Below are positions 1-44,112 of a stretch of DNA of 44,112 bases, piece by piece. Origin of the DNA: Gammaproteobacteria bacterium (GTDB lineage Bacteria; Pseudomonadota; Gammaproteobacteria; Steroidobacterales; Woeseiaceae); contig JAADHU010000079.1 of NCBI GenBank assembly GCA_013151645.1, positions 1 to 44,112 on the forward strand, given 5' to 3'. How positions within the stretch are numbered: position 1 is the stretch's first letter; each line of letters opens with the position of its first letter. Position numbers and translations under genes: made by a program. A model generated the notes under the pieces. It was given only the letters and a program-made list of their open reading frames with translations, searched no databases and was not told the DNA's origin.

Positions 1-61
1 CAGGAGACGCTCCGACAGGCACTGCGATAGAAACCCGGCAGGAGCGTCTCCTGAGGCGCGA
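1..61. repeat. REP-like palindromic intergenic repeat, copy 1 (cut by window edge)
   Basis: Bases 1-13 (CAGGAGACGCTCC) are the exact reverse complement of bases 41-53, giving a 13-bp stem around a 27-base spacer. The 22 bases at 40-61 are identical to 33601-33622, inside a longer palindrome elsewhere in the window. The left arm probably continues upstream of base 1. It lies 3' of the MBL-fold gene on the minus strand. Recurrent short palindromes containing GGAGCG...GAGGCGCGA look like gammaproteobacterial REP/REPIN elements; no associated RAYT transposase is in view. Confidence 0.75.
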
Positions 62-87
62 CCACCACAGATTAACCCTGGCAGGAA

Positions 88-984
88 TTAATCAGAGGTG
101 ACCTGGTGCATGAGTGACTTCGCCAGTGAGCGTGTCATCGATTCGGCGGAGATAAAGACCCAGCTCCAGCCGTCGTCGTAATCGGCCAACGGATTCCTGG
201 CAACGATTTCGTCTTCCGAAAGGCCGGCGTTAACGAGTTTTTTGACGCGTGCATAGCTGTCGGCCAGCATGTTCCGTGCGAGTACCAGGTCGGCTTTCGT
301 CGCCAGCGCCCCGTGTCCCGGAATGATGATCGTGTCGTCATTCGCGATCGCAATAATCTTGTCCTGCGCGGCCAGGTATCCCTGAACACTGCCACCGGAG
401 TTAAAGTCGATGAACGGGAACAGTTTGTTGAAGAAGACGTCACCCGAATGAATGACATTGAGATCCGTAAAATGAATGACCGCATCGCCATCGGTATGTG
501 CGTTTTGTACGTGAAAGACGTGTGCGGTATGCCCGTTCAGATGAAATGTCGTTGTGTCCGAAAAAGTGATCTGCGGCAATGCCGCTGCTGCAACGGCTTC
601 ATCCCCCGTCAACTGCAGTAATCGTTTGCGAATATTGTCATGGGCAATAATAGTCGCGCCATGGGTATGCAGCGCGGCGTTGCTGCCTGTGTGATCGGCG
701 TGTACGTGCGTATTGATCAGAAAATCGACCGGTTCGCCACTAATGTCGGCGATGGCGGCCAGCAATGAGGCCGAGATGGTGGTCAGCCCGTCGTCGATCA
801 ATACTACGCCGTCCGGGCCGACCAGCAGGCCCATGTTGCCACCGGCAAATTGGCCGTCAGCCCCGTCCAGCATGTATAGCCCAGGCACAACTTCCGTGCT
901 TTGTACCGTGACTTCATCCTCTTGGGCGGGTAGCACACCTGATGCGACAGTTAATACCAAGCCTGCAAATAACCTGAATCTCAT
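88..984 (-). CDS. exported MBL-fold metallo-hydrolase
   Basis: Metallo-beta-lactamase-fold hydrolase, about 298 aa, with a Sec signal peptide (MRFRLFAGLVLTVASGVLPA), so likely periplasmic. Zinc ligands are visible as the NTHVHADHTGSN loop (HxHxDH), a later His in NAHTDGD, Asp in HSGDVFF and His in IIPGHGAL. This is the complete binuclear set of the superfamily. The ATG at 984 is chosen because GAGGAAA sits about 9 bases upstream; an upstream in-frame TTG at 999 overlaps that Shine-Dalgarno and is unlikely. It is transcribed away from the small gene at 1191. The substrate cannot be read from sequence: the superfamily includes beta-lactamases, lactonases and thioesterases, and nothing here argues for antibiotic resistance. 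Confident in fold, not in reaction. Confidence 0.85.
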   Translation of the reverse strand: MRFRLFAGLVLTVASGVLPAQEDEVTVQSTEVVPGLYMLDGADGQFAGGNMGLLVGPDGVVLIDDGLTTISASLLAAIADISGEPVDFLINTHVHADHTGSNAALHTHGATIIAHDNIRKRLLQLTGDEAVAAAALPQITFSDTTTFHLNGHTAHVFHVQNAHTDGDAVIHFTDLNVIHSGDVFFNKLFPFIDFNSGGSVQGYLAAQDKIIAIANDDTIIIPGHGALATKADLVLARNMLADSYARVKKLVNAGLSEDEIVARNPLADYDDGWSWVFISAESMTRSLAKSLMHQVTSD

Positions 985-1190
985 GACAAGTTTCCTCAAA
1001 ACGAAAAGCCCAACAGCCGAGCGCTCTGTTGTACATCACTGCGCGCCGGTTTGCCACGCGTTCGAGGCCCGACACAGGTCTCAATCTGGCTAAAAAAATG
1101 CGTGCCTGGGCCGGCATTGAGAGTCATATCACAGTCAAACGTTCAACTTGTGACCGAATATCTGGATTCGATACCGGTTATCGGAAAGCT

Positions 1191-1439
1191 ATGATGAACA
1201 TTCCCGACAATGTGCTGCAATTCCCGCTGAGCAGGCGGCGCGATCTGCGCACGTGTCCGCATTGCGGAACGCATAGCGATGTCTGGCAAATCGGCCGATT
1301 GTTGTGGGGCTATTGCGACGTGCACGAAGTTCGCTGGGTGGTTGCGGATTACCACGCCATCCCGCCGGAAGAACCTGATCGTAACCAGTTGCGCAGAGGC
1401 CTCGAATTTCTATCCACCTTTGTTGAAGTATCGCGCTAA
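1191..1439 (+). CDS. small putative zinc-binding protein (CxxC...CxxH)
   Basis: 82-aa cytoplasmic protein starting at ATG 1191 with GGAAAG just upstream; a second ATG at 1194 is possible. It has a CPHCG knuckle near residues 27-31, followed about 20 residues later by CDVHEVRW, giving four potential ligands (C, C, C, H) like a compact zinc ribbon. No signal peptide or membrane segment is seen. A longer reading from 1029 overlaps the divergent promoter region of the MBL gene and lacks a ribosome site. I do not recognise a named family. The ligand spacing suggests a structural zinc site and perhaps nucleic-acid or protein binding, which is inference. Confidence 0.65.
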   Translation: MMNIPDNVLQFPLSRRRDLRTCPHCGTHSDVWQIGRLLWGYCDVHEVRWVVADYHAIPPEEPDRNQLRRGLEFLSTFVEVSR

Positions 1440-1499
1440 GCACTTCGCGTTCATGCTATAAATCGCTACCTGGGTGCTAACTACCGGGTAGATTTTCTC

Positions 1500-3389
1500 T
1501 TGCGTCGATCAATATTCCTGTTGCCACTATTCCTGACCTTGTTTGCCTGTGGCGGAGGTGGTGGAACGAACACTACGGTCGCGCCACCGCCGCCACCCAG
1601 TTCTACCGTCACGCCGATTTACACCGTGCAGGGATCGGGTAATACCAGCTCCCTGGAAGGCCAGTTAGTTACTGTCGTGGGTATCGTCAGCGGAGATTTC
1701 CAGGATGACGACGCCGACACGCAAAACGATCTCGGTGGATTCTTCCTGCAGGAGGAGGTATCGGACAACGACGTACAAACGTCTGACGGAATATTTGTCT
1801 ACGATGGAGGCATTGCGAGCGTTGATGTACGGGTGGGGGACAGGGTCAATGTCACGGGAACCGTGGAGGAACGCTTCGGTGAAACGCAGATCAGTGCGAC
1901 GATGATCGAGACAAGCGGCGTTGGCACTGTTGTCGCTATTGACCTGTTGTTGCCGCTGGCCAATACGACCATCAACAGCGTCGGCCAGGTGATCGCGGAT
2001 TTAGAGCGCTTTGAGGGCATGCTGGTCACGTTGCCACAGGAACTGACCGTGACGGACTTGTTTGATCTGGGGCGATTTGGTGAGCTGTCGCTCTCCGTTG
2101 ACGGACGCTTACAGCAATTTACGAACTCGAACCTGCCGGATGTAGCTGGCCAGGCCGCACATCAGCGAACGCATGCGCTGCGACGTATCGTTCTGGATGA
2201 CGGTTCGTCGCGGCAGAATATTTCGCCGGCTCGTTATCTGCGCCCGGATGCCGGGAACTTGCCGGAATTTCCCATCCGCCTGGGGGATCTGACGGCCGGA
2301 GTTAGCGGTGTCATTCGATACAGTCGCGGCAGCGGAGCGTCTGGTACCCAAGCGTATCGCCTGGAGCCTGTGGCGGAGCCGGAATTCAGGTCCGTCAACG
2401 TTCGGCCTGAGCCACCGGCCGTGGGTGGGAATGTGAGAGTAATGAGTTTCAACGCGCTCAACTATTTTACAACGATCGACAGTGGGCAGAATATTTGCGG
2501 GCCGGGCGGAAATTCGGGATGCCGGGGTGCCGACTCGATCGCAGAATTCGATCGTCAGCGCGAGAAGACGATCAATGCCATCCTGATGGCTGATATACAT
2601 ATTGTCGGTTTGATGGAAATTGAAAACAATCCGGTCGCATCTTTGCAGAGCATTATTGACGGGCTCAATACCGCGAGCGGGACGAGCAATTGGTCATTCA
2701 TCGACACAGGAATCATCGGTACCGACACGATTCGTGTCGGACTTGTCTACGATACGTCGGTTGTGACGCCGGTCGGGCAATTTGCGCTTCTGGATTCGAC
2801 GATCGATCCGCGTTTCCTGGATTCAAGGAATCGAAAGACACTCGCGCAGACGTTTTCGGCGACAGCTAATCGCGGGCGTGTGACGATCGCAGTCAATCAT
2901 CTGAAATCCAAAGGCTCAAACTGCAACTCGCTCGGGGATCCGGACCTTGGTGACGGACAGGGAAACTGCAACATCACGCGCACCAACGCGGCGGCTGCAC
3001 TCGCGGACTGGCTGGCAACAGATCCTACGGCGAGTGGCGATACCGATATTCTGATCATCGGCGATATGAACGCCTATCCTCGCGAGGATCCGGTGCGCAC
3101 GATTGTTGCCGCTGGCTACGAGAACGTTCTCGAGGCGTTGGCTGGAACGAACGCCTATACGTTCGTTTTTCGCGGTGAGTCAGGGGTGCTCGATCACGCA
3201 TTCGCATCCGCGTCACTCCTGCCGCAAATTTCCGCCGTCAGTGAATGGCATATTAACGCCGATGAACCACCGGTCCTCGACTACAACCTCGATTTCGGCC
3301 GCGACGATACGCTGTTCGATCCAACGAATCCGTTTCGTGCCTCAGACCACGACCCGGTCGTGATAGGGTTAAATCTGACAGCGGACTAG
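1500..3389 (+). CDS. ExeM/NucH-like extracellular endonuclease lipoprotein
   Basis: 629-aa predicted lipoprotein. The signal peptide MRRSIFLLPLFLTLFAC ends in a lipobox with Cys17, followed by a Gly-rich and Pro-rich linker. Residues about 35-290 resemble the OB-fold module found at the N terminus of ExeM/NucH nucleases. The C-terminal half is an endonuclease/exonuclease/phosphatase domain: RVMSFNALNYF, LMEIENN (metal Glu), NHLKSKGSNC, IIGDMNAYPREDP and a final SDHDPVVIGL with the catalytic Asp-His. Expected activity is metal-dependent cleavage of extracellular DNA for nutrient scavenging. The start is TTG at 1500, needed to keep the signal peptide, with a weak GGGTAG upstream. The next gene begins 14 bases later, so it probably heads the 1500-9373 run. 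Confidence 0.87.
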   Translation: MRRSIFLLPLFLTLFACGGGGGTNTTVAPPPPPSSTVTPIYTVQGSGNTSSLEGQLVTVVGIVSGDFQDDDADTQNDLGGFFLQEEVSDNDVQTSDGIFVYDGGIASVDVRVGDRVNVTGTVEERFGETQISATMIETSGVGTVVAIDLLLPLANTTINSVGQVIADLERFEGMLVTLPQELTVTDLFDLGRFGELSLSVDGRLQQFTNSNLPDVAGQAAHQRTHALRRIVLDDGSSRQNISPARYLRPDAGNLPEFPIRLGDLTAGVSGVIRYSRGSGASGTQAYRLEPVAEPEFRSVNVRPEPPAVGGNVRVMSFNALNYFTTIDSGQNICGPGGNSGCRGADSIAEFDRQREKTINAILMADIHIVGLMEIENNPVASLQSIIDGLNTASGTSNWSFIDTGIIGTDTIRVGLVYDTSVVTPVGQFALLDSTIDPRFLDSRNRKTLAQTFSATANRGRVTIAVNHLKSKGSNCNSLGDPDLGDGQGNCNITRTNAAAALADWLATDPTASGDTDILIIGDMNAYPREDPVRTIVAAGYENVLEALAGTNAYTFVFRGESGVLDHAFASASLLPQISAVSEWHINADEPPVLDYNLDFGRDDTLFDPTNPFRASDHDPVVIGLNLTAD

Positions 3390-3403
3390 GCGGATCGCGC
3401 AGG

Positions 3404-4426
3404 ATGAATGGCGAAGCGGACCTCGACAAAGATCGGACGGATTTGAGCGGCCAGCTCGGTAAGTCGGTACCCATCATTGACGTTGGCGATCTTGCTGCCG
3501 ATACCGGCGTGGGCGGTGATCGGTCGACGAGTGAGATCGCGGCGGCCGCCGCTGAATGGGGTTTTTTCCAGATCGTTAACCATGGCATTTCCGAGACTCT
3601 CGTTAACAAGGTCCGTGAGCAGGCGGAAGCATTTTTCGCATTGCCCATGGCATCGAAAGAAGCCGTCCTTAGAACTCGTGATAACCCCTGGGGCTACTAC
3701 AACAACGAGCTAACCAAGAACCGGCGAGATAAGAAGGAAGTTTTCGACTACACGTCGGGCGGTCCTGACTCGATTTACAAAGCACGCAATCGCTGGCCAG
3801 AGTTCGATCCACAGTTCAGAAACGTCATGGAAGACTATCGTGATGCCTGCGTTCGGTTGTCGTTGCGGTTGCTGGAGGCATTCTGCCGTGGCCTGGGACT
3901 GCCAGCGGATTTCCTCAATACGAATTTTCACCCTTCGCACACCGGATTCATTCGATTGAACTACTATCCAGTAAAAGATCCGTTGCGCGATCGGGCGGAC
4001 ATCACCCACATAGACGAGGCCGGTCTCGGTGTACATCATCATACAGACGCCGGCGCGCTGACCGTCCTGTTGCAGGACGATGTCGGCGGCTTGCAGGTGC
4101 ACAAGGACGGGTGTTGGCACGATGTGCCGCCGGTGCGAAATGCATTGGTTATCAATACCGGCGACATGATGCAGGTGTGGTCGAACGACGTCTATCACGC
4201 GGCGATTCACCGCGTTCTCGCGATGGATAAAAAGGACCGCTTCAGTATTCCGTTTTTCTACAATCCCGCCGCCAGTACCGTTGTGCAGCCCCTGTCCACG
4301 GTCGTTAGCAGGCAAAAGCCGGCGCTTTACCGGAGCATCGACTGGTCAGATTATCGTGGCAGGCGGACCGATGGCGATTATGCTGATTACGGTGCGGAAG
4401 TTCAGATTTCACAGTATCGAATATAG
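3404..4426 (+). CDS. isopenicillin N synthase family 2OG-Fe(II) oxygenase
   Basis: 340-aa cytoplasmic non-heme iron oxygenase. The N-terminal DIOX_N part contains VPIIDVGDL and WGFFQIVNHGI. The iron facial triad is His213-x-Asp215 (HHTDAG) with His269 (IHRVL). Arg279-x-Ser281 (RFS) is the 2-oxoglutarate carboxylate clamp. Length is normal for the family. It lies between an exported nuclease (14-base gap) and a D-aminoacylase (6-base gap), so it is almost certainly cotranscribed with both. Despite the family name there is no ACV synthetase or other beta-lactam gene nearby, so penicillin biosynthesis is not implied. A hydroxylase acting on an amino acid or other small catabolic substrate is more likely (inference). 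Confidence 0.87.
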   Translation: MNGEADLDKDRTDLSGQLGKSVPIIDVGDLAADTGVGGDRSTSEIAAAAAEWGFFQIVNHGISETLVNKVREQAEAFFALPMASKEAVLRTRDNPWGYYNNELTKNRRDKKEVFDYTSGGPDSIYKARNRWPEFDPQFRNVMEDYRDACVRLSLRLLEAFCRGLGLPADFLNTNFHPSHTGFIRLNYYPVKDPLRDRADITHIDEAGLGVHHHTDAGALTVLLQDDVGGLQVHKDGCWHDVPPVRNALVINTGDMMQVWSNDVYHAAIHRVLAMDKKDRFSIPFFYNPAASTVVQPLSTVVSRQKPALYRSIDWSDYRGRRTDGDYADYGAEVQISQYRI

Positions 4427-4432
4427 GAAGTC

Positions 4433-5992
4433 ATGATGGTGTCAAAAAACAGGATTCTGATTGGTATGGTTTTTGCGGTAGCCCTTGGTGGATGCGCGAA
4501 AGCGCCGCCACCCTTCCTGGCAGAGTACGCATCCATCGACCTTCTAATCGAAAACGGCCAGGTCCTCGACGGATCAGGTACTGCGGCGCAATCCGCGGAT
4601 GTCGTTGTGGTTGGCGACAAGATCGTATTCGTGGGTGACGCACAATTCACGGATGGCGATCTCGATAGCCGGATAAGGGTACGCATCGATGCAAAGGGTC
4701 GCACCGTTGCGCCGGGGTTTATCGATCTCCATTCGCACGGCGACCCGTTTGAAACACCGGCGTTCGAAAATTTCCTGGCAATGGGTGTTACCACGATCTC
4801 TCTCGGCCAGGATGGTGACAGTCCGGAGGTGGCCGATCTGGCGGACTGGCTGGAAGAGGTTGGTCGTAACGGAATCGGCACCAATCTCGCCATGTTCGTC
4901 GGTCATGGCACGCTGCGCACGCTGTCTGGAATCGGACGTACACCGGTTCCTGCGACGGAGGATCTGCAGCGTATGCAGGAGATGCTCGATACGTCGCTCA
5001 AGGTTACGTTCGGTATGACTACGGGTCTTGAATACAATCCCGGACTCAATGCGCAACGGGAAGAGCTTGAGACGCTGGCGAAGATCGTCGGGCGGAATGA
5101 CCGCTTGATCATGAGTCACATGCGCAACGAAGATGACGACCAGCTTGAAAACTCGATTGCCGAGTTACTGGATCAGGGCCGCTTTGCCCGGGTGCACATT
5201 TCCCACCTGAAGTCCGTGTTCGGCAAAGGATCAGAGCGAGCCGAGGAAATCCTGGGAATACTCGCCAATGCGCGGGAGTCGGGAATTCAGGTAACGGCTG
5301 AAATGTATCCCTACAATGCAAGCTATACCGGTATCGGTATCGTCTTCCCGGTTTGGGCGAAAACAGTCGAGCAATTCGACGTTGCCAAGGTGGAGCGGCG
5401 TGATGAGCTTGCCGAGTTCCTGCGAAATCGCGTTAATCGACGTAACGGGCCCGAAGCGACTTTGCTCGGTACGGATCCTTACACCGGCAAGACGCTGGCG
5501 GATCTTGCACACGAGCTTGAAATGCCCTTCGAAGATGTCCTGATCGATGTCATTGGCCCGGCCGGGGCATCGGCTGCGTATTTCGTGATGAACGAGCAAT
5601 TGCAGGCCACCATCCTGACTGACCCCAATGTAGGCATTTGTTCGGACGGAAGGCCGACGGGATTTCATCCTCGCGGACACGGGACGTTCGCGAGGATCAT
5701 TGAGCGATATGTGATGGAAGAGAAAAAACTGCGGCTACCGGAAGCGGTGCGCAAGATGACCTCATTCGCAGCCGGCGTGCTCGGCATCACCGACCGAGGC
5801 ACCGTGAAGCCCGGCATGATTGCCGACCTGATCATTTTCGATCCCGCACGGGTTCACGAAACCGCAACCTACCCCGATCCACTGCAACTCGCCATCGGTT
5901 TTGACGTAGTGATTGTGAACGGAAAAATCGCTCGCGCGGACGGTGAGCAGGCGGACGAATTGTTCGGCCGTGTTCTGCAGCCCGCCCCCTGA
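4433..5992 (+). CDS. N-acyl-D-amino-acid deacylase family lipoprotein (amidohydrolase)
   Basis: 519-aa amidohydrolase-superfamily enzyme of the D-aminoacylase type, which removes the acyl group from N-acyl-D-amino acids. An N-terminal lipobox (VALGGC, Cys21) predicts a membrane-anchored periplasmic lipoprotein, unlike cytosolic D-aminoacylases. Motifs in order: GFIDLHSHGDP with metal His100 and His102, MTTGLEYNPG, SHMRNEDD, HISHLKSVFG, EMYPYNASYTG and the late metal Asp in CSDGRPTG, followed by the HPRGHGTFARI loop. AGGAAG at 4425-4430 overlaps the upstream stop codon; its spacing suits ATG 4436 slightly better than ATG 4433. The neighbouring M23-fold gene and symporter suggest use of D-amino-acid or peptidoglycan-derived material. 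Confidence 0.88.
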   Translation: MMVSKNRILIGMVFAVALGGCAKAPPPFLAEYASIDLLIENGQVLDGSGTAAQSADVVVVGDKIVFVGDAQFTDGDLDSRIRVRIDAKGRTVAPGFIDLHSHGDPFETPAFENFLAMGVTTISLGQDGDSPEVADLADWLEEVGRNGIGTNLAMFVGHGTLRTLSGIGRTPVPATEDLQRMQEMLDTSLKVTFGMTTGLEYNPGLNAQREELETLAKIVGRNDRLIMSHMRNEDDDQLENSIAELLDQGRFARVHISHLKSVFGKGSERAEEILGILANARESGIQVTAEMYPYNASYTGIGIVFPVWAKTVEQFDVAKVERRDELAEFLRNRVNRRNGPEATLLGTDPYTGKTLADLAHELEMPFEDVLIDVIGPAGASAAYFVMNEQLQATILTDPNVGICSDGRPTGFHPRGHGTFARIIERYVMEEKKLRLPEAVRKMTSFAAGVLGITDRGTVKPGMIADLIIFDPARVHETATYPDPLQLAIGFDVVIVNGKIARADGEQADELFGRVLQPAP

Positions 5993-6014
5993 GTCGCGGT
6001 TTCCTGGTTTGGAA

Positions 6015-6764
6015 ATGCGTAGGCCAGTAGGTCCCGATGAACTTGCTGCGATCGCCGAGCATCTTGATTCGGATCGTTTGCAGCCCGGTTCGATGATGCA
6101 GATCGATGAGCGAGCCATTGTTCTGGACCTCGGGATCGGCAGCACAGCGCTTGGGGAGTCGTTGTCGAATATTTCGGTCGAGCGTCTTGCCCGGCTTGTC
6201 GATCAGGCGATGGCCACTGCAGGGACTGAATTCGCTTTCGGGCGCTGGGGTGAGGCACGAGAACTCTATAGCAGCGATTTGTTTGACAATGACTCGCCCG
6301 ACACTACCGAACCGCGGGTCGTGCACATGGGTATTGACGTCTTTTGCAAAGCGGAGACGGTCGTCTGCACACCGCTCGCCGGGCGTGTCCATATCAAGGC
6401 CAACAATACGGCCGAGCTGGACTATGGGCCAATGTTGATTCTCGAGCATGCGACCGCGACCGGTGAGTCGTTCTATTCCCTGTACGGCCACCTGAGTCTT
6501 AGCGGCATCGCGCATCTGGAGGAGGGTCAGAATGTACAAATCGGAGAGCCGATTGCGACCATCGGTCGTCCGCCGGAGAACGGGAACTGGCCACCGCATC
6601 TGCATTTCCAATTGATTCTGGACTTACTTGGGCGAGGCGCGGATTTTCCCGGCGTTGCCATGCGTAGCCAACAGGAAACATGGCTCGCGTTGTCGCCACT
6701 GCCCGCCATGTTTTTCCCGCAATTCGATCGGCATAAACTCGACGGACGCGGTCACACAACGTGA
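6015..6764 (+). CDS. M23-fold (LytM-like) protein without export signal
   Basis: About 249 aa. The C-terminal half is an M23/peptidase family domain: HMGIDVFCKAETVV (the H-x3-D motif), a turn PLAGRV, LYGHLS and PPHLHFQL (HxH). The zinc ligands H, D and H are therefore all present. The first 100 residues are not a signal peptide or coiled coil but a cytosolic-looking domain (VLDLGIGS...FAFGRWGEAREL). This resembles the M23-containing module fused to class III aminotransferases in AGXT2-like fusion proteins, here standing alone. The start is ATG 6015, with TTTGGAA upstream; an earlier GTG inside the preceding gene is less likely. It is 22 bases after the D-aminoacylase and 19 before the symporter. 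A metabolic or regulatory role is possible instead of wall hydrolysis. Confidence 0.75.
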   Translation: MRRPVGPDELAAIAEHLDSDRLQPGSMMQIDERAIVLDLGIGSTALGESLSNISVERLARLVDQAMATAGTEFAFGRWGEARELYSSDLFDNDSPDTTEPRVVHMGIDVFCKAETVVCTPLAGRVHIKANNTAELDYGPMLILEHATATGESFYSLYGHLSLSGIAHLEEGQNVQIGEPIATIGRPPENGNWPPHLHFQLILDLLGRGADFPGVAMRSQQETWLALSPLPAMFFPQFDRHKLDGRGHTT

Positions 6765-6783
6765 CTGCCTGAGCGCCTGATTC

Positions 6784-8265
6784 GTGGAAACGTCGTTGCA
6801 TTTTCTGGACTTCATTGCGATGGCCCTCTATTTCGCGGTTCTCATCTGGATCGGCGTCAGTGTCGCGCGGTCGGGACGGGGTGAAGGAGAGAGCGAGTCA
6901 TTTCTTGCAGCCGATCGCAATATGAATCTCGTGCAGACGACTTGCAGCACCGCCGCAACGGATCTCGGCGGTGGATTCAGTATCGCCATGGGTGGTCTGG
7001 GTTTCACGCTCGGAATTTCAGGTTCGTGGCTTATCGCGATTTCGGGCATCAGTATCGTCATGGTCTCTTTCCTGATGGTGCCAAGGGTCAAGAGCTGGTC
7101 TGATCGCGTTAAAGGTTTGACCACCGGAGATATGTTCGAGGCACGTTTTGATCGTCGCACCGGAACCGTTGCAGCCGTTGTGATAGGTCTTGCCTGGTTT
7201 ACGTTTGTCGGTGGTCAAATCATTGCCGGCGGCAAGCTTTTGCAGGTGACACTGGGAATGAATTTGACGGTCGCAGTGGCGCTGTCGGGTGCCGTCATAC
7301 TCGCGTATACCGCCATGGGCGGGTTGAAAGCGGTTATTTATACGGACGTGTTCCAGATGTTCGTGTTAATGATCGGTATCGTTTTCATTGCCGTGCCAAT
7401 TGGCCTGATCGAGGTTGGCGGCTGGAACGGAATTGTGGAACACTTCAGCGCTTCGGCAGACACGGCCAGCCTCGTCGACTGGGGTGCTGTTGGCTGGAAA
7501 CAGGCGCTCGGCTGGTTCTTTGCCATTTTCCCGGTGTGGTTTATTTCGATCGCCGCCATGCAGCGCATCGTGGCTGCACGTGATGTGAAAACGGCTCGAC
7601 GAGCCTTCTTTCTGACCGGTATTCCGATCGAGTGGCCACTCTTCGCGATCGGCAGTACCCTGATTGGCCTTATTGCCCGGATGCTGCTCCCGGAGATCGA
7701 AGACGCTGAATTCGCGACGCCAATGATTCTCATGAAGCTGCTGCCGGCGGGTATCACTGGAATTGTAATTGCGGCGTACATTGCGGCCGTCATGTCGACC
7801 GCAGACTCATGCCTGATCGGGCCGGTCGCCATTTTCACCAATGATATCTACCATAAATACCTGCGTCCCGACGCTGACGAAAAGTCACTGGTTAGAGTCG
7901 CGCGTATCGCCACCATCGTGCTCGGCGTTCTGGCTATCGGTATTGCCTACCTGGTGCCCAACGTTCTGAAGCTGATTCTTTATGCCTATACATTCGGTGC
8001 GGCCGGAATCTTTTTCCCCGTGCTTGGCCTGCTGTTCTGGCGTCGGACGACCGCGACTGGCGCATTCTGGAGCATGCTCTGCGGAGGTACGTCTGCGGTT
8101 GTCTGGGCGATGCTCGGCGAGCCGCTGGGTTTCGCGGCGTCGTACACGGGATGGACAATCGGGCTGCCGGTCTTGATCATCGTGTCGCTATTGACCGATC
8201 ACAGCCCGGAAGAGGACGTTGAAGTTTTCGCAGCGATTAAAGTAAAACGCGGTGGCACCTCGTGA
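6784..8265 (+). CDS. sodium:solute symporter (SSF family)
   Basis: 493-aa inner-membrane transporter with about 13 hydrophobic segments, the usual SSF length. Recognisable family stretches are the unwound first helices (GGGFSIAMGGLGF), GGLKAVIYTDVFQMF and the sodium-site helix AAVMSTADSCLIG, where Ser/Thr coordinate Na2. The start is GTG at 6784, the first codon that includes the whole first helix. It follows the D-aminoacylase and M23-fold genes with short gaps, so its solute may be the product of those enzymes, such as an amino acid, peptide or sugar acid. Specificity cannot be read from the sequence. Confidence 0.9.
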   Translation: METSLHFLDFIAMALYFAVLIWIGVSVARSGRGEGESESFLAADRNMNLVQTTCSTAATDLGGGFSIAMGGLGFTLGISGSWLIAISGISIVMVSFLMVPRVKSWSDRVKGLTTGDMFEARFDRRTGTVAAVVIGLAWFTFVGGQIIAGGKLLQVTLGMNLTVAVALSGAVILAYTAMGGLKAVIYTDVFQMFVLMIGIVFIAVPIGLIEVGGWNGIVEHFSASADTASLVDWGAVGWKQALGWFFAIFPVWFISIAAMQRIVAARDVKTARRAFFLTGIPIEWPLFAIGSTLIGLIARMLLPEIEDAEFATPMILMKLLPAGITGIVIAAYIAAVMSTADSCLIGPVAIFTNDIYHKYLRPDADEKSLVRVARIATIVLGVLAIGIAYLVPNVLKLILYAYTFGAAGIFFPVLGLLFWRRTTATGAFWSMLCGGTSAVVWAMLGEPLGFAASYTGWTIGLPVLIIVSLLTDHSPEEDVEVFAAIKVKRGGTS

Positions 8266-8347
8266 GATACCTGGTTGGTACAAATATATTTGCAGCCTTG
8301 CCGCTTAGACCGGACAATGCGCGGCACAGCCATTTCGGAGTTCGAGG

Positions 8348-9373
8348 GTGATTAGTACAGACGTAGTGATTGTCGGGGCCGGCCCGTGCGGAATTTTCCA
8401 GGTTTTCGAGCTTGGGCTGCTTGGCCTCAAAGCCGAGGTAATCGACACCATTCGTGATGCCGGTGGACAGTGCGCAGAACTGTATCCGGATAAACCGATT
8501 TACGACATACCTGCGGTGCCGGTTTGCACTGGTGAAGAGCTGACGCAGCTTTTGCTGCAGCAAATTGAGCCTTTCGGTTGTGGCATGCACCTTGGTGAGG
8601 AGGTGACCGTGGTGCGACGACAGGAGGACGGGTCGTTTTTCGTCGAAACAAGTGCCGGCAAACAATTCAATGCGAAGGCTGTCGTTATCGCCGCGGGCGT
8701 TGGTTCGTTTCAACCCAGGCCCTTGCGCGCCAAAGGCATTGAAGCGTTGGCGGAGGATGCGATCAACTATCGTGTCAGGAATCCGGCACAGTTTGCCGGA
8801 AAGAGGCTCGCAATTCTTGGAGGTGGCGACTCAGCACTTGATTGGGTCATCGAGCTAGCGGACATTGCGGAGCACATTACGCTCGTGCATCGACGTGACG
8901 AATACCGTGCCATGCAGGTATCGATCGACAAGATGCGGGAACTTGAAGCGGCCGGAAAAGTTAGCACGATCGAGAAAGCAAAAGTCACCGAAGTTTCCGG
9001 GTCAGGTCAACAGATTTCGTCCATCGTCGTGCAGCCGAAGGAAGGCGAAGCCGTAACCGTCGATGTCGAGGCGCTGCTCGTATTCTTCGGTTTGTCGCCA
9101 AAGCTGGGGCCGGTCGCCGAATGGGGTCTCGATATCAATCGCAAAACGATTAACGTCGATACAGAAAAGTTTGAAACGTCAGAGCCGGGTATCTACGCGG
9201 TGGGCGATATTAATTTTTATCCAGGAAAGAAAAAATTAATTCTCTGCGGTTTTCACGAAGCGGCCCTCGCGGCTTTTGCGATCAAGCAACGCATCGAGCC
9301 GGATAAGAAAGTGCATGTTCAATACACAACCACGAGTCCGATAATGCACGAGAGACTCGGTATTGATGACTGA
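8348..9373 (+). CDS. thioredoxin-reductase-like ferredoxin-NADP+ reductase
   Basis: 341-aa FAD flavoprotein of the FNR2 (YumC-like) group. It has an N-terminal FAD motif GAGPCGIFQVFELG, then DAGGQCAELYP, an NADP-binding motif ILGGGDSALDW and the C-terminal FAD segment AVGDINFYPGKKKLILCGFHEAA. The redox CxxC of true thioredoxin reductases is absent, which identifies the ferredoxin-NADP reductase branch. The start is GTG at 8348, with CGGAG about 8 bases upstream. It may supply or drain electrons for ferredoxin-dependent steps; a link to the upstream 2OG oxygenase is possible but not shown. A strong hairpin follows the stop codon. Confidence 0.9.
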   Translation: MISTDVVIVGAGPCGIFQVFELGLLGLKAEVIDTIRDAGGQCAELYPDKPIYDIPAVPVCTGEELTQLLLQQIEPFGCGMHLGEEVTVVRRQEDGSFFVETSAGKQFNAKAVVIAAGVGSFQPRPLRAKGIEALAEDAINYRVRNPAQFAGKRLAILGGGDSALDWVIELADIAEHITLVHRRDEYRAMQVSIDKMRELEAAGKVSTIEKAKVTEVSGSGQQISSIVVQPKEGEAVTVDVEALLVFFGLSPKLGPVAEWGLDINRKTINVDTEKFETSEPGIYAVGDINFYPGKKKLILCGFHEAALAAFAIKQRIEPDKKVHVQYTTTSPIMHERLGIDD

Positions 9374-9374
9374 G

Positions 9375-9416
9375 CCGGATGCCAATGAGTCATTTCAACT
9401 GACTCAATGGCACCGG
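9375..9416 (+). terminator. hairpin between convergent genes, probable transcription terminator
   Basis: The arm at 9375-9392 (CCGGATGCCAATGAGTCA) pairs with 9400-9416 around the 7-base loop TTTCAAC, with one bulge and one mismatch. It is followed by TCTT rather than a long T run. It lies 2 bases after the reductase stop and 25 bases from the stop of the convergent urcA-type gene, so it may serve both. The poor T tail makes the intrinsic mechanism uncertain. Confidence 0.6.
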
Positions 9417-9440
9417 TCTTAAGGCACCTGCCGATTCGGA

Positions 9441-9776
9441 TCAGCCCTCGTGGATTTTCGTCAGTTCGTCGTTATCGATTTTCTTAATCGATGCGGACAG
9501 AGCCTCACGATAGCAGCGATGCATGGCAGTTTTTGCCCCGATCGAGCCGGCGTTCCTGTATGACTTTACGCCGCAGGCCTGTTTCGATGCCCGTTGGAGG
9601 CGGTTATACAACGTCTGTGCACCTGCTTCTTTTTCAAGGTTCAGGTCTGCATAGGATACTCGGACAGAATTACTTTCCAGCGCTTTATCCGTGCCGAGGG
9701 AAGCGGCGGCGGGAGCGCTGATTGCAACAATTGCAGCGGCCGTTATCAGACCTTTTATTACGATTGATTTTTTCAT
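9441..9776 (-). CDS. UrcA family protein
   Basis: 111-aa exported protein. The signal peptide MKKSIVIKGLITAAAIVAIS ends near APAAAS. The mature part carries the UrcA-family pattern VSYADLNLEKEAGAQTLYNR, RASKQACG and a second Cys in AMHRCYREALS, so the two cysteines probably form a disulfide. The start ATG 9776 is supported by GAGGT 8 bases upstream. UrcA-family proteins are periplasmic and widespread in Proteobacteria, but their role is not established. It is monocistronic, convergent with the reductase gene, and sits at the edge of a more AT-rich stretch. Confidence 0.85.
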   Translation of the reverse strand: MKKSIVIKGLITAAAIVAISAPAAASLGTDKALESNSVRVSYADLNLEKEAGAQTLYNRLQRASKQACGVKSYRNAGSIGAKTAMHRCYREALSASIKKIDNDELTKIHEG

Positions 9777-10152
9777 TGTCTACTACCTCAATTGTTAACG
9801 ACACCAGGTTTGACGATTCTTATCTTGAGAGATGCAAGTCCCTCGAAGAGAATTGATCTTTCTAATAGGCAACGAGATCATATTCGCTTACTTGTTTGAT
9901 GCGGGGAATGACAAAATGGTTGCAGACTTGTGTCACCACATACACGAATTGACCAATGTGAGGAAAGCAAACTACCAGCCATTTGTTACATAGATGCGTA
10001 TCGCGTGAAAATGGTTGCCGTCGATAGAGGAGTTATTTCGTTACATGCATGCAAATGGTGGCCGTACAACTGCGGAAGTTGCTCAACCCTGATCGGTGTG
10101 GGAGCTGGTTGTGATGTTGAAGGTCGGGCCCGGAAGAACGTAAGGGCCGACG
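9777..10152. other. 376-base intergenic region, no convincing gene
   Basis: The region is visibly richer in A+T near 9790-9900 than its neighbours and must contain the promoter of the urcA-type gene. The longest + reading (9930-10181) has no ribosome site, no recognisable protein and runs into the next gene antisense, so I do not call it. I see no long hairpin or tandem repeat. Confidence 0.5.
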
Positions 10153-10686
10153 CTATTGGCAAGATTCGCGAAAGACAGTAAATGCAGAACTGAAAGTCGA
10201 TATATCGAAATCGACGAAAACGGATGGTTCTGAATACGGTGCGACTTCGAGTTCGACGGTTGCAGCATTGCTCAGTTGTTGGAGAAGCTTACGGACGTCC
10301 GCACTTGATTTCGACATCGTGACTTTATTCTTAGGACCGACGCCAAGCTTTAACCATAATGGTTTGCCGCCATCGACTCGAAATCCGACTTCAGTGTTAA
10401 AGCTGGCAATGAATCGCCGCCAGTCGATACGAAGACGAATGTTCGGATCGGTCCCCGGGGAACACTGAAACCCCATTACTGGATAAACGGTTTCAGTGCC
10501 GGACTCGGCGGGGATGGAATCGACTGATTGCTGCCGCAACCATGCGATGGTTTCACCGCTGTTGTCATCGACAAAAGATTCCATAGACCAGTATTCACCC
10601 GTGGAATGGCCACTGCCACTGAGAATTATCAGAAGCGCAAAGACGACAGGGGAAATATACAAGCGAGCACTCATGTGTGCCATCAT
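10153..10686 (-). CDS. exported VasI/TagO-like protein (orphan)
   Basis: About 177 aa with a signal sequence (MSARLYISPVVFALLIILSG). The mature part matches the general pattern of type VI secretion accessory protein VasI/TagO: an early WSMESFVDDNSGET stretch, a Cys in FQCSPGTDPNIRLRIDW, a central W (PLWLKLG), and a C-terminal VFVDFDISTFSSAFTVFRESC where the family usually has a TFDL...L..LR..C ending. Two cysteines may pair. No T6SS gene is in the window, so this is an orphan copy or a relative with another role. The start is uncertain: ATG 10686, 10683 or 10674, none with a good ribosome site. An upstream extension to 10779 would bury the signal peptide. Confidence 0.6.
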   Translation of the reverse strand: MMAHMSARLYISPVVFALLIILSGSGHSTGEYWSMESFVDDNSGETIAWLRQQSVDSIPAESGTETVYPVMGFQCSPGTDPNIRLRIDWRRFIASFNTEVGFRVDGGKPLWLKLGVGPKNKVTMSKSSADVRKLLQQLSNAATVELEVAPYSEPSVFVDFDISTFSSAFTVFRESCQ

Positions 10687-10806
10687 ACCGCAAGAACTTG
10701 AGTGCACTGCCAATACAGTGTCTGTCGAAACGCCCTTATTGCGCTGGGTGAGAATGATGACGTTATTGTTTGCATCCAAAGAGCTACATCCACAGGGTAG
10801 ATCGGT

Positions 10807-11691
10807 ATGAGAAAATTCAGTCGTTCAATCGCGAATTTCGTTTTCCTGATAGTGCCGGCTTACGCGGGTGCCGGCGAGGCACTTTTTCAGGACCCCGCTG
10901 ACTTTGAGGCGGAGTGGCCACCTTTGATGGAAGAGGTGTCGATCCCATCGCATGGAGAGTTACTTACCGGAACGTTTTACACCGCGGCCGGGGAGGGGCC
11001 TCATCCGACTATCGTCATGTTGCATGCGTTTCCCGGGTACGAAAAGAATCTGGACCTTGCACAATCGTTGCGACGAGTTGGATACAACGTTCTGTATTTC
11101 GACTACCGCGGAATCTGGGGCGGCCCGGCGGAATTTTCGGTCGCTGGCGGTTACGAAGATGCGGCAAGCGCGATCAAGTTCGTAGTGGATAGCAAGAACG
11201 CGGGCAATTTACGCATTGATCGCAATAGAATTATCTTACTCGGCCACAGCTACGGTGCGGTAGCGGCCCTGGATGTTGGCGCCACCCATCCGGACGTGAC
11301 CTGTGTTATTTCTCTCGCACCGGAGGATATGACCCTGATGGTCGGTTCGGAGGAGGAGCAACAGGGATTGGCGCGATACACGGACAATCTGCGCGTGGTG
11401 TCCGGTTACCCGGGACAGACGCTCATTGAGGATTTGTTGGCACATAAAGAGGAATGGGCGATGACAACGACGGTAAGGTCGATAGGCGACAAGCCTTACC
11501 TGATCATCGGCGGTGCGCTGGATAGCAACTTTGACGCCACTGAGGTATCCCGTGTCGTCGCCGCAGGTGAGGAGGCTGGCGCGTCCGCAATTACATCAAA
11601 CGTCATCGAAAATGCCGATCACAGTTTTTCGGCGAAGCGCGTTGAACTGACCGTCGCGGTAGCGACCTGGCTTGAACGCGGCTGTCACTGA
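10807..11691 (+). CDS. exported alpha/beta hydrolase
   Basis: 294-aa alpha/beta-hydrolase-fold enzyme with an N-terminal signal peptide (about 22 residues, IVPAYAGAGEA). Motifs: the oxyanion-side MLHAFPGYEKN, FDYRGIWGG, nucleophile elbow LLGHSYGAVAA (GHSYG, Ser nucleophile), acid-loop IIGGALDSNFD and catalytic His in NADHSF. All three catalytic residues are present. The start is ATG 10807, with AGGG about 9 bases upstream. It is divergent from the VasI-like gene and convergent with the arginase-like gene 77 bases away. Esterase or dienelactone-hydrolase-like activity is plausible; the substrate is unknown. Confidence 0.85.
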   Translation: MRKFSRSIANFVFLIVPAYAGAGEALFQDPADFEAEWPPLMEEVSIPSHGELLTGTFYTAAGEGPHPTIVMLHAFPGYEKNLDLAQSLRRVGYNVLYFDYRGIWGGPAEFSVAGGYEDAASAIKFVVDSKNAGNLRIDRNRIILLGHSYGAVAALDVGATHPDVTCVISLAPEDMTLMVGSEEEQQGLARYTDNLRVVSGYPGQTLIEDLLAHKEEWAMTTTVRSIGDKPYLIIGGALDSNFDATEVSRVVAAGEEAGASAITSNVIENADHSFSAKRVELTVAVATWLERGCH

Positions 11692-11768
11692 CCGGGTAAG
11701 CGTGGGGCCTGAATCTGCGACTACTTCGGGAACTCGCCCAAGACCATGCACCGCCGGCATACCATCTG

Positions 11769-12731
11769 TTAGCGAGCCTTCACCCCGTTGATCGCACCCT
11801 CGATCAGATTCAATGCGGCCTGTCTGCTGCTGTTGTTTGCGTCCAGCGGTCCGGCTGGTGTTGATGCAATTCCCAATGCCACCGTTTTCGGATTTCGAAA
11901 TATTAGCGTCATTGCTTCGGCGAGGTCGGCGCTGGTCGGCCCGTCCGGAACCGTGAGCGGGTGGCCGCCAACTTCAGCGGGATCGAGTACGTCCATGTCG
12001 ATGTGCACATAGATTACATCCACTCGTGCGGACAGGTTATTCATCTCTTCGACGAATTTGGCAGACAGTTCACGAATGTCCCGTACCGAAAACTGCTGAG
12101 CTTTGTGTTCCCGAAAGCGATCGGCTTCCAGCGGGTCCAGGTCCCGGACTCCGCCCCATACGATGTGATTCATGGGCAACGGTTCGTTCAGTCCCGCCGT
12201 CTGGCGCAGGTTGTGCAGAGCATGGCCGGCTGCGACGGCAACCGGCATGCCGCCCAGCATGCCTGACAGTGTCGTCTCGGGAACATTAAAGTCGCCGTGC
12301 GCATCGATGAATACCAGGCCAACCCGGCGGGCATTGCCATCGGCGTCGTATTTGAGGCCTGCGAGCATGCCGAGCAAGTCATTGCAATTAGCTTCGAGGC
12401 CGACCGTTAGCAGGTTGTCCTGCAATCCTTCACGCACGACTTCGGCGAAATTTGAATTGGCGAGCGCCATGCGGTTCCAAGACCCGTACTGTTTTTCCTG
12501 TTCGTCGCTCAAGCGAATATCCTGAATAGGTCGGATGAGTTCACCGCCCCATTCACGAATCAGGCGCTCGAGTCCGGCCGCATGGATGTAGTCGGGATTA
12601 ATCGACAGTTCGGCGACGTTGCGGGCACCGCTGTAAGGGTTCTTGATAACGTCGACTTTGACGATGCCAGCCGCAGTCGCGGTCATCTGCAGTGCAATGT
12701 ACAGTGCGATAATTCGGCTTAGCTGACGCAC
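11769..12731 (-). CDS. exported arginase/agmatinase-fold protein with altered metal site
   Basis: Ureohydrolase-fold protein, about 320 aa, with a hydrophobic N terminus (IIALYIALQMTATAAG) suggesting export, which is unusual for cytosolic arginases. The second and third metal motifs are intact: DAHGDFN (D152, H154, D156 counting from the ATG at 12758) and HIDMDVLDP (D254, D256). The first motif, normally GGDH/GGxH, reads LEANCND, with Cys125 where the Mn-binding His is expected. Some arginase-family branches share a Cys here, so this may be a subfamily trait rather than decay. I chose GTG 12731 because GGAG lies 6 bases upstream; ATG 12758 lacks one. It is 73 bases after the AbgB-like gene on the same strand. 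Confidence 0.75.
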   Translation of the reverse strand: MRQLSRIIALYIALQMTATAAGIVKVDVIKNPYSGARNVAELSINPDYIHAAGLERLIREWGGELIRPIQDIRLSDEQEKQYGSWNRMALANSNFAEVVREGLQDNLLTVGLEANCNDLLGMLAGLKYDADGNARRVGLVFIDAHGDFNVPETTLSGMLGGMPVAVAAGHALHNLRQTAGLNEPLPMNHIVWGGVRDLDPLEADRFREHKAQQFSVRDIRELSAKFVEEMNNLSARVDVIYVHIDMDVLDPAEVGGHPLTVPDGPTSADLAEAMTLIFRNPKTVALGIASTPAGPLDANNSSRQAALNLIEGAINGVKAR

Positions 12732-12831
12732 GTTCGTCTCCGCTGGGAAAACATTCATGGCGAGCAGCGGATATTAGCACGCGGGTTGTTCGGACACTCC
12801 GCGCAACGAGTACGATTGTTTCGCGCTACGA

Positions 12832-14505
12832 TCATGGCGAATCCGCTGCCGCCCCTTCGGTACCGGGTCTTTCTATTTGCGGATAAACGATACCGAGTTG
12901 CTCGAGGTAGGTATCGTATTTCGAGGGGTCGTAATAGAGCTCCGCAAGTTGTTCTTTATACTGTGCCATGATGCCTGCGTTTTTCTCGATCGCCGGATCG
13001 TCGTCTGCGCCGACGAAGGACACGTATTGAGTATCTAAAGTTTGTTCCTCGCGAAAGTAGCGCCATGCATCCTCAACCAGCGCCGGGTCGGTGAGTAAAT
13101 CCAGCATCGTCGCCGCAATCACTTTCGCGCCGGCAGTGGCGCCCTTGTGGGCGATCGGTGTTGCCATCGCCATGGCGCTCGACCAGTGATGAAATTGTAG
13201 TCCATCGACGTTGGATGGAAATCGCAGCGTCACTGTTGGTGTGTTCCAGGAGACATCGCCGATATCGTCAGAGCCGCCGGATACCGGTTCTTCGGTGGTT
13301 TCTTCAATGTCCTCCAGTTGTGTCGCCAGGCCGGTGATTTCTTCCGCTCCCATCAACTTCTGCAGCGCTCGGGCGAATGTTTGGTCGTCCTCCGTCCACT
13401 CGGGCAGGCCAATAGCCTTGATATTTTCGTCCATGGCCAGAGCGACCGGTTTGTTGAAATGGCGCGGGTACGCGGCACCGACAATACGTCGAGAGACGGT
13501 GGTATCGGTCATCATTGCGGCGCCCTCGGCGATGCGCTGTAGTGTGGCGAAATTTTCGCGAATCTTTTCCGCGGTGATTTCACGGATGAAATACCAGACG
13601 GTGGCTTTCGATGGCACCACGTTGGGTTGGTCGCCGCCATCGACAATGACGTAGTGTGAGCGTTGTAACGGGTGCAGATGTTCGCGACGGAAATTCCAGC
13701 CAACGTTCATTAGCTCAACCGCGTCGAGCGCACTGCGACCTTTCCACGGATCGCCTGCACCGTGCGCGGCTACGCCATCGAAACTGTATTCGACCGATAC
13801 GAGTCCGGTTCCCTTGGGGCGACCCCAGCCGGTCCTCATGTTGTCGGATACATGGGTAAACAGAACTGCATCGACCTCGTTATAGCGGCCGTCACGCGCG
13901 AACCATGCTTTGGTGGCGACAAGTTCTTCCGCAATGCCGGGCCACAGGATGATGGTTCCCGGCAGTCCGTCCCGTTGCATGATTTCTTTTACCGCCAGTG
14001 CGGCGGTGATGTTCACGGCCTGACCGGAATTGTGACCTTCGCCGTGACCTGGTGCGCCTTCAATGATTGGCTGGCGATATGCAATACCGGGCATTTGTGA
14101 CGATTTCGGAATGCCGTCGACATCCGAGCCCAGCGCAATCACCGGCTTGCCGCTGCCCCAGCTAGCCCACCAGGCGCTGGGAATACCGGATACGCCTCGT
14201 TCAACCGTGAAGCCGTTCTCCTCAAGGATGCTTGTCAGGTAACGTTGTGTCTCGAATTCCTGAAAGCCCAGCTCGGAGAACGAAAACAGGCTGTCGACTA
14301 TTTCCTGGGTAAGTTTGTGCATGCTGTCGATTTTTTCGGCCGCCTCGGCTTTGAGACCGGTCAACGGGGGCGTGGTGGATTCGGTGGCTACAGGCATTGC
14401 TTCAACAGCAGGATCGCTGACGTCTTGCGCTGCTTGGTCAGGCGATTCGGCGGAGCAAGCAACAACCACCAGAGCGATCAACACAAGTGCGTACGTATTC
14501 TTCAT
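12832..14505 (-). CDS. AbgB-like M20 family amidohydrolase lipoprotein
   Basis: 557-aa M20-clan metallo-hydrolase resembling aminobenzoyl-glutamate utilisation protein B. The signal MKNTYALVLIALVVVAC ends in a lipobox (Cys17), so it is predicted to be a periplasmic lipoprotein. Family features: GSDVDGIPKSSQMPG, the His-rich GHGEGHNSG metal region, GIAEELVATKAWF (catalytic/metal Glu), the dimerisation-domain YSFDGVAAHGAGDPWKGRSA, and PTVTLRFP. ATG 14505 is decided by GGGGAG 6 bases upstream; a longer frame to 14595 has no support. Likely role: hydrolysis of N-acyl amino acids or peptides outside the cytoplasm. It is divergent from the M28 gene, with a 199-base shared upstream region. Confidence 0.87.
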   Translation of the reverse strand: MKNTYALVLIALVVVACSAESPDQAAQDVSDPAVEAMPVATESTTPPLTGLKAEAAEKIDSMHKLTQEIVDSLFSFSELGFQEFETQRYLTSILEENGFTVERGVSGIPSAWWASWGSGKPVIALGSDVDGIPKSSQMPGIAYRQPIIEGAPGHGEGHNSGQAVNITAALAVKEIMQRDGLPGTIILWPGIAEELVATKAWFARDGRYNEVDAVLFTHVSDNMRTGWGRPKGTGLVSVEYSFDGVAAHGAGDPWKGRSALDAVELMNVGWNFRREHLHPLQRSHYVIVDGGDQPNVVPSKATVWYFIREITAEKIRENFATLQRIAEGAAMMTDTTVSRRIVGAAYPRHFNKPVALAMDENIKAIGLPEWTEDDQTFARALQKLMGAEEITGLATQLEDIEETTEEPVSGGSDDIGDVSWNTPTVTLRFPSNVDGLQFHHWSSAMAMATPIAHKGATAGAKVIAATMLDLLTDPALVEDAWRYFREEQTLDTQYVSFVGADDDPAIEKNAGIMAQYKEQLAELYYDPSKYDTYLEQLGIVYPQIERPGTEGAAADSP

Positions 14506-14704
14506 CGGAACTCCCCAGGTATCAGCCGACAGGACATCAGGATAGTACCCCAGCCAACAGGTGCATCGAGTAGCAATCGGACGATTGCACGGCAATTGCC
14601 CGCAGCAGGCGTTGCGAATGGCGAACCACTTGAGTAATTAGTCGTGTTGATGCGGCCGGTAAGGAACTAGACTAGACTTCGCCAAGGCGTCAGGGGAGAT
14701 GAAT

Positions 14705-16744
14705 GTGCTAACGAGGCTTGTTCTGCTAACGGGTTTCGCCCTGCTATCGTCGGTGACCAGCGCCGACCTCAGGACACTGATGCCTGAGGACGTGTTGCAT
14801 CAGATCGCGGAAGAAACGTCGGGTGAAGCGGCGAAGCGCAATCTCGATACACTGACGCTGAATCACCGCATGCGTGGCAGCGATCAATTCGATCGTGCAA
14901 GCACGCATATTGTGCAGCAACTGCGACAATACGGACTCGACGAGGTAGCCGTCCTGGAGTACGTGGCCGATGGCGAGACGATGTTCGGTACGCAGAAGTC
15001 CCGCAAGGTTTGGGACGTTCGTTTCGCTGAACTGTGGGAGCTGGTTGAGGTAGATGGTACATTCGTGCGCCAGCGGCGGCTGGCAAACTGGGATGCGGTG
15101 CCGTTGTCGCTCGCGCAGGATAGTCTTTCCGGCGAGGTAACGACGACGCTGGTCGATATCGGCGCCGGTACCGCGGACAGCGACTACGACGGCAAGGACA
15201 TTCGCGGGCGCCTGGTTTTGACGTCGAGTCAGCCTGGCCGTGTTGTCGAGCGAGCGGTGGGCGAGCTTGGGGCGGCGGGCATTATTTCCTATGCGCCCAA
15301 TCAACGTTCGGCCTGGTGGAAAGAAGACGATCGGCTGGTGCGCTGGGGCCATCTGAGCAGTTTTCCGAAAACTGAATCGTTCGGTTTCATGATTTCCCTT
15401 GGCGAGGCGCGGAAGTTCCAGGCGCGCCTGGCGGCAGGGGAAATCATCAATTTGCATGCGAAAGTCGATGCCAGTCACGAGGTTGGTCAGTATCGATTCG
15501 CGCAGGCAGCGATTCTCGGTGCCGATGCGCAAGTCGGTCGCGAGGAAATTATCCTGACCTGTCACCTGGATCATCCGCGGCCGGGCGCAAACGACAATGC
15601 GTCAGGTTGTGTGTCCATTCTGGAAACCGCACGTACATTGAGCAAGCTGATCGGGGACGGAGTGCTGCCCCGTCCGGCGCGCACGATTCGTTTCCTGTGG
15701 CCGGCGGAGATTGAAGGCAGCATTATTTACCTCACGCAGCGTAAGGACACCGCGCTGCTCAAGGCCAACATTCACATGGACATGGTGGGCGGCGGTCCGC
15801 AGACGAAATCGGTTTTTCGCATTTCCGGTGGACCGATCAGCGTGCCCACCTTTATCGCCGACGTTGGCTTTGAGATTGGCCATTTCGTGAACGAGCAAAC
15901 GGAACGATTTGCGAGTGGCGACGATGTACGTTTTCCGCTGAACGCGCCCGAGGGTGGCAAGGAGCCTTTGCTCGCGTTAATGGAAGGCATTGATATGGGC
16001 AGTGACCACGATGTCTTTCGTGAGGGATCCTGGCGAATACCGGGGCTGTACTTGCACGACTGGCCGGACCGGTACATCCACACGAATTTCGACTCGGCCG
16101 CCATGATTGATCCTACCAAGCTAAAGCGAGCGGCTTTCATTGGTGCTGTTTCGGCACTTTATCTGGCAAACTTCTCGGCACGGGATGTACCGGCGTTGCT
16201 GCAACTTCTCAGACGCAACGCGCTCGCTCGCAGTGGCACGTTGCTCGAACGCATTGAGCCGCTGGACGCGTACGACGCGGCGGCTGTGTCCCGCATTCTG
16301 TTCGCCGTCGAACGACGCAAGATCCACAGCATCGAAGCTTTCGCCGAACTGCCCGCAACGTCGCATGATGTGGCGGTCAGATTTATCGCGGAGCTTGAGG
16401 CGCTGATCGCGACACCGGAGGGAGGCGATGCAGGTGGCGGGGATACCACTGTGTACTCCCGTAACGACAACGTACAGGGCACGATGAGCGCATTTGGCTA
16501 TTCCTACATGCGCGACAAGTACGGTGACGAGTCTTATGCCCGATTGCGCCTGCCTGAATATTCCGGCAGCCACGGAAGTGCCGGGGAATACCTCTACGAA
16601 GCGCTCAACCTGGTTAATGGCAAGCGTACGGTGAGTGAGATTCGCGATTGGCTGACAGCAGAACTGGGTCCGGTTCCGCTGGATTTGGTTAGTGAATATC
16701 TACGTGCGCTGGAGCAAATTGACGTCATACAGGTTCTGCAGTGA
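14705..16744 (+). CDS. exported M28-type peptidase with C-terminal winged-helix-like domain
   Basis: About 679 aa. A signal peptide (LTRLVLLTGFALLSSVTSA) is followed by a region with a PA-like insertion (GRLVLTSSQPGRVVE) and an M28 zinc-peptidase core: TCHLDHPRPGANDNASG (HxD and bridging Asp), WPAEIEGS (Glu pair, written E-I-E), HMDMVGG and GSDHDVFREG (last His). The last 60 residues (NLVNGKRTVSEIRDWLTAEL, then a helix) look like a PqqD/winged-helix module as seen at the end of DUF4910-type aminopeptidases. AGGGGAG touches ATG 14699 with no spacing but is 6 bases from GTG 14705, so I place the start at 14705. Predicted exported aminopeptidase. Confidence 0.82.
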   Translation: MLTRLVLLTGFALLSSVTSADLRTLMPEDVLHQIAEETSGEAAKRNLDTLTLNHRMRGSDQFDRASTHIVQQLRQYGLDEVAVLEYVADGETMFGTQKSRKVWDVRFAELWELVEVDGTFVRQRRLANWDAVPLSLAQDSLSGEVTTTLVDIGAGTADSDYDGKDIRGRLVLTSSQPGRVVERAVGELGAAGIISYAPNQRSAWWKEDDRLVRWGHLSSFPKTESFGFMISLGEARKFQARLAAGEIINLHAKVDASHEVGQYRFAQAAILGADAQVGREEIILTCHLDHPRPGANDNASGCVSILETARTLSKLIGDGVLPRPARTIRFLWPAEIEGSIIYLTQRKDTALLKANIHMDMVGGGPQTKSVFRISGGPISVPTFIADVGFEIGHFVNEQTERFASGDDVRFPLNAPEGGKEPLLALMEGIDMGSDHDVFREGSWRIPGLYLHDWPDRYIHTNFDSAAMIDPTKLKRAAFIGAVSALYLANFSARDVPALLQLLRRNALARSGTLLERIEPLDAYDAAAVSRILFAVERRKIHSIEAFAELPATSHDVAVRFIAELEALIATPEGGDAGGGDTTVYSRNDNVQGTMSAFGYSYMRDKYGDESYARLRLPEYSGSHGSAGEYLYEALNLVNGKRTVSEIRDWLTAELGPVPLDLVSEYLRALEQIDVIQVLQ

Positions 16745-16797
16745 GCCAGGAAATACCCGTGGCAAGCCGCCGAAAGAATGAATGCAGAGGCATCTTT

Positions 16798-16845
16798 CAC
16801 GCGCGACCCTTTTGATCGGGTCGCGCGTCAGGACACGCTCCTGCA
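16798..16845. repeat. REP-like palindrome, copy 2 (diverged)
   Basis: CACGCGCGACCC (16798-16809) pairs with GGGTCGCGCGTC (16818-16829) in a hairpin with an 8-base loop. The right part, 16818-16845, aligns with the right arm of the 33598-33661 element with about four differences, so it belongs to the same repeat family. It sits between the M28 stop and the NHL gene start and could also limit read-through. Confidence 0.6.
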
Positions 16846-16876
16846 AGAGTACTCACAGTAACGGGAGGGAGACATC

Positions 16877-17908
16877 ATGTCAGGAAAACCTATTCGCTGG
16901 ATTCGAGCCTTTTTCGCCCTGCTTCTCACGGCGTTTGCCGTTCAGGCCGTGGCGGCCGATCACCCGTGGCGTGCAATCGACGACTGGGCCGAACTGCCGG
17001 AGGGCCGGGTATGGGGAGCAACCAGCGCCGTTTTTCCGGGCCCCGACAACACGCTCTGGGTTGCGGAACGATGCGGGCAGAATAGTTGTGTCGGCAAGGA
17101 CGATATCGACCCGGTGTTGCAATACGACACCGACGGCAATCTATTGCAGAGTTTCGGTGCTGGCCTGATTACCTGGCCACACGGCATATACGTGGACCCT
17201 GACGGCAATGTCTGGATTACCGACGCACGTGGCGATGAGGGTCGTGGACATCAGGTTATCAAATTCGATTCGCAGGGCAATGTATTGATGCGTCTCGGCA
17301 AAGCCGGGGTTGCCGGTAACGGCAACGACGAGTTCAACCAGCCGGCGGATGTCCTCATCGCCCCCAACGGGGATATATTCGTGGCCGACGGTCACAGCCC
17401 CGGGGGCAATAATCGCATCGTCAAGTTTGCGAGTGACGGTACCTTTATCAAGACCTGGGGTACGACCGGTGCGGAAGCCGGAGAGTTTCGTGAGCCACAC
17501 GCACTGGCCATGGATTCTCAAGGACGCCTGTTTGTCGGCGACCGTTACAACAATCGCGTGCAGATATTCGATCAGGACGGCAACTGGATCGCAAGCTGGA
17601 CCCAGTTCGGACGACCCAGTGGTTTGTTCGTCGACAAGAACGACATCCTCTATGCGGCGGATTCCGAGTCGCATGCGGTCTGGTCAGGTAACTGGGGCTG
17701 GAAACGCGGTATCCGCATCGGCAGTGTCCGCGATGCCTGGGTCACCGCGTTTATTCCGGATCCGGGTCAGCCCGACCCGTATAAAGGCGGGACCACCGCC
17801 GCGGAAGGTGTCGCTGTTGATGACGATGGCAATATCTACGGTGCGGAAGTCGGCCCCAGACGATTGCGCAAGTACGTGCTGAACAGTTGGGAAAAGCCGC
17901 TGGATTAA
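16877..17908 (+). CDS. exported NHL-repeat beta-propeller protein
   Basis: 343 aa with a Sec signal peptide (WIRAFFALLLTAFAVQAVAA). The mature protein is built of NHL/six-bladed propeller repeats: WPHGIYVDPDGNVWITD, QPADVLIAPNGDIFVAD, EPHALAMDSQGRLFVGD, RPSGLFVDKNDILYAAD and AEGVAVDDDGNIYGAE. Similar proteins include the lyase domain of peptidylglycine alpha-amidating enzymes and periplasmic gluconolactonase-like propellers; I cannot assign a reaction. A CGGGAGGGAG ribosome site 5 bases before ATG 16877 fixes the start. It is preceded by a REP-like hairpin, so it is probably its own transcription unit. Confidence 0.85.
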   Translation: MSGKPIRWIRAFFALLLTAFAVQAVAADHPWRAIDDWAELPEGRVWGATSAVFPGPDNTLWVAERCGQNSCVGKDDIDPVLQYDTDGNLLQSFGAGLITWPHGIYVDPDGNVWITDARGDEGRGHQVIKFDSQGNVLMRLGKAGVAGNGNDEFNQPADVLIAPNGDIFVADGHSPGGNNRIVKFASDGTFIKTWGTTGAEAGEFREPHALAMDSQGRLFVGDRYNNRVQIFDQDGNWIASWTQFGRPSGLFVDKNDILYAADSESHAVWSGNWGWKRGIRIGSVRDAWVTAFIPDPGQPDPYKGGTTAAEGVAVDDDGNIYGAEVGPRRLRKYVLNSWEKPLD

Positions 17909-18103
17909 GACGCAAAGCGAGGCGGGAAGAAGCCAGGAAAATAGAGGAGCCGGTCGCGAGCCCGGCTGAGCCATCGCGCAGCGAACCGCGGCGGATTCGT
18001 TATGTCGTCTGTTGTCTGGGTGTAGAACACATTGCGATGGGTGTCTTGCACTGTGCTGTCCAGTTTCCACTGGTCGGCGCCGCGCTACCAATGCACTTCA
18101 AGG
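17909..18103. other. intergenic region with no convincing gene
   Basis: Between the NHL gene and the IS remnant. A + strand reading across 17887-18123 is rich in Arg/Glu/Ala, has no ribosome site and resembles nothing I know. A short GC-rich inverted repeat (GCCGG...CCGGC, about 17949-17966) is present. The right part may be the decayed body of the IS3-type element, but no transposase codons are recognisable. Confidence 0.4.
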
Positions 18104-18213
18104 TCACACTGCATCCAATTTGAATTCCTTCGAATATTTCTTTCGTGTCGTCATTTCTACTTTCCTCAGTTAAGACAATTATCCTTAACTGGTGTGTCCA
18201 AATCCATTGGACC
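18104..18213 (-). mobile_element. IS3-family end remnant with first 16 codons of OrfA
   Basis: On the minus strand, ATG at 18154 opens a reading MTTRKKYSKEFKLDAV that ends at a TGA at 18104-18106. This is the start of an IS3-family OrfA transposase (typical xKRKKYSxEFKLDA). GAGGAAAG lies 6 bases upstream. Further up, TGGTCCAATGGATTTGGACA (18194-18213) looks like an IS3-type terminal region, with TGTCCAA and TTGGACCA in opposite orientation. The rest of the element is gone. Its outer end lies 27 bases past the ancestral stop of the frameshifted toxin gene. Identified by eye only; too short to name the IS. Confidence 0.6.
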
Positions 18214-18239
18214 ACGTCAGATCGGACGCACACCGCGCA

Positions 18240-18535
18240 CTAAAGCCACTTGTCAGCATCTTGCTGACCAATAATTGCCATGATTTCGACGGTATCCCCG
18301 TCGATTTGATAATAGATACTGTGATACTGTCTACACCGCACACGCTGCGCCGGTAACCTTTGCGGTACTCATCAACCGCTTGGTATAACAGCGGCTGCTC
18401 GGCAAGTTGTACGAAACGGCTAAATAGCGCGTAATAGTATTTGTCGCCTTGGGCTTCTCCATACCGACGAATACCGTGTTGGTGAATACGGATTAGATCG
18501 GCTTTCGCATCTTCACTGAGTTTATAGCTCCCCAT
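18240..18535 (-). pseudogene. parE: ParE/RelE-superfamily toxin, frameshifted by 8-bp duplication
   Basis: The first 71 codons read as a normal ParE toxin (MGSYKLSEDAKADLIRIHQH... ending YRRSVCGVDSI). There an 8-bp tandem duplication (18315-18330) shifts the frame. Removing one unit restores YYQIDGDTVEIMAIIGQQDA and DKWL with a TAG at 18240-18242, giving a 95-aa protein of standard ParE length. As it stands, translation continues out of frame for 45 residues into the IS remnant, ending at 18185, and the C-terminal beta strands of the fold are lost. It overlaps the antitoxin gene by 14 bases, the normal parDE arrangement. The toxin is expected to be inactive unless the frame is restored by slippage or reversion. 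Confidence 0.85.
18315..18330. repeat. 8-bp tandem duplication inside parE
   Basis: GATACTGT occurs twice in direct tandem (18315-18322 and 18323-18330) on the + strand; it reads ACAGTATC ACAGTATC in the gene direction. Collapse to one unit restores the conserved SIYYQI reading of ParE. This is the single lesion visible in the toxin gene. Confidence 0.9.
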
Positions 18536-18764
18536 TTTTCCGCAACTCGTCCTTGGACTGGGCTAGGATCTCCTCTGCGGTCATGGCCGTAAACCCGCTT
18601 TGTTCGGCGTGAATCAACCGGGCACGGACAAACTCGATTTCACGCGCCTTGCGGATCAAATCGTTGACAGCTTCGCTGTTGCTCTTGTACTCCCCTTCGA
18701 CATCAACCTTATGCTTGAGCCACTCGGTGTTGGGGTCGGTGAAGGAGATGCTTTGTCGTGACAT
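18522..18764 (-). CDS. parD: ParD-type antitoxin (ribbon-helix-helix)
   Basis: 80-aa type II antitoxin. The N-terminal ribbon-helix-helix DNA-binding part (MSRQSISFTDPNTEWLKHKV, then a Gly turn and YKSNSEAVNDLIRKARE) is followed by an acidic, probably flexible tail that in ParD proteins wraps the toxin. GGAGAAAACGCC precedes ATG 18764. It overlaps parE by 14 bases, so the toxin would be translationally coupled. The antitoxin reads intact although the toxin is frameshifted, consistent with selection to retain it or simply recent loss of the toxin. The system probably represses its own promoter through the repeats at 18798-18816. Confidence 0.9.
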   Translation of the reverse strand: MSRQSISFTDPNTEWLKHKVDVEGEYKSNSEAVNDLIRKAREIEFVRARLIHAEQSGFTAMTAEEILAQSKDELRKNGEL

Positions 18765-18797
18765 GGCGTTTTCTCCAAAAGTCCAAACGGTGCGTTA

Positions 18798-18816
18798 TTA
18801 CACCATATTTACACCA
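18798..18816. promoter_or_regulatory. candidate parD operator: two TTACACCA direct repeats
   Basis: TTACACCA occurs at 18798-18805 and again at 18809-18816, exactly 11 bases apart, placing both on one face of the helix. They lie 34-52 bases upstream of the antitoxin start, where autoregulatory operators of ribbon-helix-helix antitoxins usually sit. The function is inferred from spacing and position. Confidence 0.55.
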
Positions 18817-18886
18817 CACGTCAAGGAAAAATGGCGCGCCCCACCGTTTTCTGCCGCCAAATGCCGTGTCTGTGGCGAATTCCCGC

Positions 18887-19633
18887 TCAGGCGGCGACGG
18901 GTAGCTGGTGCAGGCCTCTGCAGTGACTTTGCCAGCGATAAGAATCCCGGTCTGTAAGCTTGGGTCGTATTCTTGTAGTTATTTCACCGCGTGTGTCACG
19001 ATTCAACGCATAATGGCACCGATGGTCGTTGTAGAACTCTTCAAAGCTGAGAAGCTTGTTCTCCAGGTCGCGAGCAGTCCAAAAGGGCACGAAGTCGAGG
19101 TACTCTCGCCTGATCGTCCCGATCAGTCGTTCCAACAACGGATGCGAAATCGGTAGGTAAGGCACAGTTTTCACTTCGGTTACCTCGAGTATCCGAAGGT
19201 TAGCCTTCCATTGATGGAATCTGAAAAGCGGATCATTATCGCTGCTGATGTACCTTGGTGAAGCGGCCTCACGGATCGCACGGTTGAACATCCGACAAAG
19301 CGATGGCCCATCCACTGCGCCCGCGTGTACGCCGAAGCCAATGATTCGACGTGTGTACTGATCCATGACGACGAGGACCCAATGGCTCTTGAGCATGAGG
19401 GATTCGCAGCGGAAAAGATCGATGCTCCACAAGCTGTCTTTCGCGTGACCGAGTACTGATAACCAGGAGGGCCTGTATGCGCCGGGGTCAGGTCGATAGT
19501 GCTTTGCCAGAACTCGCCTTATCACGTCCTTGTTGATCTCAAGGTCGAATACAAGACAAAGTTGTCGGGCAGGGGTCCCGCAAAAGTCCCGCACTGGTAA
19601 TGTTGAAGAAAAAAGCGGCGAACGCCTAGGCAC
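18887..19633 (-). pseudogene. DDE (rve) transposase, N-terminally truncated
   Basis: From about 19575 downward the frame reads as the catalytic half of an rve-domain transposase: EINKDVIRRVLAKHYRP, SLWSIDLFRCES (first catalytic Asp), WVLVVMDQYTRRIIGFG, YISSDNDPLFRFH (second Asp) and HPLLERLIGTIRREYLD (Glu), with a normal end WQSHCRGLHQLPVAA. The DDE triad is intact, but the N-terminal DNA-binding region, roughly the first third of the usual protein, is missing. The 19576-19633 part of the frame does not look like transposase. Just upstream of the join is a doubled GCGGGAC motif (minus strand, about 19574-19592), possibly an old element end. IS481/IS3-like; exact family not assigned. Probably non-functional. 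Confidence 0.75.
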
Positions 19634-19659
19634 TAACCGCTTGATCTAATTTCGAAATT

Positions 19660-19736
19660 TGGCGCGCCCGGAGAGATTCGAACTCCCGACCACCTGGTTC
19701 GAAGCCGGGTGTCGTCCGGCGTCCCGATCGCCTAGC
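19660..19736 (-). other. tRNA remnant: anticodon arm, T arm and CCA end without a matching 5' half
   Basis: Read on the minus strand, the 3' part folds as a tRNA: anticodon stem CCCGG/CCAGG (one mismatch) with loop CTTCGAA, 5-base variable loop TGGTC, T arm GGGAG-TTCGAAT-CTCTC, acceptor strand CGGGCGC, G, then encoded CCA ending at 19660. If the loop is read as a tRNA, the anticodon would be TCG (Arg). The 5' side does not supply the required GCGCCCG acceptor strand or a normal D arm and overlaps the stop codon of the gene at 19732. I therefore call it a 3' fragment, perhaps left by integration at a tRNA gene. Confidence 0.5.
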
Positions 19737-19992
19737 TCTTTTTCTTGGCCGCCGGTGTATTGATGCGGCCGCGCTTGCCCAGGCGCCGTTCGTTCAGTTG
19801 TGCAACGATTTCCTCTACGGCTTCGCGAACCGCTGCTTGCGTGCCCTGTCGAAAGCCGCGAATGCAGTTGCTGCCTTGTTCGATGACATAACAATGCCAG
19901 TTGGTTCCTTCCGCACCGGCAGGCGGGTCGGCCTTGCTGATGGAGGTAATGGCGTAGAACTGGGATTTTGGTATCGGTTGTGGCTCGTTCAT
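19732..19992 (-). CDS. conserved small hypothetical protein
   Basis: 86-aa soluble protein, start ATG 19992 with GAAGAAAA upstream; the in-frame extension to 20079 is unsupported. It reads MNEPQPIPKSQFYAITSISK, then a DPPAGAEGTNWHCYVIEQG segment, a helix AAVREAVEEIVAQLNERR and a basic Lys-rich tail. I recall similar short proteins in other Gammaproteobacteria without an assigned role. There is no signal peptide or metal motif. The basic C terminus could bind nucleic acid (inference). Its stop codon abuts the 5' end of the tRNA remnant, so integration may have trimmed or replaced the region just downstream. Confidence 0.75.
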   Translation of the reverse strand: MNEPQPIPKSQFYAITSISKADPPAGAEGTNWHCYVIEQGSNCIRGFRQGTQAAVREAVEEIVAQLNERRLGKRGRINTPAAKKKS

Positions 19993-20127
19993 ATTTTCTT
20001 CACGTTCGGGCAAACAGGTCCGCCTGCCCTTTGTCGGACCCGGCCTGCAGAGGAGGAGGCTGAGCGCTCCTGAGAGCAATTAGCCGCGCATTATATCCTG
20101 AAATGCTCGTCGCCGCCGCATTTTTCG

Positions 20128-21729
20128 TTAGAATCTGGAGGCAATAATCCAGCTGTCGGCCCTCGCCCAGCTGGCCACGAAATCCCGGTTTACGGCATCG
20201 TCAGTTTTGCCTTGTGCGGCCAGCGCCGCCTTCAGGCCGAACAGCGACCAGCCATTGTGCGGGTGGTCCGCCAGTTCTTCGCGATAGGTTGATTCAGCCG
20301 CCTCGTTTTGTCCGGACTCAAGCAAAGCAGCACCGAGCCAGTGGCGTGCCGCAAACGGCAGCGGCTCGGGCTCGTCGTAGTCCAATGCATCCTCGACCTT
20401 CACTGACTGCCGGAAGGCGGCGACGGCGCCATCGAGATCGCCATTGGCCCGCAGTATCTCGCCTTCGAGAATATGAGCCATGGCACCGACGACATTACCC
20501 GCAGGATGAAAACGAAATTTCGTCTCCGTCGTTGCCGAGAAATCGAGAACCTTGTCCCGCAGGGCGACAGCCGTGTCCATATCACCTTCTTTCAGGCTGG
20601 CATAGCCGTGTGCAAAATCCCAGATCGCCCCGGCTACTTCATCCCTGGGTCGGGTCGTTTTCTCAAGCACTTCATCGAAGCGACCGAAGCGAATCAACGT
20701 CAAAAGTTCGTACATCGGGTTGCCAGTTACCTTGCGGTAGTCCTTGCCAGCCTGAGTGGCCACGGCGCCCTGTCCGTCGAAAGATGCCGCGAATATCAGC
20801 ATGTGCAGATTGTGTGCGGGGGCGTAGGAGAATCCCCAGTTCTTCGCCGCCTTTTGATCTGATTGCTGCGCAGCGACATTGGCGCGCACGGACTTGCCCC
20901 AATAGCCGACTTCGTTCCAGGTGTGCGACGGCATGTGCTGGATATGGCTGGCGACCGGGATTGCGCTGCCCAGAAATTCGGCGCAGGGGAGTGCCAGTTC
21001 CGGTTGCTGGCTCGACTCGGTTGCATGTATGTAGAGATGACAAGCGCCGGGATGACGAATGTCTTCCGCCAGGACACGAGTCAGTACGCCGTGCAAACGT
21101 TTAAGGTCCGGATCGTTAATATCCCGATAACCCCGGCGTTCCTCGAGCATGAACAAACTAACGGCATACACGGTAGCGACCTGGTGGTCGTCCGGATATT
21201 TTTCATACACCTTCGCCATTTCGGCGGCAAACGCTTCGTCCACAGGACGACGGTTTTTCGGATCATAGTTCTCGGGATATCTGACCTGCGCCGCAACGAT
21301 CAGATCGCGCTCCATTTCCGTCGTATTGCCCGCGACCAGCTGCGCTGCTTTGACAATAGCGGCATGGGCATACGGCGCCTTTTCTTCGCTCATGCCGCCG
21401 TTCAAAAAGGATCCAAGTGCAAACGCTTCCCCCCAGTAGCACATGGCGCATTGCGGATCGATCCGTCGAGCCTCGGTCATGGATCGAATGGCATCGTCGA
21501 TATTGTAAGCCCAGCGAAGTTGCATGCCCTGGGTGAAGTATTCCTGTGCTCGAGATTCATCGGTCGATATCGTCCATGAGAAAGCGCCGAGCGCTTCCGG
21601 AATATAGTCGATCGGTTTCTGAAAACCCGGTATGGCGTCGGTCACCGCTGAGGTAGATTCAGAAACAGGCGTGGCCGTACAAGCCACCATCAGGCTGTAG
21701 GTAATAATGAGTGACAGAAACGCTTTCAT
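20128..21729 (-). CDS. TPR-repeat lipoprotein of unknown function
   Basis: 533-aa lipoprotein. The signal MKAFLSLIITYSLMVAC has a lipobox (MVAC, Cys17); AGAGGA about 9 bases upstream sets ATG 21729. The body is helical with TPR-like units, e.g. EYFTQGMQLRWAYNIDDAIR and a second block near ILEGEILRANGDLDGAVAAF through RHWLGAALLESGQNEAAEST. A conserved-looking middle (ACHLYIHATESS, ALPCAEFL, SHIQHMPSHTW) is rich in His and Cys and may bind a metal or haem-like ligand; this is inference. It follows the exported protein at 21785 by 55 bases, so the two probably form an operon. I do not know a function for the family. Confidence 0.8.
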   Translation of the reverse strand: MKAFLSLIITYSLMVACTATPVSESTSAVTDAIPGFQKPIDYIPEALGAFSWTISTDESRAQEYFTQGMQLRWAYNIDDAIRSMTEARRIDPQCAMCYWGEAFALGSFLNGGMSEEKAPYAHAAIVKAAQLVAGNTTEMERDLIVAAQVRYPENYDPKNRRPVDEAFAAEMAKVYEKYPDDHQVATVYAVSLFMLEERRGYRDINDPDLKRLHGVLTRVLAEDIRHPGACHLYIHATESSQQPELALPCAEFLGSAIPVASHIQHMPSHTWNEVGYWGKSVRANVAAQQSDQKAAKNWGFSYAPAHNLHMLIFAASFDGQGAVATQAGKDYRKVTGNPMYELLTLIRFGRFDEVLEKTTRPRDEVAGAIWDFAHGYASLKEGDMDTAVALRDKVLDFSATTETKFRFHPAGNVVGAMAHILEGEILRANGDLDGAVAAFRQSVKVEDALDYDEPEPLPFAARHWLGAALLESGQNEAAESTYREELADHPHNGWSLFGLKAALAAQGKTDDAVNRDFVASWARADSWIIASRF

Positions 21730-21784
21730 GGTTGAATTTTCCTCTTGCCCGTTTGTGGGAACCGCCGTCGGTCCTGATTGTAAT

Positions 21785-22288
21785 CTAGTGGTCACGTTGC
21801 TTGCGGATGAGCCCCTCAATCACCGGCATCGGATAGCTGAGTAGCCGGCCGAATCGCCGCGCGATATCGGTGCGCGCTTCACCGCTGTAGTTCCCTGAGT
21901 CGACGAGCGCCTGCTTGTCTGCTTTGATGGCGAGATATTTGTCCAGTGTGTCCCCGGTGTAGACAAGCAATACGTGTTTGCCGCGGGCAACGTCGGCCGG
22001 GTACAAGTCGGAAACCAGCAAATCCGTTTCCCGGTAGAGCAACACCTCATTGCGGTCCGCGATGACTCGTGCGTCCGGCATAATATCGTCCATCTCCTCA
22101 GGGGACATGACTTCGGACAGGGCTAGTTGCTTGACGCCAAGGCGAACGACTTCGGAGAATCCACCCAGGATGCCGAGTTGGTAGGACCGTGCATCGACCG
22201 CTTGTGAATATTGTGGCAATGCGCTCGTGCTGAAACCCAATAGCAGAATGCTGACGTACAGAACACGAATGGTTGATTTTGAAAACAT
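21785..22288 (-). CDS. exported hypothetical protein
   Basis: 167 aa. Start ATG 22288 is preceded by GGGGGAA, a strong ribosome site. A signal peptide (STIRVLYVSILLLGFSTSA) precedes a small soluble domain with GILGGFSEVVRLGVKQLALS, YPADVARGKHVLLVYTG and a helical C terminus ending LIRKQRDH. I do not recognise a domain. It is divergent from the aminotransferase operon and probably cotranscribed with the TPR lipoprotein, so the two may act together in the periplasm. Confidence 0.72.
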   Translation of the reverse strand: MFSKSTIRVLYVSILLLGFSTSALPQYSQAVDARSYQLGILGGFSEVVRLGVKQLALSEVMSPEEMDDIMPDARVIADRNEVLLYRETDLLVSDLYPADVARGKHVLLVYTGDTLDKYLAIKADKQALVDSGNYSGEARTDIARRFGRLLSYPMPVIEGLIRKQRDH

Positions 22289-22427
22289 AATTCCCCCGTC
22301 GCAAGGACGCTCTGTGAACCTGCGGGACGCCCAGACTACCCGATATTCAAGCCCACTTGCGGGCATCGCCCGGATAGCGCAACAATGCTAAGCTCGCCGG
22401 GGAAACGACACCGAACTGGAAACTCCG

Positions 22428-23753
22428 ATGGCAAACGTATTCTACCGTGAGCCGACACATACATACCCGATAGCGGTTCGCGGGGAGGGCGTATACCTCT
22501 ATGACGCGAGCGGCAAGCAATACCTCGATGGCAGTGGTGGGGCCGCGGTGTCGAGCCTCGGTCACGGCAATGCGACGGTCATTCAGGCGCTCAAAGATCA
22601 GCTCGATTCACTGGCATTTGCGCACACCACCTTTTTTACCAACGCACCGCAGGAGGCGCTGGCTGCCGGCCTGGTCAGCAAGTTTGGCGAGCAAGATGCC
22701 AAAGTCTATTTCCTCTCCGGCGGGTCCGAGGCAAACGAAGCAGCCATCAAGCTTGCACGCCAATACTGGGTTGCCAAAGGAGAAGAGGGAAAGCATCTGT
22801 TCCTGAGTCGCCGGCAAAGCTATCACGGCAATACGCTCGGTGCGCTTTCCTTGTCCGGCAATCCGGGACGGCGCGAAGTATTCGAGCCGCTCCTGCAGGA
22901 CTGGCCCAAGATCTCGCCGTGTTACGCCTACCGCTTCAAGCAGTCCGGCGAGTCGGATGTAGATTATGGTTTACGTTGTGCGGCGGAACTGGAAACCGAG
23001 ATTGAACGGCTCGGGTCGGACAACGTGGCCGCCTTTTTCGCCGAAACCGTTACCGGGGCGACGATGGGAGCGCTACCGGCCGTCGAGGGTTATTTTCGCG
23101 AAATTCGTGAGATATGCGATCGCCACCGTGTGTTGCTGATTCTGGATGAAGTTATGTCCGGTTGCGGCCGAACCGGAAGTTATTTCGCCTGGGAACAGGA
23201 AGGCATTCGGCCCGACATTGTTACCATGGCAAAAGGCCTTGGCGGTGGCTATCAACCGATCGCCGCTGCTTTGTCACGCGGTTTTATTCAGGAAGCGATC
23301 GTTGAACGTTTTGCCGGTTTTGCACACGGACATACTTACGTCGGTCATCCGACGGCTTGCGCTGCAGGTGTCGCCGTCGCCCAGGTGATTGAAGAACGGG
23401 ATTTGTTGTCGAATGTGAGCCAGGTCGGCGCCTATCTGAGGGCGGCCTTGGAAGACACGTTCAGCGAGCATCCGTACGTAGGCGACATACGCGGGCGGGG
23501 ACTTTTTATTGGTATTGAACTCGTGACGGATCGAGCGACCCGGCAACCGCCCAGGGCTGAGCTGGGATTGCCGCACATCATTCGCGACCTGGCGATGGAA
23601 AACGGACTGATCTGCTACCCGGCCGGGGGTACGGCCGACGGGCGCGACGGCGTGCATATCCTGTTGGCACCGCCCTTTATCTACACCGAAGCGCATGCCG
23701 ATGAACTGGTCGAAAAAATCGCCAGGACACTGACAGACATCGTAGTTACCTAG
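22428..23753 (+). CDS. class III PLP-dependent aminotransferase
   Basis: 441-aa fold-type I aminotransferase of the omega-amino-acid group. It shows YLYDASGKQYLDGSGG at the N terminus, the PLP-phosphate loop SGGSEANEAAIKLA, the cofactor Asp in LILDEVMSGCGRTGSYFAWE, and the Schiff-base Lys269 in TMAKGLGGGY. The C terminus contains the small domain with GDIRGRGLFIGIELV. Members move an amino group from an omega- or beta-amino acid to pyruvate or 2-oxoglutarate. It is the first gene of a four-gene run: its TAG is followed directly by the ATG of the BKACE gene. The substrate is probably linked to a beta-keto acid handled by that enzyme (inference). Confidence 0.9.
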   Translation: MANVFYREPTHTYPIAVRGEGVYLYDASGKQYLDGSGGAAVSSLGHGNATVIQALKDQLDSLAFAHTTFFTNAPQEALAAGLVSKFGEQDAKVYFLSGGSEANEAAIKLARQYWVAKGEEGKHLFLSRRQSYHGNTLGALSLSGNPGRREVFEPLLQDWPKISPCYAYRFKQSGESDVDYGLRCAAELETEIERLGSDNVAAFFAETVTGATMGALPAVEGYFREIREICDRHRVLLILDEVMSGCGRTGSYFAWEQEGIRPDIVTMAKGLGGGYQPIAAALSRGFIQEAIVERFAGFAHGHTYVGHPTACAAGVAVAQVIEERDLLSNVSQVGAYLRAALEDTFSEHPYVGDIRGRGLFIGIELVTDRATRQPPRAELGLPHIIRDLAMENGLICYPAGGTADGRDGVHILLAPPFIYTEAHADELVEKIARTLTDIVVT

Positions 23754-24596
23754 ATGCTTTTACCTCATCAAGCCCTGGCGGGCGAACGCGTCATCATTAT
23801 GTCGGCGCCGAACGGTGCTCGTCGCACTGCGGACGATCATCCTGCATTGCCCATCACTCCCGACGAGCTTGCGGATTGCGCACAGTCCCTGGTCGAGGAG
23901 GGTGTCTCGGTCCTGCATCTTCATGTGCGGGATAAACATCAGCGCCATACGCTCGATGCTGATCGTTATCGTGCGGCCATCGAGGCTGTTCGTGCACGGG
24001 TGGGCGACTCGCTGGTGCTGCAGGTCACCACCGAGGCTGTCGGCGTTTTTACGCGCGATGAGCAGATGGCCATGGTCCGGCATGTACGGCCAGAGGCCGT
24101 TTCTCTCGGGCTCCGGGAGTTGTGTCCCGATGACAACGCCGAGGTTGAGGCGGCCGGGTTTTTCGCCTGGCTGCGCAAGGAAAAAATATGGCCGCAATAC
24201 ATCTTGTATTCAGCGGACGACGTCCGGCGTTTCGAGCACATGCGACGACGTGGCGTGTTCGCCGACGAGTACCCGTTCTGTCTATTGGTGATGGGCCGTT
24301 ATTCCGATGCCCTTGAGGGCGATTTGTCGGAACTCACCGCCATGCTGGGGGCGGCAGACTGTCGCGAATTTCCGTGGGCGGTGTGTTGTTTCGGGAAACA
24401 CGAAAATACAGCCATGCTCGAAGCGACCGAGGCAGGCGGTCATGTTCGCATCGGCTTTGAAAACAATTTGTGGTTGCCCGACGGAAGCGTTGCGCGAGAT
24501 AATGCACAACTCATCAATACCTATCGATCATCGGCAAGGTCTTGCGGCAGAATTCCGGCCACGGCGGATGACATCAGAAACGAGTGCATGAATTGA
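23754..24596 (+). CDS. BKACE family enzyme (beta-keto acid cleavage, DUF849)
   Basis: 280-aa TIM-barrel zinc enzyme. Hallmarks: SAPNGARRTADDHPALPIT near the N terminus, the zinc pair in VLHLHVRD (His55, His57), VTTEAVG, and the C-terminal GFENNLWLPDG that carries the family Glu. BKACE enzymes condense a beta-keto acid with acetyl-CoA to give acetoacetate and a new acyl-CoA; substrates across the family range from dehydrocarnitine to 3-oxoadipate-like acids. The start codon touches the previous stop (TAG-ATG), and the end overlaps the racemase by 13 bases, both signs of coupled translation. The specific keto acid is unknown. Confidence 0.9.
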   Translation: MLLPHQALAGERVIIMSAPNGARRTADDHPALPITPDELADCAQSLVEEGVSVLHLHVRDKHQRHTLDADRYRAAIEAVRARVGDSLVLQVTTEAVGVFTRDEQMAMVRHVRPEAVSLGLRELCPDDNAEVEAAGFFAWLRKEKIWPQYILYSADDVRRFEHMRRRGVFADEYPFCLLVMGRYSDALEGDLSELTAMLGAADCREFPWAVCCFGKHENTAMLEATEAGGHVRIGFENNLWLPDGSVARDNAQLINTYRSSARSCGRIPATADDIRNECMN

Positions 24597-25336
24597 ATAC
24601 GAAGCGGTCGGGCGATACACGCATTGTGGGCGTTATCGGTGGTATGGGACCCGAAGCGACAGTCGACTTCATGTCCAAGGTGATTGCCCTGACGCCGGCG
24701 CGTTGTGATGACGACCATATACGAATGATCGTTGACAACAATCCAAAAATGCCTGACCGCCAGGCGGCCATCAAGGGAGACGATTCTGCCGTGCGCGCAG
24801 CACTGGTCGAGATGGCCCGACAACTGCAGGCAGCGGGAGCCGATTTTCTGGTCATGCCCTGTAACACCGCACACGCGTTCGTGGACGACGCGATTCGGGC
24901 GATAGACGTTCCCTTTGTACACATTGTCGAGGAGACGGTCAGCGAGATTGAGCGCGAGTATCCGCAGGTGCTGCAGGTGGGTATTCTGGCGACGGATGCC
25001 TGTCTGATCGCCGGCGTGTACCAGCATGCCCTGCAGACCGCGGACAAGAAACCAATCTTGCCAGGGACGGACGATCAACACGAATGCATGCATTTGATCG
25101 CTCGCATCAAGGCGGGCGATGCGAACGAGGAAGTACGCAAGCGCATGGTCGGTCTGGCGGAACGACTGATCGAGGCAGGGGCCAATGCCGTGATCGCCGG
25201 CTGCACGGAAATCCCACTTGTTCTGGGCAACAATGATATAAAGGTACCTCTCATCTTATCGACCGATGTTTTGGCGAAACGCACCGTGGCGCTTGCGACA
25301 GGCGTGGCTGAAATGCCGGACATTGACAGATCATAA
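24584..25336 (+). CDS. aspartate/glutamate racemase family protein
   Basis: 250-aa PLP-independent amino-acid racemase fold. [19 protein letters not shown], a loop [10 protein letters not shown], the first catalytic Cys93 in [10 protein letters not shown] and the second, Cys207, in [10 protein letters not shown] are all present, so a two-base racemase mechanism is possible. Length fits the Asp racemase branch. The start is GTG 24584 or TTG 24593; both overlap or touch the BKACE stop at 24594-24596. It sits in the middle of a four-gene catabolic operon, suggesting it interconverts enantiomers of an amino-acid intermediate. Some relatives are decarboxylases or isomerases, so the activity remains open. 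Confidence 0.87.
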
Positions 25337-25346
25337 GGACGAAGCC

Positions 25347-26357
25347 GTGCTGCTATCGCGATTTTCCCGAGTATCCCTCGCTCACCTGCCCACACCGCTG
25401 GAGTTCCTGCCACGCCTGACCCGGCATCTGGGCGGTCCCGATATTTACGTTAAACGCGACGATTGCACAGGTCTGGGCACCGGCGGCAACAAGACACGCA
25501 AACTTGAGTTCCTGATGGCGGACGCCCAGGACAAGAACGCGACGGTGATTATTAGCCAGGGTGCCGTGCAGTCGAATCACGCACGCCAGACCGTGGCGGC
25601 AGCTTGCAAACTCGGTATGAAATGCGAACTCGTGTTTGAAAAGCGGGTCAGCGATGCCAGCGAACCGTATCTGCAATCGGGCAACGTGTTTCTCGATCGC
25701 CTTTTCGGGGCGAACATTCGCGAGGTGGAGAAGGGCACTGATATGGATGCCGCCATGCAATCCATTGCTGATGAGCTTGCCGCTGACGGTGAGACGCCTT
25801 ATATCATTCCAGGCGGTGGTTCTAACCCGATCGGCGCGCTGGGTTACGTTGACTGTGCACTCGAATTGATCGTGCAGGCGAATACTCGGGATCTGGTTCT
25901 GGATCACGTCGTGCACGCGACCGGGAGCGCAGGGACCCAGGCGGGATTGATCGTGGGACTCAAGGCGATGCACAGCGGCATTCCGCTGCTCGGCATTGGC
26001 GTGAATGCAGGCAGAACCGAGCAGGAAGAAAAAGTTTACAAACTGGCCTGCAGCACCGCCGACCTGATCGGTGCGCCGGGATTGATCGAACGTGACGACA
26101 TTGTCGCCAATTGCGATTACGTGGGTGATGGTTACGGCGTGCCGACAAAAAGCATGAACGATGCGATCTTGTTGCTGGCGCGACTGGAAGGTCTGCTGTT
26201 CGATCCGGTATACAGCGGCAAGGGGCTGGCAGGCCTGATCGATCTGGTCGGTAACGGATATTTCCGCGACGCGAAAAATGTTGTCTTTATCCACACGGGT
26301 GGTGCTGCCGGATTGTTTGCCTACAGAGATCGTTTGTCCACGGATCCGAGTTCTTAA
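25347..26357 (+). CDS. L-cysteate sulfo-lyase / D-cysteine desulfhydrase-like PLP enzyme
   Basis: 336-aa fold-type II PLP enzyme. [20 protein letters not shown] contains the cofactor Lys49, [12 protein letters not shown] the substrate-side Asn/His, and [12 protein letters not shown] the phosphate loop; [12 protein letters not shown] and [12 protein letters not shown] complete the family pattern. The sequence style is closest, from memory, to CuyA (L-cysteate to pyruvate, sulfite and ammonia) and also fits DcyD (D-cysteine to pyruvate, sulfide and ammonia); ACC deaminase is a more distant relative. GTG 25347 with AAGGA 8 bases upstream is preferred; an ATG at 25266 lies inside the racemase gene. 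It is the last gene of the operon. Confidence 0.85.
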
Positions 26358-26493
26358 CATTTCTTTGGACTTTCCTGTATCGCATAGTGATTTTGTGCAT
26401 TGAAACCCATTGACCGGCCATTAAACTAGCCGCTCAATTCCTGTCGTATTCAATCCATTCCGGTTGCGTTTGCAACCCGTCCGGGGGAACCCA

Positions 26494-28728
26494 GTGAGTG
26501 AAGTAAGCCATCGTCCAGGTTCGCGAGTGCGCTTGGCAATATTTGCTGTCGTGGCCTGTTTTAGCCAGGCAATGGCGCAAACGCAGATTGCGCCGGAGCA
26601 TCGACCGCGGCCAACGGCCGAAGCGTCACCGCTGAGCATCGTGCCCAAACTCGATGGCCGGGTCGTTGGCGATCGAGCCTGGGAGGGCATGGTGCCGGCG
26701 ACGGGATTTACGCAGGTGCAACCGGATGAGGGTATTCCGGCGACGCAGAAGACGGAAGTCTTTATCGGTTATACGGATACAGCGTTGTACATCGGTGTTA
26801 TTGCCTACGAAGAAGACCCGAGTCGCATCGTTGTTTCGGATAGTCGGCGTGATTCGACGCTCGACGATGGCGCCAGCTTCCGCGTCATCATCGATGGCCT
26901 GCTGGACCGGCAAAACGGTTACCTGTTCGGCACCAATCCGGCCGGGGTCGAATACGATGCGCAGGTGATCAAGGAAGGGTCGGCTGGCCAGTTCGGTTCT
27001 GGCGGCGGCGGCTTCAACCTGAACTGGGACGGGAGTTGGAACGTTGAGGCGACGTTGACCGAGTTCGGCTGGAGCGCCGAAATGGAAATTCCGTTTACGA
27101 CCTTGCGTTACGGAAAGGACAAGGAGCAAACCTGGGGCATCAATTTCCAGCGAAATATTCGACACAACAACGAAATCGTCTACTGGGCGCCGCTCAGCCG
27201 GCAACGCAATCTGAATCGCGTTTCCGATGCTGGTTCGCTCGAGGGCATCAAGCCCGTCGCGGCGAAAAACCTGCAAATTACACCTTACGCGCTCACGCGA
27301 ACGACCAGCGGCCGGGGCTTGCCTGGATCCGACAGTGACCAGGAAATCGGTGTAGACGTAAAGTACTCGCTCACACCAAGCCTCACGCTCGACGGCACCT
27401 ACAACACCGATTTTGCTCAGGTCGAGTCTGACGACTTCGTCGTGAACCTGGATCGATTCAATATTTTTCTGCCGGAAAAACGGCCGTTCTTCCTCGAAAA
27501 TGCCGGACAGTTTACGGTGGGAGATGCGCGGGCGGTCGAGCTATTTTTTAGCCGCCGGATCGGCATCAACAGGGGGGCGGCCGTACCGATTGAAGGTGGG
27601 GTACGTTTGTCCGGCAAGGTCGGTACGAGTACAAATCTCGGGTTTCTCTACATGCGTGATGAAGGCATCAATGGTGTCTCGCCGCAGAACGACTTTATCG
27701 TTGCTCGAGTGAACCAGGAGTTGCCGAATCGCTCCTCCATTGGCGCAATGGTTGTCAGTCGCGACGGCAACGGTAGCCTCGGTGTACCGAGCGCACAGGA
27801 TGAAAACCAGACCTACGCGGTCGACGGGCGCTGGGGTATCGGTGAAAATACCTTGCTGGAAACATGGATTGCGAAGACCTCGACGCCGGGGCTGGATGGA
27901 GACGACTACGCTTTCGCACTAAAAGCGAGCTATGACTCGGCGAAATGGTTCGGGCGACTGAATTACACCGAGATATCCGAGGATTTCAATCCGGAAGTTG
28001 GCTTTCTTCGGCGTGATGATTATCGTCGCGGACAAGCTTTTCTCATGCGACGTTTCCGCCCTGACGATTTTTTGGGGCTGCTCGAAATCCGGCCGCATGC
28101 GGTAATTCAAAATTTTTGGGATCTGGACGGGTTTTTGGAAACCGGATTCCAGCATTTTGATACGCATTGGGAGTTCAAGAACGGTTATCGCATCGATACA
28201 GGTGTTAATTTCCGAAAAGACGGGTTTGAAGAACCGTTCCAGATTACGCCCGGAATATTCGTGCCGGCCGGTACAACGACGGGTTCGGAGGGCCAGATAT
28301 CAGCAAACACGGACCTGTCCGCACCGCTCAGTTTTAGTATGCGGGCTTTTTTCGGCACGCGATTCGGTGGCGACCGGGTGATACTCCAACCGACCGTCAG
28401 GTTTCGGGTTGGCGACACGTTCAATTCAGAATTGTCCGTCGTCTACAATGATTTTGACTTGCCAATACCCGGTGGCCAGTTTTCGGTAACGCTAACTCGC
28501 GTGCGATTTTCTTACTCGTTTTCACCGAAAATTCTGTTGCAGGCGCTGGTCCAGTACAATGGCCAAACCGACATTTTGTCGACAAATTTGCGATTCTCGT
28601 TGCTGAGGACAGCAAGTTCCGGTCTCTACGTGGTGTACAACGAAATTGACGAGCAGTTTCCGGGTGCGCCGCCCAGAGGGCGCGAGATCATTATCAAATA
28701 CAACTATTTGTTCGACGTGTTCAAGTAA
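26494..28728 (+). CDS. DUF5916 outer-membrane protein with CBM9-like N-terminal domain
   Basis: 744 aa. GTG 26494 is preferred because GGGGGAA lies just upstream; the in-frame TTG at 26464 falls inside a small hairpin (GGTTGC-GTTT-GCAACC, 26462-26477) and has no ribosome site. A signal peptide ends near SQAMAQ. Residues about 45-230 resemble the carbohydrate-binding family 9-like fold (PKLDGRVVGDRAWEG, TEVFIGYTDTALYIGV, WNVEATLTEFGWSAEMEIPF). The rest alternates aromatic and polar strands typical of a beta barrel and ends in a short strand with terminal Phe (KYNYLFDVFK). In this family the barrel is thought to sit in the outer membrane. It is followed after 29 bases by the P1 peptidase, suggesting joint transcription. 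Confidence 0.85.
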   Translation: MSEVSHRPGSRVRLAIFAVVACFSQAMAQTQIAPEHRPRPTAEASPLSIVPKLDGRVVGDRAWEGMVPATGFTQVQPDEGIPATQKTEVFIGYTDTALYIGVIAYEEDPSRIVVSDSRRDSTLDDGASFRVIIDGLLDRQNGYLFGTNPAGVEYDAQVIKEGSAGQFGSGGGGFNLNWDGSWNVEATLTEFGWSAEMEIPFTTLRYGKDKEQTWGINFQRNIRHNNEIVYWAPLSRQRNLNRVSDAGSLEGIKPVAAKNLQITPYALTRTTSGRGLPGSDSDQEIGVDVKYSLTPSLTLDGTYNTDFAQVESDDFVVNLDRFNIFLPEKRPFFLENAGQFTVGDARAVELFFSRRIGINRGAAVPIEGGVRLSGKVGTSTNLGFLYMRDEGINGVSPQNDFIVARVNQELPNRSSIGAMVVSRDGNGSLGVPSAQDENQTYAVDGRWGIGENTLLETWIAKTSTPGLDGDDYAFALKASYDSAKWFGRLNYTEISEDFNPEVGFLRRDDYRRGQAFLMRRFRPDDFLGLLEIRPHAVIQNFWDLDGFLETGFQHFDTHWEFKNGYRIDTGVNFRKDGFEEPFQITPGIFVPAGTTTGSEGQISANTDLSAPLSFSMRAFFGTRFGGDRVILQPTVRFRVGDTFNSELSVVYNDFDLPIPGGQFSVTLTRVRFSYSFSPKILLQALVQYNGQTDILSTNLRFSLLRTASSGLYVVYNEIDEQFPGAPPRGREIIIKYNYLFDVFK

Positions 28729-28757
28729 CGCGTTCAAGGGCGAGAGGAGGTGGTGAG

Positions 28758-29951
28758 ATGCGGAAATTGAATCAGCAAGGACCGGTCATGGTCACTGCAC
28801 TGTTACTCGGCCTGTGTATGGCGACGATCGCAGGCGCGGCGGAAGAACGGCCGCGGGCGCGAGATATTGGTCTCATTGTCGGCACATTTGAAGCGGGCCC
28901 GTTGAATGCGATCACCGACGTTAGCGGTGTCAAAGTTGGTCATACCACGGTTATCGAGGGCGACGACATTCGCACCGGCGTGACCGCGATTATTCCCGCT
29001 GCGGGAAACCTGTACACCCATCCGATTCCGGCCTGGATTCATGTTGGCAACGGCTACGGCAAGATGGTCGGTGAAACGCAGGTGCGTGAATTCGGTGAAA
29101 TCGAAACGCCCATCCTGCTGACCTGCACATTGTGTGTCTGGAGCGCGGCGAATGCACTCAAGGACTGGACGTACGAACAGCCGGGCATGGGTGAGCATAC
29201 AGTGAACCCGATTGTTGGCGAGACGAACGACTCACGGGTCAACAACATGTGGGCGGACCCGATTGGGCATGACGAGGTTTTCGCGGCGCTCGCCAACGCA
29301 AGTGATGGACCGGTCGCGGAAGGGAGTGTCGGCGCGGGTACAGGTACGCAGGCTTTCGGCTGGAAAGGCGGCATCGGCACGAGTTCACGTGTACTTCCGG
29401 AGGCACTCGGTGGATATACGATCGGCGTGCTGGTGCAGACCAACTACGGTGGCACGCTGGTGATCAACGGTGCACCCGTAGGTCGGGAGTTGGGCACCTA
29501 TGCCTACAGCGGTGAGCTGCAGGCGGCGAAAACCGACGGTGACAAGGAAGACGGTTCCATCATGATGGTGGTGGCAACCAATGCGCCACTCAATGCACGC
29601 AGTCTGGACCGCCTGGCGATGCGCGCGATTATGGGCCTGGCGCGAACCGGTTCTTACGCGAGCAACGGTTCCGGCGACTATGTCATCGCGTTCTCAACGA
29701 ATCCGTCCGTCCGCAAACCAAGAATCAGCGATGCGCCAGTCAAAGAAGAAGTACTGGTCAACGCCTCCATGTCACCCCTGTTTGCAGCCACGGCTGAAGC
29801 GACGGAAGAAGCGATCTACAACGCGATCTTCAAAGCCACGACAGTGACAAGCTCCCGCGGAGAACTCCGCGCCATCCCTATCGAAGACCTGCAACGCATC
29901 CTGAAGAAACACGGTGTCCTGAACTGGGATAAATCACTACCACCGAAGTAA
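28758..29951 (+). CDS. P1 family (DmpA/S58) aminopeptidase, exported
   Basis: 397 aa with an N-terminal hydrophobic signal (VMVTALLLGLCMATIAGAA). It shows the DmpA/BapA pattern: NAITDVSGVKVGHTTV, GETNDSRVNN, EGSVGAGTGTQAFGWKGGIG and TSSRVLPEALGGYTIGVLVQ. Family members self-cleave before a Ser that becomes the N-terminal nucleophile; the candidate Ser is at about residue 209-210 in GIGTSSR. Known activities are D-/L-aminopeptidase and beta-peptidyl aminopeptidase. GAGGAGGTGG upstream of ATG 28758 is a strong ribosome site. Paired with the DUF5916 protein and convergent with an exported amidohydrolase, it fits breakdown of unusual peptides outside the cytoplasm. Confidence 0.9.
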   Translation: MRKLNQQGPVMVTALLLGLCMATIAGAAEERPRARDIGLIVGTFEAGPLNAITDVSGVKVGHTTVIEGDDIRTGVTAIIPAAGNLYTHPIPAWIHVGNGYGKMVGETQVREFGEIETPILLTCTLCVWSAANALKDWTYEQPGMGEHTVNPIVGETNDSRVNNMWADPIGHDEVFAALANASDGPVAEGSVGAGTGTQAFGWKGGIGTSSRVLPEALGGYTIGVLVQTNYGGTLVINGAPVGRELGTYAYSGELQAAKTDGDKEDGSIMMVVATNAPLNARSLDRLAMRAIMGLARTGSYASNGSGDYVIAFSTNPSVRKPRISDAPVKEEVLVNASMSPLFAATAEATEEAIYNAIFKATTVTSSRGELRAIPIEDLQRILKKHGVLNWDKSLPPK

Positions 29952-29996
29952 GTCCCGGGACGTACGACGCCGAATACCCGTGCCTGAAAAAGACGC

Positions 29997-31292
29997 CTAA
30001 AGCCTCTTATAGACCACCCCGCCCTTCATCACAAAACTCACCCGCTCCATCGCCGTGATGTCATCGAGCGGATCCCCCGGGACGGCAATAATATCGGCCT
30101 GCTTGCCGACCACCAGGCTGCCATGCGTCTCGGCGATATCAAGAAATTTCGCCGCAACACTCGTGGCGGACTGGATGGCTTCCATGGCCGGCATACCCGC
30201 TTTGACCATGAGCGCGAATTCCTGTGCGTTGTCGCCGTGCGCAGAAACACCGGTATCGGTGCCGAACACAATCGGCACGCCGTAAGCATAGGCTTTGGCA
30301 AATGTACTCTCGATTAATGGCCCGATGGCGGCCGCCTTCGGTCGTACGAGGTCCGGGAAGAATCCGTCAATTTTGGCTTTTTCGGCCACCCAGTTACCGG
30401 CAAGAATGGTCGGCACGTAATAGGTGCCGCGTTGTTTCATCAGGCGCATGACCTCTTTGTCCATGAAAGTGCCGTGCTCGATGGAAGCGACACCGGCCAT
30501 GACGGCGCGTTTCATACCTTCTGTACCGTGTGCGTGTGCAGCGACACGCAGCCCATAGTCGGCGGCGGTATCCATAATGGCCTGAAATTCATCGGCTGTG
30601 AATTGCGGGTTCTGGCCGCTCTTGGCAACGCTGAGAACGCCGCCGGTGGCGGTGATTTTAATCCAGTCTGCGCCGTCCTTGTAGCGTTGGCGGACGGATC
30701 GGCGCGCGTCTTCGACACTGTTTACGATGCCGTCACGCGGACGACCAGGGTCGCCAAGGAGATGATTCGCCCAGCCATTGGTGCCGTCGGCGTGACCGCC
30801 GGTCGAGGCCAGCGATTTGCCGGCACTGAAAACCTTCGGCCCGACGACATCGCCGGCGTCGATTGCTTTGCGCAAGGCAATGGTGACATTGAATGCATCG
30901 CCGAGATTGCGCACGACCGTAAAACCGGCGTCCAGTGTACGCCGTGCATACCGGGCGGCATCGAACGCGTAGTCGGCTTCATTCATTGTGAAGCGTCGCA
31001 GCCGGCTGTCCGGGCTGTACTGCCCGGTCAGGTGGACATGCATGTCCATCAGGCCTGGCAACACGGTCTGGTTTCTGAGATCGACGACGGAGTCGCCCAT
31101 ACCTGCGGCGGTATAGCCCTTTTCGATGCTCTTGATGACCGGGCCGCTGACGCGCACGGTCATCTCGGTCATGACACGATCCGATTCGCCGTCGATCAGG
31201 CGGCCGGCATGGATCAGCGTATCGGCACTGGCGATGTTGGCGAATAAAACCAATAGCAGGATACCCTGTAAGGACGCGATGGCATTTTTCAT
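29997..31292 (-). CDS. exported amidohydrolase (imidazolonepropionase/prolidase-like)
   Basis: 431-aa amidohydrolase-superfamily enzyme. Signal peptide [20 protein letters not shown] cleaved near ASA. Metal and active-site motifs: GLMDMHVHL (HxH), [10 protein letters not shown] (the Lys usually carbamylated in this group), [18 protein letters not shown] and the late Asp in VFGTDTGV. This subgroup includes exported enzymes that cleave Xaa-Pro dipeptides or N-acyl compounds; substrate unassigned. ATG 31292 gives an intact signal peptide, with a weak GAG upstream; the extension to 31382 would add 30 residues before it. It is divergent from the NSS transporter and convergent with the P1 peptidase. 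Confidence 0.88.
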
Positions 31293-31433
31293 AGTGGCGA
31301 GCTCGCTGGTTGAATGGCTGCGGACGATAGAAAGAGGCGGACATTCTAGCGCCGGTGAGCCCTTGTCAGCAATTAGTGTCACTATTTGTGCGAGAATACG
31401 GCGATCAGAACAAGTGCAAATCAGGGGGAGAGT

Positions 31434-32810
31434 ATGGCGGGATCAACGGGCTCCGGAGAGCAGTGGTCATCACGATGGGGTTTCTTGCTGGCGGCGGTTG
31501 GCTTCGCGGTTGGCATGGGCAACATCTGGCGGTTTCCGTATGTTCTCGGCGAGAACGGCGGCAGCGCTTTCCTGTTCGTCTACCTGGCGTGCGCCCTGGC
31601 TATCGGTTTGCCGCTTCTGATCACCGAGTTGACGATCGGCCGGCGCGGCGGTCGGAGCGCATCGGGCAGCATCCAGGCGGTGGCTGGCGAAACCGGTGCC
31701 AGCAAGGCCTGGGGCATGGTTGGCAGCCTCGGGGTTTTCTGTGCGTTTGTCATCCTTTCCTATTACACGGTGATCTCCGGCTGGACACTGGATTATTTTT
31801 TTCGTGCTGCCGGCGGGGACCTGGTTAACATCGATTCCGCAGGCTCCAAAACAATGTGGAACAGCCTGATGAACAGCCCGGGTCGCTTGCTGGTCTGGAA
31901 TACCGTCGTGCACGTGCTGATCGTTCTTGTTATTCGACAGGGCGTGCAATCGGGGATCGAGCGGGCGGTCAAGATATTGATGCCCGCGCTGTTCATAACG
32001 CTCATCATTATGGTGATCTATGGCGTTGTGGCCGGTGACATGGAAGCCGCGATGCGGTTCCTGCTCGAACCGGACTTCTCCAAAGTTTCCTTTCGCACCG
32101 TCATGATCGCGATCGGACAGGCGTTTTTCTCGATCGGTATCGGCATGGGTTCGTTGATTGTATTTGGCTCCTACATGCCGAAGGACTTTTCCATTCCGCG
32201 TTCGGCGACCGCCGTGATTTTCCTGGATACCGGCGTCGCATTGCTGGCGGGTTTCGCAATATTTCCGCTGGTATTTGCCTACGGCCTGGAAACCTCAAGT
32301 GGCACCGGGCTGATTTTTGAAACGTTGCCACTGGCATTCGGCCAGATGCCCGGCGGACGAATTTTCGGCTCAATCTTCTTTGTACTCCTGATTAGCGCCG
32401 CGATTTCATCGTGCCTCGGTCTTGCCGAAGGCGTCGTCTCCTGGGTTGACGAACATTGGGGCATCAAGCGAGAGAAGGGCATTTTGCTGACGGTCGGGGC
32501 GGGCTGGCTGCTGGGTATATTGTCGATCATGTCGCTGGGCGACTGGTCGGAATTCTATCCGCTGGACTTTATTCCGGCATTTGCAGAGCAGACGATATTT
32601 GTCGCACTGGATTTCCTTGCCGCAAATATCTTGTTGCTGGCGGGCGGACTATTGCTGTCAGTTTTCTTCGGCTGGCTGGTGCCGAAACAACTCAAGCTGG
32701 ACGAGATGGGAGTTGAAGACGGGCTGTTTTTCGCGTTTTGGCGCACCATGATCCGATACATTATTCCACCCATCCTCCTGGTCGTTCTGGCTTTGGGTCT
32801 TACCCAATAA
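31434..32810 (+). CDS. sodium-dependent transporter, NSS/SNF family
   Basis: 458-aa inner-membrane transporter with 11-12 helices, bacterial NSS length. Helix 1 carries the family signature [20 protein letters not shown], which forms the substrate and Na1 sites. Other family stretches are [14 protein letters not shown] and [19 protein letters not shown] (helix 6 unwound region). GGGGGAG 6 bases before ATG 31434 sets the start; an upstream frame from 31386 is not needed. NSS members usually import amino acids or related amines with sodium. It is divergent from the exported amidohydrolase, which could release its substrate (inference). Confidence 0.92.
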
Positions 32811-32913
32811 CCATGGGTTGGTATCCGGAGGAGAGACGCGAGAGTCGGATCGGCTATTCGGTGGATTGTATTGGCGTGTGCAGCGCCCCTCTTCCGATGG
32901 GAGTCAGTCACTG

Positions 32914-33588
32914 ATGTCTGTAACACTGACGGCTAATGAAGCCCGCGTGATTGGCTGCCTGATTGAAAAATCCGTTGTCACGCCGGATCAGTATCCGATG
33001 ACGCTGAACGGCTTGAGCAACGCCTGCAATCAGAAGTCCGGCCGCAACCCGGTGATGTCACTGGAGAAAGGCGCGGTGCAGCGTACGGTCCGCGATCTGG
33101 AAATGAAACACCTCGCGCGGACGGAAGAAAATTTCAAAAGCCGGGCGGAGAAGCATGCACAACGTTTCTGCAATACGCGCTACAGTGATTTTCAGTTCGA
33201 TCCACCGCAACTAGCCATCGTTTGCCTGCTATTGCTGCGCGGTCCGCAGACACCCGGCGAACTGAGGGCGCACAGCGGGCGACTGCATTCCTTTGCTGAT
33301 AACGCTGCTGTTGTAGATGCGCTGACAAGCTTGCTTGAGTACGACCGCTCGCCGCTGGTGGTGAAGTTGCCGCGCACACCCGGACGCAAGGATGCCGAGT
33401 ATATGCACCTGTTCTCCGGACCGGTCGACATTGAAGCGCACGTTGCTGAAGCTCGCGCGGTGACGCCGTCGGGTAGCTCCGGGCGAAGTAGCCTATCTGA
33501 TCTGGAGCAGCGTGTCCGCCGGCTGGAAGCCGAAGTCGCTGATCTTCAGGAACAACTGCGATCGTCGCAAACCCGCCCGCCTCCTTGA
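32914..33588 (+). CDS. yceH: YceH family (DUF480) protein
   Basis: 224-aa cytoplasmic protein. Two winged-helix-like halves: SVTLTANEARVIGCLIEKSV, TPDQYPMTLNGLSNACNQKS and GAVQRTVRDLE in the first, and PPQLAIVCLLLLRGPQTPGE in the second. A C-terminal coiled coil follows (LEQRVRRLEAEVADLQEQLR). This is the standard DUF480/YceH layout; the role is not established, though the fold suggests DNA or protein binding. ATG 32914 starts the conserved part, with GGGAG about 11 bases upstream; the extension to 32818 is not supported. It follows the NSS gene by 103 bases and ends just before the large REP palindrome. Confidence 0.9.
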   Translation: MSVTLTANEARVIGCLIEKSVVTPDQYPMTLNGLSNACNQKSGRNPVMSLEKGAVQRTVRDLEMKHLARTEENFKSRAEKHAQRFCNTRYSDFQFDPPQLAIVCLLLLRGPQTPGELRAHSGRLHSFADNAAVVDALTSLLEYDRSPLVVKLPRTPGRKDAEYMHLFSGPVDIEAHVAEARAVTPSGSSGRSSLSDLEQRVRRLEAEVADLQEQLRSSQTRPPP

Positions 33589-33597
33589 TAAACCTGC

Positions 33598-33661
33598 TGT
33601 AGGAGCGTCTCCTGAGGCGCGATCGATGTCGGAGGGTCGCGCCTCAGGTGACGCTCCTACA
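33598..33661. repeat. REP inverted pair (REPIN-like), copy 3, near-perfect 25-bp stem
   Basis: The left arm 33598-33622 and right arm 33637-33661 are reverse complements at 24 of 25 positions, around a 14-base loop. The left arm shares 22 identical bases with window positions 40-61, and the right arm resembles 16818-16845. It lies between the convergent YceH and aldehyde dehydrogenase genes, 9 bases after one stop and 11 before the other, so it may also act as a bidirectional transcription or mRNA-decay barrier. Confidence 0.85.
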
Positions 33662-33672
33662 GATGATTTTAC

Positions 33673-35142
33673 TCAAGCCCCGCTGGAGCGAATGACCGTC
33701 ATTTTTTCGATCTGCATGTCTTCCAGCGTGTACGGGATGCCGCCGGTCCCCAGGCCGGACTCTCTCAAACCCGCGAAGGGCATGACGTCATCGCGGAAGG
33801 CCGTATGATCGTTGATCATCACCGCCGATGCGTCCAGACGCCGGACAAGTGACATCGCGAGATCGATATCACGGCTGAAAACGGCTGCCTGAAAGGCGGT
33901 GGGCAGGGAATTGGCGGTGTCGACGGCATCATCGATCTCGTCATAGCTGAAGACGCAGACGACCGGACCGAAAATTTCCTCGACGCTGACACGAGCATCC
34001 AAAGGTGGATCGAGAATCACCGTGGGTGCATAGCAGGCAGCGGATATTTTCTTCCCGCCGCACATCAGCGTACCGCCGGAGGCAATGGCGGCGTCGACCC
34101 ATTCGCCGACCCGTTCGACTTCTGCCGGTCGAATCAATGGTCCAACTTCGGTCGATGCATCCAGCGGATCGCCGACGCGTAGTTCAGTAGCGGCCGCCGC
34201 GAGATTGGTGGCAAACTCCTGCGCGACTTGCCGTGGCGCGAACACACGTTGAACAGACACGCATACCTGACCGGCATGATAGAAGCCGCCCTTCAAAATG
34301 GATTGCAGAGCCAGCTCCTGGTCACAATCGGCTGTGAGGATGGCCGGTGCGACGCCACCATGTTCGAGCGCGCAGCGCACACCCGGTGCCAGTTTGGATC
34401 GCAGCATCCAGCCAACGCGGGCGCTACCGATAAAACTGAAAAAACCCAGCCGCCGGTCGGTGACCAGTTTTTCGGCGGTTGCCTGGTCATCCGTGACGAT
34501 TGCCTGGCACCAGGCGTCCGGCAGGCCGGCTTCTCGCAGCAGGGATACGAACTGCAAACAAGACAAAGGGGTGTCGGGAGCGGGTTTGACGATCACGGGA
34601 CAGCCAGCGGCAATCGCGGGGCCAACCTGATGCACGATGAGATTGAGCGGATGATTGAAGGCACTGACCGAGACCACGACGCCAATCGGTTCCTTTTGCG
34701 TGTATGCCACGCGCCCCTGTGTGGCGGGTGTCGTGCCAAGCGGAATGACTTTGCCGGGATGTCCACGTAACGATTCGACACACAGGCGTACCCCGTCGAT
34801 GGCTCGAGTGACTTCGACGATCGAGTCAGCCAGCGGTTTGCCACCTTCGCTCGCGGCGAGTAGCGCGAGGTCACCAGCCTGTTCTTCCATCAACTTTGCG
34901 GTCCGATCGAGAATCGCGATGCGTTCCGGAATGGCAAGCCAGGTGCGCCGGTCCCGGAACAAAGCGTACGCCGCCGCCAGCGCGTTTTCGACCTGTTCCG
35001 GGCCGCTCGTCTCGACCTGACCAAGTTGTCTTTGGTCATACGGCGACATTACGTGTAGCTTGCCGACGGCCGCCTTGCTATCGGCAATCATCAACGGGAA
35101 GTCGCACGAGCCCGCGGCAATTCTGGCGTCTAAATCGTGCAT
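33673..35142 (-). CDS. aldehyde dehydrogenase (NAD(P)-dependent)
   Basis: 489-aa ALDH-superfamily enzyme. The catalytic Cys294 lies in GFYHAGQVCVSVQR and the general base Glu260 in LEHGGVAP (His in place of the common Leu), 34 residues apart as in the family. FSFIGSARVG is the cofactor loop, AFNHPLNLIVHQVGPAIAAG the N-terminal signature and EEIFGPVVCVF the C-terminal one. It oxidises an aldehyde to the acid; the EHGG variant occurs in lactaldehyde- and phosphonoacetaldehyde-type branches, so specificity is open. ATG 35142 overlaps the upstream ThDP-enzyme gene by 13 bases, implying translational coupling and a two-step pathway. Confidence 0.9.
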   Translation of the reverse strand: MHDLDARIAAGSCDFPLMIADSKAAVGKLHVMSPYDQRQLGQVETSGPEQVENALAAAYALFRDRRTWLAIPERIAILDRTAKLMEEQAGDLALLAASEGGKPLADSIVEVTRAIDGVRLCVESLRGHPGKVIPLGTTPATQGRVAYTQKEPIGVVVSVSAFNHPLNLIVHQVGPAIAAGCPVIVKPAPDTPLSCLQFVSLLREAGLPDAWCQAIVTDDQATAEKLVTDRRLGFFSFIGSARVGWMLRSKLAPGVRCALEHGGVAPAILTADCDQELALQSILKGGFYHAGQVCVSVQRVFAPRQVAQEFATNLAAAATELRVGDPLDASTEVGPLIRPAEVERVGEWVDAAIASGGTLMCGGKKISAACYAPTVILDPPLDARVSVEEIFGPVVCVFSYDEIDDAVDTANSLPTAFQAAVFSRDIDLAMSLVRRLDASAVMINDHTAFRDDVMPFAGLRESGLGTGGIPYTLEDMQIEKMTVIRSSGA

Positions 35143-36782
35143 GTGATATCGCCGAGCTTTTTGGTGAGTAACGCATTTTCCCGATAGTCGATCGGAATAA
35201 CGACGAGACTCGGACCTGCTTCGTCCAGAGCGACTTCCAGAGTCTTCGCCAGATCCGCACTGCGATCGACGATATGGCCGTTCCAGCCGAACGACTCGGC
35301 CAGTTTCGCCCAGTCCGGGTTGCCGAATGCGAGGTCGGTATGGCGGCCGAAATGCGTTTCCTGCTTCCAGGCAATTAGACCGTAGGCATGGTCTTCCCAG
35401 ACCATCATGGTTATCTTGCTGTCGATGCGTCGGGCTGTTTCCATTTCCTGCACATTCATCAGAAAGCCGGCGTCGCCGGCGATCCCCAGGATGCGCCTGT
35501 CCGGGTGGACGACGCTCGCCGCAATTGCGCCGGGTAAGGCAAAACCCATTGAGCAGAAGCCGTTGGGTATCAGGCAGGTGTTCGGTTCATGGCACTGATA
35601 GTGCCTTGCAATCCACATTTTGTGAGCGCCGACATCGGATAACAATATGTCGTGAGGTCCCATGACCTGACGCACATCCCAGAGGACTTTTTGTGGCCGG
35701 ATTGTCGCAAACGTTTCGTCGTCCTTAAACTCCGCAAAATCAGCCGCCATGTCCTCACGACATTTGCGTTGCAATGTGAAATCGAAATCGAATTTCGGCT
35801 TCTCCGCAATACGTTCATTCAACATCCACAACGTGTGTGCGAGATCGCCGATGACTTCAGTTTCGGGGAGATAGTGTTCATCGATTTCTGCCGCCAGAAA
35901 ATCAACGTGGATGATTTTCTTGTCGCGAGTCGGATTCCATAGTTGCGGGTGATATTCGACCATGTCAAAGCCCAGCGTGATCACGAGGTCGGCGTCGTCG
36001 ATCGCCATCGAGATGCGGTCCTTGCTGCCGAGGCCGACGGTATACAGGCAATATTCCACGTCCATATCGACGCAGCCCTTCGCCATAAACGTGCTGACCA
36101 CGCCGATGCCGGTCTGTTCGCACAAAAGGCGCAACTGTTTGCTGGCGCGTCGGCGTATGCAGCCATTGCCTGCAATGATGATAGGGCGTCGCGAATCTTT
36201 CAGCATCGCAAAAGCCTGATCGACGATCTTGCTGTCGGCGACCGAACGGCGAAATCGTCGCGGCTTGATCGGTTCGGCGGTCGTTTCTATTTTGGCAACG
36301 TCTTCGGGCAATTCAACGTGCACTGCACCGGGTTTCTCGGTGCGGGCCAGGCGCACGGCCTTACGGATTATTTCCGGAATGGTATCCGCGTTCAGAATGG
36401 TTGTTGCCCATTTGGTCACCGGCTGGAACATGCTGACCACGTCCATAATCTGGTGAGATTCCTTGTGCAGGCGGTCGGTGGATCCCTGGCCGGTCAGTAC
36501 CAGCATGGGTGCCCGGTCCATGTTTGAATCTGCTACCCCGGTGATCAGGTTGGTTGCGCCGGGTCCGAGCGTGCCCAGTGCGCCGGCGGGATTGCCGGTC
36601 AGGCGCCCGTATATTTCCGCCATGAACGCGGCGCCCTGTTCGTGGCGAGTGAGAACAAAATGAATCTTCTTTGAGGCTTCCAGCGACATCATAAAATCAG
36701 CATTTTCCTCGCCGGGAACGCCAAAAATGTACTCAATCCCCTCTTCTTCAAGGCACTTGACGAGCAGGTCGGAGGCTTTCAT
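35130..36782 (-). CDS. acetolactate-synthase-like ThDP enzyme
   Basis: 550-aa ThDP-dependent 2-oxoacid enzyme resembling the catabolic acetolactate synthase AlsS. The cofactor-activating Glu48 sits in LTRHEQGAAFMAE, GALGTLGPGATNLITG follows, and the ThDP/metal motif is GDAGFLMNVQEMETA, ending in the Asn ligand region. No small regulatory subunit gene is nearby, unlike biosynthetic IlvB/IlvN. AAGGGGAATGAA before ATG 36782 sets the start. Coupling with an aldehyde dehydrogenase suggests that the real job may be decarboxylating a 2-oxoacid to an aldehyde that is then oxidised, rather than making acetolactate (inference). Confidence 0.87.
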   Translation of the reverse strand: MKASDLLVKCLEEEGIEYIFGVPGEENADFMMSLEASKKIHFVLTRHEQGAAFMAEIYGRLTGNPAGALGTLGPGATNLITGVADSNMDRAPMLVLTGQGSTDRLHKESHQIMDVVSMFQPVTKWATTILNADTIPEIIRKAVRLARTEKPGAVHVELPEDVAKIETTAEPIKPRRFRRSVADSKIVDQAFAMLKDSRRPIIIAGNGCIRRRASKQLRLLCEQTGIGVVSTFMAKGCVDMDVEYCLYTVGLGSKDRISMAIDDADLVITLGFDMVEYHPQLWNPTRDKKIIHVDFLAAEIDEHYLPETEVIGDLAHTLWMLNERIAEKPKFDFDFTLQRKCREDMAADFAEFKDDETFATIRPQKVLWDVRQVMGPHDILLSDVGAHKMWIARHYQCHEPNTCLIPNGFCSMGFALPGAIAASVVHPDRRILGIAGDAGFLMNVQEMETARRIDSKITMMVWEDHAYGLIAWKQETHFGRHTDLAFGNPDWAKLAESFGWNGHIVDRSADLAKTLEVALDEAGPSLVVIPIDYRENALLTKKLGDITCTI

Positions 36783-37034
36783 TTCATTCCCCTTGTTATC
36801 GATATTATGATGAGTGGCCGGCCGCCGGTTGCCCGTTAGTGGACCCGATTGATCTCTATCTTATTTCAATTCGTCGCCCGTTACCGCACGGCGGCGCCGC
36901 TGGTGCCGTGGCAGACAGACCAGCAAGCTTGCGCGCTGTACTTTTATGATACGTGATATGCGCAACGATTTACTCCTTTGCCGGCTCCTGATTACGATGT
37001 TGAAAATACCATGGATGGTTTTTTCAACAGACTG

Positions 37035-37610
37035 CTAGTCGCTGTTCGGTGTCGTTGGCGGGAAAGCGATCGGTCCCAATCTATCCGGCCGGCAAGGCTT
37101 GAACGGCGCATAGAATTCGCGAATTTTCTCGAGATTGACGTCGATATCGTCTGCTGGATCGAGCTGAATGCCGATGCCCATTTTTCGTTGTTCGTAATCG
37201 ATGAAGGCCAGCACGATAGGTACCTTCGCCGCGACCGCAATCTGGTAGAAACCGGTCTTCCAGTAGGGCATTTTCCTGCGCGTGCCTTCCGGCGCCAGCG
37301 CGAGGAAGAAATGCTCCTGCTTCTCGAACATATCGACCAGTTGCTGCACAGTAGACGATGGCTGGCTTCGATCGAGTGGTACCGCGCCACAGGCGCGAAG
37401 AACGTTGCCGAGTGGCCACCAGAACAGGGTGTGTTTGGCAAGGATGCTCAGTTTGATGTTGAATGAAATTCGATAGACGATTAGCCAGAATCCGTCCCAG
37501 TTCGAGGTGTGAGGTGCGGCGATAAAAACGGCCTTTTTCAAGGGCGGAATTTCTCCTTCCGGCGTCCAGCCGCCGATCCGCATCACCAATTTTGCAAGAG
37601 CGCTTAGCAT
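37035..37610 (-). CDS. lysophospholipid acyltransferase family protein (PlsC-like)
   Basis: 191-aa short acyltransferase. The catalytic HX4D motif is APHTSNWDG (His34, Asp39); the second block is GAVPLDRS and the glycerol-phosphate-binding block ALAPEGTRRK. A hydrophobic stretch near residues 42-54 and WWPLG suggest peripheral membrane association. Short versions of this family often acylate lysophospholipids or related alcohols. The ribosome site before ATG 37610 is weak. An AT-rich hairpin (GTTGAAAA 36999-37006 with TTTTCAAC 37021-37028) lies just past the stop. It is 80 bases downstream of the MFS gene on the same strand and may be cotranscribed. Confidence 0.88.
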   Translation of the reverse strand: MLSALAKLVMRIGGWTPEGEIPPLKKAVFIAAPHTSNWDGFWLIVYRISFNIKLSILAKHTLFWWPLGNVLRACGAVPLDRSQPSSTVQQLVDMFEKQEHFFLALAPEGTRRKMPYWKTGFYQIAVAAKVPIVLAFIDYEQRKMGIGIQLDPADDIDVNLEKIREFYAPFKPCRPDRLGPIAFPPTTPNSD

Positions 37611-37690
37611 AGCGTCAGGACGCCTCGCAGATCGGAATGAATTATTTTCGGTTCCATTCGTATCGTCATCGTCTGTGGGCGCAAGCCGAT

Positions 37691-38995
37691 TTAGTCACGG
37701 ACCCGGGTGTTCCAGAGCGAAGCGGCCAGCAACATCGATACGACTGATGTTGCAATCCAGAACTGAATCGCAACGTCGAAATCGTACGTTGTTACGCCCT
37801 CGACAATGCTCGTACCCTTGCTGATGAGTGTCGCGCTGATGTTTTCCTGCATGGCTGCACCCAGATAACTAAAGACACCGACCAGGCCCATGGCGGCTCC
37901 CGTCGCTCCGCGTGGCGCGATATCGACGCCAAACAGGCCGCCCACGGATGCGACCAGGCCGCTCAGGGCTGCGCCGTATACGGCAAAGGCGATCGTCAGC
38001 GCGAAATAGCTTTGCGGTCCGTAAAAGATGACCAGTAGTGCACAAATTTCAACGATCGCAAAGATCAGGTTGGCCGGTGGCCGCCTGGCATCAAATACCT
38101 TGTCGGACAGGTAGCCGTAGGCAATGGAGCCGACTATGCCGGCGACCGTATTGACAGCGAGCAGGAAACCGGCATCGACCAGCGAGTAACCGCGTGATTC
38201 CTGCAGATACAATACGCCCCAGCTATTGATCGCATAACGAGTGACGTACATAAGCGCACTGGCGACGGCAACCACCCAGATCGCTTTGATACTGAAAACG
38301 ACCTTTTGCGTTTTCCAGGTTGCAATTTCTCGTGGGGCTTCCGTCGGTTCGTTCGCCCATTCCTTTATCGTGGGTAGTCCTGCCGTGGTCGGCGCATTGC
38401 GTAGAAACGAGTAAACCCAGGCAGCGGCTCCAATGCATAAGATGCCGGGAGCGATGAAGCCGGCACGCCAGCTGGTGACCGAGACAATCGCAGCAATGAC
38501 GTAAAACGTCAGGCCCTCACCGATGGAGTGCGATGCACTCCAGATACCGTAGGTTCGACCGCGTTCGTGGATACTGAACCAGTTGGTAATGGAAATGACG
38601 GCCGCGGGAGCAGCCATCCCCTGAAAGAAGCCGTTGATGGCCCACAAGGACATGGAGAGCCACAGTAAGACGGACGAGCCCATGAACAGATTCACCAGCG
38701 CGGCAATGAAAATACTCAGAGAGAAAAAGATTCGTGGCGGGACATGGTCTGCCAGAAAGCCATTGATTAACTTGCCGCTGGCGTAACCGTAAAACAGCGC
38801 GGCACCGATCAGGCCCAGTTCTTCGACGGTAAAGATGCCGTTGTCGATCAGTGGTTTTTTGACGATCGACAGACCGAGCCGGCAGGTATAGATGAAACCG
38901 TAGCCGAACGTTATCGCCAGCATGACCCTCAGCCGGTGTTTGCGATATACGCGGTCGACGTCGGCGGGGGCAACCAGGGCTACCGTTTCGGCCAT
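37691..38995 (-). CDS. MFS transporter, organophosphate:phosphate antiporter (GlpT/UhpT)-like
   Basis: 434-aa, about 12 hydrophobic helices. The N-terminal region (GYGFIYTCRLGLSIVKKPLI, then IGAALFYGYASGKLINGFLA) follows the OPA-branch pattern seen in glycerol-3-phosphate and hexose-phosphate antiporters, with DHVPPR as the cytoplasmic loop motif and a long central loop around residue 200. Substrate could be a phosphorylated metabolite, but specificity residues cannot be judged by eye. The neighbouring acyltransferase makes a glycerol-phosphate link conceivable (inference only). The upstream 178-base region separates it from the divergent repeat-protein gene. Confidence 0.85.
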   Translation of the reverse strand: MAETVALVAPADVDRVYRKHRLRVMLAITFGYGFIYTCRLGLSIVKKPLIDNGIFTVEELGLIGAALFYGYASGKLINGFLADHVPPRIFFSLSIFIAALVNLFMGSSVLLWLSMSLWAINGFFQGMAAPAAVISITNWFSIHERGRTYGIWSASHSIGEGLTFYVIAAIVSVTSWRAGFIAPGILCIGAAAWVYSFLRNAPTTAGLPTIKEWANEPTEAPREIATWKTQKVVFSIKAIWVVAVASALMYVTRYAINSWGVLYLQESRGYSLVDAGFLLAVNTVAGIVGSIAYGYLSDKVFDARRPPANLIFAIVEICALLVIFYGPQSYFALTIAFAVYGAALSGLVASVGGLFGVDIAPRGATGAAMGLVGVFSYLGAAMQENISATLISKGTSIVEGVTTYDFDVAIQFWIATSVVSMLLAASLWNTRVRD

Positions 38996-39173
38996 GCGGG
39001 GGGGTCCTTTGTTGAAAGTCTTGCGGCAGCTTGCCAGATTGCCGTCAATGAATCGATGTTTGATCGATTTAACAATAACCCGCTGGTGGCGAAGCGTGTC
39101 AACGCATCGAGTGCGCTGACGTTGTTTTCAATAACAGCACGAATAAACATTGGATGACCAAAGGAGTTGGGAC

Positions 39174-39623
39174 ATGAACACATTGAAAATACTGAGGATC
39201 GCGACGGTTGCATTGCTGAGCACGGGCCTGATTGCCATAAGCACCAGCGCAAGCGCCGATCAGGGTGATCGCGTTGAACGTCGGCTGGACAACCGCGGCG
39301 ATCGCATTGAACGACGACTCGATAACAAGGGTGATCGGGTCGAACGTCGTCTCGATCGCAAGGGCGACCGCATCGATCGGCGGCTGGACAACAGAGGTGA
39401 TCGAATTGACCGTAACCTGGATAGACGCTCAGATCGTGCCGCAAATGCCGGTCGCGACGGGTTGGCCCGTCGACTCGATCGTAAGGGTGATCGCATTGAC
39501 CGTCGTTTGGGCAATAAAGGTGACCGCATCAATCGGCGCATGGACAACCGGGGTAGTCGCATCAATCGTCGTATGGACAACCGGGGTAATCGCATTGATC
39601 GACGCATGAATCGCCGCCACTAG
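39174..39623 (+). CDS. secreted protein of basic 11-residue repeats
   Basis: 149 aa. The start ATG 39174 has GGAGTTGGGAC upstream. A signal peptide (LRIATVALLSTGLIAISTSA, cleaved near ASA) is followed by about ten copies of an 11-residue unit, consensus GDRIDRRLDNR/K, from residue 31 to the end, broken once by an irregular SDRAANAGRDG segment. The mature protein is dominated by Arg, Asp, Asn and Gly, has almost no hydrophobics except one Ile/Val and one Leu/Met per unit, and no Cys. The 11-residue spacing fits a continuous amphipathic helix or coiled coil with charge pairing. I know similar unnamed proteins only vaguely; the function is unknown. A good terminator follows. Confidence 0.8.
   Translation: MNTLKILRIATVALLSTGLIAISTSASADQGDRVERRLDNRGDRIERRLDNKGDRVERRLDRKGDRIDRRLDNRGDRIDRNLDRRSDRAANAGRDGLARRLDRKGDRIDRRLGNKGDRINRRMDNRGSRINRRMDNRGNRIDRRMNRRH
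39264..39617. repeat. 33-bp coding tandem repeat array
   Basis: About ten units of 33 bases, each coding for one GDRIDRRLDNR-type repeat, with recurring GGTGATCGCAT, CGTCG and TGGACAA cores. Units differ mainly at third codon positions and at K/R, I/V, D/E/N and L/M choices, showing selection on the protein. One unit near 39429-39461 is irregular in sequence but keeps the frame. Such arrays can vary in copy number between strains. Confidence 0.75.
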
Positions 39624-39670
39624 GAAAGCAGCGCCAGGAACGATCAGCAACGTCATAGTTCGTCCGAAAG

Positions 39671-39713
39671 CCCGCCCGACACTCCGTTTTCCCGGAATGC
39701 GTGGCGGGTTTTT
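39671..39713 (+). terminator. intrinsic terminator after the repeat-protein gene
   Basis: CCCGCC (39671-39676) pairs with GGCGGG (39703-39708), with further partial pairing inside (ACTCCG with CGGAAT), and is followed directly by five T residues at 39709-39713. It lies 48 bases after the stop codon and upstream of the YfcC-type gene, so the two genes are probably transcribed separately. Confidence 0.75.
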
Positions 39714-39800
39714 GTTGACTCCCATCGATGTAAATTCCCCCGCAGAAACACAGATGTGGTACAGAAATTTGTTATGGTGCGCATCTGGAAATACACGCCC

Positions 39801-41231
39801 ATGCGGGCGTCGGGAATTGTGTCTTTGAGTAAGCGTAATTGGTCGATCGACTCGCTCGTCCTGATTTTCTCGTTTATCGTATTCGCGCAGCTGCTGACCT
39901 ATGTCGTTCCGCAGGGACAGTTCGAGCGCGAACCCTATCAGGACAATCCCGGCCGTTCCATGGTGATTCCGGAAACCTACGCGCCGGCGATTGCAGGGCA
40001 AAAGATCAGAATTGAGCCGTGGTATTTCCTCACAGCGATACCGAAGGGATTCGAAGCGGCACAGGACATTATCTTCCTGATATTTATCGCCGGGGGCGTG
40101 ATCGCGATTCTCCGTAAGAGTGGCGCCATTGACGCCGTATTGCACAAGGCGGTTGCGCGATTCGGCAGTAGCCCGGGGATTCTGATTGCGGGTTGCTTGT
40201 TCCTTTTCAGTCTGGGTTCCTACACCATCGGTATGGGAGAAGAGTACGTACCACTGATACCCATCATCGTGACGATGAGTCTCGCGATGCGTATGGACGC
40301 GATCGTTGCAATGGGCATTGTCTGGATTCCGTACGGCATCGGCTGGGCGTGTGCCGGATTTAATCCGTTTGGCGTTGTTATCGCACAGAATATTGCGGGC
40401 TTGCCGCTTACCTCCGGTTGGGCGATTCGCGCCGTAATGATGGTTGGCTTCCTGGCGATCGCCTTTCATCATATCTACCGCTACGCGGTCAGGGTGCGAA
40501 ACGATCCATCAAGCAGCCTGGTTGCGCACATCGATTACAGCTCGGGTTTCGATGCGCCGAACGACATTCGCCTTAGCGGTCCGCGAATATTGATTCTCCT
40601 GGTCTTCGCAGCGGGTGTCATCGGGTTTGTTGTCGGGGCCAAACTGTATGCTTGGTACGTCGCCGAATTGACCGCGGTATTCTTCGCCATCGGACTGCTG
40701 GCCGCGGGAATCTCCCGTATTTCTCCAGGGGATACGAGCAGGACGTTTATTCGTGGCGCCGCCGAGATGACGGCGGCCGCGTTGTTGGTGGGTTTCGCGC
40801 GCACGATTGAAGTGGTGCTGGTGGATGGGCAGATTATCGACAGCATGGTCAACACGATTGCCAATGTGCTGCGCAGTTTCGGTCCTGAGACATCGTCAGT
40901 GGGTATGTTAGTTGTGCAAACGATCTGCAACTTCTTTATTCCGTCCGGTAGCGGTCAGGCATTCGTCACCATGCCCATCATGTCGCCGTTGGCTACCCTG
41001 ACCGGCGTGCCACAGCAAACGGCGGTGCTCGCGTATCAATTTGGGGATGGGTTTACCAATATGATCGTACCGACCAGTGCGTTGGTGATGGGCGCGCTGG
41101 CGCTGGGAAAAATTCCCTACGGTGCCTGGGTCCGTTTCATTACACCGCTGCTCGTGAAGCTATTCGCGCTGGCGATTGTTTTCCTGGTATTGAGTATTCA
41201 CTTCGGCGAAGCGGTTGGATTTAATGCCTAA
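39801..41231 (+). CDS. YfcC/DcuC-family transporter
   Basis: 476-aa inner-membrane protein with about 12 hydrophobic helices. Family stretches: AQLLTYVVPQGQFER after the first helix, FLIFIAGGVIAILRKSGAID, YTIGMGEEYVPLIPIIV, SGSGQAFVTMPIMSPLATL and YQFGDGFTNMIVPTSALVM in the second half. This is the YfcC/DcuC-type carboxylate or basic-amino-acid transporter pattern. The start is unsettled: ATG 39801 (weak TGGAAA upstream), ATG 39774, GTG 39756, or a codon nearer the first helix at 39819-39825. Its TAA (41229-41231) interlocks with the TAG of the convergent gamma-glutamyltransferase gene. Substrate not assignable. Confidence 0.87.
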   Translation: MRASGIVSLSKRNWSIDSLVLIFSFIVFAQLLTYVVPQGQFEREPYQDNPGRSMVIPETYAPAIAGQKIRIEPWYFLTAIPKGFEAAQDIIFLIFIAGGVIAILRKSGAIDAVLHKAVARFGSSPGILIAGCLFLFSLGSYTIGMGEEYVPLIPIIVTMSLAMRMDAIVAMGIVWIPYGIGWACAGFNPFGVVIAQNIAGLPLTSGWAIRAVMMVGFLAIAFHHIYRYAVRVRNDPSSSLVAHIDYSSGFDAPNDIRLSGPRILILLVFAAGVIGFVVGAKLYAWYVAELTAVFFAIGLLAAGISRISPGDTSRTFIRGAAEMTAAALLVGFARTIEVVLVDGQIIDSMVNTIANVLRSFGPETSSVGMLVVQTICNFFIPSGSGQAFVTMPIMSPLATLTGVPQQTAVLAYQFGDGFTNMIVPTSALVMGALALGKIPYGAWVRFITPLLVKLFALAIVFLVLSIHFGEAVGFNA

Positions 41232-42934
41232 CGGTTTTCAATAAGGCGTGATTCACCGCGGTTTCTCGGGTCAGAGGCGGCCTCGATCGTTACACCGTCG
41301 TCATAGATAACCTGAACATCGCCAAAGTCGAACGGACTCATCGTTCGATAACCACGATCGCCGAGTGCGGAAAGCGTTTCCTCCGGCAATGGCCGGCTCG
41401 GGCCGAGAAAAATCAAATCCGGCGGCAGAAGCTGATGATGGAATCGGGCGGCATCGGTCGCCTCGAGAGGCGTCATGCCGAAATCGAGAATGTTCAGGAT
41501 CGTTTGAAAAACGGAGGTGAAAATAGTCGACCCACCCGGTGTGCCAATGACCATGGCGACTTTGTCATCCTTCAACAGAATCGTCGGGGTCATGGATGAC
41601 AACATGCGCTTGCCCGGCTGTATTTCGTTGGCCTTGCTGCCGACGACGCCGAATACGTTAGGCACTCCGGCTTTCACGCTGAAATCGTCCATTTCATCGT
41701 TGAGCAAAAATCCTGCACCTTCGACAATGACTCCGCTGCCAAAACCGAGGTTGAGCGTGTAGGTATTCGATATCGCGTTACCCCATTTGTCGAGAATAGA
41801 ATAGTGCGTCGTATCGTGTGTCTCGAGACCCGTGCCGGCCCCGACATCCATTGAAATGGATTCCGGATCGATTTCCTGTGCCCGTAGTTTGATGTAATCG
41901 TCGTCGAGCAGTTCCTCGATGCGACTGTCGATAAAATCCGGGTCGCCAAGAAATTCGGCACGATCGGCAAAAACGCGTTTTTCGATTTCCGCCACGAGAT
42001 GAATGTACTGAGCGGAATTGTGCTCCACGTCCTCGAAGTAGTGATTGATATAGTCGCGAATTTTCAGGAGCTGGATCAATGCGAAACCGCCGGAACTTGG
42101 CAACGGTGCGGACAGAACCTCGAATTCCCGCCAATTCGCGCGCAGTGGCTCACGCCAGACTGCTTCGTAGGCGGCCAGGTCCTGCAGCGTGATCAGGCCG
42201 TCACCGCGCTCCATCTCGGCGACGATCAGTTCCGCGGTCTGGCCCCGATAGAATTCGTCCATACCATTGTCGGCGATTCGTTTTAACGTTTCCGCAAGCT
42301 CGGGCTGTTTGTACATTTCGCCTGTGTGCATGGCACCGAAATAGTCGGCGAAATTCGTTTTCCCCGCGTACATCTCGAGACGGGACAGCATGCCGCCGCC
42401 CAGTTTCTCCGGTACTTCGAAGCCTTCTTCCGCGATACGAATGGCCGGGGCGAGTAGTTGACTCCACGGCAACGTTCCGTAACGTTGATGTGCTTGCCAG
42501 AAACCGGCGACCGTCCCGGGCACACCGACAGACAGGTGGCCCACCAGGCTTGCTTGCTTGATGACATCGCCGTTTTCATCCAGGTACATGTCACGGTCCG
42601 CCGCCGCCGGCGCTTTTTCCCGATAGTCGATGAAGGCATCTTCGCCATTCATGTGGATCAGCATAAAGCCACCGCCACCGATGTTGCCGGCCTCGGGAAA
42701 ACTGACGGCGAGCGCGAATCCAGCGGCGATGCCGGCGTCTACCGCATTGCCACCTGCACGCAGAATATCTTCGCTCACCTGCGCACCGTATTTGTCGGGC
42801 ATCGCTACCGCGGCGGTGTGATATGCGGCTGATTCTTCGACCGAGGCAGTTGCCTGCGGTTCCGGCGGGGCGCAAGCGACCAGCAGGTAAGAGAACGCCA
42901 GCAGTAACGGGATTATGGGATATCGACGCAGCAT
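41228..42934 (-). CDS. ggt: gamma-glutamyltransferase, lipoprotein
   Basis: 568-aa Ntn-hydrolase of the gamma-glutamyltranspeptidase family. Signal with lipobox LVAC (Cys21) predicts a lipid-anchored periplasmic enzyme. The self-cleavage and nucleophile site is HDTTHYSILD, with the candidate Thr375 as first residue of the small subunit. YTLNLGFGSGVIVEGAGFLL, NDEMDDFS and the late substrate loop GTPGGSTIFTSV are also family features. It cleaves gamma-glutamyl bonds of glutathione and gamma-glutamyl peptides, releasing glutamate. It lies 30 bases after the MBL-fold gene on the same strand, so they are probably cotranscribed, and its stop overlaps that of the convergent YfcC-type gene. Confidence 0.93.
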   Translation of the reverse strand: MLRRYPIIPLLLAFSYLLVACAPPEPQATASVEESAAYHTAAVAMPDKYGAQVSEDILRAGGNAVDAGIAAGFALAVSFPEAGNIGGGGFMLIHMNGEDAFIDYREKAPAAADRDMYLDENGDVIKQASLVGHLSVGVPGTVAGFWQAHQRYGTLPWSQLLAPAIRIAEEGFEVPEKLGGGMLSRLEMYAGKTNFADYFGAMHTGEMYKQPELAETLKRIADNGMDEFYRGQTAELIVAEMERGDGLITLQDLAAYEAVWREPLRANWREFEVLSAPLPSSGGFALIQLLKIRDYINHYFEDVEHNSAQYIHLVAEIEKRVFADRAEFLGDPDFIDSRIEELLDDDYIKLRAQEIDPESISMDVGAGTGLETHDTTHYSILDKWGNAISNTYTLNLGFGSGVIVEGAGFLLNDEMDDFSVKAGVPNVFGVVGSKANEIQPGKRMLSSMTPTILLKDDKVAMVIGTPGGSTIFTSVFQTILNILDFGMTPLEATDAARFHHQLLPPDLIFLGPSRPLPEETLSALGDRGYRTMSPFDFGDVQVIYDDGVTIEAASDPRNRGESRLIENR

Positions 42935-42964
42935 TGTTTGTTCCAGGGTCGTGGTTATCGATGC

Positions 42965-44011
42965 CTACGGACTGGATTGATACCAGTGCACGCCTGCATC
43001 GTCCGAATATCGTTCTATTCTTCCGGCTTGCATTAAATAGTTCAGGTGCGCGATCGATTCGCCGGTCGCCATAATCAGGTTGCCTGAGCGAATTTCCGCT
43101 TTAAACAGTACGGAAAAGGTGTCAACAGCACGTCGCGGTTCGCGACAATGTTTTGCGAGTGCGTCGAGACACGCCTCATGCTCATTCGCGAGTTGATCGA
43201 GTCTCGCGTGCGCACCATAAAACGGCTTGCCGTGGGCGGGCAGGACCAGCACGTCCTTTGGAATCCGATCCTTCAGATAACCGAGTGATGCCATCCATTC
43301 CGCCAGCGGGTTGGCGACCGGTTCTGTCGGGAAGACGCTGACGTTCGACGAGATTCGAGGTAGCAACTGATCGCCGGCGATCAGCACATTGTTCTTGGCC
43401 GAATAGAGGCAGGCATGCTCGGGCGAGTGCCCGCGCCCGACGACGACGTTCCAGGTCTGTCCGCCGATGTCGACGTCGTCACCGTCCTGTAGTCGTATGA
43501 ATGAATCGGGGAGCGGCGACACAAAGCGACCGAACAGGCCAAACATCTCCTGGTAGCGAACCATTGCTTCCGGCGGAAATCCGGCGGCGTGATAAAAATC
43601 GATTCCGGCCTGCGGTGTTTCGCGCCCTGTGTCGGCCGTCAGAATTCGACACAGCAGGTATTCTTCGCGGCTCATCCATAGATCGGCATCGAGTTCGTCG
43701 CAAAGCCAGCCGGCGCATCCGGCATGATCCGGATGCATGTGAGTCACGAATACCCGTTCAACCGGCGCCTGGTGCATGACCTCCGAGAAAATCCGCTGCC
43801 ATACGGCGCGACTCTCATCGCTATTGACACCGGTATCAACGATGTCCCATCCATCCGTCGATTCGAGCAGCCACAAGTTGATATGGCTCAGGGCGAACGG
43901 CAGCGGCATACGCAGCCAGTGGATGCCGGGGGCCACCGGCAACGTCGCGCCCTTGTCGGGTGTGTCTTCCAGCGCGTACTGGATCGGGTCTTTGACTATT
44001 GCGTGCTGCAT
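42965..44011 (-). CDS. MBL-fold metallo-hydrolase (cytoplasmic)
   Basis: 348-aa metallo-beta-lactamase-fold enzyme without signal peptide. Zinc ligands: THMHPDHAG (HxHxDH), GHSPEHA (His), AGDQLLP (bridging Asp) and LPAHGKPF (His). The C-terminal 80 residues are helical, ending in a small winged-helix-like part (ESIAHLNYLMQAGRIERY), as in hydroxyacylglutathione-hydrolase-like and LACTB2-type proteins. The start ATG 44011 has only GAAGATG upstream. It precedes the gamma-glutamyltransferase gene by 30 bases, so a thiol or glutathione-related thioester role is worth considering (inference). Confidence 0.87.
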   Translation of the reverse strand: MQHAIVKDPIQYALEDTPDKGATLPVAPGIHWLRMPLPFALSHINLWLLESTDGWDIVDTGVNSDESRAVWQRIFSEVMHQAPVERVFVTHMHPDHAGCAGWLCDELDADLWMSREEYLLCRILTADTGRETPQAGIDFYHAAGFPPEAMVRYQEMFGLFGRFVSPLPDSFIRLQDGDDVDIGGQTWNVVVGRGHSPEHACLYSAKNNVLIAGDQLLPRISSNVSVFPTEPVANPLAEWMASLGYLKDRIPKDVLVLPAHGKPFYGAHARLDQLANEHEACLDALAKHCREPRRAVDTFSVLFKAEIRSGNLIMATGESIAHLNYLMQAGRIERYSDDAGVHWYQSSP

Positions 44012-44069
44012 AGCCGCATCTTCGCATGGCAGGCGGGCTGACAGGAAGCTATTGCTGGTCGGGGTTAGA

Positions 44070-44095
44070 GGTCACGTGTCAGGTCACGCTACAGG
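44070..44095. repeat. possible degenerate REP half-element
   Basis: GGTCACGTGTCAGGTCACGC at 44070-44089 resembles the right arm of the 33598-33661 REP element (GGTCGCGCCTCAGGTGACGC) with five substitutions. It lies upstream of the MBL-fold gene at the window edge; no matching second arm is visible before the sequence ends. Confidence 0.3.
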
Positions 44096-44112
44096 AGTGC
44101 CAATAGAATAAT

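Follow-up and report, generated by a model that had tools for sequence, protein, structure and literature searches.

Layout of the locus

The window analyzed here is a 44,112-nt stretch of contig JAADHU010000079.1 (assembly GCA_013151645.1), to which all coordinates refer; it derives from a member of the Woeseiaceae, a marine family. Four genes are stacked on the forward strand. The first (22428..23753, ATG start) encodes a class III aminotransferase (AT) of the PRK07483 group, which scores 639.5 bits against the NF005685 cut-off of 485. It is followed by a BKACE-like protein lacking the catalytic-base glutamate (23754..24596; Pfam BKACE, 217.5 bits versus 24.8), by an Asp/Glu-racemase-family protein that is probably the cysteate racemase CuyB (24584..25336, GTG start; NF052483, 266.7 bits versus 190), and by a PLP beta-lyase, probably the D-cysteate sulfo-lyase CuyA, with D-cysteine desulfhydrase as the alternative (25347..26357, GTG start; NF052482, 525.3 bits versus 450). 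The TAG stop codon of the AT gene abuts the ATG of the BKACE-like gene, which the racemase gene overlaps by 13 bases; a gap of 10 bases separates the racemase and lyase genes, and an AAGGA motif (25335-25339) lies ahead of the lyase GTG. The four proteins match one Pfam family each, well above the cut-offs (Aminotran_3, BKACE, Asp_Glu_race, and PALP, respectively). The stacking of these genes, described in an earlier note on this DNA, is confirmed by the open reading frames and the Pfam scores. The catalytic residues listed there can likewise be read in the translations, namely, K269 in the AT, H55/H57 in the BKACE-like protein, C93/C207 in the racemase, and K49 in the lyase (numbered from the GTG at 25347).

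Downstream on the same strand lie a DUF5916 protein (26464..28728; Pfam DUF5916, 78.7 bits versus 22.6) and an S58-family peptidase (28758..29951; Pfam Peptidase_S58, 364.3 bits versus 23.9), both with N termini that appear signal-like by eye. Next are an amidohydrolase on the reverse strand (29997..31382), the best match of which, the Xaa-Pro dipeptidase family, falls below the cut-off (NF051886, 401.6 versus 500), and a sodium-dependent transporter on the forward strand (31386..32810; NF037979, 141.5 versus 50).

The racemase-lyase pair as a probable cysteate branch

A search of the open-licence literature found no described pathway that combines these four families, in line with the earlier note; however, half of the set is described. 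In the CuyB-CuyA route, as outlined in the available text of PMC11382572, L-cysteate is converted to D-cysteate and then to pyruvate, ammonia, and sulfite. Both window proteins pass the curated cut-offs for this system, with the two catalytic cysteines of the racemase and the catalytic lysine of the lyase present, and the identification of the racemase as CuyB and of the lyase as CuyA is therefore probable. At the level of sequence models, this agrees with the earlier guess of a cysteate-like substrate. Following the published scheme, CuyB would racemize L-cysteate to D-cysteate, from which CuyA would release pyruvate, ammonia, and sulfite by beta-elimination. In each of the CuyB and CuyA searches, 1 of 14 control genomes exceeded the cut-off.

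Broader models are passed as well: the racemase exceeds the cut-off of TIGR00035 (general amino acid racemase) and the lyase that of TIGR01275 (D-cysteine desulfhydrase family). Furthermore, the CuyA model gives 552 bits to the protein of PDB entry 7ysk, which carries the name D-cysteine desulfhydrase; this exceeds the score of the window lyase, so passing the CuyA cut-off does not by itself separate D-cysteate from D-cysteine as the substrate. Taken together with the abundance of peptidases in the neighborhood, these matches favor an alternative in which the lyase acts as a D-cysteine desulfhydrase alongside a less specific amino acid racemase, salvaging peptide cysteine to H2S rather than sulfite. 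This reading appears less likely than the cysteate one: both of the equivalog models passed indicate cysteate, and the lyase falls below the cut-offs of three D-cysteine desulfhydrase equivalog models. ACC deaminase was rejected as the identity of the lyase, since in the alignment the position after the stacking tyrosine is a serine, where ACC deaminase has a glutamate.

The pairing of the two genes recurs. The lyase search covered 60 relatives. Twenty CuyA loci were fetched from 18 relatives; 18 of these loci belong to the family and 2 to the same order. In 17 of the 20, the racemase gene is within 0.5 kb of the lyase gene, and DUF5916 and S58 genes then follow in 10. Outside the family, 11 of 20 fetched CuyB loci have a lyase gene within 1.4 kb. 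Including the window, DUF5916 and S58 genes adjoin racemase-lyase in 13 loci, and genes for M28, M24, and M14 peptidases recur around such loci. Because the cysteate branch often lies amid peptidase genes in the family, its substrate in Woeseiaceae is probably released from peptides. This setting, often peptidase-rich with DUF5916 and S58, distinguishes the window type from the described CuyB-CuyA system, as do the AT and BKACE-like genes that sit upstream in seven family genomes and the lack of a TauE gene within the window. The last difference says little, since TauE was found in all 14 control genomes; the window genome has four TauE genes elsewhere, one of them beside a lyase paralogue that scores below the CuyA cut-off.

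At E 1e-8 and more than 80 residues, no homologue of the AT or of the BKACE-like protein was found in the fetched stretches of the 20 CuyA loci, nor was an AT homologue found in those of the 20 CuyB loci outside the family; on this ground, the AT was rejected as a general cysteate aminotransferase. That the S58 peptidase supplies the AT with beta-amino acids was also considered and rejected, because S58 accompanies racemase-lyase without an AT in 10 of 20 fetched loci.

A BKACE-like subfamily and its aminotransferase partner

The BKACE-like protein was compared across 44 loci, comprising the window, L005 to L007, and 40 fetched stretches, several of which are short because their contigs end. 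A search of genome contigs had yielded four loci, one on the same contig as that of G001; L004 was omitted, as it shares a contig with L050. The BKACE tree leaves out three proteins of genus g10 that were found later. The predicted model (pLDDT 94.9) is a TIM barrel with a Z score of 32.8 to Kce (2y7f). On alignment with Kce, the zinc ligands H55, H57, and E236 are present in 44/44 homologues, as is R232, the equivalent of R254 in BKACE15, which was the base of an earlier proposal; the active-site tyrosine Y152 is kept, and E94 and E122 are invariant. The barrel, the zinc ligands, Y152, and R232 are thus common to this protein and the BKACE/Kce enzymes of DUF849 (Kce 2y7d, BKACE15 8rip). Conversely, the catalytic-base glutamate (E143/E171; E171 in BKACE15) is replaced by isoleucine I150 and Kce D231 by N237, both in 44/44, and Kce E14 by R23 in 42/44. 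Such invariance holds within the subfamily, since the loci were picked by similarity to the window protein. R23 in place of Kce E14 would suit a substrate with an acidic distal group.

The E171L variant of BKACE15 from Paracoccus denitrificans (8rip) is inactive, so the glutamate is essential in that enzyme. Its loss in all 44 homologues leaves the cleavage with acetyl-CoA, assumed in the earlier note, unsupported; nevertheless, the proposed-base arginine is kept, so the classical chemistry may survive without the glutamate. A DUF849 member that escapes the chemistry of the family name has a precedent in BsfD of flavophos synthesis, according to the available text of PMC12871164; in BsfD, phenylalanine replaces the tyrosine, whereas in the window protein the tyrosine is retained and the glutamate is the residue missing.

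A 3-oxo acid is a plausible substrate for the BKACE-like enzyme. In L069, L080, and L081, the BKACE-like gene is immediately preceded by a gene for a 3-hydroxyacyl-type dehydrogenase, which was counted in favor of this substrate class. Anion transporters encoded in the 44 loci include a TRAP fused permease (12), a TAXI protein (11), and a TctC-type protein (6), as annotated on representatives. Lysine fermentation, the pathway of the beta-transaminase Kat, also uses Kce. Kat, an acyl-CoA beta-transaminase found via gene context (available text of PMC3149608), offers a likeness as a beta-aminotransferase, but the BKACE-like protein of the window lies far below the Kce equivalog cut-off (NF052387, 131.9 versus 382), by which lysine fermentation was rejected.

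The best PDB match of the AT, 3i4j, is named only "Aminotransferase, class III," and its other PDB matches are spread over many transaminases. Its association with the BKACE-like gene is pronounced: across 397 phylum genomes, window genome included and kinship uncorrected, 29 of the 33 with a BKACE-like gene hold an AT (5.0 expected), the exceptions, with no AT over the cut-off, being G215, G236, G272, and G313. An AT of at least 45% identity is found in the flank of 31 of the 44 BKACE-like loci, and in 27 of the 44 it is on the same strand within 70 bp of the BKACE-like gene, first in 22 and second in 5. Five of the 33 genomes (G426, G323, G275, G268, and G273) were not fetched; by coordinates, the AT is adjacent in all of these except G323. 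The AT-BKACE pair is a separate, widespread module that recurs across the phylum. Its neighbors in genus g12 include an Na/H antiporter and an AI-2E-type transporter, and 5-oxoprolinase-type genes come after BKACE-AT in L087.

A probable composite operon in Woeseiaceae

Within the family, 17 of 107 genomes bear the BKACE-like gene, and 7 of these, from four genera, have AT, BKACE-like, and racemase genes on one strand in the same order. In six of the seven, the lyase gene comes next; the contig of the seventh, G485, stops short of that position. The proteins of the joint operon beyond the genus of the window are 50 to 80% identical to the window proteins. The joint gene order is more than chance, and the conservation beyond the strain for which the earlier note had called is thus found. 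In genera g9 and g10, the joint operon is not followed by DUF5916 and S58 genes.

A rival reading, along the lines of the earlier note, is one linear pathway: a beta-amino acid is deaminated, acetyl-CoA-dependent cleavage of the resulting beta-keto acid follows, and an amino acid part of the same compound undergoes racemization and beta-elimination. The recurrent order, the touching or overlapping genes, and the presence of the racemase in 16 of the 17 BKACE-like-bearing family genomes (P = 0.02) favor it. Co-occurrence of CuyB with the AT in 10 of 29 genomes (4.4 expected) and with the BKACE-like gene in 6 of 29 (2.4 expected), together with the joint operon in four genera, also argues for one shared pathway and against a two-module reading. 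However, of the 78 family genomes that carry the racemase gene, 62 lack a match to the BKACE-like protein at E 1e-60, and in 9 of the 10 remaining BKACE-bearing family genomes both genes are held on separate contigs. Furthermore, neither a racemase nor a lyase gene adjoins the BKACE-like gene in 32 fetched loci that are not known to belong to the family. Because in most genomes with one half the other is either missing or located apart from it, the single linear pathway is not supported; given also the missing glutamate essential in BKACE15, it is unlikely. Still more doubtful is that the AT is a cysteate:oxo-acid aminotransferase, forming L-cysteate from sulfopyruvate or the reverse, with the BKACE-like enzyme taking a sulfonated oxo acid: the gene for such an enzyme is given as unknown for R. 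pomeroyi in the available text of PMC11382572, the AT gene stands close to the cysteate genes here, and it co-occurs with CuyB, but it is absent from the sampled CuyA and CuyB loci noted above and tracks the BKACE-like gene far more closely (29/33).

The preferred reading, held with somewhat better than even confidence, is a composite catabolic operon that joins the CuyB-CuyA cysteate branch to a separate AT-BKACE-like module not using the usual glutamate. In that module, the AT would convert an anionic, probably beta-amino, acid to a 3-oxo acid. This product would then be consumed by the BKACE-like enzyme, a zinc-binding TIM barrel, in a reaction independent of the usual catalytic glutamate. 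The gene order, its conservation, the family scores, the lost glutamate, and the co-occurrence of AT and BKACE-like genes are observed; the substrates, the direction of the reactions, and the shared regulation are what we infer. With the module placed upstream of the cysteate branch in part of the family, one signal could drive both.

The locus is a combination of known kinds of genes plus one BKACE-like enzyme subfamily. A bolder and more tentative proposal is that the AT-linked BKACE-like proteins form a distinct class with new zinc chemistry on an acidic 3-oxo acid, one that dispenses with the glutamate and perhaps also with acetyl-CoA. Together with the AT, they might constitute a catabolic pathway of two steps that has not been described (both genes in 29/397 phylum genomes) and that in one lineage was wired into cysteate breakdown. 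If the composite reading is true, the annotation would be corrected, in that acetyl-CoA-dependent cleavage could not be taken for granted for these "beta-keto acid cleavage" genes, and a specific, widespread two-enzyme AT-BKACE-like module would be named. The words cysteate, sulfonate, and racemase were not found in the main text of two papers on Woeseiales/Woeseiaceae metabolism; on the composite reading, the locus suggests that Woeseiaceae degrade protein-derived cysteate, a source of sulfite.

Conservation of the composite operon

The four genes occupy the forward strand at 22428-26357: a class III aminotransferase (AT; 22428-23753), a BKACE-like protein (23754-24596), a racemase (24584-25336) and a lyase (25347-26357). 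The ends, overlaps and residues described in the earlier note were all verified in the sequence. GTG 25347 is the most likely start codon of the lyase, 10 bases past the racemase stop and preceded by AAGGA at 25335-25339; the numbering of K49 begins at this codon. An integrase-core (transposase-type) ORF lies upstream of the operon, at 18887-19633.

Among 107 genomes of the family, 17 have the BKACE-like gene (E 1e-60) and 78 have the racemase (E 1e-40); 16 of the 17 BKACE-like holders carry both. The suggested search for the same families as neighbors elsewhere succeeded: the AT-BKACE-racemase order is kept in 7 of the 17 (the window's own genome G000, G001, G002, G009, G482, G485, and G488), from four genera (g1, g2, g9, and g10). 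The lyase comes next in six of these, and the G485 contig stops before its position. Joint operons from other genera encode proteins that share 65 to 70% (AT), 57 to 65% (BKACE-like protein), 50 to 57% (racemase), and 68 to 80% (lyase) identity with those of the window. The remaining 10 genomes comprise nine of genus g12, which have the racemase on a different contig, and G008, in which the racemase is unmatched. A tree of 44 BKACE-like proteins unites the window, G001, G002, G009, and loci L005 and L052 in one clade (99/96); in L005 and L052, neither AT nor racemase adjoins the BKACE-like gene. The composite operon is real and is kept in part of one family.

The racemase-lyase half

The racemase scores 266.7 bits on the cysteate racemase CuyB model (NF052483, cut-off 190) and also exceeds the cut-off of the general racemase model TIGR00035. 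The lyase reaches 525.3 on the D-cysteate sulfo-lyase CuyA model (NF052482, cut-off 450) and passes the broad D-cysteine desulfhydrase family model TIGR01275. The CuyB and CuyA scores favor the earlier guess of a cysteate-like substrate, and the two genes very likely form the cysteate pair of the known CuyB-CuyA scheme, described in PMC11382572. One of 14 control genomes exceeded the cut-off in each of the CuyB and CuyA searches. D-cysteine as the substrate instead is a live alternative: PDB 7ysk, deposited as a D-cysteine desulfhydrase, reaches 552 on the CuyA model. Against this alternative, the window's lyase falls below cut-off on three D-cysteine desulfhydrase equivalog models.

Stretches around 20 CuyA loci were retrieved from 18 relatives, 18 of the loci belonging to the family and 2 to the same order. 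The racemase lies within 0.5 kb of the lyase in 17, DUF5916 and S58 genes come next in 10, and no retrieved stretch contains an AT or BKACE homolog. Including the window (DUF5916 protein, 26464-28728; S58 peptidase, 28758-29951), G001, and G002, both adjoin the racemase-lyase pair in 13 loci; in g9 and g10, the joint operons lack them. M28, M24, and M14 peptidases repeatedly occur near such loci (M28 in the window at 14699-16744). Woeseiales are proteolytic according to PMC7082342; neither its main text nor that of PMC12175321 contains the words “cysteate,” “sulfonate,” or “racemase.” Outside the family, the lyase lies within 1.4 kb of CuyB in 11 of 20 fetched loci, none with an AT or BKACE gene. 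Elsewhere in the window's genome (L185, contig C41, 6092-7904), a TauE-family gene is immediately upstream of a lyase paralog scoring 349 bits, under the CuyA cut-off; the window's lyase has no TauE partner.

The AT-BKACE half

The AT scores 639.5 bits on NF005685 (PRK07483; cut-off 485). Across 397 genomes of the phylum, including the window's, the BKACE-like gene occurs in 33 (E 1e-30) and the AT exceeds its cut-off in 60; both occur together in 29 versus 5.0 expected, a statistic that ignores relatedness. Of 44 BKACE-like loci (the window, L005 to L007, and 40 stretches picked by similarity), 31 have the AT in a flank; in 27, the two genes share a strand and lie no more than 70 bp apart, in two gene orders (22 and 5). 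This half is a widespread aminotransferase pair. A TRAP fused permease (12/44), a TAXI protein (11/44), or a TctC-type protein (6/44), identified from annotated representatives, suggests an anionic substrate in those loci. A 3-hydroxyacyl-type dehydrogenase directly upstream of the BKACE-like gene in L069 (pair at 9337-11297), L080, and L081 favors a substrate of the 3-oxo acid class; carnitine dehydrogenase models are the best match, under cut-off, for the latter two, and the L081 AT belongs to a different class III group. In L087 (9256-16579), genes for a protein with a class V aminotransferase fold, a protein resembling class II amidotransferases, and 5-oxoprolinase-type subunits come after the BKACE-like gene and AT.

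Pfam BKACE is the sole model that the BKACE-like protein passes; Kce, the best specific model, gives 131.9 versus a cut-off of 382. An AlphaFold model (29 sequences; mean pLDDT, 94.9; pTM, 0.93) best matches solved Kce (Z 32.8, 2.5 A, 264 residues), followed by other DUF849 chains, cis-epoxysuccinate hydrolase (Z 29.3), Obc1 (Z 25.9), and ObcA (Z 24.8); this prediction shows the fold and is silent on the reaction. In alignments to both reference enzymes, Kce E143 and E171 of Paracoccus denitrificans BKACE15 correspond to I150, and their E-x-E-x-Y motif reads Q-x-I-x-Y. In BKACE15, E171L abolished activity and E171D kept 5%; the same source attributes to earlier work the proposal of R254 as the base (PMC11961710). 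I150 and N237 (for Kce D231) occur in 44/44 homologs, E94 and E122 are invariant (44/44), and the Zn ligands, Y152, and R232 are retained; R23 replaces Kce E14 in 42/44, position 23 being Tyr in L069 and L075. In contrast, the other BKACE of the window's genome (L001) has E-x-E-x-Y intact. PMC4922564 divides the family into seven groups, of which one takes negatively charged substrates, another shows decarboxylation, and a third is not BKACE. The flavophos enzyme BsfD is a DUF849 member able to run other chemistry (PMC12871164). The proposed acetyl-CoA cleavage step is not supported, since the glutamate essential in BKACE15 is replaced in all 44 homologs, although R232, the counterpart of R254, is kept; cleavage of 3-oxo acids with acetyl-CoA should not be assumed.

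Two probable modules in one operon

The single four-step pathway envisaged in the earlier note finds no support as such: the two modules are mostly separate across the sampled loci. There is room for a shared pathway joining both halves, given the co-occurrence of the BKACE-like gene and racemase in 16/17 family genomes. Control-genome matches and contrary co-occurrence figures slightly reduce our confidence, and we lean, by a modest degree, toward a cysteate pair and a separate AT-BKACE module brought together in a composite operon as the best explanation of the whole.
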